The translations under genes and the position numbers were made by a program. Below are positions 1 to 64,000 of a stretch of 64,000 nucleotides of DNA, piece after piece. The stretch comes from an uncultured Bacillota bacterium (GTDB taxonomy: Bacteria; Bacillota_I; Bacilli_A; RFN20; CAG-826). The stretch spans positions 244,887 through 308,886 of the forward strand of contig CASEPN010000001.1 of the NCBI GenBank assembly GCA_949289845.1, read 5' to 3'. Position 1 is the stretch's first letter, and each line of letters starts with the position of its first letter. The notes below the pieces were generated by a model. That model was not told the origin of the DNA and did no database searches. It saw nothing but the letters and a program-made list of their open reading frames with translations.

Positions 1-80
1 TCCCTTTCCAACGTAAATCGTTAATCTTTCTCCGGAAACCTCCTTTCTGCGGGGATTTCCCGCGCCCATCCGCGAATTCC

Positions 81-110
81 TTGCAAAGCGTTCCTTCCCT
101 CCTTTACGAT
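81..110 (+). promoter_or_regulatory. possible promoter for the first lipoprotein gene
   Basis: TTGCAA (81-86) and TACGAT (105-110) are separated by 18 nt, giving a transcript with a leader of about 30 nt that contains the AAGGAGGT ribosome site. The match is moderate and this is inference. Confidence 0.35.
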
Positions 111-147
111 GAAGTCGCCCCAAGGGGCCATCAAGGAGGTGCCTACC

Positions 148-2160
148 ATGAAGAAAAGGCATATCGCCCTCGCCCTCGCGCTCGCGCCGATGCTGGCGCT
201 CGTCTCCTGCGACACCACGTCCTCCTCCACCGGGACCGGGGGAGGAAGCGACGTCTCTTCCTCCGGTTCGGGCGGAGAAACCATCGTCCCCGCCGGGGAG
301 GGCTTCCACGTCGAAGCCGGGATCCCCGACAAGAAGGGGGACATCACCGAGGAGGCCTTCCTCGCCTTCATGGCGGAAGTCGCTTCCGCCATCACGGGGG
401 AGGAAATCCCCGACCCTTCCCTCGAGGACATGCCCGAGAGCTTCCTCCCGACCCTCTCCAAGGGCGGCTGGACGGACGCGCTCCTCGAGGACATCGCCCC
501 CGTCCTCACCTCGGAAGGCGCCGTCTCCCTCATCCAGTCCGTCATGATGGCCTCAAGCGGCATGCCCGTGGATCCCACGATGATCCCCGGGATGGTGGGC
601 CAGGCCTACGACGTCCTGGGCGAGCTCCTGCCCATCGTCGACGAGGACCAGTTCGCCGCCATCCTCGTCGCCGGTTTCTCCTCCTGGACCGCCTCCGCGG
701 GAACGAGCGCTCCCCTCCTTGCCTTCGGGCTGAACTACGAGAACCAGGAGGAGGTCCTCGAGGTCGCCAAGGAAGACCCGGCGGCCCTCGCCTTCTTCGA
801 GGGAGTGATCGAGCGCTCCGACTACGGGGTCGATCCTTCCGTCTACCAAGGCTGGAACGAGGAGACGGAAGAGCTCCTCTGGATGGCCGGGAGGACCGTC
901 TACGGAGTCCTCTCCGCGATCATCGAGAACTTCGAGAAGACGGAGCTCGCCGCCCTCGTCGATAGCATCATGGCACTCACCGCAACCACTTCCGGGGCCG
1001 CTCCCTCCGCGGAGGACGTCCTGGCTCTCCTCCACGGGGCGGGGAAGATCCTCCTGAACTGCCTCCCCGACGGGGAGTCCCTCTCCCTTCTCTTTGGGAA
1101 GGTCGCCGCGCTTCCGAGCATAAGCAGGGAATGCTTCGAGAACGAGATCCTCGTCCACGGCTACTGGGGCGGGAACGTCTGGAACGAGGACCCCCTGACG
1201 GGGCTTCCCCCTCTGGGAGGGGACTTCCGGACCCTCCTCACCTTCCTCGGGACGATGCTCGAGAACGCCGAGCTCGAGCACGCGGAGGCGATCCTCGCCT
1301 TCGCCGAGGCGAGTACCTCCACCGACCCCGCGGCGATGGAGGCGATGACCGGCGCGATGGTCTCCCTCTCGAAGCTCTACGCCGAGGCCCTCTGCCTCAT
1401 GGGGGACAAGGCGGACGAGGTCGCTCCTGCCATCGAGTCCGTCCTCTCCTTCGCCCTCGGGCAGGATTCCTACGAGACCCAGAGCTCCTCGATCGGGGAT
1501 TCCTATGAGTTCCAGGTCACCAAGACCACGAGCGCGCTCGACAAGGAGGCCCTCGCCTCGCTCCTTGATGCCATCGAGCTCATGGCGGACCTCGACATGG
1601 AGAACCCCGACCCCGACCTGATGTTGGAGATCTCCGCCGCGATGGAAGCCGCCTCCGCCCTCGCCACGAGCGAGAGCGAGACCTACCTCCTCGCCTACGA
1701 GGAAAGCGGTCCTGTCGGGGAAAGCTACCCCGCTCCGACGGTTACTAAGGCCGAGGAGACGGGCGAGACCCCGGTCGAGCACGTCCTTTCCGGGATCGAC
1801 ACCGCCGCCCCGGGCCAGGGCCTTGCCACCATTTCCTTCGACGACATCGAGTTCCTGTTCCGCTACGAGGTCAGCGACATCGACCGGAAGGTCTCCTACC
1901 TCGAGGTCTGGCATGAGAACGGCTACTTCTCGAGCGACGCGTCCCAGACGCTGGCCTTCTCCCCGGACATGGGCTCCATCCAGGAGATCTCCTACCGCAC
2001 GACGGACGGGGTCTCCGTCGCCGTCCCCGTCGAGGACCTGATTGGCTTCGACCTCTCCGTCCCGGAAGGAATCTTCATCCTGCCTCTTTCCGAGGAAGGG
2101 GACTCCGCGCCGAGCGAGTACCGCGCGGTGCCCTACGTCGTCCTCAGCGAGGAGGCATAA
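148..2160 (+). CDS. large serine/glycine-linker lipoprotein, function unknown
   Basis: Predicted 670-residue exported lipoprotein. The N-terminus has a short basic region, a hydrophobic core and a lipobox LVSC with the lipidated Cys at residue 21, followed by a Ser/Thr/Gly-rich tether (residues 22-50) typical of surface-exposed lipoproteins. The remainder is acidic and mostly helical-looking, rich in Ala, Leu and Glu, with no enzymatic motif that I recognise. The start at 148 is chosen because AAGGAGGT (133-140) sits 7 nt upstream and the signal peptide begins exactly there; an upstream in-frame ATG at 109 would place 13 polar residues before the signal peptide. It is followed by a strong hairpin terminator. 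It may be a substrate-binding or structural surface protein, but nothing in the sequence decides this. Confidence 0.8.
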   Translation: MKKRHIALALALAPMLALVSCDTTSSSTGTGGGSDVSSSGSGGETIVPAGEGFHVEAGIPDKKGDITEEAFLAFMAEVASAITGEEIPDPSLEDMPESFLPTLSKGGWTDALLEDIAPVLTSEGAVSLIQSVMMASSGMPVDPTMIPGMVGQAYDVLGELLPIVDEDQFAAILVAGFSSWTASAGTSAPLLAFGLNYENQEEVLEVAKEDPAALAFFEGVIERSDYGVDPSVYQGWNEETEELLWMAGRTVYGVLSAIIENFEKTELAALVDSIMALTATTSGAAPSAEDVLALLHGAGKILLNCLPDGESLSLLFGKVAALPSISRECFENEILVHGYWGGNVWNEDPLTGLPPLGGDFRTLLTFLGTMLENAELEHAEAILAFAEASTSTDPAAMEAMTGAMVSLSKLYAEALCLMGDKADEVAPAIESVLSFALGQDSYETQSSSIGDSYEFQVTKTTSALDKEALASLLDAIELMADLDMENPDPDLMLEISAAMEAASALATSESETYLLAYEESGPVGESYPAPTVTKAEETGETPVEHVLSGIDTAAPGQGLATISFDDIEFLFRYEVSDIDRKVSYLEVWHENGYFSSDASQTLAFSPDMGSIQEISYRTTDGVSVAVPVEDLIGFDLSVPEGIFILPLSEEGDSAPSEYRAVPYVVLSEEA

Positions 2161-2181
2161 GGAAAAGGGAGCCTTGCTCCC
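2161..2181 (-). terminator. intrinsic terminator of the minus-strand regulator gene
   Basis: Read on the minus strand, GGGAGC-AAG-GCTCCC (2181-2167) is followed by TTTTCC. It stands back to back with the plus-strand terminator, so the two convergent genes each have their own. Confidence 0.7.
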
Positions 2182-2184
2182 TGG

Positions 2185-2214
2185 GGGCCCGGGAGACCGG
2201 GCCCTTTCCTTTTC
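2185..2214 (+). terminator. intrinsic terminator of the first lipoprotein gene
   Basis: Perfect 8-bp stem GGGCCCGG / CCGGGCCC around a GAGA tetraloop (2185-2204), followed by TTTCCTTTTC. Confidence 0.85.
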
Positions 2215-2219
2215 CCTTC

Positions 2220-3461
2220 CTACGCCTTCCCTCGGGATGCGGCTAGGAGGAGCGAGAGATAGAAGAGCCCCTTCTCCTCCCCGAGGCCCTCGTATCGGTC
2301 GAGGGCCCTCCCGGCGAGAGAAAGCGCGTCCTCCTTCTCCTCCTCGCCCGCCCCTTCCTTGAGGATCGCCGCCGAGGCCAGGACGAGGGCCGCCCCGAGG
2401 GCCTCCTGGTCCAGGGGCCCTCTTTCCTCCCAGGAGGCGAGGACGTCCTTCAGGGATCCTCCTTCCGGAGGGAGGGCTCCCTTCCTCGCAAGGAGGGAGA
2501 GCGCCTTCCTGAGGTCCCTTTCTCCCGGGGCCTCGTTCTTCCCGTAGGAAAGGAAGAGCCAGCCGTCCTTCTCGACGTAGGGGAAGGGGCCTTCCTCCCT
2601 TCTCGGCCTGACGGCGACCGTGAGGAAGCTGGAGGTGTTGGGCCGGAAATAGTCCGCCCTGGGGAAGTCCAGGAGGCCGAGCTCCTCCTCCAGCCTCGCC
2701 TTCAGGATCTGGCCGTAGCGCTTCTTGACCTTCCTGACGCCCTTCTGGAGGTCCTCGTCCAGGTCTTCCTCGTCCCTCACCTTCCTTAGGTTCCGGAGGT
2801 CGCGGACCCGGATCCATTCCTCGCCAGAGAAAAGCCGTTCGAAATCGGGGGGCGCCAGATAGCAGGAGACAGCGTGCAGCTCCATCCCCTTCCCGCCCTT
2901 GCCGATCCGGAAGCCCATGGGAATGAAGGGGAACTGCCCGATCTTCGCCCTCTGAGCCAGGAGGACGCCCATTGTCTCGGAAGCCTCGTTGAGCATGGCG
3001 AGCGTTTCCTGCTCCTTCGGGTCCTCGCCTTCCTCCTCTTCCGGGTCCTCGATCGCCTCATAGATCCCCTGGAGCGCGCGCTTCCGGACGTAGACGCTCT
3101 GGTCGCTCCATAGGGCCTCGATCGCCTTTTCCTTCTCCTTCCTGAGAAGGCCCGGGGTCCTGGCGATCCTATAGGAAATTTCCGCCGCCTCCGCCTGCCC
3201 GTAGCTCCGCTTACCGAGATAGATTCCGCCTCCGGGGACGTCCCTGATGTCGCAGCCGATCCCCCGGAGATAGTCCCTCGCGTCGTAGAAGGTGTGGCGG
3301 TGGATTTCCCCCTGCGCGCCCATCTCCTTCAGCTTCTTTGCGAAGAAGTCGTCGAAGGAAAGCGGGTGATCCCTGTCCGAGTATTCCCGGAGCACCCTGA
3401 GGACCGGGATCGCGATGGTGCTCTTGGTCGTGGGCGAGCCTTGCCCTTTCTTGCTGCTCAT
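2220..3461 (-). CDS. WYL-type transcriptional regulator (divergent)
   Basis: 413 residues. The first ~110 residues follow the pattern of WYL-family regulators: an N-terminal winged helix-turn-helix (IPVLRVLREYSDRDHPLSFDD, then a recognition-helix-like segment ending GIGCDIRDVPGGGIYLGKR), then a helical linker starting QAEAAEISYRIA. The middle carries an acidic segment (around residues 130-150) and a beta-rich part that would be the WYL ligand-sensing domain, although the WYL signature itself is not clear. The C-terminal ~100 residues are helical. Such proteins sense nucleic-acid or nucleotide ligands and regulate stress or defence genes (family knowledge). It is transcribed away from the secreted-protein pair at 3587, from a shared intergenic region of about 125 bp. 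Confidence 0.6.
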   Translation of the reverse strand: MSSKKGQGSPTTKSTIAIPVLRVLREYSDRDHPLSFDDFFAKKLKEMGAQGEIHRHTFYDARDYLRGIGCDIRDVPGGGIYLGKRSYGQAEAAEISYRIARTPGLLRKEKEKAIEALWSDQSVYVRKRALQGIYEAIEDPEEEEGEDPKEQETLAMLNEASETMGVLLAQRAKIGQFPFIPMGFRIGKGGKGMELHAVSCYLAPPDFERLFSGEEWIRVRDLRNLRKVRDEEDLDEDLQKGVRKVKKRYGQILKARLEEELGLLDFPRADYFRPNTSSFLTVAVRPRREEGPFPYVEKDGWLFLSYGKNEAPGERDLRKALSLLARKGALPPEGGSLKDVLASWEERGPLDQEALGAALVLASAAILKEGAGEEEKEDALSLAGRALDRYEGLGEEKGLFYLSLLLAASRGKA

Positions 3462-3549
3462 GAGGGTATGGTATCCGCGCCGTCCCCTTTGCGGAAGGGG
3501 AGGGGACAGGCGTCCGGGATTCCTAGGGTCAGGGGCGCCTTCCCTTTCC

Positions 3550-3579
3550 TTACCATCTTTCCCCTCCTCCGTCTATAAT
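3550..3579 (+). promoter_or_regulatory. leaderless-type promoter upstream of 3587
   Basis: TATAAT at 3574-3579 lies 7 nt before the ATG at 3587, so the predicted transcription start coincides with the start codon. A weak -35 TTACCA (3550-3555) is 18 nt upstream. No ribosome site could exist in such a transcript. Confidence 0.65.
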
Positions 3580-3586
3580 CCCGCCC

Positions 3587-4201
3587 ATGAGAAAGAGGCC
3601 TCTCCGTTCCCTTTTCGCCCATCCCGGGCTTGCCCTGGGAGGGACGTTCCTCGCCCTTCTTGGGGCGACGGGGATCGCCTTCTCTTCCTGGAGCACCCTC
3701 CAGGGGGCGAGGCTCGAGGGGATCCAGGCGGAGTTCGCCTCCGTGCTGGACGTAAGGGAATACGTGTATGTTCCGGGCGAGGATGGCTATGGCTATTCCT
3801 GCACCCCTTATTCGAACGTCGGCTTCCTCGGCGAGAACGATAAGATCGTCTACGACGGGTCCTTCTCCTTCGCCTTCCAGGTGAGGACGGAGGACGGGGT
3901 GCTCCTCTCGGTGTACCCCGACGGGATCCCTGTCTCGCTAACCCTTGAGCATTCCTCCGATTTCTCCACGGCCTTCCCCAACGCGCTCGCTGGCATTTCC
4001 GTGGAAGGCGCCACGGGGCTTTCGGCCGAGGGCGGCCGCTGCAGCTTCCTCGTGACGCCCCCATCCTCGGGGAACGCCAAGGTGACGCTTTCGATGCCCT
4101 TGGTAGCGGCGGACGCCTATCGTTCCTCTTCTTCCTTCGTCACGGCGGCGAACTCCCTTGAAAGCATCTCCGTGACCCTTTCGATCGGAGGGGCCTCATG
4201 A
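3587..4201 (+). CDS. small exported beta-rich protein, partner of the Hint-domain surface protein
   Basis: 204 residues: a basic N-terminus, one hydrophobic segment (about residues 13-33, PGLALGGTFLALLGATGIAF) and a Ser/Thr/Val-rich extracellular part that looks all-beta. The hydrophobic segment followed by FSSWS loosely resembles the export signals of TasA/camelysin-type fibre proteins processed by SipW-like peptidases, but this is a weak resemblance. The stop overlaps the ATG of the next gene (ATGA at 4198-4201), so the two are translationally coupled and probably work together at the surface. Expression starts from a leaderless-type promoter. No enzymatic function is visible. Confidence 0.7.
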   Translation: MRKRPLRSLFAHPGLALGGTFLALLGATGIAFSSWSTLQGARLEGIQAEFASVLDVREYVYVPGEDGYGYSCTPYSNVGFLGENDKIVYDGSFSFAFQVRTEDGVLLSVYPDGIPVSLTLEHSSDFSTAFPNALAGISVEGATGLSAEGGRCSFLVTPPSSGNAKVTLSMPLVAADAYRSSSSFVTAANSLESISVTLSIGGAS

Positions 4202-7200
4202 GGAAGTCCCGCTTCCTTCCCTTCCTCTTCGGGGCGCTCGGCCTCGCTTTCCTCATCCCCACCGCCTCCTCCCTCTATCTCGTGAACCAGGCCTCGACGC
4301 GCTACGACTTCGACATCGTCAAGGGGAACGAGAGGGCCGTCGCCGTCATCGACTCCGAGCCCGGCGTCTACTACGCGAGCGTCGAGGGCGCGCTGAATGC
4401 CGCGACCAGCAAGGTGAGCAGTGGCGAAGGAAATCAGACCGTCTATGTCCTTCCTGGGATCAGCAATGACTCGAATCCCATCGTGATAGACAGGAATTGC
4501 ATGGTTTCTTCGGGGGTGATCCTCTGCCTGCCCTATGCTCAGAACGGCGAGACGTTCACCCACGGTTTTGAACATTCCGAGGCCAAGGACATCTATGGGA
4601 GCGGAACCAATTTCGCGGATAGCACTCCTCCTTCCTCTTCAAATACGAATCGGAAGACCCTCGTCCTTTTGGAAGAAGGAGTGAAGCTGAAGATCGAATC
4701 CGGGGGGCGGCTGATCGTCGGAGGGCAGCTGGGAACTGGCTCTGGCGGTTCCAACACCTTGGGCATGACCTCCGGGAGCTACGCGGAGATTGCGATGAAG
4801 GCAGGCTCTTCGATCGACTGCCTCGGGACCTTCGACGTGAGGGGATACGTGAAGCCCTGGGACGAGTCTGACGACGACGGGGAGAACGGATGCAGCATCA
4901 CGATCGGCACTTCCTCCAGCAGCGGGGCCGCCCTCTCGCTTCCTCTGGTGTTCTATGGGTTCGAGGGCGGTTCAAAAGTCCTGGCGGGCGATGGCAGCGC
5001 GGGCAACCCTTTCTCGTGGAATGGCTCCGCCTTGAACGGCGTTTTCCCCTTCGAGATTTTCGATATGCCGAACGTATCCGTCCCTTATACCGTCTATGAG
5101 GGAAATTCCGTCAACTGCACTTACGCTTTCCAAATGAGTTTCCAAGGCACGACCTATACGCTTGGTGGTCCCTTGAACCTTCTTGGCGAAGAAAACGCGA
5201 TCATGACCCTTACTTCCGAAGGGAGCAGCATGTCCTTCGACTACGAGCCGGCGGCGACTTATGAAGTGAGTAGGTTTGAAGCGGGAGTGGAGACCACGAT
5301 CAACCGCGGCCTTTCCATCAATGACGCGAGGTGCCTGAAAAACGGCAGCGGGTGGCCCGCTGGCGCTTCTATTTCTGAAACGGGCATGGCCAGGACGAAA
5401 GCGGTTATTTCGGGGAGCGCCCGAACGAACGACGTCACTATCAGCTTCAAAGGCCTCAACATCGATTTTGGCATAACCATTCCCATTGGCGACGGAATCG
5501 AAATCAGCACAGGGGGCGGACGTGTCTTTGGACTTTTGTCATATGACACCCTTGCCATTCCCTTTTCCTACAAGTGGGACATCGGCGTCGGGGGAGGCAC
5601 GATGAGCATCCCGAACCACGTGAAGTTCCTGCCCGGAGCCAATCTCCAGCTGATGCCCGGGGGTACGCTTTCCGTGGCAGGGGAGTTCGTCTCTGTCGGG
5701 GCGAACGAGGCCATCAGCCCTTACTATCCGACGGCAAGCAGGGACAAGGCGACGATTTCCGAATGCGTGATTTTAAACAATGGTTCGATCCAGGTAGGGT
5801 CCGGCGGCCGGTTCGGCTCGGAAGTCACCACCAGCGTCTCCGGCGCGACCGTGACGTTCGCGGGAGGAGCGAACCAGACGAATGCCACCGCGGATGCCTT
5901 CGAGCCTTCCTACAAGAGCGCAGCCGGTGTGTATGGTCCAAGAAACTTCGCCTCCAAGGCCTACATCGGGGCAAGCGGCGGTTCCGCCACGCTCAAGCCC
6001 TTCTCCGGGGAAGGGGAAGCCTTTGTCTCGAAGGCCGGGGGGAGCGCCGGATACTACTTCGGCTATCCGACTTCGACGCTCGGCATCGAGACGAACGGCA
6101 TCGAAGGCGTCGATATTCAGATAGATGGCGTCTCTGCCGATTATTCATCCGGGAGCCTTCAGATTAAGACAGGGGCGACGGTCAGGCTAGTCTTCGACTA
6201 CGCGGCACTTGGCGAGCTCCGCTTCGATTTAGATGGAACCCCGTTGGACCTCGTTCCCGAGGGAAACGATCACGTCTCCGCTTCCTTTGCGCTCGGAGTC
6301 GGACATCACCTGGTTGAGTTCTATAAGGCGGAACCGATCTCCTTCTCAGGCGCCAAGGCCCATATCGAGGATGAACACAGGTCATTTACGATAACTTGGC
6401 AGATCAAGAATGTGGCCGGAGACGTTGTGGACAGGGGGACTTATGAGGTTGATCAGAGCGGGACCTTGGATTACACGCTCTTTAGCGCCGCGAAAACCGT
6501 CTACCCAGGCTGGATCTTCATGGTCTCCGCAGGCAATCCGGGGAGCGGGGACACAGCTAGCATTTCCTCCATTGCCAGCTCGGGCGGCGGGTCCGCGAGC
6601 GGCTCCACCTACACCTTCTCTTCAAGCGATAGCAACGCGACGCTGACAGTGAACGTCGGCTACTCCGGCTGCATCGTCGAGGGCACCCTCGTCGACATGG
6701 CGGACGGCTCCACGAAGAAGGTCGAGGACCTCGAGGTCGGGGACATGGTCATGGCCTTCGACCACGAGACAGGGAAGGAAGTGGCCTCGCCCATCCTCTG
6801 CGTCGACGTGGAGGAGAAGGCGGAGTACACCGTGAGCGACCTCCTCTTCTCGGACGGCACCTCGATCGGCATCGCCTTCGAGCACGGCTTCTTCGACAGG
6901 ACCCTCAACCAGTATGTCTATCTGACCCCGGAGAACGCGGAGGAGTTTATCGGGCACGAGTTTTATTCCCTCGGAGGGGAGGAGCTCGTCCTCGAGGGTG
7001 TGGAGACCTCCTTGAAGGAGGTCGCCCTCTACTCGCCGGTGACCGCCTATACGATGAACCTCTTCCACGAGGGGCTCCTCGGGATGCCGGGAGGGGTCGA
7101 AGGCTTCTTCAACGTCTTCGAGTACGGCGAGGACATGGCCTACGACCCCGTCAAGAAGGCGGAGGACATCGCGAAGTACGGCCTTTATACCTACGAGGAT

Positions 7201-7338
7201 GTTTCTGGGCTCATCTCCAGGGAGGCCTTCGACCTCCTCCCGATCCCCTACCTCAAGGTCGCCGTGGGGAAGGGCATCATCGCCTGGGAGGACATCGTCC
7301 GCATGGCGAGGATGTTCGCGGACCTCCTTCCCCAGTAA
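4198..7338 (+). CDS. giant secreted protein with C-terminal Hint (hedgehog/intein-type) domain
   Basis: 1046 residues. Signal or anchor segment at residues 7-26. Residues 60-820 are Gly/Ser/Thr-rich with recurrent short beta-strand motifs (GGRLIVGGQL, GGTLSVAGEF, GSIQVGSGGRF) that suggest a repetitive beta-solenoid or adhesin-like stalk. The C-terminal ~220 residues start at SGC (Cys825) with CIVEGTLVDMADGSTKKVEDL-VGDMV, the classic Hint block A pattern; an FEHGFFD block follows at about 890. The segment ending FNVFEYGEDM...YGLYTYEDVSG is a C-terminal extension seen with Hint domains in gut Firmicutes. There is no terminal His-Asn and no C-extein, so protein splicing is unlikely; self-cleavage or inert display is more likely. 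Base composition in 4400-6600 is less GC-rich than the flanks. Confidence 0.75.
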   Translation: MRKSRFLPFLFGALGLAFLIPTASSLYLVNQASTRYDFDIVKGNERAVAVIDSEPGVYYASVEGALNAATSKVSSGEGNQTVYVLPGISNDSNPIVIDRNCMVSSGVILCLPYAQNGETFTHGFEHSEAKDIYGSGTNFADSTPPSSSNTNRKTLVLLEEGVKLKIESGGRLIVGGQLGTGSGGSNTLGMTSGSYAEIAMKAGSSIDCLGTFDVRGYVKPWDESDDDGENGCSITIGTSSSSGAALSLPLVFYGFEGGSKVLAGDGSAGNPFSWNGSALNGVFPFEIFDMPNVSVPYTVYEGNSVNCTYAFQMSFQGTTYTLGGPLNLLGEENAIMTLTSEGSSMSFDYEPAATYEVSRFEAGVETTINRGLSINDARCLKNGSGWPAGASISETGMARTKAVISGSARTNDVTISFKGLNIDFGITIPIGDGIEISTGGGRVFGLLSYDTLAIPFSYKWDIGVGGGTMSIPNHVKFLPGANLQLMPGGTLSVAGEFVSVGANEAISPYYPTASRDKATISECVILNNGSIQVGSGGRFGSEVTTSVSGATVTFAGGANQTNATADAFEPSYKSAAGVYGPRNFASKAYIGASGGSATLKPFSGEGEAFVSKAGGSAGYYFGYPTSTLGIETNGIEGVDIQIDGVSADYSSGSLQIKTGATVRLVFDYAALGELRFDLDGTPLDLVPEGNDHVSASFALGVGHHLVEFYKAEPISFSGAKAHIEDEHRSFTITWQIKNVAGDVVDRGTYEVDQSGTLDYTLFSAAKTVYPGWIFMVSAGNPGSGDTASISSIASSGGGSASGSTYTFSSSDSNATLTVNVGYSGCIVEGTLVDMADGSTKKVEDLEVGDMVMAFDHETGKEVASPILCVDVEEKAEYTVSDLLFSDGTSIGIAFEHGFFDRTLNQYVYLTPENAEEFIGHEFYSLGGEELVLEGVETSLKEVALYSPVTAYTMNLFHEGLLGMPGGVEGFFNVFEYGEDMAYDPVKKAEDIAKYGLYTYEDVSGLISREAFDLLPIPYLKVAVGKGIIAWEDIVRMARMFADLLPQ

Positions 7339-7360
7339 GGGACAAGGATCCTGGTCCCTT
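7337..7360 (+). terminator. hairpin overlapping the stop of the Hint-protein gene
   Basis: AAGGGAC / GTCCCTT stem enclosing AGGATCCT, beginning inside the TAA stop. The following tract is C-rich rather than T-rich, so it may be only a weak terminator. Confidence 0.4.
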
Positions 7361-7374
7361 CCCCCTTCTCCTGG

Positions 7375-7380
7375 GATAAT
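7375..7380 (+). promoter_or_regulatory. leaderless-type -10 (GATAAT)
   Basis: GATAAT ends 6 nt before the ATG at 7387, the same geometry as the other leaderless-type promoters in the window. No convincing -35. Confidence 0.45.
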
Positions 7381-7386
7381 CCCCCC

Positions 7387-8655
7387 ATGGAAGGAAGAAG
7401 GACGCTCGCGGAGTGCCTTTCCTAAGTGATGGAGCACTTCCTTTCGGAATGGAAGGAGAAGACCGACAAGAGGGACAAGAGCTACCAGGCCCTTGCCGAG
7501 GCGAAGGACTTCCTGAAGGAGTTCTTCAAGGAAGAGGGGTACGACGCGAAGGCTTCCTTCGGGATGAACCAGAGGAGTTACGTCCCTTGGCTTTGCCTGA
7601 GCGACCCGAACCTTGGGAAGGGCGCCTCCTGCGGGCTTTATATCTCCTACCTCTTCCAGGCGGACATGGAGGCGGTCCATCTCGCCCTATGCCAGGGGTC
7701 TCGCTACTGGGAGGACCTTTTCGGCGGCAGGAAGAAGGAACATGCCTTGTCTCTCCTGGACGGCTTCTCCGATCGCCTGTTCGATGCCTTCGGGGACGGA
7801 GGGAAAAGGACGAGGATCGACCTGAGGGAGAGCCTTTTCCCTGGGGCGAGGGCGGCAAAGGGGTACGCCCCGGGGACGGTGTTCTCGATCCGCTACCTAA
7901 GGGGGACCCTCCGGGATGACGTTCTGCTTTCCGACCTCAGGAAGATGGACGCCCTCTACCGGCGGATGGTGGACGAGATCCCGAACAGGCTCGTCTACCA
8001 GAGGCTCGTGGAGAACTACGTGGAGGAGGCGCTCGGGGAGGAAGGCCTCCTCCTCCCGATCGAGGAGGCGGAGCGAAGGATCCAGGAGGCCCTTTCCCCC
8101 GCGGGAGGATGGGGCCCGCACCACAAGGAGAAGGAAGTCCTCCTCATCGCTCCCGAGGAAGCGCCGCGCTCCCTTCTCGGGGGACTTCCTCCTTCCCGGG
8201 GGAAGCTCGACTACCTCGAGAGGGCGAAGGAGAGGATGGAGGTGGGGCTCATGGGGGAAGGGCTCGTCCTCGCCTACGAGAGGAAGAGGCTCCTTTCCCT
8301 TGGGAAGGAGAACCTCGCGGAGAAGATCAAGTGGGCGAGCCGGGAGTCGGACTCCTAGGGGTTCGACGTCCTTTCCTTCGACGAGGACGGGGGAAGGCGC
8401 CTCATCGAGGTGCAGTCGACGAAGGAAGGCGCGGACTGCCCCTTCTTCCTGAGCAGGAACGAGCTCCGGGCGTTGAGGGAAGAGAAGGACCGCTACTGGC
8501 TATACCGGGTGATCGACTGCTACGAGAGCCCGAGGATGTATTCCCTCAGGGGGGCGCTCGACGAGCGCTTCCTCCTCGACCCCTCGGAATACCTCGCCTA
8601 TGGGCCCAGGGGGATCCCTTCCGTCCTGAGGATGAAGGAATTCCTCGGGGGATAG
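7387..8655 (+). pseudogene. DUF3883-type nuclease protein broken by two in-frame stops
   Basis: One continuous frame starts at the leaderless ATG 7387 but is interrupted by TAA at 7423-7425 and TAG at 8356-8358. The piece between (from GTG 7426 or ATG 7429, 310 residues) is helical and charged. The piece after the TAG reads GFDVLSFDEDGGRRLIEVQST followed by PFFLSRNEL and YWLYRV, the signature of the DUF3883 domain, a restriction-endonuclease-like fold found in defence proteins. The usual catalytic Lys (EVK) is Gln here (EVQ), a further sign of decay. Without the stops the protein would be about 420 residues. Translation restart at GTG/ATG after the TAA is possible but would still give a product lacking the nuclease domain. 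Confidence 0.7.
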
Positions 8656-8666
8656 GGGCCCGGATC

Positions 8667-8695
8667 TTTAAAAGAAAGCCCTCGCTTGCTATCTT
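8667..8695 (+). promoter_or_regulatory. leaderless-type promoter upstream of 8702
   Basis: TTTAAA (8667-8672), 17-nt spacer, TATCTT (8690-8695), then 6 nt to the ATG at 8702. No ribosome site precedes the ATG. Confidence 0.5.
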
Positions 8696-8701
8696 TCCCC
8701 C

Positions 8702-9595
8702 ATGGCTGGGGAGCTGAAGGTCCTGAAGATCCTCCTGGAGGAAGGAAGCCTCTCCGGGATCGCGAAGGTGAGGATGGCCAACTGGAGCGGCGAGCTCCTT
8801 TCCTCGCCCCGCGAGAAGTCGGAGGAGCTTCTGGAAGAGGAGGATATACACCGCTACGGGGTGTACCTCCTCCTTTCGGACGAGAAGGCCTACGTCGGGC
8901 AGTCCCGCGACCTCGCGAGGAGGCTCGGGGAGCATCTCCTCGGGAAGGACTGGTGGGACCGGGCGATCGTCCTGACGAGGATCGAGGGCGAGGCCTTCGA
9001 CCGGAGCGACATCGACTACCTTGAAAGCGTCCTCATCGAGAAGGCCGAGGAGGCGGGGACCCTCGACATCGACAACCATAACCGCGGGAACCCCCGGAAG
9101 GTGGACGAGTTCAAGAAGGCGGAGCTCGACAGCTTCCTCGGGAACGCCTTGTTCATCATGAGCCTCCTGGGAGTGAGCGTCCTTGAGAAGGGGTCGAGGA
9201 AGGGAAGGCCCCTCATCGAGGCCCCGGGGCATCCCGACGAGGAAGGGCTGAGGAGGAGAAGGAAGGGGGACGCGGTGAAGTTCCTCAAGGCCAGGGGAGT
9301 CCCCGTGGACGGGAGGAAGGCGAACTACGCGGTCCTTTCCCAAGACGGGAAGACCTTCTGGATGAACCCCAGGATTGAGCGTCTCGAAGACGACTGGTGG
9401 CTCCTCCTGAACGACATGGAGGAGAAGAAGGTGCATGTCCTCTTCGTCCCTAAGGGAAGTCTGAGGAAGGAACAATTCCTCATTCGTCCGGACAAGCCCT
9501 ACTACCTCGACATCCACATCGAGAAGGGGACGTACCTGGAGAGGAAGTCCGGTGCGGGTCTTTCCCCGTATTTCTTCAGAGACGTCGATTATTGA
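8702..9595 (+). CDS. GIY-YIG domain protein (predicted nuclease)
   Basis: 297 residues. Residues about 50-110 form a GIY-YIG domain: HRYGVYLLLSD, then KAYVGQSRDLARRLGEHL, with a conserved Arg and a downstream Glu in DYLESVLIEKA. The rest contains a DUF4357-like segment (KGDAVKFLKARGVPVDGRKANYAVLSQDGKTFWMNP), the usual companion of this GIY-YIG subfamily in bacteria. The final ~70 residues (LLLNDMEEKKVHVLFVPKGSL) are unassigned. Family members are standalone predicted endonucleases of unknown target. The start is set by the leaderless-type promoter. It sits between two decayed genes and just upstream of the defence island, which may hint at a defence role (inference). Confidence 0.75.
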   Translation: MAGELKVLKILLEEGSLSGIAKVRMANWSGELLSSPREKSEELLEEEDIHRYGVYLLLSDEKAYVGQSRDLARRLGEHLLGKDWWDRAIVLTRIEGEAFDRSDIDYLESVLIEKAEEAGTLDIDNHNRGNPRKVDEFKKAELDSFLGNALFIMSLLGVSVLEKGSRKGRPLIEAPGHPDEEGLRRRRKGDAVKFLKARGVPVDGRKANYAVLSQDGKTFWMNPRIERLEDDWWLLLNDMEEKKVHVLFVPKGSLRKEQFLIRPDKPYYLDIHIEKGTYLERKSGAGLSPYFFRDVDY

Positions 9596-9639
9596 GAGAT
9601 TCCTGATCCACCCGGCGCGTTCTTTTGAGGTGCTAGGAA

Positions 9640-10266
9640 TGGCGCCGGAAAGACGGGGTCGACGTCCAGGCGAAGGGCTTCCTCCTGAAGGAGAACTGCA
9701 GGGACTGCATCGCCCTGAAAAAATGGTCCAACGAGAACGGGGTTCCCATGATCGCGGACATTTCCCTCATCCCGACGATCGAGGGGGACAGGAAGACGTT
9801 CTTCCACATGGTCGGGGAGGAGGAGCTCAATCGCCTCTTCGTCGATCCGGATTCCCCTTTCTACCTCGGGAAGGAGTACCGCCCGACGGACCTCGGGGCG
9901 GAGAAGGATTCCTCCCCCTGCTTCGGGGGTTTTTGAGCGGAGTATCTATCTCCCCGACCCTTGAGGTCACCCCCTGCGTCTCCCTCCCCCCTTTCCTTGG
10001 GGAACCTCGGGAAGGAGAGCCTCTCCTCCTTCTGGGAGAAGGGAATCCGGAAGGAAGAAGGAAGCAAGCTCGGGGAGTGGCAGTCCGTGACGATCGGGGA
10101 TCTGCCGGATTGCTATAGGCATGATTACTGCAGGTGGTGCCGCTACTGCTCGGGGATGGGGTATCTGGAGAACGGCTACCTCCGGAAGTCCGATGTCCAG
10201 TGCATGCAGGCGAAGGCCAGGATGAGGGTGTACAAGAAGATTCATGAAGACTATCCTGACGAGTAG
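9640..10266 (+). pseudogene. decayed radical-SAM/SPASM peptide-maturase fragment
   Basis: Two frames together encode the C-terminal half of a radical SAM protein with a SPASM domain. The first (9640-9936) contains CRDCIALKKWSNENGVPMIAD. The second, ending at 10266, reads NLGKESLSSFWEKG, then DLPDCYRHDYCRWCRYCSGM, the Cys-rich auxiliary iron-sulfur cluster region. The N-terminal CxxxCxxC radical SAM core is absent and at least one frameshift lies near 9930-9960 beside a GGGGGTTTTT run. Such proteins modify small peptides (sactipeptide or related); no precursor peptide gene is seen. It is a relic at the edge of the defence island. Confidence 0.65.
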
Positions 10267-10473
10267 TGGGAGATTGAATTACTCACTCATTTCTCCTCGG
10301 CATTGTTCCCTGCCAGTGAACCGAAATTGTCCATAGGGGGGTTCTTCTCAGTTTTTCTTTGCGAGCAAATTCTGCATGGCCAAGATTTCGCCCTTTCTTC
10401 GAAGGGCGGGTGCCGCCCCATTGTTGAAGATAAGAACTTGATTTTTCCATAAAGAAAGCCGCGTAATGGCCGT

Positions 10474-10502
10474 TTGACGACGATAGAACACGACGATATA
10501 AA
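10474..10502 (+). promoter_or_regulatory. strong leaderless-type promoter for the HTH-Dcm gene
   Basis: TTGACG (10474-10479), 17-nt spacer, TATAAA (10497-10502), then 6 nt to the GTG start at 10509. The 240 bp upstream (10267-10473) hold no gene that I can see. Confidence 0.7.
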
Positions 10503-10508
10503 AACACC

Positions 10509-10721
10509 GTGGGAATCAGTTACGGCAAGCTCCGCGCCCTTTTAGAAAAGAGCGGAATTTCTCTTGATGAACTGGCAGAACAATACAATTTTAGTGACGC
10601 CGTTTTGAATGGACTTAAACAAGATCGGCAGGTCGCGCCTTCCAATTTACTGTTTCTTTCTAGTGCTCTTGGGGTAAAACCAGGGGCTTTATACGATTTC
10701 ACCCCCCCCCTGTTTGCCTAG
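10509..10721 (+). CDS. XRE-type helix-turn-helix segment, probably the N-terminus of the Dcm methylase
   Basis: 70 residues starting at GTG. The core is a Cro/C1-type HTH (LRALLEKSGISLDELAEQYNF-S-AVLNGLKQ followed by PSNLLFLSSALGVKP). The frame runs into a run of nine C residues (10702-10710) and stops at TAG 10719. Loss of a single C would fuse it in frame to the methylase that follows, matching the known architecture of cytosine methylases with an N-terminal HTH that autoregulates transcription (as in M.EcoRII or M.SsoII). As sequenced it would be a free-standing regulator of its own promoter. Both readings are possible. Confidence 0.65.
   Translation: MGISYGKLRALLEKSGISLDELAEQYNFSDAVLNGLKQDRQVAPSNLLFLSSALGVKPGALYDFTPPLFA
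10702..10710 (+). repeat. poly-C tract (C9) at the HTH-methylase junction
   Basis: Nine consecutive C residues exactly where the HTH frame must shift by one base to enter the methylase frame. Eight C would give a fusion. Homopolymers like this are both phase-variation substrates and common sequencing-error sites. Confidence 0.6.
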
Positions 10722-11763
10722 ATGGCCCTATCGGAAGCGCCTCGGTGAAAGGCCTCGTGCGATTTCTTTGTTTTCCGGGTGTGGCGGTCTTGATCTCGGG
10801 TTTCAAGAGGCCGGATGCGAGATTGTTTATGCAAATGATTTTGATACGACGGCTCAAAGGGTTTACAGGGCAAACTTAGGCGAGATCGATCCAAGGGATA
10901 TCCGGACAGTTCCTGATCGGGATATACCGGATGGCGACATTCTTCTGGCAGGCTTTCCTTGTCAGCCCTTTTTCTAACGCCGGCAACCGGAAGGGTATCT
11001 ATGACTCTAGGGGCAGGCTCTATCTAGAGTGTTTGAGGGTCATCAAGGCAAAGCGTCCAAAAGCTATTTTGTTCGAGAATGTCAAAGGGCTTCTGTCGTC
11101 AAAGCATGAGTCGGGGAGAAGCCTCATAGAAGTCATCGCTTCTGATTTATCCTCGCTTGGATACGAAACGAACTATAAGGTAGTTAACGCTTCAGATTAC
11201 GGCGTTCCCAAAAACGCGAGAGGTTAATTCTGGTCGGTATTGATCAGAGGGTTGGGAAGACGTTCGTTTTTCCTAAAGAAGAAAAGAATCAGTCCAATCT
11301 TACTCTTCGCCATGTGTTGGATTTGTCGCCTGATGTCCCGAACCAGGTTGATTGGCCTCTTTCACCGCAGCAACTGCTGATGGTCGCCTATATTCCAGAA
11401 GGTGGTTCGTGGAAAGACGTTCCATACGAAGTCCTACCATCGCGGTTTAAAAGGATTCGGGATCGAATGGCCCAATACCATTCCCCAAAGTTCTACCGTC
11501 GATTTGGGCTTAACGAGATTGTTGGAACAATGACAGCTTCGGCCCAGCCCGAGAATTGCGGAATTATTCACCCGCTGGAAAACAGGCGGCTTAACGTTAG
11601 GGAAGTTGCGAGGATTCAAACGTTCCCCGATGACTTTGTTCTTTTCACCGACACATTGGCAGATGTGGTCGGCATGTACAAGGTGCTGGGGAATGCAGTT
11701 CCGGTAAAACTTGGATTGAAAATGGGCGAGGCAATCTTGGCCCAAGTTTTTGGGGTGGATTGA
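10714..11763 (+). pseudogene. C5 cytosine DNA methyltransferase with two frameshifts
   Basis: Motifs of an m5C methylase in order: SLFSGCGGLDLGF (motif I), GFPCQPF (motif IV, catalytic Cys), ENVKGLL (VI), a QNRERL-like block around 11215 (VIII), and VLGNAVPVKL (X). The frame is lost after FPCQPF at a run of five T (about 10970-10974); four T would restore SNAGNRKGI. It is regained near 11210-11225, where one base is missing in the motif VIII region. The first and last parts are in the same frame, so the two errors compensate. Downstream genes in the operon are intact, including a nuclease, so either these are sequence errors or protection comes from elsewhere. GC content here is near 48%, well below the window average, indicating transfer. 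Confidence 0.75.
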
Positions 11764-11764
11764 A

Positions 11765-13225
11765 ATGATTTGCCCAGAAAAATACTACCTGTGCGGGCTC
11801 ATGGCCGCCTGTGGCGAACTATATCAGGGTCGTGGGGAGGCAAAACTTTCTTTTGACTTTGGCGATTGGGGCGATATCGAGAAATCGCCTGGCAATGCCG
11901 TGAGTTTAACAAGGGACTTCATCTCAACTCTTGGACCAAAATTTCTTGAATTCTACAAACTAAACCTTGATGTCCAGGAATCCTCTAGTAACTGGTACGC
12001 GAAATTGAGCGGAGATCTTTCGGTTCTAGCGACCGATTTGCAGACTCTTGGTTTTTCGTGTAATGGGAAGTTATTCAGCAGCCTGACGGATCGAAATTCC
12101 CTGCTTTCCGCCTTTCTTGGACTTAATTCCATGGCTAGGCCTGGTTTAATCAAGGAATTCCTCTCCGGGATTATCGATGGCAGAGGGAGCGCTAACCGAA
12201 ACCATCGGAAATTTAATGCGAAGGCCCAGATGGTTGCCATTCAGTTCCCCGCTAATGTTTCTTGGGAATTCATGTTCGCCCTTTGCCAGTTGTTTAGGGA
12301 AATTGGCATTATGGTGGATCAGCTATGTTGGAACCACCCGAACTATTGGAGCGGCACAGACGCTTACTATCCGAACTGGTCCAAGGGCATTAAGCTTCGG
12401 ATCGTTCTCGGCGATGTGTTGAACAATAGTTTGTTTCGATTTGGGTCGAAAGGCCAGTCTTTCGAGACGAATGCCATAGAAGAATCGGCCAGTTCCTCTG
12501 CGTCTCCATGCGAAGCCAAGACACTTAGCTCAAAGGAAGTCGATTTTAAGGCTGTTAGTGCGTTCGAGAGTGATCCCAGAATTCCCGAAAATCTACGTGG
12601 GTATCATTTTATGTGTGGCCGGCATATTTGCGCTGCGCTTGGGTGCCCGAGGGTTTCAGAGGAAGCTCTACAGACCTTGTTCACGAAGGCGTCTGAGCTA
12701 ATTTGCCCTTACTCTGTTAAGACAATCGGGACAATCGATGAATTGCAGGGAATGCTCTTCCGGGAGGGAGAGATTCACAGTGACGATTTCCAAAAACGGA
12801 CCATTGCGCTTAGCCGTCTGCTTCTTGCGAATAGGGACGATTCCCTTCGCCCGGTTTTTAACGAGTTCGAATTTTCGACCTTGTCTGGATATCCAGTCTC
12901 CAAACTTTTGGATGCGATTGCCAGTTTGCTTCAAAAATCTGACGATCCATCGAAAAAATCCAATCGGGTTAAAGGCAACTGCATGGAGTATTTGAACTCC
13001 TCCCTCCATCATCACGGAGAGATCTTGATTGAGGCGCTCGTTCCGCGCGTTCCCGTGCCGTTATTCGTTTCGGTGGGGGGTTATGCTGGCCTCATCGGGC
13101 CACGCGTACCCTCCTTGGTCAAGGGACTGATCTCTTTTCCCGATTCCTCAAATAAGTACCTTATGAAAGTTAGGAAACCTACGCGGCAGGAACTATTGGC
13201 TTATGCGTGGTATCAGCAGGGCTGA
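11765..13225 (+). CDS. LAGLIDADG-like DNA-binding protein lacking catalytic acids
   Basis: 486 residues from the ATG 2 nt after the methylase stop. Two helices resemble LAGLIDADG homing-endonuclease motifs: YYLCGLMAACGEL (residues 7-19) and FLSGIIDGRGSA (132-143). The second is followed by NAKAQMVAIQFPA and FMFALCQLFREIGI, which fits the beta-strand and helix order of that fold. The catalytic acid of each motif (DADG) is replaced by Cys16 and Arg140, so cleavage by this fold is unlikely. The C-terminal half (from about 260) has no recognised domain. It overlaps the next gene (a PD-(D/E)XK nuclease) by 23 nt, so it may be the sequence-recognition subunit of a two-part restriction enzyme. Family assignment is from motif inspection only. 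Confidence 0.55.
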   Translation: MICPEKYYLCGLMAACGELYQGRGEAKLSFDFGDWGDIEKSPGNAVSLTRDFISTLGPKFLEFYKLNLDVQESSSNWYAKLSGDLSVLATDLQTLGFSCNGKLFSSLTDRNSLLSAFLGLNSMARPGLIKEFLSGIIDGRGSANRNHRKFNAKAQMVAIQFPANVSWEFMFALCQLFREIGIMVDQLCWNHPNYWSGTDAYYPNWSKGIKLRIVLGDVLNNSLFRFGSKGQSFETNAIEESASSSASPCEAKTLSSKEVDFKAVSAFESDPRIPENLRGYHFMCGRHICAALGCPRVSEEALQTLFTKASELICPYSVKTIGTIDELQGMLFREGEIHSDDFQKRTIALSRLLLANRDDSLRPVFNEFEFSTLSGYPVSKLLDAIASLLQKSDDPSKKSNRVKGNCMEYLNSSLHHHGEILIEALVPRVPVPLFVSVGGYAGLIGPRVPSLVKGLISFPDSSNKYLMKVRKPTRQELLAYAWYQQG

Positions 13226-13868
13226 GCGAGACTACTACAAAGACATTGCGCACGGGCTCGATAGTTATCTGAGGATATGCCTTTGCGAGCATCTCGAGGG
13301 GCCGGAATCGATAAAGTCTTTCGACAATACAATGCTTGGGTGCGCTACATTGAACGACGGCCTTCGCAAAGCGGCAGATAGTTTTCCAGGATGTCGCGAT
13401 TACCTTCAAAAGATGTCGGACTCTCTTCCCGGAAAGTTGAGGACGGACATCTTCACTGTGATTGAGTACCAGGGAAGGCCAGTCGTCATAATTACTGAAG
13501 TCAAAAAGGGACCTGTCGGCCTCATGGAGTTCTCGCAACTCATTGGCTATTGCGTCCTTGCCGAAGTGGAGATTGGTCTTCTGGTGACGGTTGATGGTTC
13601 GGTTTCACCTGATCTCAACGACATCTTAGTGAATGGGCGTTGGCTAACCGGGCTGAGATACCGCGGGGATGCCGGGGTGGAACGCGGCCTTTCGCTTGGT
13701 TGCCTCAGTTTCAAGAGCCTTTCGAAAAGGTTTGAGAGAATAGCGATTGGAGGAGGCTTCCTTTCCGCTGCTCAACTGGCTGAAATGCTGGAGAGGATGC
13801 TTGAAAGCCAGACTTCTTCCAAAGGAGATCGTGAATCTATGGGGCAAGTATCTCCGAGCGAACCGTAA
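13203..13868 (+). CDS. PD-(D/E)XK restriction endonuclease-like protein
   Basis: 221 residues. The PD-(D/E)XK core is visible as D82 in LRTDIFTVIEY followed 17 residues later by E99-V-K101 in IITEVKKG, and then a helix (MEFSQLIGYCVLAEV) that often supports this active site. The start ATG at 13203 overlaps the end of the upstream gene, so they are coupled. The small size suits a cleavage subunit without its own recognition domain. Together with the Dcm methylase and the LAGLIDADG-like protein it forms a plausible type II-like restriction-modification unit. The tail (from about 195) is Ser-rich and variable. Exact restriction family not recognised. Confidence 0.65.
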   Translation: MRGISRAERDYYKDIAHGLDSYLRICLCEHLEGPESIKSFDNTMLGCATLNDGLRKAADSFPGCRDYLQKMSDSLPGKLRTDIFTVIEYQGRPVVIITEVKKGPVGLMEFSQLIGYCVLAEVEIGLLVTVDGSVSPDLNDILVNGRWLTGLRYRGDAGVERGLSLGCLSFKSLSKRFERIAIGGGFLSAAQLAEMLERMLESQTSSKGDRESMGQVSPSEP

Positions 13869-14040
13869 CCCATAGGTATTCTTGGTGCCGTTTCTTCAAC
13901 GTTCAGTTCTCTCGACCGAGGCGGGCTCCTTCCTGATGTGATAGCAAGCAAATCCAACGGACCCTGCCAATTTTCGTTATCTGCTGAAAGTGGTCGCCGC
14001 ACCATCGTTTGCATAAGATCTTGGCCGGCTCCTGCGCCAG
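13869..14040. other. gap between the two defence units
   Basis: About 170 bp with no gene and no clear terminator for the upstream unit. Confidence 0.4.
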
Positions 14041-14069
14041 CTGACGAATCTTTAAAGGCAAAATAGAAT
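14041..14069 (+). promoter_or_regulatory. leaderless-type promoter of the AIPR-Z1 operon
   Basis: CTGACG (14041-14046), 17-nt spacer, TAGAAT (14064-14069), then 7 nt to the ATG at 14077. This favours ATG 14077 over the GTG at 14071 as the start. Confidence 0.65.
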
Positions 14070-14076
14070 CGTGCTC

Positions 14077-16239
14077 ATGGACGAAATCGTTTCGTACTAT
14101 CAGGAGCATCTTTCCGAAAATCTGAAGGATGCCGTTGGAAACGATCCGGCCGAAGCTCTCCAACGTGCCGCTACGTATTTTCTCTATCGTTACCTTGAAG
14201 GCGACGCTGATCGCGACACCGATCTCAGGGAGCTTCTTTCAATCCCTCTTCATCCGATAAGCCCCGGAGTCTACTTTGCCGGGATGGCTCAGAGCCCGAC
14301 GAGCGAGGACGACCACAGCGTAGATTTCGTCTTCGCGGTGGAAGACTTCCGTTTCGACGATGTCCTAGCCAACGCAAGACGTTATGCCGACACCGCCGCG
14401 AAGATTGCCGCCAGCATCGTGCGGGACGACATCGAGAACCCGACCAACAGGCTGAACTCTTTCGCGACAAGGTTCGGGGACTTTGAGCTGGATGACACGG
14501 TCGATCGCTGCAACTTCTATGTGAAGATCATGGTGCCCCGCGAGATCGACCAGGCGGAGATGCGGGCGGTCCGGGACCAGCTGGCCAAACCAATCGTGGA
14601 GAAGGGGCTCACCTTCGAACTGGAATTTATCTACCCTTCCGACGTCCTCGAGGCGATCGACTCGGTAGACAATCCCACGGACTGGGTGCCCAAGGGATCT
14701 CTTCGCCTGTTCGAGGATAAGGGGCCATACCACTTCGGGAACGGCGGCGCCTTCCTGGCGACCGTCTCCGCGAGTTCGCTCAACGAGCTTTACGCCTTAT
14801 ACAGTAAGAAAGGTTTGTTCGCAGCGAACCTCCGCTACTATGTAAAGGACAAGAAAATTGATCCTCATATCCAGGAAACCATCGCTGGAAGGCCGGACGA
14901 GTTCGCCTATCTGAACAATGGCATCATCATCGTCTGCGGCGCCTGCCCTATCCATAACGGTGTGATCGAACTCAAGGATTTCTCCATCGTGAACGGTTGC
15001 CAGACGACTACGCTGATCGGGCAAAGCAATTTCCGCGTTGATTTCCCTGTAGTCGCGAAGATCATTCCGGTCGGCGACGGGGACCGGCTCGACTTCATCG
15101 CCCGAATCGCGGAGGCCAGCAACTCACAGAAACCAATCAAGGCAAGGGACTTGATCGCGAACCGCAAGGAGCTTCGCGAACTGAAGGAACAGTTCCGGCG
15201 AGGAGGGATGTTCCTCCAACTGAAGAGAGGGGACTTCGCGGACAAGAGAGAGTTCCCGGACCCGTGGGCGCGGACCAAGAGCGAGGTCGTCGCCCAGTTG
15301 ATCTTTTCCGCTTTGTACCAGCATCCGGGATACGCGAAGAACGGCACTTCCCGACTGCTCTCCGACAAGGTCCGCTTCTCCATCATCTTCGGCAAGAAAC
15401 TATCCACGGAGTTCTACGCGTCCCTCCTGAAGATCTACTATGCCTACTCCTGCTATGCGCGGAAGGCGAAGCGCGACAGCAAGGCGCAAGGGCGGGTCCG
15501 CGGAAACACTAGGCTGGGCGTCATCTCGACGGGGAACCTCCTCATGGCGGCGGTCATCGGCCTTTATCTGAAGTTCCGGACCGTCGAGCGGATGAAGGAG
15601 GTCGTCCAGAAAAAGTTCATCTTGGAGAACAACCGTGACTTCTTCAAAAGCGACGAATTCCAGAATCTCGTCGGGAAGGCCGACATCGGGGATCACTCGC
15701 TATTGAGCGAAGAGGCGGAAAGACGGTTCGGTGAGGAGGAACCTTCGGTTCTTTACCCCCTTTTTGACGACATCGTGGACAACGTCCTTGCGAAGGCCTA
15801 CGAGAACTACTCGAGCATGGCCTCGAGCGCGAGCTACAGCACCTTCTCGAAGACGGACACGATCTACTACCGGGACGTGGCGGTCTTTGTCTGGAAGTAC
15901 TTCCGGTCGAGGGCAACGCTTCCTGAAAAATATCTAGCTACCGACAGGACGGTCGCGGCGAAACCCGATATGTCCGATCCCATGCTCGATGCCTACCCCG
16001 GGCTGGAGACGGAGCTCAGCCTGCTCGGGCAGGACAGCGCCGAAGGAACAGGAAAGTCCCAGTCCGTCTTGACTCCGTTGCAGATTTTCAACATCGTCCG
16101 GTACATGCCCCACGATCTCGTTGCCCTAAGCATGGAATGCAATCTCGGACAGAAGGCCATCTCCGTCTACGGGAAGCAAATCCTTCGCCTGGTTACCAAG
16201 TACGAATCCCATGGGTCAGGAGGGGACGCCGATGAGTGA
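14077..16239 (+). CDS. AIPR (abortive infection phage resistance) family protein
   Basis: 720 residues. The AIPR core is clear: NLRYYVKDKKIDPHIQETI, then DEFAYLNNGI (about 275-281) and DFSIVNGCQTTTLIG (about 301-315), with KPIKARDLIANR further on. AIPR proteins occur with GHKL/MutL-type ATPases, Z1 proteins and DUF4420 nucleases in antiphage systems of the Mza type (Gao et al. 2020) and in the MutL/MORC-linked restriction-modification systems described by Iyer, Abhiman and Aravind. The biochemical role of AIPR is not settled; it is thought to act as an effector or DNA/RNA-acting factor. First gene of a six-gene operon with overlaps throughout; the last codons overlap the next start. Confidence 0.85.
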   Translation: MDEIVSYYQEHLSENLKDAVGNDPAEALQRAATYFLYRYLEGDADRDTDLRELLSIPLHPISPGVYFAGMAQSPTSEDDHSVDFVFAVEDFRFDDVLANARRYADTAAKIAASIVRDDIENPTNRLNSFATRFGDFELDDTVDRCNFYVKIMVPREIDQAEMRAVRDQLAKPIVEKGLTFELEFIYPSDVLEAIDSVDNPTDWVPKGSLRLFEDKGPYHFGNGGAFLATVSASSLNELYALYSKKGLFAANLRYYVKDKKIDPHIQETIAGRPDEFAYLNNGIIIVCGACPIHNGVIELKDFSIVNGCQTTTLIGQSNFRVDFPVVAKIIPVGDGDRLDFIARIAEASNSQKPIKARDLIANRKELRELKEQFRRGGMFLQLKRGDFADKREFPDPWARTKSEVVAQLIFSALYQHPGYAKNGTSRLLSDKVRFSIIFGKKLSTEFYASLLKIYYAYSCYARKAKRDSKAQGRVRGNTRLGVISTGNLLMAAVIGLYLKFRTVERMKEVVQKKFILENNRDFFKSDEFQNLVGKADIGDHSLLSEEAERRFGEEEPSVLYPLFDDIVDNVLAKAYENYSSMASSASYSTFSKTDTIYYRDVAVFVWKYFRSRATLPEKYLATDRTVAAKPDMSDPMLDAYPGLETELSLLGQDSAEGTGKSQSVLTPLQIFNIVRYMPHDLVALSMECNLGQKAISVYGKQILRLVTKYESHGSGGDADE

Positions 16240-16747
16240 GGTGACCTTCCTTCGCGCCTCGCCGAAAGGGAAGCTGGATGACCTGGCGGCCATCCTGGAC
16301 CGTTCGGGCATCGCCCACGGGCCTTTCCTGACGGATGGCCAAGTCCATCGCGTCGATATCGAATCGGATGGCAAGCCCTTCCGTCTGAACTTCGTCCTTC
16401 GTTCCCTTGGGACAGGGGGATGGAAGGAAAAGCCATGGATCTACCGGATCCAGATCGGGGCACTGAAGGAAGGCGCGCTTCCCATGGCCCGGGACGGCGA
16501 ACTTTCCCTGCTCCTCGGGCTGTTCTATCTGGACGGGGCGCCCGCCCTTGCCGCCTGGAACCCCTTCATGTATGTCTTCCACAAGACGAACCGTTCCTGC
16601 TATCTGAAGGAGGGGGATATCCGTTCCCTTTCCGAGGATCCTTCCGGGGTCTATGTCGGGAAGGAGACGTATCCAGCCCCGATCCTTTGCCGCGGGGACT
16701 CCTTCGGGAAGTTCCTTGCCGAATGTCGGAAGAGGTATTCCCTATGA
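16232..16747 (+). CDS. small protein of the AIPR-Dcm-Z1 operon, function unknown
   Basis: 171 residues from ATG 16232, which has AGGAGG (16218-16223) 8 nt upstream and overlaps the AIPR stop; an in-frame ATG at 16211 lacks such a site. Conserved-looking elements are WIYRIQIGAL, LLLGLFYLDGAPALAAWNPF and RGDSFGKFL. The WNPF-x(8)-SCYLKEGDI pattern and position immediately before a Dcm gene match small methylase-associated proteins that I have seen described only as accessory to restriction systems, possibly a recognition or nuclease-like component. The family name cannot be given with confidence. The stop overlaps the methylase start (ATGA). Confidence 0.65.
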   Translation: MSEVTFLRASPKGKLDDLAAILDRSGIAHGPFLTDGQVHRVDIESDGKPFRLNFVLRSLGTGGWKEKPWIYRIQIGALKEGALPMARDGELSLLLGLFYLDGAPALAAWNPFMYVFHKTNRSCYLKEGDIRSLSEDPSGVYVGKETYPAPILCRGDSFGKFLAECRKRYSL

Positions 16748-17943
16748 GGAAGAGCTTCCGGTACGTTGATCTTTTCGCCGGGATCGGCGGCTTCCATCTC
16801 GCGATGGACGAGATAAGCGGCGGGAAGGCCAAGTGCCTTATGGCAAGCGAGATCGATGCGGATGCCGCCAAGGTGTACGAGGATAATTTTGGGATGGTCC
16901 CCAGCGGCGACATCAAGAGCATCGGAGCCCTCCCGGATGGGACGGAGGTCGTGCTCGGCGGTTTCCCGTGCCAGACCTTCAGCAAGGCGGGGAAGCGCGA
17001 AGGATTTTCCGATGCAAGAGGGACCCTTTTCGCTGAGATCGTGCGCCTTGTGAAACAATTCGAGGGGGGGGTCTTATCCCGTAAGCCGAAGCTCCTTCTC
17101 CTTGAGAACGTCGGGAACTTGCTTTCCCATGACGGCGGGAACACCTGGTCGGTCATTCGCAAGGAACTTCGGGGCGCCGGCTACACGCTGAACGAAGAGC
17201 CCTTCCTTCTCTCGCCGCTTCAGTTCGGGATCCCGCAGTCGCGGACGAGGGCGTACATCCCCTGCGTGCGGAAGGACATCTACGAAGGCTTCCTGGACCT
17301 GCGCTTCCCGTTCAAGAAGAAGCTTGAGCCTTTGGAAGGAATCCTGGAGAACGAGCCCGAGGAACCGGTTCTTCTTACGGAAAAGCAAGAAACGGTCCTC
17401 GGGATTTGGGACCGGTTCATGGGCATCGTAGGGCATCGCCCCATCGGCTTCCCCATCTGGAGCGACTACTTCGACGGTCTCTCCGTGGAAAGGAGCAACT
17501 TTCCGGATTGGAAGAAGGAATTCATCCGAAAGAACATCGCCCTATACCAGGCCCACGAGCCCAAGCTTTCCGATTGGCTGAGGAACTCCGGCATTCGCTC
17601 GTTTCCTCCGACATGGAGGAAGTTCGAATGGCAGGCGGGGGACGCCATGCAAAGCGTTTTCGAAGGAATCATCCAGTTCCGCACATCGGGAATCCGGGTC
17701 AAGAGGCCGAACTTCTTCCCAGCGCTCGTCGCGATGGTGCACTTGCCCTATTACGGGCCGCTCCGCCGCGCCCTGACCGTGCGCGAGTGCGCCCGCCTTC
17801 AGTCGTTCCCGGACGACTATCGCTTTGATGAATCGCCCCAGAAGGCGTACCGCCAGCTGGGGAATGCCGTCAACGTTCGCGTCGTCCGGACCGTTTTCGA
17901 ATCTCTTCTGTCATTCCTCAAGGAAAGGGGGTGCTCCTTATGA
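16744..17943 (+). CDS. C5 cytosine DNA methyltransferase (Dcm family)
   Basis: 399 residues, intact. Motif I YVDLFAGIGGFHLAM, motif IV GGFPCQTFS with catalytic Cys76, motif VI LLENVGNL, motif VIII IPQSRTRAYI, motif IX LTVRECARLQSFP and motif X QLGNAVNVRVV are all present, with a target-recognition segment between VIII and IX (about 200-335). Methylates the C5 of cytosine within a short target using S-adenosylmethionine. The start is the ATG overlapping the previous stop. Placed inside the operon between the small protein and the GHKL ATPase, it presumably marks self DNA for the associated defence machinery. The longer open frame upstream is only a shadow of the preceding gene. Confidence 0.92.
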   Translation: MRKSFRYVDLFAGIGGFHLAMDEISGGKAKCLMASEIDADAAKVYEDNFGMVPSGDIKSIGALPDGTEVVLGGFPCQTFSKAGKREGFSDARGTLFAEIVRLVKQFEGGVLSRKPKLLLLENVGNLLSHDGGNTWSVIRKELRGAGYTLNEEPFLLSPLQFGIPQSRTRAYIPCVRKDIYEGFLDLRFPFKKKLEPLEGILENEPEEPVLLTEKQETVLGIWDRFMGIVGHRPIGFPIWSDYFDGLSVERSNFPDWKKEFIRKNIALYQAHEPKLSDWLRNSGIRSFPPTWRKFEWQAGDAMQSVFEGIIQFRTSGIRVKRPNFFPALVAMVHLPYYGPLRRALTVRECARLQSFPDDYRFDESPQKAYRQLGNAVNVRVVRTVFESLLSFLKERGCSL

Positions 17944-19436
17944 GCAACAACTACGAAATCAGGATGGAACATGACCTCTCGACCATGGCGAACTTCTCAC
18001 GCCAGAAGTCCGAGGCGTACTCCCTGCTTGCTGAGTTTATCGATAACTCATTCCAAAGCTATATCGATCATCAGGAGGAACTCGGCGCTTCCGGCATGGG
18101 GCCTTGCGTCGTTGACATCAGCGTCTCAGATGGTTCCTTGAGCATCATGGACAACGCATATGGCATGGACAGGGAAGGGATCAAGAGGGCGATTTCCTTC
18201 AAGCCATACGACCCGAATCGCGATGCCAGGAACCTTGGCAAGTACGGCCTGGGGATGAAGCGGTCGATCCTGTGCTTCGGGCCAGTCGCCACAGCGCGAT
18301 TCGAAACGAAGCTCTATCGTTCCCCGTACATTTGTACCTTCCTGATTTCCAACGAAAAGATCAGGGCGAACGAAGAGATTGTCGTCGTAAGCGAGCAGCC
18401 GACGAACGATGTCGAGTCCCATTACACAAGAATCGTGATCGCTAATTGCGAGAAGTCCCTTCTCAAATCCGTCGTTGACTCGAAGGTCAGAACTATGCTC
18501 TCCAGACTTTATAGCCGTTTCCTGGAAAAGGAAGAACATTTCAGAATTCGCCTTCAAGGAGAGTTCATCAAACCTTTCAATCCTCCGCTCATCGATGTGA
18601 ACGGGGTTCCCCGGCGCATTTCGATCAGCGAAGAGGATTCGCGCTTCATGTACGAGGGGAAGGAGTACACGTTCTCCGGCTGGATTGGCGCTGTCCCGGA
18701 CATGAAAAGGGAGGAAATTGTCGGAATTGACATTCTGGCGCCCTCTGGGAGGGTGATCGAGTCGGGGCACAGGACGAGGTTGCTCCTGGGGGCAAAAAGC
18801 ATGCCTCCGTACCGGATGATCACCGGGCAGCTGATGACAGGAAAGGGGGACTGGACCCCTGGAATGGACAAGGTCGGCTTTGCCCTTGGTGAGGAATTCT
18901 GGAAGCTTTTCGATAGGACCTTGGCCGGCATCCCCCAATTCGAATCGTTCAAGATATGGGTCAACGGTTATCGGGTCAGAAGAAACAAGCCTCAAGAACC
19001 GTCGAAGCCAATTTCGGATGCCTCTTCCTCGCGCCCCTCGGTCGAACAAGAAGAGCCGCGCCCGGTTCTCCCTGTCGAAAAATTCCCAATGGACGAGGAG
19101 AAGGAATGTGTTTTCGAAACCCCGGCTCCGACCGATTGGACGGAGGAGATCGTTTTGGACGGGAGAAAGTATCGCCTGGAGTCTTGCCCGGAAACAGGCG
19201 CACAGAACGACTTCCTTTCCCTGGACACCTCGGATCCTTCGGCAACGACAATCCGCTTGAACGCTTCTGCATTAAATGCGGGTGGCACGCCATCAAGCGG
19301 TGCTCCCGACAGTATCCTGAGAAAACTGGCCTTTGCGATCGCGCTGGCAAGGAACCGCGCCACGAAGCTTGCGGGAGCAACTCCTGATGACCTAATCAGG
19401 GAACTGAACACCGTCCTTAGAAAGGGAATCCTATGA
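17940..19436 (+). CDS. GHKL (Hsp90/MutL/MORC-like) ATPase
   Basis: 498 residues from ATG 17940, which overlaps the Dcm stop. GHKL Bergerat-fold motifs: N-box LLAEFIDNSF (Glu32, Asp35, Asn36), G1 DNAYGMD (71-77) and G2 GKYGLGMKRS (100-109). Residues 110-350 would be the second, transducer-like domain; the C-terminal third (after about 350) is low-complexity then a short globular tail. In bacteria these ATPases, relatives of MutL and eukaryotic MORC, occur in operons with Dcm, Z1 and AIPR genes, where ATP-driven dimer closure on DNA is presumed (family inference). No MutL endonuclease motif (DQHA) is visible. Confidence 0.85.
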   Translation: MSNNYEIRMEHDLSTMANFSRQKSEAYSLLAEFIDNSFQSYIDHQEELGASGMGPCVVDISVSDGSLSIMDNAYGMDREGIKRAISFKPYDPNRDARNLGKYGLGMKRSILCFGPVATARFETKLYRSPYICTFLISNEKIRANEEIVVVSEQPTNDVESHYTRIVIANCEKSLLKSVVDSKVRTMLSRLYSRFLEKEEHFRIRLQGEFIKPFNPPLIDVNGVPRRISISEEDSRFMYEGKEYTFSGWIGAVPDMKREEIVGIDILAPSGRVIESGHRTRLLLGAKSMPPYRMITGQLMTGKGDWTPGMDKVGFALGEEFWKLFDRTLAGIPQFESFKIWVNGYRVRRNKPQEPSKPISDASSSRPSVEQEEPRPVLPVEKFPMDEEKECVFETPAPTDWTEEIVLDGRKYRLESCPETGAQNDFLSLDTSDPSATTIRLNASALNAGGTPSSGAPDSILRKLAFAIALARNRATKLAGATPDDLIRELNTVLRKGIL

Positions 19437-21655
19437 GCGACCTCAGGATACGCGATATCACCCCGGAATCGGGCGTTGATTCGGGGGGAGTCAAATCCGG
19501 CCCTAACGTAGAGCTCTTCCGACAATATCTCCTGGAGGAGCACGATGGGAGTGACGTTGTTGCCGACCACATCCTGATGCAATCGAGCATGGCGGCAGGG
19601 ATGTTCGCTCCTCCAGCAAAGGAAGGGGAGCGATCTGTCAGGAAAATCCTTGCAGTCGGCAAGGTGCAATCGGGGAAGACGTCGTTCTTCCTTGGCGTCG
19701 CGGCATATGCCTTCGATAACGGAATCCCCGTCTGCTACATCCTCGGTGGGTCGAAGAGGGAACTTCTCAAGCAGAACTACCGGCGTCTGAGAAGAGTGTT
19801 CCGCAACAATGACAAGGTCAGGTTCTATAACATTGACGAGTACGCGAGGGGTAATGGCTGGAACTGCCAGGACGTCGAGGGAGACCTTCGCTTCGGAAGG
19901 TTCGTGTTCATCATTGGGCTGAAGCAAGGATCAAAGAGGCGAAATATTGGCGCTTTCGGCCGGCTTGCCCGCGCAGGGTTAGCGAATGTCCCGAGCCTTT
20001 TCATCGATGACGAAGGGGACGAGATGAGCCCCGGTAATCGAAGTTCAAAGGCGCCCAATGCCATTCCTAAGCGCATTGAAGAACTTATCGGCTCCCTTCA
20101 GACGGTCACATATCTATCCGTGACGGCAACGCCCCAGGCGAACCTCCTTATGTCGACATTGGAGGACCTTTCCCCAGACACCGGCGTGATCGTTGATCCG
20201 GGAGAAGGCTACATTGGCCTTGCCGATTATCTTGAATCCGACTACCACCTTGTCAGAATCATCGACGGGGATGACATGAACGACGGCGGAATCCCGCGGT
20301 CCCTGGAATCCGCTTTCATTGACTACATCGGCGGAATCGCCATCAAGAGGCTTCGTGGGGAACGGGATAAGCCCTTCTCGATGATGATTCATACTTCGCT
20401 TTCCGTCGATGCGCACGAGGAAGACGTGAGGCGGATCGAGACTTTGATTGACAGAGTCCGTGACTCGCTGAGTTCGGAAGGTGACGCCTGCCGTGCCATG
20501 GAAGCCCGATTCGAGGAGTACTACTCGAAATATATTGCGGAGTATGGGATCTCTCTTCCTGGCTTGGATGAGTTCCTGCTCGAAGTTCGAGAAGCCTTGT
20601 CGAACAGGAAGCTTCGGGTCCTTCTTGTTAACTGCCGGCATCTCCAGGACCAGGAGCCTGACGAAGACCAGGACTGGCCTCACACGGTCTATGTGGGCGG
20701 GAACATGCTGGGTCGCGGCCTTACCATCCCGAACCTCATCGTCACCTACTTCATGCGCGACTCGAAGGTTCCCCAGGTCGATACCGTTTATCAGCGGGCT
20801 CGCTGGCTCGGGTACAAGTTCGGCTACTTCGACGTCTGCAAGGTCTATATGACCGCTAAGCTCGCGGGCCAGTTCCAAGCGATCGAGGAACACGAGAGCA
20901 GCCTTCTCGTCTCCTTGCGGAATTACCTGGACCTTACCCCTAACCTGAAAAAGTTTCCGCGCGTGTTCGATCTCGACCAGGAGCATACTTCCCTCATCCT
21001 TACGCGCCCCTCCGTTGCCAAGACCGTGCGGATTACAGGAGACGTTCCCGCCAAGACGCGTCTCCAGAACACTTCCACGGACTGGACTTCGCAGGAAGTC
21101 CTGGAAAACAGCGCGCTCTTCTGGGAATTCAAGAAGAATCACGACGGAGAAGCCACCATCCGGAACTTTGCCTTGGACGACCGCGGAGATTTCCAAGAGG
21201 CCTGGATGCTTCTTCGCTTCCCCTATACCGGGTTCTACCAGGAATTCATCTCTCGCTATCAATTTCCGAAGACCAATTACGGCGAAAGCGCATGCGACCG
21301 GCATTATTTCAAAGCAATCATGAACGAGGTCAGGGACGGGAACCGGCCGGACGAACTCAACGTGATCGTCTACCGCTACAAATATGGCGAGCAACGTCAG
21401 GATGCGAACGACTTCGTCCATGCAGTAAGGAACCTGAACCAAGGCTCTAACGCAGGCACCAAGTTCCCTGGCGACATCCATGTGCCGGAATTCCAGGACT
21501 TCACCGCAGTCGGTATCCACCTCGTCTATCAATCCGACGAGGAGAAGAAGGACAGAAGCAAGTGGAAGATCATGCTTACTTTCAGCAATCCGCATACGAA
21601 GGAAATGATCCGCAGCAGTCTTGCGGTAACGGGAGACAACGAATATGGCGAATGA
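19433..21655 (+). CDS. Z1 domain superfamily ATPase/helicase-like protein
   Basis: 740 residues. Walker A VGKVQSGKTS (Lys82), an acidic motif LFIDDEGDE (about 188-196, DEAD-like), SVTATPQANLL (motif III-like) and the diagnostic Z1 block YVGGNMLGRGLTIPNLIVTY followed by DTVYQRARWLGYK (helicase motif V/VI equivalents, about 420-460). Z1 proteins are SF2-helicase-related ATPases found almost only in defence operons with MutL/GHKL and AIPR partners. ATP-driven DNA remodelling or translocation is likely but unproven. ATG 19433 overlaps the upstream stop, and the stop overlaps the next gene. Confidence 0.9.
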   Translation: MSDLRIRDITPESGVDSGGVKSGPNVELFRQYLLEEHDGSDVVADHILMQSSMAAGMFAPPAKEGERSVRKILAVGKVQSGKTSFFLGVAAYAFDNGIPVCYILGGSKRELLKQNYRRLRRVFRNNDKVRFYNIDEYARGNGWNCQDVEGDLRFGRFVFIIGLKQGSKRRNIGAFGRLARAGLANVPSLFIDDEGDEMSPGNRSSKAPNAIPKRIEELIGSLQTVTYLSVTATPQANLLMSTLEDLSPDTGVIVDPGEGYIGLADYLESDYHLVRIIDGDDMNDGGIPRSLESAFIDYIGGIAIKRLRGERDKPFSMMIHTSLSVDAHEEDVRRIETLIDRVRDSLSSEGDACRAMEARFEEYYSKYIAEYGISLPGLDEFLLEVREALSNRKLRVLLVNCRHLQDQEPDEDQDWPHTVYVGGNMLGRGLTIPNLIVTYFMRDSKVPQVDTVYQRARWLGYKFGYFDVCKVYMTAKLAGQFQAIEEHESSLLVSLRNYLDLTPNLKKFPRVFDLDQEHTSLILTRPSVAKTVRITGDVPAKTRLQNTSTDWTSQEVLENSALFWEFKKNHDGEATIRNFALDDRGDFQEAWMLLRFPYTGFYQEFISRYQFPKTNYGESACDRHYFKAIMNEVRDGNRPDELNVIVYRYKYGEQRQDANDFVHAVRNLNQGSNAGTKFPGDIHVPEFQDFTAVGIHLVYQSDEEKKDRSKWKIMLTFSNPHTKEMIRSSLAVTGDNEYGE

Positions 21656-22595
21656 AGGGAAGGAATATTTCTCCAAGAAGACGATCGAGGGCTTCTCGAA
21701 GGCGAACGTGGCGACCGTCCGCGATTCCGAGGGGCGCCCTGTCCTTTTCGTCCGGAGCGACGGGATTCGCAAGAGGCCAGGGAAGCAGAGCTGGCGGTCG
21801 ATAGTCGCGGACTTCAACCGCGAGTTCCGGATTGGAGACGAGCCGTCCTTTTACGGACACATCGTCCGTCCCATTCACGATGACGAAGAATCCGGCGCCT
21901 CCTTCGAAATCATCGCCAACTACCTCTTCCGCAAGATCCCCGACCCAATCTCCGGCCAGGACCTTTACCTAATCCTCGGGGCGCTCGACCGTTTCTTTTC
22001 GGATCTTCCCGGTATCCGCATCGACCTTTATCGGATCGGAATGCTCGGGGAACTGCTTGTTCTGCTCTACTTGAGGAAGGCGGGATGGACGAACGTTCTC
22101 GATTCCTATCATACGAAGGCGACCAACCGGCATGATTTCGAGGTTTCCCCGCGACTTCGCCTCGAAGTGAAGGCGACCGTCGAAGGGGCCACGCGCATTC
22201 ATTCCTTCTCCCATTCCCAGCTTGTCCGGAAGGACTGCCTTGTGATCGTCGCTTCATGCCTCCTCGAGGAAAGCGACAAAGGGCCGACGCTCAAGGATCT
22301 CTTTGACGAGGCCCTGGCGGATTCCTCTAGCCTTAACGCGGAGGCCTTCCTTGCGCTCGAGGCCGCAAGGTACAAGTGCGCCCTCACGCCGGATGACCCA
22401 GGGCCTGGGATAGCCAGGGAGAGGGCAGAGTCCCTTATCCGCTTCTTCGATTCCAGGGATCTCCCTCATCTAGAAATCCCCGATGACATTCGAGGAGTCT
22501 CCGACATCCACTACCGGGTCGATTGCAACCAAGGCACCCCTATCTCAGTTGAAGAAGTTTTGGGAAAGGTCCGCTCTGAAATAGGGCATCTTTAG
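21645..22595 (+). CDS. DUF4420 / PD-(D/E)XK motif protein
   Basis: 316 residues. Residues 120-180 carry GMLGELLVLLYL, a conserved helix, then HDFEVSPRLRLEVKAT, giving the D-x(n)-EVK catalytic pattern of the PD-(D/E)XK nuclease fold (Asp at about 164, EVK at about 174-177). It is followed by HSFSHSQL as in DUF4420 proteins. DUF4420 is the nuclease-like component of Mza-type systems. Last gene of the operon, overlapping the Z1 gene by 11 nt. It probably supplies DNA cleavage when the Z1/GHKL complex senses unmodified or invading DNA (inference). Confidence 0.85.
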   Translation: MANEGKEYFSKKTIEGFSKANVATVRDSEGRPVLFVRSDGIRKRPGKQSWRSIVADFNREFRIGDEPSFYGHIVRPIHDDEESGASFEIIANYLFRKIPDPISGQDLYLILGALDRFFSDLPGIRIDLYRIGMLGELLVLLYLRKAGWTNVLDSYHTKATNRHDFEVSPRLRLEVKATVEGATRIHSFSHSQLVRKDCLVIVASCLLEESDKGPTLKDLFDEALADSSSLNAEAFLALEAARYKCALTPDDPGPGIARERAESLIRFFDSRDLPHLEIPDDIRGVSDIHYRVDCNQGTPISVEEVLGKVRSEIGHL

Positions 22596-22736
22596 AGGCG
22601 ATCTCCTGCATTTCCCGCGCAATACTTTGGGATTTCTATCGTTTTCCCTCCTCTTTGGGCAGGCAGCAGGGGGGTTGTTCTGAATGCCCGGTACTCGGCT
22701 GGGCTGAGAATTTCCCCCTCGTTTCTAGCTAGTTCC

Positions 22737-22742
22737 TATAAT
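22737..22742 (+). promoter_or_regulatory. TATAAT -10 upstream of 22790
   Basis: TATAAT about 48 nt before the ATG; AAAGGAGG (22779-22786) supplies the ribosome site. No good -35. The rest of 22596-22789 shows nothing recognisable. Confidence 0.45.
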
Positions 22743-22789
22743 TCCTAGTCCCTTCCGTTTATCCTTTATCTATCCAAAGGAGGATTCCC

Positions 22790-23263
22790 ATGGAAGAGAG
22801 AGTCCGGAAGTACGTCCGCCTGGGAGGGGACATCGCCCTCGTCCTCGGCCTTGCCCTTCTTCTTATAGCCTTCCTTTTCTCCGCCTCGATGGACCAGATC
22901 ACGACCTTCAACGCCTACGTGAATACCCTTTCCGGGTTAGGGGTATGCCTCCCCCTTCTCCTCCTCGTCCTCGGGACGGCCTTTCGTTTCCTGAGGAAGG
23001 AGGGGATCCTCCATGTCCTTTCCTGGTGCTTCCTCCTTTCCGGGGACCTCATCGCCCTCGGGGCGTCCCTATCCGCCTTCGCCGACCAGCATTCGAACTC
23101 TTCCATCGTCGCCTTCGTCGGGGGAATCCTCCTTCTGCTGGGCATCCTCGCCCTCCCCGCCTATCAGGCCGCGGAGCGCTACGTCCCCCTCCTCGTCTCC
23201 GGGGCGCGCGGGGAGCGTTCCTCCGCCCCTAGGGACCAGGACGGGGAAGAAGAGGACTACTGA
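22790..23263 (+). CDS. four-helix membrane protein, function unknown
   Basis: 157 residues with four hydrophobic segments (about 13-32, 43-62, 72-95, 103-122), short loops, and a charged C-terminal tail ending in DGEEEDY. A strong AAAGGAGG ribosome site precedes the ATG. It forms a two-gene operon with the small protein that begins 3 nt after its stop. No transporter or enzyme signature is visible. Confidence 0.7.
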   Translation: MEERVRKYVRLGGDIALVLGLALLLIAFLFSASMDQITTFNAYVNTLSGLGVCLPLLLLVLGTAFRFLRKEGILHVLSWCFLLSGDLIALGASLSAFADQHSNSSIVAFVGGILLLLGILALPAYQAAERYVPLLVSGARGERSSAPRDQDGEEEDY

Positions 23264-23265
23264 AG

Positions 23266-23526
23266 ATGGCCTACATCCTGAAGGACTCCACCCTCGAGGC
23301 CATCCGCCTCCTCTACAAGGACCAGGAGGAGAAGCCCGCCCTCCGCTCGAAGAAGGACGCCGAGAACCTCGTCTACGCGATCGCCTTCTTCCTCATGGTG
23401 GCATCCTCCAAGAAGAACCCTACCCCGGAGCAAGAAAGGACCCTCGCCCTCCTGAAGGGGGCCGCCGAGGAGCTCAAGGAGCACTCCTCCGAGATCGACT
23501 GGGACGATGCCAATCGGCGCCTCTAG
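23266..23526 (+). CDS. small soluble protein, function unknown
   Basis: 86 residues, helical and highly charged (EAIRLLYKDQEEKPALRSKKDAENLVYAIAFFLM), with no recognised domain. It starts 3 nt after the upstream membrane protein stop and is likely co-translated. Its TAG stop lies in the loop of the transcription terminator, so translation ends inside the hairpin. Confidence 0.65.
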   Translation: MAYILKDSTLEAIRLLYKDQEEKPALRSKKDAENLVYAIAFFLMVASSKKNPTPEQERTLALLKGAAEELKEHSSEIDWDDANRRL

Positions 23527-23540
23527 GAAGGCGCCTTTTC
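23516..23540 (+). terminator. intrinsic terminator overlapping a stop codon
   Basis: GGCGCC (23516-23521) and GGCGCC (23530-23535) form a 6-bp stem with the TAG stop (23524-23526) in the loop, followed by TTTTCC. Confidence 0.75.
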
Positions 23541-23558
23541 CGTTCCGAACTATTTTCG

Positions 23559-23587
23559 CTTGAGTTGAGGCGCCTTTCTTGTATATT
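23559..23587 (+). promoter_or_regulatory. promoter of the repeat lipoprotein gene
   Basis: TTGAGT (23560-23565), 16-nt spacer, TATATT (23582-23587); leader of about 20 nt with an AAAGGAG site before ATG 23614. Confidence 0.5.
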
Positions 23588-23613
23588 CGCCCCATCCTTG
23601 AAAAGGAGAAGAC

Positions 23614-26355
23614 ATGGACAAGAAGACGCTTCTCATCCCCCTCGTCCTCCTCGCCCTCGGGCTCAGCTCCTGCGTTCCCGAGAGTTCTTCCTCATCCTCA
23701 TCCGCCGGAAGCGCCGGAGGCTCCTCTTCTTCCTCCTCCCAGGGGGATTCTGGATCCTCCTCCATCCCCGTCCCGGACATCCGGACGGACATCGACCAGG
23801 AGTTCCTCGACCGCCTTTCCTCGTCCTCCCTCTCCTTCTCGGGGACGATGGACGTGGACGGCTCCCTCTCCTCCGTCCAGGGCTTCATCGGGAAGGAAAG
23901 CTACTCCTTCCACGACGAAGACACCCTCACCACGTACGCGGACGTCTCCCTCTGGAAGGACGAGGAAGGGAACGCCATCACCATGATGGTGGACACCACG
24001 AACACCCTCCAGGTCGGAGACTACCTTGACGAGAACTACCAGAAGGTGTCCTTCGACGAGCACTTCCATAACCCCTTCCAAGGCGTATCCCTCGCCGATC
24101 TCACCCACGAGGACGGGCTCTACCTCCTCTCGACTGAGAAGGCGCTATCCGCGGCCGAGCCCCTGAACTTCTACACGGACACCGCCGTCTCCTCCTTCGT
24201 CCTCGAACGGAGGGACGACGTCCTCCTCGTCGAGATCGTCTCCTCCTACCAGGACTCCTACGGGGACATCTACGCGCGGGTCTCCGACTACGAGATCCAT
24301 CTTGAGGGGGACAAGGAAATCCCCGAGCCCGCCCCTTACGAGACGGAGGAGTACCACGGGGCGATCCAGGACGCCATCGACGCCTGGCACCTCGCCCTCT
24401 CCGGCCCCGGGGACGAGACGGGCTTCGTCTACGAGAAGACGATGACGCCCCTCGACGACGACAGCATGGGCATCGCCACGAGCAGGAGCACCATCACCTA
24501 CGACGCGACCATCTGGGACAACGACGGAGGGATCACCTCCGAATACGACCACGGCTACGCGACCTTCGACGACGGGAACATGTATGAGTTCGAGATTGTC
24601 GACGGCGAGGTCGTCGTCGGCGACCAGATCAACTTCTACGACGCCTACATGCCCTGGCCCGGGATGGTCGCCGCCGAGCTTTTCGTCCCCACCGAGGAGG
24701 AGAACGTCTACGCCTACCGGGACGAGGTGAGCCTCCTCGACGCCGTCTGCTCCTTCCTCGAGGACGGGGAGGTCGCGAGCTACCTCTACTACTACGGCGG
24801 GGCCGAGGACCTCACCATCACTCTCGGCGAGGACGGGAACGTCGCGAACTTCTCCTACACCTCGCTCATGATGAACTACTCTGGAAGCTTCTATCACGAG
24901 AGGACCTCCGTCGACATCAAGGACATGGACAAGGCCACGATCCCCTATGAGTTCGTCCTCCCCGAGGTCGAGATCCCCCAGGGGATGCTGGGCGAGTGGT
25001 CCGGGAAGGACCTCTACACCCAGGAGCCCTACGAGATGACCGTCGCGGAGGACTCCATCCTCGTCAACGGGGAGGAGGCGACCCTCTCCGGGCTCACCGA
25101 GGACAAATGGGGCAGCTGGAACGGCACCCTGGCCTTCGGAGGGGAGTCCTATGACTTCACCTACAGCCCGGCGACCAGTTCCTATGAAGCCCAGATCACT
25201 TTCGGGGACGACTACGGGTACGTCTACGTCGTCCTCAATCCTTACGTCCCTCTCGGGATCCCCGAGGAAGTCCTCGGAACCTGGATCGGGGGAGAGTACA
25301 CGGTCGTCGTCTCCGAGGACGGGGTCACCCTCAACGGCGAGAACGTCGAGACCAGCGAGTGGGCCGAGTCCCTCAAGGGCTATAAGGCGACCTTCACCCA
25401 CGAGGGGCTCGAGCTCACCCTCTCCTACAGCATCAAGGACGACACCCTCACCCTCAGCACGGACGACATGTCCGTCTACGTCGAGCTAGCGAGGGAAGGC
25501 GCGGAGACGCCCGCCCTCGACCCCAAGTACGTCGGCACCTGGAAGGGCACCGACGATGCGGGGACGGAGCACACCCTCGTCATTAATGAGGACGGCACCG
25601 CCACCCTCGACGGGAACGCCTTCGACGAGCCCCTCGAGTTCAAGTCCTCCCTCTTCATGACCACCGCGGAAGGGATGATCGACGGGGTCCTCTACACCCT
25701 TAACTACATGGACGCGACGGACGGAGCCTATATCCGCGTCTTCGACGACAACTACCTCATCGACGTCGATCTCTACAAGGAAGAGGTTACCACCCCCACT
25801 ATCGACCCCAAGTACGTCGGGACCTGGGAAGGGACGGACTAATGGAGCGGCATCCACTACACCCTCGTGATCGAGGAGGACGGGACGGCGACTCTTAATG
25901 GGGAAGCCTTCGACGAGCCCCTGAACTTCGTGCCCGGGATGGTGAACGATGAGGCCGAGGCCACCCTCGGGGGAGTGGCCTACACCCTCCAGTACCGCGA
26001 GCTCCTCGGGAACGTCGAGATCTACGTCGTCGACGAGAACTACGACGTCGACGTCGTCCTCACCCTCCAGGAGGATGGGGGAGACGACCCCGTGACCTCC
26101 AATGTCTTCCCTTCCGAGATCCTCGGGGAATGGAAGACCAAGGACGGGAGCCACACCCTCGTGGTCAACGCGGACGGGACTGTGACCTTCGATGGGACGA
26201 CCTCGGACGGGGCCTTCGCCGATACCGGGTACGGGAACGAGTGGTCGGGGACGATCGGGGGCGAGGGCTATTCCCTTAGCTACGTCGACTACCAGGATCC
26301 GGCCTTCCTCATGCTCTACTCGGACGCCGGCGACTACTTCATGCTCTACCGCTAG
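23614..26355 (+). pseudogene. repeat-containing surface lipoprotein interrupted by one TAA
   Basis: The frame encodes a lipoprotein of about 913 codons with lipobox LSSC (Cys20) and a Ser-rich tether. Its C-terminal half holds at least four related lipocalin-like or beta-sandwich repeats, each beginning P-E/K-x-LGTW or PKYVGTWKGTD and containing TLVINEDGTATLDG. An in-frame TAA (25840-25842) falls at GTD-stop-WSGIHYTLV where the previous repeat reads GTDDAGTEHTLV, so the last one and a half repeats are cut off. The N-terminal 742 residues could still be made and exported, but they would lack the distal repeats. Repeated Glu/Asp-rich strands suggest a cell-surface stalk or binding protein. Single-base nonsense or a sequence error are both possible. 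Confidence 0.7.
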
Positions 26356-26373
26356 GGAGACTAACGCTTCTCC

Positions 26374-26400
26374 AAGGAGGCCCCCGGGGCCTTCTTTTCG
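26374..26400 (+). terminator. terminator of the repeat lipoprotein gene
   Basis: AAGGaGGCCCC / GGGGCCTT hairpin with a short loop, followed by CTTTTCG. Confidence 0.6.
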
Positions 26401-26502
26401 TCCTGGAGAGGGAGGTTCTGCAAAGGAATTCTCCCTTCCTTCTTCCAAGGAAGGAGAGGGAAGTCATACAATCATGGATAGAAAAAGAATGGAGGAGCAT
26501 CC

Positions 26503-29106
26503 ATGGCGAAAAAAGGCAGGATCGTGATCGACGACCCCGGGAGGAAGGAGAGGAAGGCGCGCTACAGGGCCGAAATCCTCAAGGGCGGCATCCTCCGCCT
26601 CCTCGTCCTCCTCCGCGGGGAGTTCCCCGAGGGGGACACCTTCCTCGTCCCCGGGCTTTCCGCCCTCCGGGGCGCGGAAGGCGAAGTCATCGAGGAAGGC
26701 GAGGGGCGCTTCCTCTTCGAGGTCCCCGGGGAAGGGGAGTACCGCCTCTCCGTCCAGGGGACGGGCGAAAGGTCCCTCGCCTTGGAAGGGCCAAGGGGCT
26801 TCACCCTCGTCCAGAACCCGCTCGTGCTAAGGAACTCCGGCACCCTCCCCGACCCCTCCCTCACCCCCGAGGCCTATCTCCTCGTGGACTACCCGATGAT
26901 CGCCTTTCCCAAGGACCGATACGGGACCTCGGAAAGGCTGGACGGCGGCTTCAAGGCGAGGCGGGACTGCTTCGCCCTCTACATCCTCCTCGCCCACAAG
27001 GACCCCAGGCTCCTCCGGAGGCAGTACCTCTCCCTGACGGGAAGGCCCCCGATGCTTCCCCTCGGGGCCCTGGGATGCTGGGACTCCCGCTACTACGAGT
27101 ACACCGACGAGACGGTGAAGGAGGAGGTGCTGCGCTACGAGAAGGAGGGCCTCCCCCTCGACTACTTCGTCATCGACACCGACTGGCGCGAGTCCGGGGC
27201 GAAGAAAGGCGCGGGCTACAAGCTGAACGAGAAGGACTTCCCCGACCTTCCCTCCACTTTCCAATGGCTTCATGAAAGAGGGATCCGCGCGATGTTCAAC
27301 GACCATCCGGAGCCGGTTGAGGGGGCCAGGAGCCTCATGGATCCCAAGGAGAGCAAGTACCGGGCGGAGAACCTCGGGCATTACCTTGGGCTCGGCCTCG
27401 ACTCTTGGTGGTACGACCGCAACTGGTGGACCCGCCTCAAGAGCCCGGTCAAGGAGATCCGTCCAGAGACCTGGGGCTTCTATCTATACCAGGACGTCAC
27501 CGAAGCCTTCCACGAGAAGAACCCCCTCCCGAACGGGAAGGTGCTCCGGAGCCTCATGATGGGGAACGTCGACGAGGTCACCAACGGCGAGTGGAAGGGC
27601 ATCGGGAATAGCGCGAGCCACCGCTACGGGGTCCAGTGGACGGGGGACAACTGGATGAGCTGCCGCTCCCTCAAGGCGGAGTTCCGCAACATGCTCCGCG
27701 CCGGGAGGGACATGGTCCCTTACTGCTCGAGCGACCTCACCGGCCACATCGGGGACGGCTCCTCGAGGCTCTACGCCCGCTGGGTCGAGTTCGGCGCCCT
27801 CTCGCCCATCTACCGCTTCCACTCCACCTGCGGGAACAAGCGCTACCGCCAGCCCTGGAACTACGGGGAGGAAGGGATGAGGGTGGCCAAGGAATACGGC
27901 TCGCTCCGCTACCGCCTCATGCCCCTCTACTACGCCCTCGCCCACGAGGCCTACGAGACGGGGATGCCGCTCCTCCGGAGCCTTTCCTTCGAGGATCCTT
28001 CCCCCGCGGCGAGAAGGGAGGACGTCGCCCTCCTCGGGCATGACCTCGCCTTCGGCCTCGTGCCCCACGAGGACCGCTACTACGAGCCTTCCGCGGATTG
28101 CTTCCCCGGCGGGATCGACGCCCTCTACTACGAGGGGACAGCCCTCGAGGGGGAGCCCATCCACCATGGGAAGGAGGCCACCCTCTCCTTCGACTGGTCG
28201 AGGAGATGCCCGATTCCCGGGCATGGCCTGGAGAAGTGGAGCGCCGCCTTCGAGTTCGACTTCCGCTCGCCCCTTCCCGGGAAGAACGTCCTCCTCATCG
28301 GCTCCGACGACGGGATCCGCGTGTGGGTCGACGGGATCCTCCTCGACGACTCCTGGGGGAACCGGGGCTTCGCCTACGACGAGGTGTTGACGCTCGAGGG
28401 GAAGGAAAGCCACCATATCAGGATCGAATACTTCCAGGACGGGGGCGGCGCGGGGCTGAGGCTCGCCCTCCGCCCGGTCGAGGAGAAGGAGGATATCGCC
28501 GGGAGCTATCTTCCGAGAGGGAGGACCTGGATCGACCTCTTCTCCGGGAAGAGGAGGCGGGGCGGGCGCTCCTTCAAGGACAAGTACGCGTCCCTCGAGA
28601 TCCCCCTCCACGTCGCCGAGTGGGGGATCCTCCCGCTCCTCCCGGACAATAGGAACGCTTCCAAGATGGGCTGGGACCGCATCGCCCTCGAGCTCTTCCC
28701 GGGGGAGCGCTCCGGGATGGGGAGGCTCGACCTCTACGAGGACGATGGGGAGACCCTCGACTACAAGGACGGGAAGTTCCGGACCACGGGCTTCCGTCTC
28801 TACCGGATCAATGACGACGTCGACGAGCTCGCCTTCGAGGTCCCGAAGGGAACCTTCGACGGCCCCCGCTTCATCAAGGCGAGGCACTACGTCTTCCGCG
28901 TCCACGCCCCCAAGGGGAAGAAGGTCGTCTATTGCTATGACCCCGGGGACGGGCAGGTGCTGCCCATCAAGTTCATCCCCAGGGACGAGCATGCCTTCCC
29001 CCTCAAGGGCAAGGGAGCGGCCCCCGACGGCGACGTCTACGAGATGGAGGCCGACGTCCCCCTCGTGAACGTCGGGGAGATGCGGCTCCGCTTCGTCTAC
29101 GAATAG
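26503..29106 (+). CDS. glycoside hydrolase family 31 (alpha-glucosidase-like) with PA14 domain
   Basis: 867 residues, no signal peptide, so probably cytoplasmic. N-terminal beta domain (1-180), then the GH31 barrel: PLGALGCWDSRYYEYTDE, LPLDYFVIDTDW, RAMFNDHPEP. The predicted nucleophile is Asp305 in DSWWYDRNWW and the acid/base Asp382 in VQWTGDNW. After the barrel a PA14-like insert (about 575-660; LLIGSDDGIRVWVDGILLDDSW) and a C-terminal beta domain (LDLYEDDGETLDYKDG). GH31 enzymes of this architecture cleave alpha-glucosides or alpha-xylosides from non-reducing ends; exact substrate unknown. GGAGGA (26491-26496) precedes ATG 26503. Context with starch-binding-like surface proteins suggests starch or malto-oligosaccharide use. 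Confidence 0.88.
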   Translation: MAKKGRIVIDDPGRKERKARYRAEILKGGILRLLVLLRGEFPEGDTFLVPGLSALRGAEGEVIEEGEGRFLFEVPGEGEYRLSVQGTGERSLALEGPRGFTLVQNPLVLRNSGTLPDPSLTPEAYLLVDYPMIAFPKDRYGTSERLDGGFKARRDCFALYILLAHKDPRLLRRQYLSLTGRPPMLPLGALGCWDSRYYEYTDETVKEEVLRYEKEGLPLDYFVIDTDWRESGAKKGAGYKLNEKDFPDLPSTFQWLHERGIRAMFNDHPEPVEGARSLMDPKESKYRAENLGHYLGLGLDSWWYDRNWWTRLKSPVKEIRPETWGFYLYQDVTEAFHEKNPLPNGKVLRSLMMGNVDEVTNGEWKGIGNSASHRYGVQWTGDNWMSCRSLKAEFRNMLRAGRDMVPYCSSDLTGHIGDGSSRLYARWVEFGALSPIYRFHSTCGNKRYRQPWNYGEEGMRVAKEYGSLRYRLMPLYYALAHEAYETGMPLLRSLSFEDPSPAARREDVALLGHDLAFGLVPHEDRYYEPSADCFPGGIDALYYEGTALEGEPIHHGKEATLSFDWSRRCPIPGHGLEKWSAAFEFDFRSPLPGKNVLLIGSDDGIRVWVDGILLDDSWGNRGFAYDEVLTLEGKESHHIRIEYFQDGGGAGLRLALRPVEEKEDIAGSYLPRGRTWIDLFSGKRRRGGRSFKDKYASLEIPLHVAEWGILPLLPDNRNASKMGWDRIALELFPGERSGMGRLDLYEDDGETLDYKDGKFRTTGFRLYRINDDVDELAFEVPKGTFDGPRFIKARHYVFRVHAPKGKKVVYCYDPGDGQVLPIKFIPRDEHAFPLKGKGAAPDGDVYEMEADVPLVNVGEMRLRFVYE

Positions 29107-29117
29107 GGGACATCTTC

Positions 29118-29180
29118 AAAAAAGGGGCAGCGCGCCCCTTTTTCGATGGGAATCCCTGCGAAACGCGGGGATTTCTTTTT
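29118..29180. terminator. two adjacent bidirectional terminator hairpins between GH31 and nitroreductase
   Basis: A6GGGGC / GCCCCT5 (29118-29143), then AATCCCTGCG / CGCGGGGATT (29150-29172) with T-rich flanks on the plus strand and A-rich flanks that serve the minus-strand gene. Confidence 0.8.
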
Positions 29181-29193
29181 CGCTTCCTTGCCT

Positions 29194-29655
29194 TTAGAGA
29201 GCCTCCCCGATCGCGATCGCGACCAGGGGGATGTCCTTCCCTTCGATCCCGAGCTTTTCCCGGAGGGCGAGGAGGCGCTTCTCGAAGATAGCCCCCTCGT
29301 GGACCCCGAGCCAGCAGGTGGAAAGACCAAGGGAGACCGCCATGAGCATGACGTTCTCCGCGAGCGCCCCCGCCTCCTGGTCGAGGAAGGGCCGGTATGG
29401 CTGGACTTCCGGGTCCCCGTAGACAAGGAGGAGCGCGGAGCAGTCCCCGATCGAAGGCTGGCCCTTCTCCTCAAGGATCCCCTTGATGAGCCCGCGGTCC
29501 TCGAGAAGATAGGCCCGGAGGGGCCTCTTGTTCATCGCGCTGGGGATGAGGCTAGCTGCGAGGAGGATCTTTTCCCTCTCCTCCTTGGCCAAAGGCCTGC
29601 CCTTTTTGTAGGAGCGGACGCTCCTCCTTTTTTCGAGAAGTTCTTGGAATTCCAC
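29194..29655 (-). CDS. small nitroreductase-family protein
   Basis: 153 residues from GTG 29655 (VEFQELLEKRRSVRSYK), chosen because GGGAGGAAG lies about 6 nt upstream; an in-frame ATG at 29715 would add 20 residues unlike the family. FMN-binding nitroreductase features: RRSVRSYKKGRPL (phosphate-binding Arg pair), LAASLIPSAMNKRPLRAYLL, and the C-terminal ENVMLMAVSLGLSTCWLGV with IAIGEAL. Reduces flavin-accepted substrates with NAD(P)H; true substrate unknown. At about 155 residues it is a short family member. Transcribed divergently from degV. Confidence 0.8.
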   Translation of the reverse strand: MEFQELLEKRRSVRSYKKGRPLAKEEREKILLAASLIPSAMNKRPLRAYLLEDRGLIKGILEEKGQPSIGDCSALLLVYGDPEVQPYRPFLDQEAGALAENVMLMAVSLGLSTCWLGVHEGAIFEKRLLALREKLGIEGKDIPLVAIAIGEAL

Positions 29656-29742
29656 GGTTTCTTCCTCCCTCAGTAGAGCGCCCTCGCCCTTGCCGAGGGC
29701 GTTCCTTTTCTCCATGATAGCACCGAAAGAGAGGAATACCTC

Positions 29743-30621
29743 ATGAGTTCGAAGATCATCATCAGCGCCGAGGCGAGCTGCGACCTCCCCAAGGAGCTGG
29801 TCGAGAAATACGACGTCCGCATCATGCCCGCGACGGTCATCGTCGGGGACGACATCCTCCACGACGGGGAGATCGAGGGGGAGGATTTGTTCCGCTACTT
29901 CGAGACCACCGGGAAGCTCCCAAGGACCTCCGCGACGAACGTCAACGAGTTCGACAGCTACTTCGGGAAGCTCCTCGAGGAGGCCGATAGCGTCATCCAC
30001 TTCTCCATTTCCGGCGGCATCAGCGCCACCTGCGGGAACGGGGCCAAGAGCGCCCAGGGGATGAGCGAGAAGACCGGGAAGGAGGTCCTTTCCTTCGACA
30101 CCAGGAGCCTTTCCACCGGGATGGCCCTCCAGGTGCTCTACGCGGCGAGGCTCCGCGACACCGGGAAGTACACCGCCAGGGAGATCTACGACATGGTCAT
30201 GGCGAGGCGCCCCTACGCGGAGACGAGCTTCGCCACGGAGTCCGTCAACTACCTTGCCGCCGGGGGAAGGTGCCCGAGCGTCCTCGCCCTCGCCGCGAAC
30301 GTCCTCAAGCTCCGCCCGCAGATCGTCATGAAGGACGGGAAGCTCCAGAGCGCCAAGAAGTACCGCGGCAAGATGTCCAAGTGGGTGCCCGAGCTCATCA
30401 AGGACACCCTCGAGGAGAACCCGGACGCGGACAAGGAGATCTGCTTCCTCACCTATAGCTCCGCGGAGGAGGACGTGCTCCAGGCCGCGGAGAAGCAGCT
30501 CTACGACTTCGGCTTCCGGAAGGTCGTGAGGGCCCTTGCCGGGGCGACCATCTGCTCCCACTGCGGCCCCCACACCCTCGGGGTGCTCTACTACTCCGAC
30601 GGGGAGCATCCCGTCGAGTAG
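29743..30621 (+). CDS. DegV family fatty-acid-binding protein
   Basis: 292 residues with the DegV fold: IIISAEASCDLPKELVEKY at the N-terminus, DILHDGEIEGEDLFRYFETTG, PRTSATNVNEF, and the lipid-binding Ser/Thr/His region HFSISGGISATCGNG (corresponding to the IxxSSxLSGTYQ block). FakB-type DegV proteins present fatty acids to the kinase FakA for phosphorylation (family knowledge); no fakA is in this window. AGAGAGG precedes ATG 29743. Monocistronic, ending in a strong terminator. Confidence 0.88.
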   Translation: MSSKIIISAEASCDLPKELVEKYDVRIMPATVIVGDDILHDGEIEGEDLFRYFETTGKLPRTSATNVNEFDSYFGKLLEEADSVIHFSISGGISATCGNGAKSAQGMSEKTGKEVLSFDTRSLSTGMALQVLYAARLRDTGKYTAREIYDMVMARRPYAETSFATESVNYLAAGGRCPSVLALAANVLKLRPQIVMKDGKLQSAKKYRGKMSKWVPELIKDTLEENPDADKEICFLTYSSAEEDVLQAAEKQLYDFGFRKVVRALAGATICSHCGPHTLGVLYYSDGEHPVE

Positions 30622-30644
30622 GGGGACGTTCCCATCCAAAGGAA

Positions 30645-30668
30645 GAAGGCCTCCGGGCCTTTTTCTCT
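30645..30668 (+). terminator. terminator of degV
   Basis: AGGCC-TCCG-GGCCT hairpin followed by TTTTCTCT. Confidence 0.8.
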
Positions 30669-30680
30669 ATCTTTACAGAT

Positions 30681-30721
30681 AGAAAGCGCTTTCTTGACGT
30701 ATTCCCAAATGGATGTATATT
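30681..30721 (+). promoter_or_regulatory. promoter with LacI/CcpA-type operator, leaderless type
   Basis: Perfect palindrome AGAAAGCGCTTTCT (30681-30694) matches 12 of 14 positions of the cre consensus TGWAANCGNTNWCA and abuts the -35 TTGACG (30694-30699). TATATT (30716-30721) ends 7 nt before ATG 30729. Repression by a LacI/GalR-family protein or CcpA is likely. Confidence 0.65.
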
Positions 30722-30728
30722 CCCTCCC

Positions 30729-31883
30729 ATGAAGAAGGTTCTTTCTCTCGCTTTGGCATCCCTCGGGGGACTGTCCCTCCTGGGAGGCGCCCTCCTCCTC
30801 GCCCAGGAGAAGCCCACGGAGGTCCTCGCGGAGGGGACGGGGACGTCTTCCTATGAGTGGACGGAGGAAATCGGGGACGACGAGATCTACCTCGTGCTCG
30901 ACTACTGGGGAACCGTTTCCGAGGCGAAGTTCTACGCCCATTTCTGGAGGGACGGCGCTACCACGACTTGGCCCGGAGTGGAGGCCAAGAGCGTCGATGC
31001 TGCCACCAACCTTTACAAGGTCGATGGATACGACTCGGCCTCGACGCACATCATTCTCTCTGAGTGGGAAAACGGATATGAGAACGTGAACAACACTTGG
31101 GGATGGTACAAGACAAACGTCCTTCCCGGCGGGGGCTGGGACATTTATGTCCAGACCTCTTGGAACAGCTTCAACGGCTATAAATCAGATTGCTTCGTCT
31201 ACCGCGAGATCCTCGTGGAGTCGCCTGTCCAGCCGAATCTCCATTACTGGACCCAACTGACCGAGTACGACGCCTATGACACCACCTGGCCCGGCATCCA
31301 GATGGAGAAGGTCGAGGACGCCTATGAGTATGACCTTCCCGAAGGGTACGACCTCTACCGGGCGGTGGTCCGCTACGTCGAGGGATACGAGACGCAGGGA
31401 CTCATCATCAATTCCAACGGAGGTCAGACCAATACGTTCTCCGACTGGAGCTCCGCCCCGGGCTACGTGTTCCGTTATGACGGAGAGACCGGCCTTACGT
31501 GGGATGATTCCGCCACGAAGCGCTCCGCCTACGAGTTCCTCCCGGACTGGAGGACCCTCCGGAAAGAGCACGAAGGCAAGGCCGATTCCATCTGTTGGCT
31601 TCTTGAGGACGAGGCGAAGCTCGGGAAAGTGATCGATTCCTACGAAGGCGTCTCCTCCTATCTCTCGGGAGTGACTGATATCGACGGGGTCACGATTGGG
31701 GAAACCGTGGACTACCTCCGGACCCTCTCGGGAGGGACGACTCCCGGAGGGGAGGCGTTCCGCCCCTTCTCCGGCGGGAAGGAGGAAGGGACGCTCTATC
31801 TCCTCGGAGGGGCCCTTCTCCTCGGGCTTTTCGCCGCGGGAGGCTACTTCATCTACCGGAAGAAGGCCCGCCGGGGCTTGTAA
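30729..31883 (+). CDS. membrane-anchored surface protein with starch-binding-module-26-like repeats
   Basis: 384 residues. Signal segment (about 4-25), two beta modules in which an aromatic stretch is followed by WPG (FYAHFWRDGATTTWPGVE; LHYWTQLTEYDAYDTTWPGIQM), the pattern of CBM26 starch-binding modules. Next comes a conserved ~75-residue juxtamembrane domain with SICWL and GVTIGETVDYLRTL. It ends in a transmembrane helix (about 358-377) and a basic tail KKARRG. There is no LPXTG sortase motif, so it is held by the helix. Shares this whole layout with the proteins at 41473 and 42913. Probably captures starch or malto-oligosaccharides at the cell surface; the operator fits carbon-source control. 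Confidence 0.75.
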   Translation: MKKVLSLALASLGGLSLLGGALLLAQEKPTEVLAEGTGTSSYEWTEEIGDDEIYLVLDYWGTVSEAKFYAHFWRDGATTTWPGVEAKSVDAATNLYKVDGYDSASTHIILSEWENGYENVNNTWGWYKTNVLPGGGWDIYVQTSWNSFNGYKSDCFVYREILVESPVQPNLHYWTQLTEYDAYDTTWPGIQMEKVEDAYEYDLPEGYDLYRAVVRYVEGYETQGLIINSNGGQTNTFSDWSSAPGYVFRYDGETGLTWDDSATKRSAYEFLPDWRTLRKEHEGKADSICWLLEDEAKLGKVIDSYEGVSSYLSGVTDIDGVTIGETVDYLRTLSGGTTPGGEAFRPFSGGKEEGTLYLLGGALLLGLFAAGGYFIYRKKARRGL

Positions 31884-31911
31884 AGGGAGCAGGAAGCCTC
31901 TAATATCCTCC

Positions 31912-31985
31912 ACGACGGAAGCCCCGCGGGGCTCCGTTACGCGCCAATCGATAGAGTTGGGCGGCCTCAGGGTCGCCCTTTCTCG
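31912..31985 (+). promoter_or_regulatory. structured leader upstream of rimP
   Basis: Two hairpins: ACGGA-AGCCCC / GGGGCT-CCGT (31912-31938) and GGGCG / CGCCC followed by TTTCTCG (31959-31985). The second looks like a terminator for the upstream gene or an attenuator before rimP. TAATAT at about 31901 could be a -10. Which role applies cannot be decided here. Confidence 0.4.
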
Positions 31986-31996
31986 TTAGGAGGGAC

Positions 31997-32458
31997 ATGG
32001 CAGGGACCGAGGAACTAAGGAACATCGCCGAGGAAGCGCTCGGGAAGCTAGGCTACCGCCTCCATTCCCTGAGGCTCTCGCGCCAGAAGGAAGGGATGCT
32101 CCTCAAGATCGAGATCGACCGCGAGGAGCCCATCTCGCTCGAGGACATCGTCGAGGCGAGCGAGGCCCTCGGGGCGGCCTTCGACGAGAAGGACCCGATC
32201 GAGGGGGCCTACACGCTGGACGTGAGCTCCCTGGGCGCCGAGAAGCCGATTCCCGTCGAGGAGCTTCCGAAGAAGACGGGCGCCTACGTCCTCCTCTCGC
32301 TCCTCCACCCCATCGACGGGGAGAACGAGCTCGAGGGGACGCTCCTCCCGATGGAAGGGGAAGCCCTCGCCCTCGAATGGAACAGGAAGGGCCGGAAGAA
32401 AAGAAGCGAGATCCCTCTCTCCGAGGTGAGGGAGGCGCGCCACGCGATCAAGTTCTAG
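31997..32458 (+). CDS. rimP: ribosome maturation factor RimP
   Basis: 153 residues with RimP order: N-terminal alpha/beta domain (LRNIAEEALGKLGYRLHSLRLSRQKEGMLLKIEIDRE), the ISLEDIVEASEALGAAFDEKDPIEGAYTLDVSSLG stretch with the family-typical Leu-Asp-Val-Ser-Ser core, and a C-terminal SH3-like barrel (ELEGTLLPMEG). RimP helps assemble the 30S subunit. AGGAGGG precedes the ATG. First gene of rimP-nusA-ylxR-ylxQ-infB-rbfA, the conserved Firmicutes order. Confidence 0.9.
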   Translation: MAGTEELRNIAEEALGKLGYRLHSLRLSRQKEGMLLKIEIDREEPISLEDIVEASEALGAAFDEKDPIEGAYTLDVSSLGAEKPIPVEELPKKTGAYVLLSLLHPIDGENELEGTLLPMEGEALALEWNRKGRKKRSEIPLSEVREARHAIKF

Positions 32459-32490
32459 GGAACTAGGAAGAAGATATTGAGGTAATAGAC

Positions 32491-34353
32491 ATGGACTTCG
32501 AGATGCTCAAGGCGGCGATCAAGGAGATCGCCGGGAACCACAATCTGTCGGAGAAGGTCGTCGTCGCCTCCCTGGAGTCGGCGATCGAGAAGGCCTACCT
32601 CCGCGAGATCAAGACGCCGGACGCCGAGGTAAAGGTCGGGCTCGACATGGAGACGGGCCTCATCACCGTCGCCCAGCTGAAGCTCGTCATGAAGGACGAG
32701 GAGATCCAGGACGACGCCCTCGAGATCGACTACGACGCCGCCAAGGAGGACGCCGACCTCTTCCTCGAGAACCTCGAGGAGGAGAAGGAGGACGCCCTCA
32801 AGGAGAGGGAGGAGGCCCTCGCCCAGAAGAAGTCCCCGAAGAGGGAGAGCCGCCTCAAGGACCTCGACTGGCGCCTCCTCGAGGTGGAGAACCTCTCGCG
32901 CCTCGTCAAGGAAGCCCGTGAGAACGTCCGCTTCGGGGGGAAGTACCCGATGTACTGCGACATCGAGTCCCTTTCCAAGATGATCGTGCGGATGGTCGGC
33001 TCCGGCTTCCGCCAGGCGATCGCCGAGGCGGAGAGGGAGGCCCTCTACGACGTCTACAAGGACCACATCGGCGAGATGGAGACCGGCATCGTCGACAAGG
33101 CCGACGAGCGGACCGTCGTCGTCCGGCTCCGCCATGGGGTCACGGAGATGTCGCGCCGCGAGCTCATCGGCGAGGAGACCTTCAAGCCCGGCGAGCAGAT
33201 CAAGGTGTACATCGAGGAAGTCCGCCCCGTGAACGAGCCCGGGAAGCCCCAGAGGGGCCCCCAGGTGCAGGCCACGAGGGCGAGCGAGGGCTTCCTCCGG
33301 AGGCTCTTCGAGGAAGAGATCCGCGAGGTGTACGACGGCACCGTCCTCATCAAGGCCATCGCCCGCGAGGCGGGGGTCAGGAGCAAGGTCGCCGTCCTTT
33401 CCACGGACGATGCGATCGACGCGACCGGCGCCTGCATCGGCGCCCAGGGCTCGCGCATCCAGAAGGTCGTCGACCAGCTCGGGCATAACCTCAGCGAGAA
33501 GGAGAAGATCGACATCATCTCCTATAGCGACTACCTGCCCCTCTTCGCCGCGGAGTCGCTCCGCCCGGCCGAGGTCCTCGGGGTCCACATCTCCGAGGAG
33601 GAGCCGGAGGAGGGGAAGCACAGGGTCTGCCACCTCATCGTCGACGAGAGCCAGAAGAAGCGCGCCTACGGGCGGAAGAAGAGCAACCAGCGCCTCGCCG
33701 GGAAGCTGACGGGCCTCCACATGGAGATCCTCACTCCCGAGGAGGCCGAGGACCTCGGGATCGAGTGGACCCCGACGGAGGAGCTCCGGAAGCTCGCCCA
33801 GGAGGACAAGCTCCGGCGCGAGATGGCCGAGTACGCCCGGAAGAACCGCGAGGAGGCCGAGAAGAAGGCCCAGCGCCTCAAGGAGGCCGAGGCGATCCTT
33901 CCCGCGGAGAAGGAGGCGGAAGCGCCTCGCCCCGTCGAGGAGACGCCTCTCGTCGAGGAAGTCCCGTCCGGGGAGACGCTCCCCGAGGAGCATGTCGGGG
34001 AAGAGATTCCCGTGGCCCCGCTCCCCAAGGAGCCGGAGCCCGTCCATGAGACCCTCCACGTGAGGACGACGACCACCCTCGAGGACCTCGAGAAGGAGCT
34101 CTCGAGCACCCCGAGGAAGAAGGAAGGCGGGCGCGAGGACGCCCGGAAGAAGGGCGGCAAGAAGCGCCCCCGCCCCATCGGGGAGGAAGAGGTCGCCCAC
34201 GTCAAGCCTCAGGAGGCCCCGACCCCCGCGATGCCCATCTACAGCGAGGAAGAGCTCGCCGAGATCGAGAAGGAGGAGGCCCTCGAGGAAGAAGGGCAGG
34301 GCTACGACGACCTCGACTTCGAGGACTACGACAAGTACTACGACGACAATTGA
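32491..34353 (+). CDS. nusA: transcription factor NusA with enlarged N-domain and long acidic tail
   Basis: 620 residues. RNA-polymerase-binding N-domain (1-~195), S1 domain from about 195 (ETGIVDKADERTVVVRL), KH1 and KH2 (about 255-400; ACIGAQGSRIQKVVDQLG, then EVLGVHI and RLAGKLTGLHMEIL). NusA binds polymerase and nascent RNA and modulates pausing, termination and antitermination. Two oddities: the N-domain is about 60 residues longer than usual owing to a charged helical insert (about 88-130, EEEKEDALKEREEALAQKK), and residues 400-620 are a Glu/Lys-rich disordered tail ending DFEDYDKYYDDN. GAGG lies 7 nt before the ATG. Confidence 0.92.
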   Translation: MDFEMLKAAIKEIAGNHNLSEKVVVASLESAIEKAYLREIKTPDAEVKVGLDMETGLITVAQLKLVMKDEEIQDDALEIDYDAAKEDADLFLENLEEEKEDALKEREEALAQKKSPKRESRLKDLDWRLLEVENLSRLVKEARENVRFGGKYPMYCDIESLSKMIVRMVGSGFRQAIAEAEREALYDVYKDHIGEMETGIVDKADERTVVVRLRHGVTEMSRRELIGEETFKPGEQIKVYIEEVRPVNEPGKPQRGPQVQATRASEGFLRRLFEEEIREVYDGTVLIKAIAREAGVRSKVAVLSTDDAIDATGACIGAQGSRIQKVVDQLGHNLSEKEKIDIISYSDYLPLFAAESLRPAEVLGVHISEEEPEEGKHRVCHLIVDESQKKRAYGRKKSNQRLAGKLTGLHMEILTPEEAEDLGIEWTPTEELRKLAQEDKLRREMAEYARKNREEAEKKAQRLKEAEAILPAEKEAEAPRPVEETPLVEEVPSGETLPEEHVGEEIPVAPLPKEPEPVHETLHVRTTTTLEDLEKELSSTPRKKEGGREDARKKGGKKRPRPIGEEEVAHVKPQEAPTPAMPIYSEEELAEIEKEEALEEEGQGYDDLDFEDYDKYYDDN

Positions 34354-34356
34354 GCG

Positions 34357-34605
34357 ATGAGGAGAGAGAACCCCCGCATGTGCCTCCTCACCGGGAGGAG
34401 GCTCCCCAAGGACGCGCTCCTTCGCTTCGAGGAGAAGGAAGGAAGGCTCCTCCTTTCCCCCGAGGGGGAGGGGAGGGGGATCTACCTTTCCCCGGAGGGG
34501 CTCCGCTCCCCGAAGGCGCGGAAGGCCCTCGAGGGCAGGCTCCGGAGGAAGCTCTCCGAGGAGGAGTGGAAGGAGGCGCTCTCCCATGGCCGGGAGGACC
34601 GCTAG
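34357..34605 (+). CDS. ylxR: YlxR family RNA-binding protein
   Basis: 82 residues: RMCLLTGRRLPKDALLRF (family pattern RxCxxTGxxxPKxxLxRF), then YLSPEGL and KALEGRLRRKLSEEEW. YlxR proteins are small RNA-binding factors of the nusA-infB operon, linked to RNase P binding and transcription control. Starts 3 nt after nusA and overlaps the next gene by 20 nt. Confidence 0.88.
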   Translation: MRRENPRMCLLTGRRLPKDALLRFEEKEGRLLLSPEGEGRGIYLSPEGLRSPKARKALEGRLRRKLSEEEWKEALSHGREDR

Positions 34606-34888
34606 GCTCCGCTTCCTCGGGCTCCTCGAGCGAGGAGGGAACCTCGTCTACGGGCCGCTCCTCCAAAGCGCGGGGTGCGCCCTCTACGTCGAGGCCAAGG
34701 GCGGGGAGGAGTCCGGCGAGAGGATCCGCCAGAGAGGAAGGCTCCAGGTCCGCGGGACCCTCGTCCAGGACGAGTTCTCGCCCGAGGAGCTCGGCCTTGC
34801 GATCGGGCGGGGCTCCCCGGTGAACTTCGTCGGCATCAAGGACAGGAAGGCGGCGGAAAGCTACCTCGCCAAGTTCGAAAGGAGATAG
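34586..34888 (+). CDS. ylxQ: YlxQ-type L7Ae/L30e family ribosomal protein
   Basis: 100 residues with an L7Ae-like layout: short N-terminal helix LRFLGLLERGGNLVYGP, a variable centre and C-terminal AIGRGSPVNFVGIKDRKAAESYLAKF. YlxQ is the usual partner of YlxR before infB. The central strand/loop is more divergent than in Bacillus, so the assignment leans on gene order. Ends 2 nt before infB. Confidence 0.75.
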   Translation: MAGRTARLRFLGLLERGGNLVYGPLLQSAGCALYVEAKGGEESGERIRQRGRLQVRGTLVQDEFSPEELGLAIGRGSPVNFVGIKDRKAAESYLAKFERR

Positions 34889-34890
34889 GG

Positions 34891-36741
34891 ATGGACAAGA
34901 AGAGATACGGCAGGAAGAAGAGCGACAGGCCCAAGCAGAGGCAGAGCAACTTCGAGCCCCGGCAGCAGGGGAAGAAGGAGTACGCCAAGGTCAACGGCGG
35001 TGTCTTCCTTTACTCCAAGCCCCTTTCCGTGAGCGACCTCTCGACGGCGATCAACGTCCCCATCAACGCGATCATCAAGTACCTCTTCGCCCAGGGGAAG
35101 ATGGTGACCATCAACCAGATGCTGGACGACGAGATGATCGGCGAGCTCTGCCTCGAGTTCGGCTACGACTTCAAGAAGGAGAAGGTCGTGGACGCCGAGC
35201 ACTTCGAGGAGCTCGTCGTCGAGGACGACCCCTCCCTCCTCGAGGAGCGTCCCGCGGTCGTCACCGTCATGGGCCACGTCGACCACGGCAAGACCTCGAT
35301 CATCGACGCGATCCGCCACACGAACGTCGCGGGCAAGGAAGCCGGCGGCATCAGCCAGGCGATCGGCGCCTACCAGAAGGACTGGAAGGGCAAGAAGATC
35401 ACCATCATCGACACCCCGGGGCACGCCGCCTTCACCCAGATGAGGGCCAGGGGCGCGAGCGTCACCGACATCGTCGTCCTCGTGGTGGCCGCCGACGACG
35501 GCGTCATGCCCCAGACCATCGAGGCCATCGACCATGCCCGGGCCGCGGGGAGCGAGATCATCGTCGCCATCAACAAGATGGACCTTCCCGGGGCCAACCC
35601 GAACAGGGTCAAGAACGACCTCGTCGCCCAGGAGGTCGTCCCCGAGGAGTTCGGGGGCGACGTCCTCACCGTCGAGGTGAGCGCCAAGACCGGGAAGGGC
35701 CTCGACGACCTCCTCGATACCATCCTCCTCAAGGCGGAGATGATGGAGCTGAAGGCGAACCCCGCGCGCTACGCGATCGGGACAGTCCTCGAGGCGAACC
35801 TCGACAAGGGCGAGGGCCCCAAGGCGACTCTCCTCATCCAGAACGGCACCCTTTCCCAGGGCGACTTCGTCGTCGTCGGCACGACCTTCGGGAAGATCCG
35901 GCGGATGGTGAGCGCGGACGGGGAGGTGCTCAAGACCGCCGGTCCCTCGACCCCGGTGTCCGTCATCGGCCTTAGCGAGGTGCCCCAGGCGGGGGACCGC
36001 TTCATGGCCTTCCCCACCGAGAAGGAGGCGAAGGAGGTCGCCGAGGCGCGCGCCCTCAAGAAGAGGGAGGAGGAGCGGGGAGGGACGAGCGCCCTCACGC
36101 TCGCCGACCTCAACAACATCGTCAACTCCGGCAAGATCCAGGACCTCAACATCATCGTCAAGGCCGACACCCAGGGCTCCGCGGAGTCCCTCAAGGCGAA
36201 CCTCGAGAAGCTCTCGAGCGATCAGGTGAGGATCCGCGTCCTCGAGGCCAGGGCGGGCGCCATCTCCGACAGCGACGTCCTCCTCGCCAGCGCCTCCAAG
36301 GCCATCATCTATGGCTTCAACCTCCGCCCGGACCAGCACGTGCAGGATAAGGCGAAGGAGGAAGGGGTCGAGATCCGCACCTACCGCATCATCTACGAGA
36401 TCCTCGAGGAGGTGGAGCGCGCGGTGAAGGGCATGTACAAGGCCGAGATGGTCGAGCGCATCGTCGGGACCGCGGAGGTCAGGCACCGCTACAAGATCAC
36501 AGACGTCGGCGTCGTCGCCGGCTCCTACGTGCTCGATGGCTCCATCAAGGTGGGCGAGAAGTGCCGCCTCATCCGCGACCAGGTGGTCGTCTACGAGGGC
36601 AAGGTCAACTCTCTCGCCCGCTTCAAGGACCGCGTGAACGAGGTCAAGAAGGGCTACGAATGCGGCATCACCCTCCACAACTACCAGGACATCAAGGAAG
36701 GCGACCTCATCGAGTGCTTCGAGATGGTCGAGAAGGAGTAG
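34891..36741 (+). CDS. infB: translation initiation factor IF-2
   Basis: 616 residues. The start ATG 34891 is preceded by AAAGGAGA; the open frame reaching further upstream is a shadow of ylxQ. Short basic N-terminus ([16 protein letters not shown]), an IF2-N domain (about 40-100; [36 protein letters not shown]), then the GTPase: G1 GHVDHGKTS (about 128), [15 protein letters not shown], and [12 protein letters not shown]. Domains II-IV follow to the end, including [10 protein letters not shown] and AEVRHRYKI. Delivers fMet-tRNA to the 30S subunit using GTP. The N-terminus is compact compared with Bacillus IF-2. Confidence 0.96.
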
Positions 36742-36743
36742 GG

Positions 36744-37112
36744 ATGGACCGGCGGCCTCGCCTGGAGTCGATCGTCCAGAAGGAGCTATCCGAGATCCTC
36801 GCCCGCGAGCTCCATAACAAGGGGATCGGCTTCCCGTGCCTGAGCGAGGTGCGGCTCAACGAGGACTACTCCCTGGCGCGCTGCTACGTCTCCTTCCTCG
36901 GGAGCAAGCGTCCCCAGGAGAACCTCGAGGAGCTGAGGAAGCTCAAGGGGCTCGCTCGGAGCCTCCTCGCGAAGAGGATGTCCCTCTACAAGGTCCCCGA
37001 CCTCCAGTTCCTCCTCGACGACACCTTCGAGAAGGCCGAGAGCCTCGAGAAGACGCTTCAGGAGGAGGAGAAGGCGATCGCTTCCTTCCATAAGGACGGG
37101 ACAGAGGAATGA
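36744..37112 (+). CDS. rbfA: ribosome-binding factor A
   Basis: 122 residues from ATG 36744, 2 nt after infB. RbfA KH-like fold: RPRLESIVQKELSEILARELHNKGIGFPCLSEVRLNEDYSLARCYVSFLG, then the PDLQFLLDDTFEKAESLEKTL block (family pattern PxLxFxxDxSxxxxxxI). Assists 30S maturation at the 16S 5' end. Last gene of the operon, followed by a terminator. Confidence 0.92.
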   Translation: MDRRPRLESIVQKELSEILARELHNKGIGFPCLSEVRLNEDYSLARCYVSFLGSKRPQENLEELRKLKGLARSLLAKRMSLYKVPDLQFLLDDTFEKAESLEKTLQEEEKAIASFHKDGTEE

Positions 37113-37116
37113 GAAA

Positions 37117-37139
37117 ACGGGCCTCCGGGCTCGTTTTTC
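37117..37139 (+). terminator. terminator of the rimP-rbfA operon
   Basis: ACGGGCC-TCCG-GGCTCGT hairpin (one G-U pair) followed by TTTTCTTTC. Confidence 0.75.
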
Positions 37140-37169
37140 TTTCGTCCATGGGGCTTCTGCAGGGCTTTT

Positions 37170-38297
37170 CTAGAAGGTCTTGCCCCTTTGGAGGACCTTT
37201 CCCATCCTCGTCCTCCCCTTCCTTCCGTCGAAGAGGGGGGCGTAGCCCGCTTCCTCGGGGATCCCCTTTCGGGCGGAGAGATAGATGGTCACGGGGTTGA
37301 TCGAACGCGCGATCTTGTTCTCGAGGTAGTCGATCGCGAAGAGGAGGGCCTCCTTCCTTCCCCTGAGGGCGCGGATCGAGTATTTCCTCGCCCCTTCCTC
37401 CTGGACGAGGATCTCCCCGACGGGCCTTTCCTTCTCGAGGATGAGATAGCCTTCCTCCCCTTCCTTCCTCCTCCTTTTCGCGAAGGTCGTCCCGGGGACG
37501 TCCTCGAGGCCGCGGATGGGCTTCAGGGCGAAGGAATGGTCCCGCCAGCTGAGGCGCTCGTCCTCAAAGGGGAGGTAGAGCGAGCCCGCGTTATATAGCA
37601 TCGAGAGGAAGTTGTCCTTCGCCTCGGGGAAGAGGGAATAGGCGTTCCTGAGGAAGTCCTTCATCTTCTCCCTGTCGGTGAAGCCGTCCGCGGGGCAGCG
37701 GCTCTTCATGACGGGGAGCCCTTCCTCCTCGGCGCACCTCCTTATGTCCTCCTCCCTGGCGAGGTAGAGGGGGCGGAGGAAGGTGACCCCGGCCTTCCTG
37801 AGCTCCATCCGGGGCGCGAAGGTCGCGATCCTGCTTCCGTGGACCATGTTGAGGAAAAGCGTCTCGATCGCATCCTCCGCGTGGTGGGCGAAGGCGACCT
37901 TCTTCGCATGGAGGCGCTTTGCCGCGGCGCATATGGCGGCCTTCTTCATCCGCGAGCAGATGGAGCAGGGGAGGTGGCTCGCCTTGCCCTGGTGCTCCTT
38001 AAGGACTTCGTAGGCGAAGCGGGAGTCGTCCACCTCGAGCGCGAGCCCGAGGGAGGAGACCCATTCCTTGACCGGGGCGATGTCCGCGCCAAAGCCAAGG
38101 TCGATGAAGACGGGGAGGATCTCGAATTCCTTTTTCCCGTAGTAGCGGTACTCCACGAGAGCCCGGAGGAGGACGAGGGAGTCCTTGCCGCCGCTTACGC
38201 CGACGACGATGCGGTCCCCGTTCTGGATGAGGTCGTGCCGCTCGTCGGCCTCCCTCATCGCGCGGAGCACTCTTCGGATGCTTTTCATGGGCGACAT
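37170..38297 (-). CDS. TtcA/TilS-type PP-loop tRNA thiolation or modification enzyme
   Basis: 375 residues. PP-loop ATP-pyrophosphatase motif VVGVSGGKDSL (residues 35-40), Cys-x-x-Cys at 111-114 (LPCSICSRM) and a further Cys in KSRCPADGF (about 205). The order matches TtcA, which makes 2-thiocytidine in tRNA, but only one clear CxxC is present. Residues about 255-375 form an extra domain (GYLILEKERPVGEILVQEEGARKYSIRAL) absent from classic TtcA. TilS is an alternative, but its lysidine-specific region is not seen. A second in-frame ATG (38288) has GAGAAT 7 nt upstream and may be a leaderless start. Convergent with the rbfA operon. Confidence 0.75.
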   Translation of the reverse strand: MSPMKSIRRVLRAMREADERHDLIQNGDRIVVGVSGGKDSLVLLRALVEYRYYGKKEFEILPVFIDLGFGADIAPVKEWVSSLGLALEVDDSRFAYEVLKEHQGKASHLPCSICSRMKKAAICAAAKRLHAKKVAFAHHAEDAIETLFLNMVHGSRIATFAPRMELRKAGVTFLRPLYLAREEDIRRCAEEEGLPVMKSRCPADGFTDREKMKDFLRNAYSLFPEAKDNFLSMLYNAGSLYLPFEDERLSWRDHSFALKPIRGLEDVPGTTFAKRRRKEGEEGYLILEKERPVGEILVQEEGARKYSIRALRGRKEALLFAIDYLENKIARSINPVTIYLSARKGIPEEAGYAPLFDGRKGRTRMGKVLQRGKTF

Positions 38298-38345
38298 TCT
38301 CTCATAAGCGTGCCCTGGATGCCCGGGGAAGGGGGAGGTTCGCGC

Positions 38346-38351
38346 TATAAT
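38346..38351 (+). promoter_or_regulatory. leaderless-type -10 upstream of truB
   Basis: TATAAT ends 8 nt before ATG 38360. No ribosome site is present between them. Confidence 0.6.
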
Positions 38352-38359
38352 CCCTCCGC

Positions 38360-39211
38360 ATGAAGGACGGCATTCTCCTGATCGACAAGGAGGCGGGGGT
38401 CACCTCCCGCTTCGTGGACAACAAGGTGCAGCATCTCTTCCAGACGAGGAAGGTCGGGCACCTGGGGACCCTCGACCCTTTCGCGACGGGGCTCCTCGTG
38501 CTCGCCCTCGGGAAGGGGACGAAGTTCCTTCCCTACCTCGGGGACGAGGAGAAGGAGTACGAGGCGCGGCTCCGCCTCTTCGAAAGGACTTCCACCGGGG
38601 ACCTCGACGGCGAGATCCTGGAACGGAGGGAAGGGGAGTTCCCCGGGGAAGGGAAGATCCGCGAGGCTTCCTCCAGGATGCTCGGGGAGAGGGAGCAGCT
38701 CCCCCCGATGGCAAGCGCGGTCAAGGTCGGGGGGAAGCCTCTCTACGAGCGCTTCCGCAAGGGCGAGGAAGTCGAGAGGAAGCCAAGGAAAATCAAGGTC
38801 TTTTCCTTCGATATCCTTGGAATCGACAAGGATTTGAGGGAGATTTCCTTCCGGACGAAGGTGAGCAGGGGCACCTACGTCAGGGTCCTGGGGGAGGAGT
38901 TCGCCTTGCTTCTGGGGACAATCGGCCACCTCGTTTCCCTCCGGAGGCTTTCAATCGGGGTGATTACCTTGGAGAAAGCTCGCCTTCTTTCCGAAATCAC
39001 GGAGGAGGACGTCCTCGATCCCCTTCCTTTCCTGAGCCTTCCAGCTGTCGAGATAGAGGACGAGGAGGACCTTCGCTTCGTGATGAACGGGGCGGGAATC
39101 ACCCTCATGAGGGAGGAGGAGAGGCTCCTTCTCGTGAAGGAGGGGAAGGCCCTCGCCGTCTACCGGAAGGCGCTTCCCCATTACTACGTCTCCGAAAGGG
39201 GGCTCTTCTGA
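38360..39211 (+). CDS. truB: tRNA pseudouridine-55 synthase TruB
   Basis: 283 residues. GILLIDKEAGVTSRFVDNKVQ, the catalytic-Asp motif VGHLGTLDPFATGLLVLALG (Asp39), KEYEARLRLFERTSTGDLDG, PPMASAVKVGGKPLYERFRKG and RGTYVRVLGEEFA are all TruB signatures. Isomerises U55 in the tRNA T loop. The C-terminal PUA-like extension is short. The stop overlaps ribF (ATGA). Separated from the rbfA operon by the divergent TtcA-like gene. Confidence 0.95.
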   Translation: MKDGILLIDKEAGVTSRFVDNKVQHLFQTRKVGHLGTLDPFATGLLVLALGKGTKFLPYLGDEEKEYEARLRLFERTSTGDLDGEILERREGEFPGEGKIREASSRMLGEREQLPPMASAVKVGGKPLYERFRKGEEVERKPRKIKVFSFDILGIDKDLREISFRTKVSRGTYVRVLGEEFALLLGTIGHLVSLRRLSIGVITLEKARLLSEITEEDVLDPLPFLSLPAVEIEDEEDLRFVMNGAGITLMREEERLLLVKEGKALAVYRKALPHYYVSERGLF

Positions 39212-40122
39212 TGGAGAGGATTCTCCTTCCCTTCGGAAAGGAAGTCCGGGGCCCGGGAGGAGGGACGATCCTCCTCGGCACGTTCGACGGGGTGCATCTT
39301 GGGCACCAGGCGCTCGTCCTCAAGGCGAGGATGGAGGGGCCCGACCCTATCTCCGCCCTCCTCTTCGACAAGAACCCAGCGGAAGTGCTTCCGATCGGGA
39401 AGAGGAAGGAGGTCCTCACCTCGATGGAGGACAAGGTCCGCCTCCTCAGAGGGCTCGGGGTGGAGCGCTTCTACCTCCTTTCCCCGACCCTCGACTACAT
39501 GGGGCTCCCGCCGGAGGAGTTCCTGGGGAAGGTGCTCCTTCCCCTGGCGCCCCGCGCCCTCGCCTTCGGGGAGGACTACCGGTTCGGGAAGGAGGCGAAG
39601 GGAACGCCCTCGCTTCTCCGCGAGCATTTCCCGACGATCGAGTCGCCCCTCCTCGAGCTCGAGGGTGGGAAGGTCTCGACCCAGCGGATCGGCTCGCTCC
39701 TCGAGGAAGGGGACGTCAGGGGCGCGGCGCGCCTCCTCGGCCGCCCCTACGAGATCCAGGGGAAGGTCGTCCCCGGGCTCAGGAACGGGCATCGGCTCGG
39801 CTTCCCGACGATGAACCTCTCCCTTTCCGCCCCCTATCTCCTTCCAAAGGAGGGGGTGTACTTCTCTTTGGCCCACCGCCTCGGAAAGATATACCGCGCG
39901 ATCGTCAACGTCGGGAGGAACCCAACGATCGGGGTCCTCAAGGAAAGGAAGGTCGAGGCGCACCTCCTCGACTACCCCGAGGAGGAAGGCTACGGAGGGA
40001 CCCTCTACGTGGAGTTCCTCTCCTTCATGCGGGAGGAGAAGACGTTCGCGGGCCTCGATGGACTTAGAAAACAGCTCGAGATGGACAAGGAAGCGGCAAG
40101 AAGGCTTCCTCTCGACCTATAA
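39211..40122 (+). CDS. ribF: bifunctional riboflavin kinase / FAD synthetase RibF
   Basis: 303 residues. N-terminal adenylyltransferase domain with LLGTFDGVHLGHQALV (HxGH) and FGEDYRFGKEAKG, then a riboflavin kinase domain with GRPYEIQGKVVPGLRNGHRLGFPTMNL, GVYFSLA and NVGRNPTIG. Converts riboflavin to FMN and FAD. Translationally coupled to truB, the usual Firmicutes arrangement. Stops just before the ribosome site of the next gene. Confidence 0.95.
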   Translation: MERILLPFGKEVRGPGGGTILLGTFDGVHLGHQALVLKARMEGPDPISALLFDKNPAEVLPIGKRKEVLTSMEDKVRLLRGLGVERFYLLSPTLDYMGLPPEEFLGKVLLPLAPRALAFGEDYRFGKEAKGTPSLLREHFPTIESPLLELEGGKVSTQRIGSLLEEGDVRGAARLLGRPYEIQGKVVPGLRNGHRLGFPTMNLSLSAPYLLPKEGVYFSLAHRLGKIYRAIVNVGRNPTIGVLKERKVEAHLLDYPEEEGYGGTLYVEFLSFMREEKTFAGLDGLRKQLEMDKEAARRLPLDL

Positions 40123-40133
40123 GGAGGGTGGAC

Positions 40134-41423
40134 ATGGACACATTGCTCAAGAACGCGCGGATCCTGAGGAGGCCTTCCTCCGGGATCGTCGAGGAAGGGG
40201 AGCTCCTCGTCTCGGGGACGAGGATCTCCTACGTAGGGAGGAAGGCCCCTTCCCGCGAGTACGACAAGGTCGTCGATTGCCGGGGCGGTCTCCTGATGCC
40301 GGGCTTCAAAGACGCGCACGCCCACTCGGCGATGGTCTTCGCCAGGAGCGCCAGCGACGACCTGCCCCTCGACCGCTGGCTGAACGAGCGGATCTTCCCC
40401 CTCGAGGCGAACCTTGCCCCGGGGGACGTCCTCGCCCTCTCGAAGGTCGCGATCCTCGAGTACCTTTCCGGCGGGATCACCGCCGCCGCGGACATGTACT
40501 ACTTCCCGGAGGAGATCGCCGAGGCGGGGCTCAGGACGGGCTTTCGCTTCCTCGTCGTGGGCACCCCCAAGGAGGACGGGGAGGGGATGGAGGAGTTCAT
40601 GGGGCTCCTTCGGAAGTGGAACTCCCTCCCGGACTCGCTGGTCCGCTTCGTCCCGGGCTTCCACGCCGAGTACACAGCGACGGAAAGGATGTTCCTCGCC
40701 CTTTCGAAGGCGAGCCATGAGCTCCGGATGCCCGTCTGGGCGCATAACTCCGAGACGGCGAGGGAAGTGGAGGAGTGCCGGAGGCGCCACCGCGGGATGA
40801 GCCCCACGGAGTACATGGATTCCCTCGGGCTCTTCGACTACGGGGGCGGGGGCTACCACTGCGTCCATTTCTCCGAATCGGACATGGAGATCTTCAAGAG
40901 GAGGGGCTGCCACGCCGTGAGCTGCCCCGGGAGCAACTCGAAGCTCGCCTCCGGGATCGCCCCTCTCTCGGAGTTCCACGAGAAAGGCATCTCCCTCGCC
41001 CTCGGGACGGACGGGGCCGGGAGCAACAACGCGCTCGACATGTTCTACGAGATGCGCCTTTCCGCTGTGCTCCAGAAGCTCCGCCTCCAGCGGGCAGACG
41101 CCTTCGACGGGCTCCTCGCTCTGGAGGCCGCGACGGAAGGGGGCGCCCGCGCGATGGGCCTTGCGGACTCCCTCTTCCTCGAGGAGGGGCAGAAGGCCGA
41201 CCTCGTCCTCATCGACCTCGACCGTCCCGAGATGCGCCCCCTGAACGACATCGCGCGGAACCTCGTCTACTCCGGGTCGAGGGACGCCGTCCGCCTCACG
41301 ATGGTGGACGGGAAAATCCTCTATGAGGACGGGGAGTTCCATGTCGGGGAGAGGGCGGAGGACATCTACCGGAAGGCGGAGGAAGTCACCCATCGCCTCC
41401 TTTCCGAGAGCGAGACCGCTTGA
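40134..41423 (+). CDS. amidohydrolase, MtaD/SsnA-like deaminase
   Basis: 429 residues from ATG 40134 (AAGGAGG at 40121-40127; the in-frame GTG at 40128 is too close to it). Metal-dependent amidohydrolase fold: GFKDAHAHSAM (His62, His64), FHAEYTA with the third metal His, WAHNSET, HCVHFSESDM, and LGTDGAGSNNALDMFYEMRL with the catalytic Asp. Closest by motif to 5-methylthioadenosine/S-adenosylhomocysteine deaminases and SsnA-type chlorohydrolases; exact substrate unknown. Follows ribF by 11 nt and is probably in its operon. Confidence 0.85.
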   Translation: MDTLLKNARILRRPSSGIVEEGELLVSGTRISYVGRKAPSREYDKVVDCRGGLLMPGFKDAHAHSAMVFARSASDDLPLDRWLNERIFPLEANLAPGDVLALSKVAILEYLSGGITAAADMYYFPEEIAEAGLRTGFRFLVVGTPKEDGEGMEEFMGLLRKWNSLPDSLVRFVPGFHAEYTATERMFLALSKASHELRMPVWAHNSETAREVEECRRRHRGMSPTEYMDSLGLFDYGGGGYHCVHFSESDMEIFKRRGCHAVSCPGSNSKLASGIAPLSEFHEKGISLALGTDGAGSNNALDMFYEMRLSAVLQKLRLQRADAFDGLLALEAATEGGARAMGLADSLFLEEGQKADLVLIDLDRPEMRPLNDIARNLVYSGSRDAVRLTMVDGKILYEDGEFHVGERAEDIYRKAEEVTHRLLSESETA

Positions 41424-41447
41424 AAGCCCTTACAACATGTCTATAAT
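41420..41447 (+). promoter_or_regulatory. promoter with cre-like operator upstream of 41473
   Basis: TTGAAA (41420-41425), 16-nt spacer, TATAAT (41442-41447). TGAAAGCCCTTACA (41421-41434) overlaps the -35 and differs from the cre consensus only at the central G. Confidence 0.6.
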
Positions 41448-41472
41448 TCACAAAAGAAACAAGGAGAATTCC

Positions 41473-42828
41473 ATGAGAAAACTCTTCCTCCTAGCCTTCC
41501 TCCCGCTTCTCTGGCTTCTGGCCCCCAGCCCTGCCATCGTCGCGAAGGCCGCGGACACCTCGCTTCCCCCTCCCGGAGGTGAGGTCGAGCTTCCGGCCGT
41601 CGGCCTCGTCGGGGACTTCACCGACCCCAGGACCGGGAACGACCAGGACTGGAACACGGGCGACCCCGTGCCCTTCGAGGAGAAGGTCGAGGACGAGGAC
41701 GGGACCTGGTGGGCGCTCGAGATTCATCTGGACGAGGGGAACGAGTTCAAGGCGTACGCGCCTTCCGGGGGAGTCTGGATCGGCCCGGGCCAGGACGGCG
41801 GGCTTGATCCCGAATCCTTCTCCTATAGCGCCTGGGACGGGAACTGGTCCGTCCTCAAGAGCGGCAGCTACCGGATCCTCGTGAACGAGGAGGCTGCCAC
41901 GGCCTTCGGCGCGGATTCCTCCGGCGTCTGGAAGGGCGGCGAGGAGGTCGAGATCGAGCTCGGCAAGATCGTCTACCACAACGGGGACGAGGTCATCGGG
42001 GAGGACGAAGGCCCCCTCGGAAGCGCGAAGCAGACCCGCTGGATCTTCCAGGAAGGGATGGTGCTGGACGGCTGGTTCTTCGACCCGGAGTTCACCCTGC
42101 CCGTCTCGATGGCGATCACGCTCGACGGGACGATCGACGTGTACGGGAAGTATTCGCCCGCCGGCCCGGACATCCGGATCGAGCACCTCGGGGAGTACAC
42201 CCACTACCACTACTGGAACAGCGCCTCGGGCGCCTCGAGCGTCTGGCCCGGGAGCGAGATGACCTTCGAGGAGGACCTCCTCGGCGGCCACCATGTCGCG
42301 GTCATCCCGGGGGAGTACGACCCCACCGGCATCCTCTTCCACGACAACCAGGGGAACCAGACCCCGGACATGAACATCGACGAGGCGCTCGTCGGGGAGG
42401 AGGGGGAGTATCCCCTCTACGCGACCGACTCCGGCTGGCTTCCCGAGGATAGCTCGCTCGCCAGGAGGGAGGCGCTTGCCTTCCTCGAAGCCTGGGAGAA
42501 GGACATCGTCAAAGACGGGGACGTCTGCTGGCTCAAGGACGAGAAGGAGAGCTGGGACGCGCTCCGCCTCTCCTACGAAGGGCTTTCCGCAAACGCGAGG
42601 AACCTCGTCGATTCCTACGTGACCGTCGGGGAGACGACGATCGGCGACACGATGGGCTACCTCTCCCTCCTCATCGACGGCGCGCTTCCAGGGGAGGGCC
42701 TCAGCCCCTATGCCGGGATCGACCCCCTCGCCCTCGGGCTCGGGATCGGGGCCGGTGCGCTCGTCCTCATTGGCGCCGCCATCCTCCTCGTCCGCTCCAG
42801 GAAGAAAGGGCGGAAAGAGGCCGAATAG
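41473..42828 (+). CDS. membrane-anchored surface protein with starch-binding-like module
   Basis: 451 residues from ATG 41473 (AAGGAG 41461-41466). Signal peptide ending near AIVAKA, an N-terminal beta domain (VGLVGDFTDPRTGNDQDWNTG, reminiscent of SusE-type starch modules), an InlB-like repeat (PVSMAITLDGTIDVYGKYS), and a CBM26-like module HYHYWNSASGASSVWPGSEM (about 255-275). Then comes the shared juxtamembrane domain with DVCWL and TTIGDTMGYLSLL, a transmembrane helix (about 420-442) and a basic tail. Paralogous to 30729 and 42913; adjacent and possibly co-regulated with the latter through cre-like sites. Confidence 0.75.
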   Translation: MRKLFLLAFLPLLWLLAPSPAIVAKAADTSLPPPGGEVELPAVGLVGDFTDPRTGNDQDWNTGDPVPFEEKVEDEDGTWWALEIHLDEGNEFKAYAPSGGVWIGPGQDGGLDPESFSYSAWDGNWSVLKSGSYRILVNEEAATAFGADSSGVWKGGEEVEIELGKIVYHNGDEVIGEDEGPLGSAKQTRWIFQEGMVLDGWFFDPEFTLPVSMAITLDGTIDVYGKYSPAGPDIRIEHLGEYTHYHYWNSASGASSVWPGSEMTFEEDLLGGHHVAVIPGEYDPTGILFHDNQGNQTPDMNIDEALVGEEGEYPLYATDSGWLPEDSSLARREALAFLEAWEKDIVKDGDVCWLKDEKESWDALRLSYEGLSANARNLVDSYVTVGETTIGDTMGYLSLLIDGALPGEGLSPYAGIDPLALGLGIGAGALVLIGAAILLVRSRKKGRKEAE

Positions 42829-42854
42829 CCTTTGTAAGTCTTTCTTTCCGCCAC

Positions 42855-42883
42855 TTGTCCGTTTTGTAAGCGGTTACTAGAAT
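42855..42883 (+). promoter_or_regulatory. promoter with cre-like operator upstream of 42913
   Basis: TTGTCC (42855-42860), 17-nt spacer, TAGAAT (42878-42883). TGTAAGCGGTTACT (42865-42878) matches 13 of 14 cre positions and lies between the two boxes, ideal for repression. Confidence 0.7.
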
Positions 42884-42912
42884 TCCCATAAGGTTTCAAA
42901 GGAGTTTCATCA

Positions 42913-44310
42913 ATGAAGAAAGGATGGATCCTCGGGCTCGGGGCGCTTCTCGCCCTCGGCTCGTTCGCCGCGCTTCCCCACGGGGAGGCTGCTATCGCCT
43001 ACGCCGCGGAGGGGGACATCACTCCTGTCGAGGATGCCGACCTCCAGAAGTACTTCATCGCCGGCACGGGCTTCATGGTGGGGGATACCCCGGCGAGCTG
43101 GGGCGACACGCCCCTATATCCGACCAAGGCTTACAACAGGGAGCTCGGGGACGGCACCCAGCAGCTTTGGTATGAAGTGGAGGTCCTCCTTCCGGCGGGA
43201 GCCCAGTTCAAGCTTGTCGCCAGGGAGAACCAGTGGTGCTCTCCGGGTCTCGGCGGGTACACCGACTGGTTCGAGATCGTCGGGAACGACCAGAACTGCC
43301 AGGTCAAGAAGGAAGGCCTCTACACCCTGTGCTGGGTCGATGGGGTCGAAGGATATGACGACGCCTCCTATGGATGGAATGCCGAATGGGCTGAGCCGGA
43401 GGGGGAGCGCTTCGACGTCATCTACTGGGACGGAGGCAAGGAGGCCGTCCGTCTGGAGGACGCGGTCATCGAAGGACAGAACTACCAGCCGACCTTCCAG
43501 TTCTACGAGGGGCACACCCTCGAGGGGCTTTATAGCGACCCCGAGTGCCAGGAGCCCATCACGGGATCGGTGCTCGTGCAGGGCGACGTGAACGTCTATG
43601 GCGTCTGGGGACAGGCCGGGCCCGACCTCAGCGTCTACTTCCAAGGGAACTTCACCCATGCCTACGCCTATCGGAGCGTCGATGGGATCAATAACGCCGG
43701 CTGGCCTGGCGTCGCCATGGCCGCCGAGATCGTCGGTTCCTTCGCATCCGACGTTCGCACGATCATCCTTCCCGGGGAGTACGAGTTCGACACCATCATC
43801 TTCAATGGCGGGGATGCCGGCGGACAGACGGCGGACCTTGAGATCACTGGCGACAATTACATCGACGTCACCCAGACGAGCGCCAACTACCGGTTCTGGG
43901 GGTCCGACGCCGGATGGATGGACGAGACCGCCTCCGCGGACCGCTACGCTGCCCTGGACGCCGTCGCGCTCTGGAGGACGCAGGTCCGCGTGGATGGCTC
44001 CATCTGCTGGCTCGAGGAGAACGCCGAGGCCTGGAACATGGTCAAGGAGCAGGTCGGCGGCCTGAGCGCCGGGGCCTACAATCTCATCTATAACGCCGAG
44101 GACATCGAAGGCGTGACGATCGGCGAGAGCTACGACTACCTCGTCCAGCTGATCGACGGGACGGTCCCGGGCGGCGAGGCCTTCGGGCTATATCCCGCCG
44201 GGACTAGCCAGGAGGACATCGCCCTCTATCTCGCGCTCGGCTCTCTCGGCCTCCTCGTCCTCGGGGCGGGGGCCTACCTCCTCTACCGGAGGAAGAGGAA
44301 CCGCGCCTAG
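42913..44310 (+). CDS. membrane-anchored surface protein with starch-binding-like modules
   Basis: 465 residues; AAAGGAG precedes ATG 42913. Signal peptide to about AYAAEG, an N-terminal module containing YFIAGTGFMVGDTPASWGDTPLYP (SusE-like), an InlB-like repeat (ITGSVLVQGDVNVYGVWG), a CBM26-like module HAYAYRSVDGINNAGWPGVAM, the shared juxtamembrane domain with SICWL and GVTIGESYDYLVQLIDG, a transmembrane helix (about 436-457) and the tail YRRKRNRA. Expected role: binding of starch or malto-oligosaccharides outside the membrane. Confidence 0.75.
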   Translation: MKKGWILGLGALLALGSFAALPHGEAAIAYAAEGDITPVEDADLQKYFIAGTGFMVGDTPASWGDTPLYPTKAYNRELGDGTQQLWYEVEVLLPAGAQFKLVARENQWCSPGLGGYTDWFEIVGNDQNCQVKKEGLYTLCWVDGVEGYDDASYGWNAEWAEPEGERFDVIYWDGGKEAVRLEDAVIEGQNYQPTFQFYEGHTLEGLYSDPECQEPITGSVLVQGDVNVYGVWGQAGPDLSVYFQGNFTHAYAYRSVDGINNAGWPGVAMAAEIVGSFASDVRTIILPGEYEFDTIIFNGGDAGGQTADLEITGDNYIDVTQTSANYRFWGSDAGWMDETASADRYAALDAVALWRTQVRVDGSICWLEENAEAWNMVKEQVGGLSAGAYNLIYNAEDIEGVTIGESYDYLVQLIDGTVPGGEAFGLYPAGTSQEDIALYLALGSLGLLVLGAGAYLLYRRKRNRA

Positions 44311-44326
44311 AAAGGTTTCCCTCATA

Positions 44327-44353
44327 GGGGGAGCGGGTTCGCTCCCCTTTTTT
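44327..44353 (+). terminator. terminator of the surface-protein gene at 42913
   Basis: GGGGAGC / GCTCCCC stem with a 6-nt loop followed by TTTTTT. Confidence 0.9.
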
Positions 44354-44416
44354 GCGTTATCCCCTTCAAATCCCACGGATTTCCTTTAAAATTTCGAAAA
44401 ACCAAGGAGGACGAAC

Positions 44417-44965
44417 ATGTCCAAGAAACGCCGCGCCAAAGCATCCCTCCTCCCGCGCATCCTCGTCTGCGTCGGGATCCTTCTCGCCATCGCCGCCATC
44501 ATCTTCCCGGCGATGGACGCGCTCATGCTTGAGACCGTCACTAAGAACCTGATCACCGGGGAGGTCCTCTCCACCAGCCAGGAGCCGCTCCTGACCGGCT
44601 TCCAGGTCGCCTTCGGGACCGAGGTCTCCAACGACTACTTCAGTATCCAGACCCTCGAGCCGAGCGGCGGCACGATCGCCTTCCTCGCGCTTCTTGCCGC
44701 TGGCCTCCTCGCCGGGCTCCTCGCCCTTGCTCTCAAGTGGACCCACCGGAGGAAGGGCGCCCTCATCCTCGGCCTTGCCGCCGGTCTCCTCCTTGTCGTA
44801 GGCGGGGTCGGCTTCTTCTTCCTCCCCCAGATCGCCGATCTTAAGCTCAGCGCGGACATCGGCTTCGCGGAGGCGAACGTCGTCCTCGGCCCCGGGGCCT
44901 ACCTTCCCGCGATCTTCGGGATCTGCGGAGGAGTCCTCGTCGCCGGCGGGTCTGCGCTCCGCTAG
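44417..44965 (+). CDS. four-helix membrane protein, function unknown
   Basis: 182 residues; CAAGGAGG precedes the ATG. Basic N-terminus, then hydrophobic segments at about 12-31, 85-106, 113-134 and 157-178, with one outside loop (32-84) holding the polar residues. No recognised family. It has its own terminator and lies between the surface-protein cluster and a decayed nuclease gene. Confidence 0.7.
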   Translation: MSKKRRAKASLLPRILVCVGILLAIAAIIFPAMDALMLETVTKNLITGEVLSTSQEPLLTGFQVAFGTEVSNDYFSIQTLEPSGGTIAFLALLAAGLLAGLLALALKWTHRRKGALILGLAAGLLLVVGGVGFFFLPQIADLKLSADIGFAEANVVLGPGAYLPAIFGICGGVLVAGGSALR

Positions 44966-44985
44966 CGGGCAGTCCCTTTGCTTCA

Positions 44986-45010
44986 GGCGGGCATCGCCCG
45001 CCTTTTCTTG
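44986..45010 (+). terminator. terminator of the membrane protein gene
   Basis: GGCGGGC-ATC-GCCCGCC stem followed by TTTTCTTG. Confidence 0.85.
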
Positions 45011-45120
45011 TCCCCGGGCATCCCTTCGCTTCTGGGGAGGAATCCTTCGCCAGAATCGGGCAAGAGGGCGAGATCGGCTCGAACAAAGAGCCGTCCAGGA
45101 CCCCCGGTTGATCTTCTGCC

Positions 45121-46058
45121 TGTTCCCGGAGGAGATCGCCGTCCTTTCCTTCGAAGCGACGCTGACCTAGAACGCGACGAGCACGTGGAACGCGACCCTT
45201 GGCGAGGAGTCCTTCGAGGAGCTGTTCATCAACCAGGACCAGACGGCCGGGTTCGGCAGGGATGGCCTTCCATCCGGACGATGTCTTCCTGCCTTCCGGC
45301 GACGACCGCGGAGGAGTACTACGAGGGGATCGACTTCGGCGCGGACGGGGAAACCCTCGAGGAGGATCCCCCGCCCTTGTCTCTGACATGACGCGGATTG
45401 GCTACCAGGACGCCATGGACATCATGAGGTACACCGACGAGGATCCGGAGAACCCAGGCTACATGTATGGGGCCGGGGACGGGGACCTCATCCCGGCGAC
45501 GGAGGACGTCTCCTGGAACAAGGAGCACGTCTGGGCCTGCTCCCACATGAAGCTGAACGGGGTCGATCCCCGCCCGGACGGAAACGAGAAGAATCCCGCC
45601 TCCGACATCCATAACCTCCGGGTCGCCTGCACCTGGGCGAACGGCCTCCACGGGAACCTCCATTACGACGAGCCCGGGGCGAACGAAGGGTTCTGCCCGA
45701 ACGTCCAGGACAACGGGAACGAGGTCCATCTCATCGAGGGCGCCATCGCGGGGACGTCGCCCGCGTCCTCTTCTACATGGCGGTCCGCTACGCCTTCCTG
45801 AGCCTCGCCTCGGGCAAGGCGGAGTACGGCGAGTGCGAGATGGGGAGCCTCGAGACCCTCCTGGAGCGGAACGAGGAGGATCCGGTGGACGCCTTCAAGA
45901 GGCAGAGGACTTCCCGCATCTACGAGTACCAGGGGAACCGGAACCCCTTCATCGACCATTCGGAGGAGCCGATGCCATCTTCGGCCAGGATATCGCGATC
46001 GCTTGATTTCGATAAGAAAGTGCTTCCCTTTCTGAAAGCGCTTTCTATAATGTCCTGA
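45121..46058 (+). pseudogene. decayed endonuclease I family (EndA-like) gene
   Basis: Fragments in shifting frames encode an endonuclease I: SFEATLT-stop-NATSTWNATLGEESFEELF, then EEYYEGIDFGADGETLEED, then VSDMTRIGYQDAMDIMRYTDEDP and the catalytic WNKEHVWACSHM with DIHNLRVACTWANGLHGNLHYD, then GDVARVLFYMAVRY after another shift. At least three frameshifts (one in a CCCCC run near 45375, one near 45752) and one stop (TAG near 45169) break it. The family makes secreted or periplasmic DNases using the ExHxW...SH metal site, which is still visible. Not functional as sequenced. Confidence 0.7.
46033..46051 (+). promoter_or_regulatory. cre-like operator overlapping a TATAAT -10
   Basis: TGAAAGCGCTTTCT (46033-46046) matches 13 of 14 cre positions and shares its last base with TATAAT (46046-46051). 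No protein gene follows; the transcript would be the small RNA described next. The -35 is weak. Confidence 0.65.
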
Positions 46059-46157
46059 ACGGGAAGCAATTCGGCTAAGCCTTTGCTTCCCGCGACATCA
46101 GCCGGCGATCGATCGCCGGGGGGATGAGAGGGACGGCTCGCCGTCCCTTTTCGTTTT
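46058..46157 (+). ncRNA. candidate structured small RNA under carbon-catabolite-type control
   Basis: Predicted start 7 nt after TATAAT and end at a strong terminator, giving about 100 nt with no open frame. Three hairpins: GGGAAGCAA / TTGCTTCCC (46061-46091), CCGGCGA-TCGA-TCGCCGG (46102-46119) and terminator GGGACGG-CTCG-CCGTCCC followed by TTTTCGTTTT (46130-46157). All stems are perfectly paired. No known RNA family is recognised. Confidence 0.55.
46130..46157 (+). terminator. intrinsic terminator of the small RNA candidate
   Basis: Seven-base-pair perfect stem, CTCG tetraloop, then TTTTCGTTTT. Confidence 0.85.
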
Positions 46158-46164
46158 ACGGAAC

Positions 46165-46285
46165 TTCACTTCATTAAACGCTGATTTGATAGATTTTTCC
46201 TGCATTTTCAAAGTTGAGTGAACTCAGAGTGAAGTTGTGTGAAGTTCTGAGTGAAGTCGAGTGAAGTTTACTTCATTCGCTTCAC
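46165..46285. repeat. GTGAA half-site array at helical spacing
   Basis: GTGAA occurs at 46218, 46229, 46239, 46251 and 46261 (spacing 11, 10, 12, 10 bp), most within GAGTGAAGT. Inverted copies TTCAC stand at 46165 and 46281; GTGAAG (46261) pairs with CTTCAC (46280). The region lies between two converging transcription units and codes for nothing. Confidence 0.65.
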
Positions 46286-46312
46286 TCGCGATAAAGAAAG
46301 AGGCGCATGCAT

Positions 46313-46335
46313 GAAAATAAGGGCAGGAGCCCTTA
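46313..46335 (-). terminator. terminator of bipA, overlapping its stop codon
   Basis: On the minus strand TAAGGGC-TCCT-GCCCTTA, whose first three bases are the bipA stop codon, then TTTTC. Confidence 0.85.
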
Positions 46336-48162
46336 CTTTCCTTCCTTCTCGGCCCGGCGCTTCGCGTCGTATTTCTTCCGCTCGCTCGTGTCGAGGATCC
46401 TCTTCCTCATGCGGATCGCCCCGGGGGTCACCTCCACGAGCTCGTCGAGGTTGATGTAGTCCAGGCACGCCTCGAGGGTCATCTTCCTGGGGGTCTTGAG
46501 GACGACGGTCGTCTCCTTGGTGCTGCTCCGGACGTTGGTCATGGGCTTGCTCATCGTGCAGTTGACCGCGAGGTCGGAGGGGTAGCGGTGCTCCCCGATG
46601 ATCATGCCCTCGTAGCAGGTCTCCCCGGGGGTGATGAACATCGTCCCGTGCTCCTCGACCTTCTCGAGGGCATAGGCGGTCGCCTGGCCCTTGTCGGTGG
46701 AGACGAGGACGCCAATCTGGCGCTCGCCGACATCCTTCCCGTAGAGGGGGCGGTACTCCTTGAAGGTGTGGTTGATGATCCCGTAGCCTTTCGTCATCGT
46801 CAGGAAGTTCGAGACGAAGCCCAGGAGCCCGCGCGAGGGGATCACGTAGACGAGGCGGGTGTTCGTCCCGTCGTCCGTCATGTCGATGAGCTCCGCGCCC
46901 CGCTCGCCGAGGGTGGTCATGATGTCGCCGACGAACTCGTCGGGGACGTCGATCTGGAGGTCCTCGTAAGGCTCCTGACGCACGCCGTCGATCTCCTTGA
47001 CGATGACCTGGGGCTTGCTGACCTCGAGCTCGTAGCCTTCCCGCCTCATCGTCTCGATGAGGACGCCGAGATGGAGCTCGCCCCTGCCGGAGACGAGCCA
47101 TCTCTCGCTATTGGGGATCCTCTGGTAGCGGAGCGAGACGTCGCGCTGGGTCTCCTTGAAGAGCCTTTCCTCGATGAGGCGCGCGGTCACGAACTTCCCG
47201 TCCTGGCCCCGGAGGGGGGAGCTGTTGGTGCCGAACTCCATCTGGAGGGTGGGTTCGTCCACCCGGAGGGGCGGGAGGGGCGAGAGGAAGCCCTCGCCGC
47301 AGACGGTGTCGCCCACCCCGATGTCCGGGAGGCCGGCGATGCCGACGATGTCGCCGTAGGAGGCTTCCTGGACCTCCTCCCTCCTCATCCCGAGGAAGGT
47401 GAAGATCTTCATCGCCTTGAACGTCTTCTTCGTCCCGTCCGGACGGAGGTCGGTCACCATGTCCCCGACATGGACATGGCCTCTCCTTATCGTACCGATG
47501 CCGATCCTCCCGACGAAGTCGTTGTAGTCGAGGAGGGCGCACTGCCACTGGAAGGGGCCCTCCTCCGCGCGCGGGGAGGGGATCTCGCGGAGGATCATGT
47601 CGAGGAGAGGCTCCATCCCCGGCTTCTGGGACTGGGGGTCGGGGGAGAGGGAGGAGGTGTCCTGGAGGGCGGAGACGTAGCAGACGGGGAAGTCGAGCGC
47701 CTCCTCGGGGGCGCCGAGCTCGATCATGAGGTCGAGCACCTCGTCCACTGCCTTCGCGGGGTCCGCGTGCGGGCGGTCGACCTTGTTGATGCAGACGATG
47801 GGGCGGAGCCCGTGCTCGAGCGCCTGCTTCAGGACGAAGCGCGTCTGAGGCATCGTCCCCTCGTAGGCGTCGACGAGGAGGAGGCAGCCGTCCACCATCC
47901 CCATGATGCGTTCGACCTCGCCGCCGAAGTCCGCGTGCCCCGGGGTGTCGACGATGTTGATCTTGCTGCCCTTGTAGCGGATCGCGGTCGTCTTGGCGAG
48001 GATGGTGATGCCCCTTTCCCTTTCCAGGGAGTTGCTGTCGAGCATCCGGTCCTGGACCGCCTCGTTCTCGCGGAAGGTCCCGGAGCTTTCCAGGAGGGCG
48101 TTGACGAGGGTCGTCTTCCCGTGGTCGACGTGCGCGATGATGGCGATGTTCCTGATGTCCAT
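46333..48162 (-). CDS. typA: ribosome-associated GTPase BipA/TypA
   Basis: 609 residues. GTPase domain with G1 [10 protein letters not shown], the [11 protein letters not shown] switch, [11 protein letters not shown], and [10 protein letters not shown]; then the EF-G-like domains II, III and V ([41 protein letters not shown]) and the BipA-specific C-terminal domain ([28 protein letters not shown]-like end). Binds the ribosome and aids 50S assembly under stress or low temperature. GGAGGA stands 7 nt before the ATG. Confidence 0.96.
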
Positions 48163-48242
48163 GGGAATCCTCCTTCGTCTTTGACGGGCGGATTATACGC
48201 GCCTGCGCGGGGACGGGCGCATGAAAGCCCCTTCACCGGATT

Positions 48243-48282
48243 AGCGTTCCGATTTTCTCATTTCGGGGAAAAACGGAACGAT
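48243..48282. repeat. 40-bp direct repeat, left copy, with inverted arms
   Basis: Identical over 40 bp to 49533-49572. Each copy begins AGCGTTCCG, ends CGGAACGAT and contains the arms CGTTCCG / CGGAACG around a 24-nt centre with TTTC and GAAA. The left copy lies just upstream of the DUF4143 ATPase gene. Confidence 0.9.
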
Positions 48283-48301
48283 GATGTGGTAGCATTTCTC
48301 C

Positions 48302-49531
48302 ATGAAGGAAATCAAGCGCGAGATATACCTGGAGCGGATCCGCCCTTTCTATGATTCCTCCTACATCAAGCTCGTGACGGGGATCCGGCGCTCGGGCAAA
48401 AGTGTCATCCTCCGCCAGATCGCCGCGGAGCTTCTTGAAAGGGGAGTTCCCGGGGAGAACATCCATTTCTACGACCTCGAGGGGAAGTCCGGGTCCGGGA
48501 TCGTCGATAAGGATTCCCTGGAGCGGAAGCTTGACGCGGACCTTGTTTCGCCCGGAAGGCACTATGTCTTCCTCGACGAAGTCCAGAGGATGGAAGGGTT
48601 CGAGGAGGCGCTTGGCTATGCGCGTGCGAGCTACGGCTGCTCCATTTTCGCTACGGGGAGCAACTCGCGCCTTCTCCACGGAAGGATGCAGCATTTGCTG
48701 ACGGGAAGGGCGAAGGAGTTCCGCGTCCTCCCCTTCACGTACCGGGAGTGCATGGAATTCCGTTCCCTCAACGGCATCGAGACGCCGGAAAGGCCTGTCA
48801 TCGAGTTCCTGCGGCTCGGGGGGATGCCCCAGAGGTTCGAGGAAAGGGATGAGGAAGGGGTCCTCGACTATCTCCGGGCCGTTTTCTCCTCGATCGTCGA
48901 GAAGGACGTCTTCGGGGAGCACCCCCGCATCTCCCGTCCTGCCTTCATGAACATCGCCGAGTATGTCGTCGGGAATGCGGGAGCCCCCTTTTCCGCGGCA
49001 AGCCTCGCCTCCTGCCTCCTTGGCGGGAGGGACCGCGTCGCCTTGGAAAGAGGGGCCAGGGCCATTCTCAACTACCTCGACTATCTCGAGGAGTCCTATC
49101 TCCTCATTTCCTGCCGGCCCTACTACATTTCCGGCAAGAAGGCCCTCAAAGGGACGAGGAAACGCTATGCCCCCGACGTCGGGCTTCGTGCCTCGATGAG
49201 GAGCGAGGACAAGGAGGACGGATTTGGATTAGAAAACCTCGTGTTTCTTGAGCTTCTTTCCCGAAATTACGATGTCCGGTGGGGCGCGATGAGGGACGGG
49301 GAGATCGATTTCGTCGTTTCCAAAGGCGCGCGGAAGGCCTTCGTCCAGGTGGCCGCGCACCTATATTCGAAAGAGACCTTGGAACGGGAGTACGGCGCCC
49401 TTCTCAAGGTTCGGGACGCCTCGCCCAAGTATGTGATATCCCTCGATGAGGAGGATTCCTCCCGCGACGGGGTCGTACATGTATATCTGCCCGACCTTCT
49501 GGAGGGGAAGGTGGATCTTTTGCTTACATGA
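48302..49531 (+). CDS. AAA ATPase with DUF4143 (AAA_14 family)
   Basis: 409 residues. Walker A TGIRRSGKSV (about 30-39), Walker B HYVFLDEVQ, sensor-like FATGSNSRLL, then the DUF4143 part with YAPDVGLRAS and a C-terminal PD-(D/E)XK-like patch GEIDFVVSKGARKAFVQVA. These ATPases are widespread in gut bacteria and archaea; their function is unknown. TAGCAT (48290-48295) ends 6 nt before the ATG, suggesting a leaderless start. The gene is bracketed by exact 40-bp repeats (48243 and 49533), the right copy starting 2 nt after the stop. Confidence 0.82.
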   Translation: MKEIKREIYLERIRPFYDSSYIKLVTGIRRSGKSVILRQIAAELLERGVPGENIHFYDLEGKSGSGIVDKDSLERKLDADLVSPGRHYVFLDEVQRMEGFEEALGYARASYGCSIFATGSNSRLLHGRMQHLLTGRAKEFRVLPFTYRECMEFRSLNGIETPERPVIEFLRLGGMPQRFEERDEEGVLDYLRAVFSSIVEKDVFGEHPRISRPAFMNIAEYVVGNAGAPFSAASLASCLLGGRDRVALERGARAILNYLDYLEESYLLISCRPYYISGKKALKGTRKRYAPDVGLRASMRSEDKEDGFGLENLVFLELLSRNYDVRWGAMRDGEIDFVVSKGARKAFVQVAAHLYSKETLEREYGALLKVRDASPKYVISLDEEDSSRDGVVHVYLPDLLEGKVDLLLT

Positions 49532-49532
49532 C

Positions 49533-49572
49533 AGCGTTCCGATTTTCTCATTTCGGGGAAAAACGGAACGAT
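49533..49572. repeat. 40-bp direct repeat, right copy
   Basis: Exact copy of 48243-48282, beginning one base after the ATPase stop codon. Flanking bases differ (CGATGATGTGG after the left copy, CGATAAATGCG after the right). Confidence 0.9.
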
Positions 49573-49683
49573 AAATGCGACAGCAGTTTCTAACGAAACA
49601 TGCCCATGCGCGCGCCTGAGGTTGAGAGAGGGGGCGGGGGGTGGTTTAATCCGCCTTATACAAAATAGGCTGGTAGCAAGAGA

Positions 49684-51063
49684 ATGTCCGCTTCCCAAAT
49701 AACCTGGCTCGTCTTCGAGATCATCAACTACGCCGCGATCATCCTGACCTCGGTCGGCTTCCTCTTCCAGATCGTCATGATCCTGTTCTTCTTCCTCAAG
49801 GAGAAGAAGTTCCCGAAGTCCGAGAAGGTCGCGAGAATCGCCATCTGCATCCCCGGCCATAACGAGGCGGAGGTCATCGGGACGACCGTGAGGCGGATGC
49901 TCGAGGAACTGGACTACCCGAAGGACCGTTACGACGTCTTCGTCTGCGCCCATAACTGCACGGACGAGACGGCGAGGCTCGCCGAAGAGGCGGGAGCGAA
50001 GGTCCTCGTCCTCGACGACCCCTCCCAGAAGACCGCCGGCTACCCCACCGACTTCCTCTTCAAGCACGTGATGAAGGAGGAGCTCGGCTACGACTTCGCC
50101 ATCAAGTTCGACGCCGACAATATCCCCGACAAGAACTACCTGCGGGCGATGAACGACGCCTACCAGTCCGGGGTGGAGATCGCCCGCCCCTTCGAGGCGA
50201 GCACGAACGCGACCCAGAACACCTGGACGGCGGTGTCCGCCGCCTACTACATCCGCGACGGCAGGATCGCCTGCAACTTCCGCGAGCGGCTCCACCTCGA
50301 CTCCATCCTCACCGGCGCCGGGATGATGGTCTCCACCAAGGTCATGCGCGAGTGCGGCGGCTACGACGCCTACTCCCGGAGCGACGACACGGAGTTCTCG
50401 CTCAAGAGGCTATGCGAGAGCAAGAGGATCCACTACGTGGCGGACGCGATCGTCTACGAGGACCAGCCGAGCTCGGCGAAGGACACCTACGCCCGCCTTT
50501 CCCGCATGGGGAACGGGATCAACCGGGTGTTCTGGAAGCACGGGTTCAAGCTCCTCGGGCACTTCTTCGTCTCCGGGAGGTGGAGCAACGTCGACCTCTT
50601 CGTCCAGATCATGTTCGTGCCCCTCGACGTCATCTGCTTCCTCTGGTACCCCCTCTACTACATCGCCTATGCGATCTGCCACATCATGAACGGCTTCGGG
50701 CAGTTCGCGGGGCAGGTGCTCCCGTGGCTCGGGGCGGACGCCGCCTCCGCGGCCCTGGCAAGCCAGAACGCCCTCCTTTCCCTCGCCCTTATGGCGGGGG
50801 TCGTCGTCCTTTCCTTCCTCGTCCTTTATACCGCCCAGACCTTCCTCGCGATCTTCCTCGTGAAGAAGAAGCTCGGGATGAAGCACATCAAGGGAATGAA
50901 GAGGGGCGCCTTCCTCTCCTCCCTCTTCATGGTGTTCTACGGCTTCTGCGTCATCGCGGGCATCTTCACGAACGCCGGGTGGGCCAAGGTGACGAGGAAC
51001 CAGGCTGCTCCTGCCGTGGAAGCGCCCAAGGAAGCGGAGCCTCCTTCCCAAGGGGATAAGTAA
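49684..51063 (+). CDS. membrane glycosyltransferase family 2
   Basis: 459 residues. Transmembrane segment at about 10-38, then a GT2 catalytic domain: ICIPGHNEAEVIGTTVRRML, VCAHNCTDETARLA, the metal-binding IKFDADNIPD (DxD), GAGMMVSTKVMRECGG, and SDDTEFSLKR followed by YARLSRMGNGINR (QxxRW-like). Three or four further transmembrane helices after residue 300. Transfers sugars from nucleotide donors across or at the membrane, as in polysaccharide synthases; product unknown. The Ala/Pro/Glu tail is disordered. Confidence 0.85.
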   Translation: MSASQITWLVFEIINYAAIILTSVGFLFQIVMILFFFLKEKKFPKSEKVARIAICIPGHNEAEVIGTTVRRMLEELDYPKDRYDVFVCAHNCTDETARLAEEAGAKVLVLDDPSQKTAGYPTDFLFKHVMKEELGYDFAIKFDADNIPDKNYLRAMNDAYQSGVEIARPFEASTNATQNTWTAVSAAYYIRDGRIACNFRERLHLDSILTGAGMMVSTKVMRECGGYDAYSRSDDTEFSLKRLCESKRIHYVADAIVYEDQPSSAKDTYARLSRMGNGINRVFWKHGFKLLGHFFVSGRWSNVDLFVQIMFVPLDVICFLWYPLYYIAYAICHIMNGFGQFAGQVLPWLGADAASAALASQNALLSLALMAGVVVLSFLVLYTAQTFLAIFLVKKKLGMKHIKGMKRGAFLSSLFMVFYGFCVIAGIFTNAGWAKVTRNQAAPAVEAPKEAEPPSQGDK

Positions 51064-51071
51064 CGCTATCC

Positions 51072-51100
51072 GGGAACGCGAGGCGTTCCCCTTTTTCTTT
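51072..51100 (+). terminator. terminator of the glycosyltransferase gene
   Basis: GGGAACGC-GAG-GCGTTCCC hairpin followed by CTTTTTCTTTC. Confidence 0.88.
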
Positions 51101-51404
51101 CGTTCAGGAAAGTTCTGTCAGGATAAGTTCATTCGATAACCAATATCTCAGAAAACGTCATATCCATTAAAAAACAAGGATTTCATTTTCAAATCACCGA
51201 AAGAAGACCTTTCAAATCACCGAAAGTTTCCAAATGGCCGAGCCGAATGGATCGCTGGGTCGAAGTGGCTTTTTCAAGATTCCACAGCCGTATCGCAAGT
51301 GAGACCGTTGGATTTGGACTCTCGCGCTTCGTTTTCGATATGCGCCTGATAGAGTTCGGGGTGTTCTATCAGTCCCTCGCGGCAAGGCATGGAGGTTCGC
51401 GGCT
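51101..51404. other. gene-free stretch with a short repeat pair
   Basis: No gene is visible. Lower GC than the surroundings. It holds the two 17-bp repeats listed separately and a GGAGG site (51391-51395) for the next gene. Confidence 0.5.
51187..51226. repeat. two copies of a 17-bp imperfect palindrome
   Basis: TTTCAAATCACCGAAAG at 51187-51203 and 51210-51226, start to start 23 bp. The arms TTTC / GAAA are inverted around the core. No ATPase gene is directly downstream. Confidence 0.8.
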
Positions 51405-51650
51405 ATGAATGTTTCGAAGTATCGGATGCAACTGGAATCCCAACGCGATTTCTCCGTCCGGCTTTATGGTGTCGACTACGAGGTCCGTTTCCTTGATCTT
51501 TCATCAGAGAAGCCCTGCCTTGGGTTCGGAAGCTCTGGCAAGGAATGGGTCTTCCTTTCCTTGGAGAAGGGATGGATCGAAAATCTTTCTCTGCTGACCT
51601 ACCGCGATCGGACGATCCAGGAGATTCTGGAGAAGGGGGAGAGGCTATGA
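51405..51650 (+). CDS. small protein, function unknown, first of a pair
   Basis: 81 residues; GGAGG (51391-51395) 9 nt before ATG. Sequence FSVRLYGVDYEVRFLDLSSEKPCLGFGSSGKEWVFLSLEKGW is beta-rich and acidic. The stop overlaps the next ATG (ATGA). No family recognised. Confidence 0.6.
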   Translation: MNVSKYRMQLESQRDFSVRLYGVDYEVRFLDLSSEKPCLGFGSSGKEWVFLSLEKGWIENLSLLTYRDRTIQEILEKGERL

Positions 51651-51973
51651 CGCCCCTCGAGATGCACTACGTCCTCCTCTACCTCGCCGAAAGCGTATTC
51701 GAGGTCGACGGGAACGAATACGTGATGAGTCGTGAGCGTGACTGGACGGGAGAGGATCTCCTGGGAGGGGGAACCATCTGGTCCTTCTGGTTCCGCTGGC
51801 AGGAAACGATCTCCGCGCCTTCCTTCGACATGCTCATGGAGGCCACCTGTCGCGGGCAGAAGATCAAGTACATCATCGCCCGCATCAGCTGGGAGGAAGG
51901 ATGCTCCGTCGCCCTCCTCGATCATCCATCCGTCGAGGAGATGGAGGAGTTCGTCGCAAGAAACGACCCTTGA
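51647..51973 (+). CDS. small protein, function unknown, second of a pair
   Basis: 108 residues from the ATG overlapping the previous stop. Aromatic and acidic (TIWSFWFRWQETISAPSFDMLMEATC), ending in a helical VEEMEEFVARNDP. Translational coupling suggests that the two products act together. No toxin-antitoxin or phage family could be recognised. Confidence 0.6.
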   Translation: MTPLEMHYVLLYLAESVFEVDGNEYVMSRERDWTGEDLLGGGTIWSFWFRWQETISAPSFDMLMEATCRGQKIKYIIARISWEEGCSVALLDHPSVEEMEEFVARNDP

Positions 51974-52024
51974 GTGCCACGGAAGGCCGCTCCTTGTGCT
52001 CGCCGCGCTTGAGGAACAGCATAA

Positions 52025-52079
52025 TTTGCACATTATACTATGCAAAAAATGCACGTTTTGATATATCATAGTATGCAAA
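52025..52079. promoter_or_regulatory. palindromic operator-like region upstream of the second DUF4143 ATPase
   Basis: AT-rich. TTTGCA / TGCAAA arms (52025-52046) flank CATTATACTA. TATGCAAA recurs at 52039 and 52072, exactly 33 bp apart, and TGCAC at 52027 and 52050. Candidate operator for the ATPase gene that starts at 52089. Confidence 0.5.
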
Positions 52080-52088
52080 GGTAACGGT

Positions 52089-53360
52089 ATGGACAGGGAA
52101 CTTCTCATTCGCATCATGGACGATAACATCCGCCTGGCGGCGAGGAAGTGCATCTTCCCCCGGGACATTTTCCTTGAGCCCAAGGGGAACCATGTCCTCT
52201 CCGGGGTCAGGAGGTCCGGGAAGTCCACGATCCTTCAGGGGGAGATTCAGCGCCTTCTAAAAGCAGGCGTTCCCGCCTCCTCCATCGTCTACCTTAATTT
52301 TGACGACGAGCGCCTTGCCTTCATGCGGAGGGAAGAGCTGGACGACATCCTAATGGCGGAGGCCAGGAGATCTCTTGACCCTGACGGGGCGATCTTCTTC
52401 CTGGACGAGCTGCAGAACATCGATGGATGGGCCAATTTCGCGAGGCGCCTTGCCGACGAGGGGAGGCGCGTCTACATCACGGGAAGCAACGCCCGGATGC
52501 TTTCTCGTGAGTTCGAAGGCGTCCTGGGAGGGAGGTACCTCATCCACGAGGTTTTCCCATATTCCTACGAAGAAGCCCTACGCGCCGCGGGGATCCCGGA
52601 CGGCAAGGACACGCTTGCCATGGGAAAGAGGGAAAAGTTCCTTTCCTCCTTCCTCCAGTGGGGCGGTTTCCCGGAATCCCTTTCCTACGTGGATAAGAGG
52701 GGATACCTTGGCTCCCTCTACGGGAAGATCCTCATCGGCGACATCGTCGAGAGGCACGAGGTGCGCCGCCCTCAGGTCCTTCGGCTTATGGCGAGGAAGC
52801 TCGCCGAGTCCGTGGGGGAGCCTCTTTATCTTTCCCGTCTTAGGGGGATCCTTTCTTCCCTGGGGGCGAACGTGAACGCCCAGACTGCCTCCGACTACCT
52901 TTCTTTCCTTGAGGAGGGATATCTGACCTTCTCCGTCCCTTGCGGGATCGGCTCCTTCCAGGAAAAGGAACGGGCGAGGAAACGGTACTTCGTCGATAAC
53001 GGCATCCTTTCGCTTTTCCTCGAAGGCGGAAGGGAGGACTCCGCCCTCCTTGAGAACGCGGTGGCGATCGCCCTCCGGCGAAAGGCGGGGGAGGGGTCGC
53101 TTCGTTTCCTCCGCGGGAGGTACGGGCGCGAGGTGGATTTCTACTGGCCCGAGCGCTCCCTACTCGTCCAGTGCGCATGGTCGCTTTCAAACCCCGAGGC
53201 TTTCGAGAGGGAAGTGCGGGGGCTCCTCGCGTTCAATGGCGTCGTCAAAGAAGGTTCCCGTCTCTTGATCGTCACGCGCGAGGAAAAAGGCCAGATCGAG
53301 CAAGATGGGGTCCGGATCGAAGTGCTCCCTTTGGGAGAGTTCCTCAATTCCCAGTTATAG
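52089..53360 (+). CDS. AAA ATPase with DUF4143 (AAA_14 family)
   Basis: 423 residues. Walker A SGVRRSGKST, Walker B AIFFLDELQNI, sensor YITGSNARML, DUF4143-type C-terminus with RYFVDNGILSLFL and GREVDFYWPERSLLVQCAWSL (PD-(D/E)XK-like). Related to the ATPases at 48302 and 60172 but from different subgroups. Function unknown; suggested roles in mobile elements or defence are inference. Preceded by an AT-rich palindromic region and directly upstream (convergent) of a restriction-modification locus. Confidence 0.82.
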   Translation: MDRELLIRIMDDNIRLAARKCIFPRDIFLEPKGNHVLSGVRRSGKSTILQGEIQRLLKAGVPASSIVYLNFDDERLAFMRREELDDILMAEARRSLDPDGAIFFLDELQNIDGWANFARRLADEGRRVYITGSNARMLSREFEGVLGGRYLIHEVFPYSYEEALRAAGIPDGKDTLAMGKREKFLSSFLQWGGFPESLSYVDKRGYLGSLYGKILIGDIVERHEVRRPQVLRLMARKLAESVGEPLYLSRLRGILSSLGANVNAQTASDYLSFLEEGYLTFSVPCGIGSFQEKERARKRYFVDNGILSLFLEGGREDSALLENAVAIALRRKAGEGSLRFLRGRYGREVDFYWPERSLLVQCAWSLSNPEAFEREVRGLLAFNGVVKEGSRLLIVTREEKGQIEQDGVRIEVLPLGEFLNSQL

Positions 53361-53390
53361 CAGGACGGCTTCCCTATAGCTTCTGTTGAA

Positions 53391-56300
53391 CTAGGGGAGT
53401 GGCCGCCATCCTTGCTGGAGGAAGCGGCGTTTCGATACGATTGCTCTTCTTCCGTCCTCTGTTTGGAAAGCGACAAGGAAAGCCAGCGTCCAGCGAATGC
53501 GGACTTTCCCGTAGGAAGGGTGTTCCAGGGTTGCCCCTTTTATGATGCCTTCTGCTTCATGGCGGAATGGTTCTCTTGCAGGGACTGCGACATCTTGTTG
53601 ATGTTCCGCCTGGCTTTTTCCTGATATTTGCGCGAGATTTGCAGAAGTTTCAGCTTGAGGAGCTTGTTCCAGCTTCTTCCCATCACCCTTGTTTCCTGCG
53701 GGAACGTCAGCTCGCGGAGGCAGTTCCTCATCTTGCTCTCGAAGCCCTTCATCGAAAACCGGTTGACCCTCTTCGGTCGGCATGGGCGTTTCGGTTTCTT
53801 CATCGCTGTAGAACCCGGCGACCTTCTCGCCTTCGTGCCGGTCGACGCCGAGGTAGGTGAGGGAATCGCTTTCGAAGGAACGGAACGCCAGGACCGCGTC
53901 GTTCATTTTCTGCCTGTTGAATAGCTTCAGGCTCATGAGGAGGTCGAAGTCCTCGAGGGTCAGGCCTGTCACCTTGGTGAAGAGGTCTTTGTCCTGCCCG
54001 CGGATCACCTCCTCCACGGCTTTCTCCCGGATGTCGGTCAGGTACATGAATACCGGGATGCGAGTGATGAACTTCAGAAGCTTCTGTCGGATTTGGTCGC
54101 GGAGTTTGAGGTACTGCTTTCTTTCTTCCTTAAGCTGTTTCTTCGCTTCGTCCTCTTCTTCCGGCGTGGCCGTTTCCCGTTCCTTGATCTCATGGATTTT
54201 CTTCGACCTTCCGATGACCGCCTCGATGACTTCCCTAGGCTTCCCTAAGGAACGGAAGGCTTCGATTTTCTCGATTGCCGCCAGCGCATCGGGATTGTTC
54301 ATCACGCGCTGGAGGATCATGTCGGACACATCGACGAGCGCCGCGTCCTGGAACTTGCGCGAGAGCATGTTCCCGGTCATTCCCTTGGCAAGGTAGTCGA
54401 GAATCTCGCCCGCGTCCACCTCGGTCAGGATGGAGCCGTTATATACAAGGACCGGGAGATAGGAGATGAGCTCGCTGATTTCCTTCTCCTTGTCCTCTCC
54501 TTCCATCTTGGTGTCTTCTCCCTGGTGAGAGCCGTACTCGGCGATTTCCCGGAGGGCCCTTGTGGGGGAGAAGTCGAAGATGTAGCACTGCTTCTTGTAG
54601 ATGACGTCGTTCCCGTCCTCGTCCTTCCCTTCCCAAGGGGACTGGATGCGGAATGCGCTTTGGAAATAAGTCTCGGGAGAGGACAGGTCCCGGAGCATGA
54701 GGATGGCGGTCCATGGGCGGACGGTCACCCCGGTCGTGAGCTTTCCGCAGGTCAGCACGATGGTCTTCGTCTCGAAAGGATTCTGCCCCATGGCCCGCTG
54801 CACCGGGGGGAGCGCGGCGAGGCCGATCCCTGCTTTCGGGCCTGATGCGTCCACGATGGCGAACTGGCGGTAGAAGGGCTTGTGCTCCGGGCTTTCTAGA
54901 AGTTCTTTCATCGCATGGCATTCCGCGACGTTCTTGAGGAACCAGACGGAATGGTTCATCGCTTTCGGCGAATTCTTGCCATTCGAGTAGGGCCAGGGCG
55001 CCTCCCTTCTTTCTGCCAGCGAATCCGCGATGTTGCCGGCGGATCCGGTATGAAGGAGGGTCAGGAAGCGCGAGACGTCCTCCTCATGGACGAAGCGGCA
55101 CTTCCCGTCAGGGCCCTCTTCCGCCTTGAAGAACTCATCGAGGCTGAACGAATCGAACTCGCTCTTGCCGATCGCGTTCTCTAGCTCATCGGGCAGCTTG
55201 ATTGCGAAAAGGAGCACCTCGGGGAGTGACGAGTAAGGGTTCTTCCCGTTCTCATCGTTCCAATTCGCCTTCGCCCGTTGCTCGTCCGTGTAGGTCCAGG
55301 AATAAATCTGGTCCTCGAGGAATTCGCCCGTGTTCAGCATCCGGAACGGGGTCCCGGAGAGATATAGGTAGTGCTGGGTCTTGATGTGCAGATCTTCTTC
55401 GGAAAGACGCTCGCGCTCTTCCGCCTTTCCTTTCCTCTTGCCGGCTTCAGCTTCTTCTTCCTCCCGGATCTCAGCCTCCTCGTCCACGCCTTTTCCAAAG
55501 TAGTCCTTAACGTTGTCGCGCCAGGCGCCGAAGTGATACTCGTCGAATATGACCAGGTCCCATCTTTCCTCGTGGAGGAACTCGTGTTCCCTCTTGAAGC
55601 GGTTGAGCGATTTGTCAGCGCCGAGGAGGTCCTGGAAGGAGCCGAAGATGACGATCGGCCTGTCCTTGTCCGCCTTGAGGAATTGGGCGTCGATCTTCTC
55701 GCCCGCATCCTTCCCGCTCGTTCTGGAAAGGAACTGCCATCCTTCGAAATCCCGATGGCGCATGAGGTCATCGCGCCATGCGCTTTCGACAGCAGGCTTG
55801 AACGTGAAGATGAGGATCCGCTTGTAGCCAAGCGCCTGGGCGAGCTTGTAGGCGGCGAAGGTCTTGCCGAACCGCATCTTGCAGTTCCATAGGAATCTGG
55901 AGGGGGCGAAAGGGGCGTCCGCGTCCTGCTTTTTGAAGTAGCGGGCTGTCTTATCGACGGCTTCCTCTTGTTCCGGCCTCATGCGGAAGGAGAGATCACG
56001 GGTTTGCGAAAGAGCCCTCCGCTCCACTACGTCAAAGTAGGCGGATTTGGCATCCTCAAGGGAACAACGGAAGAATTCGGTAAGGTTGCCGTTCCTGTCT
56101 CTCAGCCGGAAGAATCCCTTTTCTTCGAGCCTCCTGTGGATGTCGTGGTCGGTGAAGGTGGTGCCGTCTTCCCGAACTGCTGGCTGGCTGAAAAGATAAT
56201 GAATTTCTTCAGTCCCGGCGGGGTGGAGTATCCCGCCAGAAAGTTCCTTTCTCCTTCTTTCGAGGTTATTCGTCATGCCGATTTTCAACGTGTCCGTCGA

Positions 56301-56393
56301 TGTTGTAGGATCCCAGAAAACGTAGATGTACGGGGGCTTTTGAATTGGACCGGCTAATGAGATGGTCCGATGTCGGATGTTTTCTTGAGACAC
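53391..56393 (-). CDS. GIY-YIG domain fused to DEAD/DEAH-type helicase (restriction subunit)
   Basis: 1000 residues from GTG 56393, placed directly after the methylase stop with AGGAGG upstream. N-terminal GIY-YIG-like (T5orf172-type) nuclease domain: PPYIYVFWDPTTSTDTLKIGMTNNLERRRKEL (19-51). SF2 helicase: WNCKMRFGKTFAAYKL (motif I variant, about 168), VIFDEYHFGAW (motif II, DEYH), LYLSGTPFRML (III), VLTCGKLTTGVTVRPW and QSAFRIQSPW (V, VI). The C-terminal ~200 residues are charged. It is the presumed restriction and translocation subunit of the methylase pair encoded upstream. The fused GIY-YIG head would provide cleavage. Confidence 0.85.
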   Translation of the reverse strand: MSQENIRHRTISLAGPIQKPPYIYVFWDPTTSTDTLKIGMTNNLERRRKELSGGILHPAGTEEIHYLFSQPAVREDGTTFTDHDIHRRLEEKGFFRLRDRNGNLTEFFRCSLEDAKSAYFDVVERRALSQTRDLSFRMRPEQEEAVDKTARYFKKQDADAPFAPSRFLWNCKMRFGKTFAAYKLAQALGYKRILIFTFKPAVESAWRDDLMRHRDFEGWQFLSRTSGKDAGEKIDAQFLKADKDRPIVIFGSFQDLLGADKSLNRFKREHEFLHEERWDLVIFDEYHFGAWRDNVKDYFGKGVDEEAEIREEEEAEAGKRKGKAEERERLSEEDLHIKTQHYLYLSGTPFRMLNTGEFLEDQIYSWTYTDEQRAKANWNDENGKNPYSSLPEVLLFAIKLPDELENAIGKSEFDSFSLDEFFKAEEGPDGKCRFVHEEDVSRFLTLLHTGSAGNIADSLAERREAPWPYSNGKNSPKAMNHSVWFLKNVAECHAMKELLESPEHKPFYRQFAIVDASGPKAGIGLAALPPVQRAMGQNPFETKTIVLTCGKLTTGVTVRPWTAILMLRDLSSPETYFQSAFRIQSPWEGKDEDGNDVIYKKQCYIFDFSPTRALREIAEYGSHQGEDTKMEGEDKEKEISELISYLPVLVYNGSILTEVDAGEILDYLAKGMTGNMLSRKFQDAALVDVSDMILQRVMNNPDALAAIEKIEAFRSLGKPREVIEAVIGRSKKIHEIKERETATPEEEDEAKKQLKEERKQYLKLRDQIRQKLLKFITRIPVFMYLTDIREKAVEEVIRGQDKDLFTKVTGLTLEDFDLLMSLKLFNRQKMNDAVLAFRSFESDSLTYLGVDRHEGEKVAGFYSDEETETPMPTEEGQPVFDEGLREQDEELPPRADVPAGNKGDGKKLEQAPQAETSANLAQISGKSQAEHQQDVAVPAREPFRHEAEGIIKGATLEHPSYGKVRIRWTLAFLVAFQTEDGRRAIVSKRRFLQQGWRPLP

Positions 56394-57979
56394 TCAAAAC
56401 CTCCTGCCTACCCACTCGTCCTGATTTGTTACGAGGTTCTCGATATACGAGATTTCGGCGCTGCTCAACTCAAAGAGCGAATAGATGGACTGGTCATCCC
56501 ATTTCCTATCTAAAGGAATCGCTGGAACTAAGGAGAACGTCTTCTTAGACATGTTTTGCGACACTTTGCTCAATCCGGTCATGAACCTGAAGAAGCGTGT
56601 CCTGACATAAGCAAAACAGCGCTTGCACATTTCTTCAGAGTCGAAGGGGCCAACCTCCAACAGGCTTTCAGTGCATGCCTGTCCAGGCATTCCAATCCAA
56701 GGTTCAGATATGATTTTGCTTGGGATTTTCCGCCAAAGAAGTTCGCTGCCAAGGGCCTTTGGTATAAATAGCTTGTATCTCCACAATCCTTCCGATTTCG
56801 AGAATGGATAATCCGCGGGTAGAGTGTTGACGGAGGAGTCTTGCCCCAAGACCTTGATAAAGGCATTGTTGCGCACGGATTCATTAGTTTTGTGATGTGT
56901 CTTGAAGAAATTTGATTCAAGGCCGTAGGGTTTCCTCGATGCAACGAGCGAACTAAATGATTCGTATCCCTTAGATTGGACTTTGGTCATGATTGAAGCG
57001 CAAATTTCGTCTTTTGGGAAAGTTGTTGCGTCTCGGTAGTCGATAGACGCTTTGCTCACAAGATCGTTTTCGTTATGGCGGAAAATGGTTGTGGCTCCTT
57101 GGTAACTTGAATCCCATAGGTAATATCCAACGGCGCCTTCGACGCTGTTGTCGGGGAAACACTGGTGCGAGTCGTTGAATTCGTGAAGGATTCGCAAGTG
57201 CCCAGCCTTGATCAACTGATTTCTTAGGGTTTCTGTCGAAGGTTCTTGGGAGAGCCATTTCATGGGCGTGATCATCAAAAGGTAGTGCGGTCGCATCCGT
57301 ATGGCGTTTAGGACAAACCTGTCGTATATCGGCCTGCTCTTTTGGTGATTCTCTGGATCCGAGCCTGTATGAATGTGGTAGGGAGGATTCCCGATGATTA
57401 CGTCAAATTTCATATGAAAAATTTCCTCGGGTATGTCGGTATGAATGAATTCGTACGCATAGACTTCCTTCCCAATGCGTTCTTCTCTTCCCAAAAGTTC
57501 TCGTCTTGCGGGACAAAAGTGGCATTTCCCATGCTTATCAAATGTGTGGCCGATATCGCGGAAACGAACGTTTCCTTCTTCGCCACACATTTGGACGGCA
57601 GAGTACTTCCCGGACGCGTCCCTTGAGCAGTAAAGGGTCCTTCTGCTCATAAGCGCAGTCAGTTCCGTGATCGCGATTCCGTAGACTTGCCTTTCGAGGA
57701 TATGGGTCCGCCGCTCCTCTGGATTGGGAATCGCCTCCTTTAATCCCTCGAACAAGCGTCGGGCGATTTCGCGGAGAAAGATTCCGGTCTTGCAAGCGGG
57801 GTCGAGGAACGTCTTGCTGGGGTCGGAGAAGATGCCGGGGCAATTATCCTCAAGCATGTCCAGCATCTCGTTCACGAGCCACGGGGGAGTGAAGACTTCG
57901 TCGCTGGATAGGTTCGCGATCGTTTCGAGAATGTCGGTTCCCCTCCGGTTCGCGGGGAGGAGGATGTCCAGCTCTCCGC

Positions 57980-57983
<4 letters not shown>
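56394..57983 (-). CDS. Eco57I-type N6-adenine DNA methyltransferase
   Basis: 529 residues from ATG 57983, which overlaps the stop of the upstream methylase gene (ATGA) and has GGGAGG before it. SAM-binding motif I TFLDPACKTGIFLREIARR (59-75) and catalytic motif IV VIIGNPPYHIH (NPPY at 199-202). Residues 150-162 carry Cys/His (KHGKCHFC) that may bind zinc. The rest (about 260-529) is the target-recognition part. Methylates adenine N6. GC content is low (about 48%), indicating horizontal origin. Expression probably depends on translation of the phase-variable gene in front. Confidence 0.9.
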
Positions 57984-58680
<697 letters not shown>

Positions 58681-58820
58681 AAGGAAATGTTCAAACTGAA
58701 GCCTCCTGATATCAAGGGAAAGTAGGTGTTTCCTTGGCAAACGCTGAGAAACTCCCTTCTTTCAGCGAGGAAATCCATTTACCAGGCTGCCGAAGCCTTC
58801 TCCTTGGCCAGGGCGTTAAG

Positions 58821-58901
58821 TTGCATAACGTGCAAGAAGCGCTGATTCCTAACTTGCATAACGTGCAACAAAACAGAAATGCAAGCTTGCATAACGTGCA
58901 A
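58821..58901. repeat. three 15-bp palindromes at exact 33-bp spacing
   Basis: TTGCATAACGTGCAA at 58821-58835, 58854-58868 and 58887-58901, identical, start to start 33 and 33 bp. Arms TTGCA / TGCAA. Spacers share no obvious sequence. Because 33 = 11 codons, each strand is open through the array with a repeated short peptide (LHNVQ, or CTLCKL on the minus strand). Confidence 0.9.
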
Positions 58902-58942
58902 ACATCCGATGGCACCCGATCTTTTGCCCTAGGGAAATATAG

Positions 58943-58957
58943 TGCGTTTTCCGTTAA
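58943..58957. repeat. isolated copy of the TGCGTTTTCCG repeat
   Basis: TGCGTTTTCCGTTAA, sharing TGCGTTTTCCGT with the third unit of the array at 61609, located 2.6 kb away beside the other array. Confidence 0.6.
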
Positions 58958-58977
58958 CGGGCATTGCTATAACACAC

Positions 58978-59006
58978 TTGCCCTCGCCACCGCGCACGCG
59001 TATAGT
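58978..59006 (+). promoter_or_regulatory. promoter of rpsO
   Basis: TTGCCC (58978-58983), 17-nt spacer, TATAGT (59001-59006). Leader of about 82 nt, GC-rich and able to pair (CTCC/GGAG around 59040-59055), which could serve S15 autoregulation; AAAGGAG precedes the ATG. Confidence 0.6.
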
Positions 59007-59094
59007 CCGCCTTGCGACATCCCCCAGTCCAGGCCGTCTCCTCGACCGGGCCGGAGGGAAGGCCGCCTAGTACCTAGAGAAAGGAGAAACGCAC

Positions 59095-59364
59095 ATGGCC
59101 CTCAAGAAGGAAGAGAAGAGCACCATCGTCAAGAAGTACGGCAAGAGCGCGACCGACACCGGAAGCGCCGCCGTCCAGGTCGCCCTCCTCACCAAGCGCA
59201 TCGAAGAGCTGACCGCCCACCTCAAGGCGAACAAGCAGGACGCCTGCGCCCGCCGCTCGCTCCTGATCCTGGTCGGCAAGAGGAGGAGCCTCCTCGCCTA
59301 CCTGATGGATCACGACCGCCCGGCCTACGAGTCCCTCATCGCCTCGCTCGGCCTCCGGAAGTAG
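59095..59364 (+). CDS. rpsO: 30S ribosomal protein S15
   Basis: 89 residues, the normal length. KKYGKSATDTGSAAVQVALLTKRIEELTAHLKANKQDACARRSLLILVGKRRSLLAYL matches the S15 signature (DTGSxEVQVALLTxRI, HxxxHKxDxxxRRxLxxLVxxRRxLLxYL). Two changes are seen: Ala for Glu in GSAAVQ and Ala-Cys near the HKKD site (NKQDACARR). Primary binder of the central domain of 16S rRNA. Pnp follows 2.9 kb later, the usual neighbour but here separated by accessory DNA. Confidence 0.95.
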   Translation: MALKKEEKSTIVKKYGKSATDTGSAAVQVALLTKRIEELTAHLKANKQDACARRSLLILVGKRRSLLAYLMDHDRPAYESLIASLGLRK

Positions 59365-59389
59365 TCCCGGAAGGAAGAAGGACGAAGAG

Positions 59390-59412
59390 CCGTCCCGCAT
59401 GGGGCGGTTTTT
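59390..59412 (+). terminator. terminator of rpsO
   Basis: CCGTCCC-GCAT-GGGGCGG stem followed by TTTTTCTCT. Confidence 0.85.
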
Positions 59413-59718
59413 CTCTATCGAGGGCGTCATTCTGTTTCTAAAGCTTGTTCGCCTAAAGGCATCCTCCGAAGCCTCACTCAAGGCATCTGCGGCAGTCTAC
59501 ATACGCCAAGACTCCCTCATAATCAAAAAAATCGTATTTGATGGAATTTGGAATAGTTTTCGGAAGTTCCTCCCTTTTTCTGCCAACCGGGACCACTCCC
59601 GAATCTTGTGTAAGAAGAAAGGACCGGCCTGACCGCCCCCGGGGGCGGCGCTTGGTCCTTAAGCCGACCGACGTGGCCTCATCTCCCTACGTTTGCCGAC
59701 ATAAAGGAAAAAGTCTTC
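59413..59718. other. gene-free stretch after rpsO
   Basis: No gene or structured element is recognised; less GC-rich than neighbours. Confidence 0.4.
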
Positions 59719-60018
59719 ATGAAGGTCATTCATAGCCGGCAGCGAGCTAAGGGAATCGCCCTCCCCGTCCTCCCTGAGGCAGGGCTACCTCTCGGAGAGG
59801 GACTTCTTATCCTCCCCGCTTCGAACCCGGTGGAGTCCTTCCACGCCTGCCTCAAGCGGAAGCTCTGATCACGCCTCGGCGTCCATTCCTTTGCGAACGG
59901 GTGCTACCTGATAGCCCGGGAGGCGGAGAGGCGCGACCTCCCCAGGCACAACAGGAGGATCGCCGGCTACGACGAGATTACGGGCGAGGGAATGCCCTCG
60001 CTTGGCATGGGGAGGTGA
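59719..60018 (+). pseudogene. probable transposase C-terminal fragment with an in-frame TGA
   Basis: The frame reads LPASNPVESFHACLKRKL, then TGA (59866-59868), then SRLGVHSFANGCYLIAREAERRDLPRHNRRIAGYDEITG. N-x-VESFHA-LKR and the Asn-Arg-Arg end resemble the last catalytic block of IS3/IS481-type DDE transposases. No upstream catalytic part or terminal inverted repeats are present. Weak call. Confidence 0.35.
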
Positions 60019-60171
60019 GAGGGGATAAATGAGCGCGTAGGGATATGGCTGCATCCCCGGCCATACACAAAATTCGTCCGTGGCCTCCCCGCGCTTCATC
60101 GACCTAGAAAACCGCGCAAGACTGCATGATTTCTTTTGATTGGCGGGGAAGAACGTTCTCTTCGCCCGGCT

Positions 60172-61572
60172 CTAGAGGAACATCGCCATGTAGACGGGAA
60201 TCAAGTCGATTTCGCCTTCCCTCCCCCTATCCTTCGTGTGGATGATCCGGGGACGGACGTAGCGAGAGGGGTATTTCTCCCGGAAGAGGTCGAGCGAGCG
60301 ATGGGCGCGCCAGGCCGCTCCCTTTATCTCGATGGGAGAGACCTTGTCCCCCTCGGGGAGAAGGAAGTCGATCTCGTAGTAGCGGTTCGCCTCCTCGTCG
60401 TAGAAGGCGTGGTAGAAGAGGCCCTTCCCGCTTGCGGCGAAGGTCTGCGCGACGACGTTCTCGTATAGGTAGCCAAGGTTGGCGGGAAGCTTGTCCGAGA
60501 GAAGCTTCCTGTAGATGACGTTCTCGGTGAAACTCTTGTCGCGGAAGCATTCTGTGACGTAAAGCCCTGTGTCCAGCAGATAGAGCTTGAACTTATGGAG
60601 GCTCGCCGTCCTGGACATGCCGGGGCCGGGGTCGTCGGCGTGCCGCTTGGCGAGGACCGTTTTGCTCTCAAGAAGGCCGGGGAGGAGCTCTTCGAGCCGG
60701 TCGGCTCCTCCCGCGGCTCTTTTCCCCTGGAAGAAGGTGCGGTTGGCGGCCAGCTGGCCGGGGATCGAAAGGAAGAGCGCGGAAAGCCTCCCTCTCTGAT
60801 CGATTTTTCCGAAATCTTCCTCATACAGGCGGAGGATGTCCCTCTTCGTCTCGTCGACTTTCGAGAGGTCGTTCGCCTCAAGGAATGTTTCAACCGCCTG
60901 CGGCATCCCTCCGACGAGCATGTAGAGGCGGAACTTCCTCATCATCTCGCGGTGCGCCGCCTGGCCAAGGGGGATCCTCTTCTCGTAGGCTTCCCGGAGA
61001 AGAGAGACCGTCCCTCCCTCCCCGATGGCCCAGAGGAATTCCTCGAAGTCCATGGGGCGCATCTCGATCTTCCTCTCCTCGCTGGGGATGAGGATGCCTT
61101 CGACGTTCTTCCGGATGGAGAGGAGGGAGCCGGTCTCGATGTAGTCGTAACGGCCGTCCTTCACCAAGAGCTTGATCGCCTGCCTCGCCTTGGGGCAGAG
61201 CTGCACCTCGCCGAAGACGATGAGGGTGTCGCGCCTCTTGAAGGAGACTCCGTAGGCCAGCTGGAGGCGGAGGAAGAGATAGTCCAGGTCCCGCGGGGCC
61301 TCGAATAGCCCTTTCACTTCCTCCCCGGCGCTCGTGAAGTCGATGAGAAGATGCGAGGAATACTCCTTCTTGGCGAACTCCTCCACGATGGTGGACTTCC
61401 CGACGCGCCTTGCTCCTTCTATGAGGAGGGCGGTTTTCCCTTGGGAGCGTCCCTTCCAGGCGAGAAGCCTGTCGTAGATCTTTCTTCGGGAGAAGGCGAT
61501 GGCCGATGAATACGTCTTTTTTCGGCCCCGTTCAAGGCTATCTTGCGTTTTCCGCAACAGGAAATTGACCAT
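60172..61572 (-). CDS. AAA ATPase with DUF4143 (AAA_14 family), start uncertain
   Basis: The core starts near residue IYDRLLAWKGRSQGKTALLIEGARRVGKSTIVEEFAKKEYSS (Walker A GARRVGKST), continues with TLIVFGEVQLCPKARQAI (Walker B, VFGEVQ in place of FDE) and DYIETGSLLSI, and ends with NRYYEIDFLLPEGDKVSPIEIKGAAWRA, a PD-(D/E)XK-like site (E-I-D ... E-I-K). ATG 61572 gives 466 residues; the expected family start near SRRKIYD (about 61500) lacks a start codon, and the frame is open further up to 61743. Its 5' end runs through the 33-bp repeat array, so either the repeats are translated (LLRKTQ repeats) or they are an operator and the start codon is non-standard. Lies between two transposase remnants. 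Confidence 0.75.
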   Translation of the reverse strand: MVNFLLRKTQDSLERGRKKTYSSAIAFSRRKIYDRLLAWKGRSQGKTALLIEGARRVGKSTIVEEFAKKEYSSHLLIDFTSAGEEVKGLFEAPRDLDYLFLRLQLAYGVSFKRRDTLIVFGEVQLCPKARQAIKLLVKDGRYDYIETGSLLSIRKNVEGILIPSEERKIEMRPMDFEEFLWAIGEGGTVSLLREAYEKRIPLGQAAHREMMRKFRLYMLVGGMPQAVETFLEANDLSKVDETKRDILRLYEEDFGKIDQRGRLSALFLSIPGQLAANRTFFQGKRAAGGADRLEELLPGLLESKTVLAKRHADDPGPGMSRTASLHKFKLYLLDTGLYVTECFRDKSFTENVIYRKLLSDKLPANLGYLYENVVAQTFAASGKGLFYHAFYDEEANRYYEIDFLLPEGDKVSPIEIKGAAWRAHRSLDLFREKYPSRYVRPRIIHTKDRGREGEIDLIPVYMAMFL

Positions 61573-61623
61573 TTCATGCGTTTTCCGCAATAGACATTCG
61601 CAAGAAGTCTGCGTTTTCCGTAA
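61543..61623. repeat. three 15-bp palindromes at exact 33-bp spacing
   Basis: TTGCGTTTTCCGCAA (61543-61557), ATGCGTTTTCCGCAA (61576-61590) and CTGCGTTTTCCGTAA (61609-61623), start to start 33 and 33 bp. Same layout as the array at 58821 with a different core. On the minus strand each codes for LLRKT followed by Gln or His. Confidence 0.9.
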
Positions 61624-61877
61624 TAAAACATGTAGCAGGCCCGCTGGAGCGCCGGGATCGGATACTTCAGGACACCGGAAAACGGAAAGAGATTCATAAG
61701 ACCGAGAAGGGGAGCGTGGCAATTCCTTTCCAAGCACGGACATTCCGTCTGATGGGGATCAATCCCCGGATCTTGCGATTGAAGAACAAGCCTGAACATC
61801 CTTGTGTCCGCGGCCCTTTTGTCCGATCGTTGCGTTCTCCTGTTCTGTGACAAATGATGTGAACCAAAATCAGGAGC

Positions 61878-62126
61878 ATGAGGACGATAGCGCAAGACAG
61901 CAAGACGCGGATCCACGCCGTCCGGCTGGCCGTCGTCTCCAAGTGACCGATCAAGAAGGTCTGCGGCCACTGCCGCGTCTCCAGGGCGACGCTCTGGAGG
62001 TGGGTCAGGCGCTACGACGGGACGGAGTTCTCGGACAGGGCGTTCCGAAAGGAGGGCGCCCCCGGGGCGAGGCGAGGCGCCCCATGCTCCTCCGGCGTTT
62101 CACTTCATCTGTCAGCTAACAGTTAA
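61878..62126 (+). pseudogene. transposase N-terminal fragment (IS481/IS3-type HTH) with in-frame TGA
   Basis: From ATG 61878 (CAGGAG upstream): RIHAVRLAVVSK, TGA (61944-61946), then PIKKVCGHCRVSRATLWRWVRRYDGTEFSDRAF, a transposase helix-turn-helix typical of IS481-like elements. The frame loses similarity after about 62030 and stops at 62124. No catalytic domain follows. Confidence 0.5.
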
Positions 62127-62174
62127 CCGAGCTTCATGATGCGGGTCCCTCTGCCTTCGCTTTCCTCGAGGTGC

Positions 62175-62180
62175 TAGAAT
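62175..62180 (+). promoter_or_regulatory. TAGAAT -10 upstream of pnp
   Basis: TAGAAT about 45 nt before the ATG at 62225; leader contains GAAAGAGAG as a weak ribosome site. No good -35. Confidence 0.4.
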
Positions 62181-62224
62181 TCGCCCCGTTAAGGAATAAA
62201 GGATAGAAAGAGAGACAGAAACAG

Positions 62225-64000
62225 ATGAAGAAAGTCTATTCCCTCGATTTCGCCGGCAGGAAGCTCCAGGTCGAGCTCGGCGAGATCGCCAAGCAGGCCG
62301 ACGGAGCGGCCTTCGTCCGCTTCGGCGACACGGTGGTGCTTTCCACCGCCTGCTGCAGCGACCAGCCCAAGGACGGCGACTTCTTCCCGCTGACGGTCGA
62401 GTTCCTCGAGCGCCAGTACGCTATCGGGAGGATCCCGCAGGGCTTCCTCCGCCGCGAGGGCCGTCCCACCGAGCACGCCACCCTCTCCGCCCGCCTCATC
62501 GACCGCCCGATCCGCCCGCTCTTCCCGGAAGGCTTCCGGAACGAGGTGCAGGTGGTGAACACCGTCATGTCCGTCGACTACGACAACGACCCGCAGATGA
62601 CCGCGATGTTCGGGAGCTCGCTCGCCCTTTGCATCAGCGACATCCCCTTCGACGGCCCCGTCGCCGGGGTCTACGTCGGGCGCGTGGACGGGAAGCTTAT
62701 CATTGACCCGACCGACGAGGAGATGAAGAAGAGCGACATCTCCCTTGCCGTCGCCGGCACGAAGGAGGCCATCATGATGGTCGAGGCCGGCGCCGACCAG
62801 GTCCCCGAGGAGGAGATGCTGGACGCCATCATGTTCGGCTTCGAAGCCATCAAGGAGCTCTGCCTCTTCCAGGAGAGGATCGTCGCCGAGTGCGGCAAGG
62901 CGAAGCGCCACATCGACCTCTACCAGCCCGACCCCGCGATCGTCCAGGACATCGACTCCCGCATCAAGGAGAGGATGGTCAAGGCCATCTCCATCTTCGA
63001 CAAGCTCGAGAGGCAGGACGCGATCGACGCCCTTAAGAAAGAGATCCAGGACGACTACGACTCCCGCGCCTACGAAAGCGAGAAGGCGCACGTCAAGACC
63101 ATGCGGATGGTGAACGACATCCTCGAGAAGATGGTCGCCGACGAGGTCCGCCGCCTCATCACCGAGGAGAAGATCCGCCCCGACGGACGGAAGGTCGACG
63201 AGATCCGCCCGCTGGACGCCCAGGTCGACCTCCTGCCCCGCGCCCATGGCTCGGCCATGTTCACCCGCGGCCAGACCCAGGTCATCTCCACGACCACCCT
63301 CGGCCCGATGTCCGACGCCCAGATCATCGACAACATCACCACCGAGACCGAGCGCCGCTTCATGCATCACTACAACTTCCCGCCCTATAGCGTCGGCGAG
63401 GTCCGGCGCATGGGAAGCGTCGGCCGCCGCGAGGTCGGCCACGGCAAGCTGGGGGAGAGGGCCCTCTCCTACGTCCTTCCCTCCGTGGAGGAGTTCCCCT
63501 ACACCATCCGCTGCGTCTCCGACGTCGTCGAGAGCAACGGCTCCTCCTCCCAGGCCTCGATCTGCGCCGCCTGCATGTCGCTCATGGCCGCCGGCGTCCC
63601 CATCAAGGGCATCGTCTCCGGCATCGCGATGGGCCTTATCTCGAGCGGCCCCCTCGACGGGAAACATCCCTACACCATCCTCACCGACATCCAGGGCCTC
63701 GAGGACCACTTCGGGGACATGGACTTCAAGTGCGCCGGCACCGAGAAGGGCATCACCGCCCTCCAGATGGACATCAAGATCCACGGGGTCACGAGGGAAG
63801 TCCTCTCCGAGGCCCTTGCCCAGGCCAGCCGCGCCCGCGCCCAGATCCGCGAGACCATGAAGGGCGCGATCCCCGAGCCCAGGAAGGAAGTGTCCGAATG
63901 GGCGCCCAAGATGGTCACCTTCCACATCGACCCGGACAAGATCCGCGACGTCATCGGCACCGGCGGCAAGGTCATCAACGGAATCATCGCCGAGTGCGAC
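62225..64000 (+). CDS. pnp: polyribonucleotide nucleotidyltransferase (5' part, cut by the window end)
   Basis: 592 codons before the window ends. First RNase PH-like core: [66 protein letters not shown]. Helical linker (about 235-310). Second core: [71 protein letters not shown]. The KH domain begins at the edge ([15 protein letters not shown]). Phosphorolytic 3'-5' exoribonuclease of the RNA degradosome. The S1 domain lies beyond the window. Confidence 0.96.

Follow-up and report, generated by a model that had tools for sequence, protein, structure and literature searches.

Spaced upstream repeat arrays in two subfamilies of DUF4143 ATPase-nucleases: a probable operator private to each gene

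Introduction

What is the role of three short repeats, spaced at exactly 33 bp, at the 5′ end of a gene for a DUF4143 ATPase? Such an array is found in the window analysed here, a stretch of 64,000 nucleotides from an uncultured Bacillota bacterium. A sequence-only reading of this DNA had described the array as palindromic, and had proposed a family of ATPase genes that each carry a private array, either as translated N-terminal repeats or as a self-recognised DNA element. Literature searches on DUF4143, COG1373 and AAA_14, covering papers outside most subscription journals, found no description of such an upstream array.

The proteins concerned match the PADLOC models of PDC-S01, an ATPase fused to a PD-(D/E)XK nuclease. 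PDC-S01 has been reported to rank fourth in abundance among prokaryotic defence systems (29,494 bacterial and 9,986 archaeal instances), with no known mechanism (PMC12988326), and to be the single locus found most often in rumen genomes (PMC13356809). The PADLOC candidate label is the sole source of a candidate antiviral role for the proteins discussed below. A conserved cis element at each gene would be a first handle on what PDC-S01 proteins bind.

The array in front of the window gene

The array consists of three 15-bp units with start-to-start distances of 33 and 33 bp (Table 1), exactly as had been claimed. It shares TTGC and GCAA arms with a second array at 58821, from which it differs in the 7-bp centre; this observation was confirmed, as was the overlap with the ATPase open frame, since the minus-strand ORF 60172-61743 is open through the whole array. 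The window gene has no clear start codon. The core TGCGTTTTCCG has four copies in the 1.30-Mb genome, three of them in this array and one at 58943. When the window and 20 other stretches (464 kb, or 36% of the genome) were scanned for three-copy repeats with periods of 18-60, only the window-gene array and the one at 58821 had a period of 33. Both results set the array apart from a chance occurrence.

Table 1. Features of the window discussed in the text (positions in the window).
Feature	Position	Strand	Remarks
Class A DUF4143 ATPase-nuclease gene	60172..61506	-	AAA_14 + DUF4143, PADLOC PDC-S01; conserved part begins near 61506
Weak candidate promoter	61507..61535	-	TTGAAC-17-TATTCA; family phase; putative, poor consensus match (4/6, 3/6)
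Array unit 3, closest to gene	61543..61557	-	minus strand TTGCGGAAAACGCAA, plus-strand letters TTGCGTTTTCCGCAA
Array unit 2	61576..61590	-	minus strand TTGCGGAAAACGCAT, plus-strand letters ATGCGTTTTCCGCAA
Array unit 1 (gene orientation)	61609..61623	-	minus strand TTACGGAAAACGCAG, plus-strand letters CTGCGTTTTCCGTAA
Extra copy of unit core	61676..61687	+	CGGAAAACGGAA; inverted and imperfect; upstream of array
Second 33-bp array	58821..58901		three identical TTGCATAACGTGCAA units at 58821, 58854, 58887; precedes minus-strand DNA methyltransferase gene
Fourth TGCGTTTTCCG copy	58943..58953	+	sole copy outside the ATPase array; adjoins second array

Distribution of the arrays: class A and class B

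Spaced arrays a short way ahead of the start codon are a general rule of two DUF4143 subfamilies, referred to here as class A and class B. Within the order of the source organism, 60 gene regions from relatives were combined with genes from family searches, and the resulting 94 genes were analysed for any repeat period. The lag spectrum of 92 upstream regions has peaks only at 23/46/69/92 and at 32-33/64-66; these peaks are absent from internal coding sequence. On the protein tree, 32-33-bp arrays occur in 36 of the 41 genes of one clade (class A, which includes the window gene) and 23-bp arrays in 16 of the 18 genes of another (class B). A general DUF4143 trait can be rejected, as the remaining 35 genes on the tree, in other clades of 22 and 13, contain at most three weak cases.

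The same picture emerges across phyla. Class A relatives were collected from 80 named genomes, spanning Clostridia, Bacilli, Treponema, Bacteroidales, Verrucomicrobia, Kiritimatiellae, Chloroflexi, Coriobacteriia, Azoarcus, Endomicrobium, Fibrobacter and one euryarchaeote MAG. In these genes the lag spectrum has no peaks other than those at 32-33 and 64-66. A strict three-copy score was passed by 70 of these 80 GTDB genes and failed by 10, as against 0/80 coding controls, and at six pairs of control spacings at most two of the 80 genes passed. Another set of 84 class A genes, taken from the window's own phylum, behaves similarly (57/83 pass). In class B, arrays at exactly 23 bp were found in 42 of 48 genes, and none of the 48 has an array at 20, 21, 22, 24, 25 or 26 bp. 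Arrays are also carried by class A and class B genes on IMG/VR contigs and by plasmid-borne genes of Segatella copri and Collinsella aerofaciens. These figures come from repeat calling that is biased towards strong arrays and from database loci that are mostly metagenome-assembled genomes.

The proposed family of DUF4143 ATPase genes, each with its private spaced array, is thus supported. Two findings would have spoken against it: homologues generally without arrays, and arrays equally common beside unrelated genes. The former is contradicted by the cross-phylum counts, the latter by the genome scan and by the array-free homologues of the methyltransferase gene next to the second array (see the final section). 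The source genome itself has 11 DUF4143 loci, several of which, as read by eye, are preceded by spaced repeats of other units at 33 or 23 bp. Some genomes of the order (G014, G030) hold 31 to 42 DUF4143 genes in less than 2 Mb.

Anatomy and privacy of the units

When 110 class A arrays are aligned by register, a loose consensus emerges, AAAnTCnYTYGAAAAATnTGCA, with a single orientation relative to the gene. Most arrays have three units and some have four to six; some genes have two clear copies only, and 32-bp and mixed spacings are common in class A. Both within arrays and between homologues the units are conserved and the linkers variable, with about half of each period conserved, which is the pattern of selection on units over linkers. 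Being mostly three or four degenerate units with no conserved neighbour gene, the arrays are not CRISPR-like. One long class B array (L353) has two different units alternating at 23 bp.

Units differ between paralogues in one genome, so that many distinct units coexist, and two units that were searched for in their own genome hardly occur elsewhere in it. Palindromy does not define them: units across the family are no more palindromic than shuffled sequences. The palindromic look of the window-gene array, which the sequence-only reading had made part of its proposal, is incidental.

Phasing to predicted promoters

Promoters were predicted by consensus match. Downstream of the last unit, predicted −10 hexamers fall at +20, +30/31, +40/41, +51/52 and about +62, a periodicity with a Rayleigh R of 0.46 at 10.5 bp that none of 300 shuffles reached. 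The array sits upstream of the predicted −35 element or overlaps it. The weak candidate promoter of the window gene has its −35 at +28 and its −10 at +51, counted from the register start of the last unit. The repeated sites are thus in helical phase with the gene's own predicted promoter, which is the arrangement of an operator array. Such phasing points to a protein that works from one constant side of the helix, with or against RNA polymerase, and speaks against the array as RNA or as coding repeats. Judged from sequence, the array is probably a promoter-linked DNA operator and not a set of translated repeats; a role as RNA is improbable.

The ATPase-nuclease

The AF2 model of the class A protein has a pLDDT of 91. 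Its residues 1-330 match STAND NTPases, namely archaeal 2qen (Z 16) and 2fna (Z 15) and CED-4 (Z 13.5); plant NLRs and Avs5 are further structural matches. The modelled fold corresponds to the STAND arrangement of nucleotide-binding, helical and winged-helix domains with a Walker A motif, GARQVGK[TS] in the alignment consensus. The C-terminal part has a conserved PD-(D/E)XK motif, E-I-D ... E-V-K (EIDFL in the consensus), in which E376, E391 and K393 are invariant or nearly so. A search of PDB sequences with the class A profile returned nothing at E 0.01.

The PADLOC PDC-S01 HMMs match the window protein with E 7e-91 and class B with E 2e-64. They also match a DUF4143 paralogue without an array; the arrays mark two clades only, not every PDC-S01-matching protein. 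A DUF4143 gene of another clade (L009) is flanked on each side by one copy of a perfect palindrome, TTGTAGAATTCTACAA. In the close relative G018 the array is the same as that of the window gene, but only about 170 codons of the ATPase precede a truncation. The stretch past the truncation (L137:3000-9550) is replaced by about 6.6 kb, encoding what by eye are a large helicase-like protein, a MoxR-like ATPase and a VWA-like protein.

Which protein reads the array

The neighbourhood offers no obvious reader. No neighbouring gene is conserved, the best being present at 4 of 80 loci, and those four are related ATPases. A single host regulator is unlikely, because many different units coexist in one genome and the units tested hardly occur elsewhere in theirs.

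Unit similarity tracks the similarity of the adjacent protein (rho 0.36), with none of 200 permutations as high for any segment tested; the covariation is about equal for all broad protein segments and no domain clearly stands out. At the level of single columns, mutual information in the discovery set pairs residues 395-399 with unit position 3. Asn398, just past the ExK motif of the nuclease, goes with G/C at that position in 14 of 14 cases in this set and, in sequences fetched later, in 7/10 as against 1/30 (Fisher p 5e-5). Independent tree pairs give 4.7 with and 0.0 against, a borderline result from few pairs (median p 0.06), and residue 398 was selected among about 10,000 cells. Once the sets are combined, it lies outside the top 30 cells; nuclease-domain columns such as 375 rank higher, and the maxima of mutual information are close to those of shuffles.

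Taken together, the privacy of the units, the absence of conserved neighbouring genes and the covariation of one residue with one base are suggestive of self-recognition by the ATPase-nuclease. Of the two branches of the earlier proposal, the second, a self-recognised DNA element, is the one that fits best.

Proposed mode of action and alternatives

The repeats are probably the operator of the gene's own promoter, read by the gene's own product, which as an oligomer would adjust its own transcription. This reading, made at the level of sequence, draws on clade-specific presence, fixed spacing, unit privacy, selection on units over linkers, and helical phasing to predicted promoters; binding of the ATPase to its own array, which covariation supports, and regulation are its conditional parts. 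At least three copies of a gene-specific site of about 15-17 bp would lie 33 bp, or about three helical turns, apart. With this spacing, several protein molecules would line up along the same side of the helix, either overlapping the −35 element or immediately upstream of it. The reader would most likely be the gene product itself, a putatively oligomeric STAND-type ATPase that combines a winged-helix region with a PD-(D/E)XK nuclease domain. Class B would work likewise with a spacing of 23 bp (two helical turns). As to the sign of regulation, repression would be more likely than activation.

Two alternatives move the array from DNA into a gene product, and both are hard to credit. That it encodes N-terminal repeats of the ATPase (LLRKT-Q/H) is extremely improbable. 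The frame is indeed open through the array in the window gene and in G018, but of 167 class A arrays just 8 lie in a frame that is open to the start codon; spacings of 32 bp, mixed spacings and spacings of 23 bp, a length not divisible by three, break the frame, and homologous proteins start past the array. This branch of the sequence-only reading has been abandoned. Transcribed repeats acting as an RNA antitoxin or guide, in the manner of type III toxin-antitoxin or guide-like systems, would agree with the layout: in type III systems, too, each possibly toxic gene has its own private set of repeats immediately before it. The predicted promoter elements, however, follow the last unit and are in helical phase with it, so that the array would not be part of the transcript; the linkers lack conservation, and class B has a 23-bp spacing. 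An RNA role is accordingly very improbable.

The remaining alternatives keep the array as bound DNA. An operator bound by a separate host transcription factor or nucleoid protein would yield identical promoter phasing; it is unlikely, since the many different units found in a single genome would call for as many private regulators, no such regulator is conserved nearby, units are hardly found elsewhere in the genome, and the unit follows protein similarity and one residue of the ATPase itself. About equally unlikely is a self-tag or parking site, on which the nuclease would be held inactive at its own array, the DNA serving as a brake or sensor, and be freed or triggered when phage DNA, modification or titration disturbs the complex. 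The combination of a STAND ATPase with a conserved nuclease motif in a defence candidate would suit such a role, as would the covarying residue beside that motif and the near absence of the private sites elsewhere in the genome, and the overlap with the promoter would couple release to expression. Plain regulation accounts for the promoter phasing, however, and there is no direct sign of a brake or trigger. A combined form, in which the array would be both operator and self-tag read by the nuclease domain, with a phased oligomer parked on its own gene until a phage signal releases or activates it, is a speculative option with a modest minority chance. If it holds, one of the commonest candidate immune proteins would be restrained by a DNA-encoded brake, and the 33- or 23-bp spacing would be a structural fingerprint of the oligomer.

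Comparison with known systems

MalT is a DNA-binding STAND regulator that binds repeated promoter boxes, and by analogy the class A protein would work on its repeated DNA sites in oligomeric form. Beyond the likeness in fold of residues 1-330 to STAND NTPases (2qen/2fna, CED-4, NLRs, Avs), the class A protein differs in its fusion to a nuclease and in its private sites at its own gene, with no regulon seen. Iterons and plasmid centromere-like repeats are short direct repeats set about 22 bp apart, a helical spacing, and the protein that reads them is encoded by an adjacent gene. The arrays resemble iterons in being short direct repeats at a fixed helical spacing, but as a rule have no replication or partition genes nearby, are phased to a promoter, and belong mostly to chromosomal loci. 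In type III toxin-antitoxin systems (ToxIN), private tandem repeats lie directly upstream of the gene, and this layout is shared by the arrays. The difference is that the array is DNA upstream of a predicted promoter with only about half of each period conserved; repeat RNAs of the type III kind are not indicated.

The array predicts sequence-specific DNA recognition, an oligomer with a fixed distance between repeats, and autoregulation, all of which could be tested with one protein and a 120-bp DNA. Natural unit-protein pairs could help to decode the recognition rules of STAND-nucleases, and the distinction between 23 and 33 bp gives a simple rule for splitting the mixed PDC-S01 candidate family.

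The orphan array and its surroundings

The array at 58821 is an orphan, as no DUF4143 gene lies behind it, and its unit is hardly present elsewhere in its own genome. Together with the stray core copy of the ATPase array (58821-58953 in all) it has the methyltransferase gene on one side and rpsO on the other. That such arrays belong to the methyltransferase family can be rejected, given that homologues in four other genomes have none; the orphan may instead be a relic of a lost class A gene.

The methyltransferase gene contains a (CT)n run at 58433-58468, at which the frame is broken here and open in the close relative G018 (L137:1554-2318). This difference suggests, at the sequence level, a phase-variable restriction-modification gene. 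Beside the orphan array, at 53391-58040, lie genes for an Eco57I-type methyltransferase and a T5orf172/ResIII protein, which resemble type IIG restriction systems.
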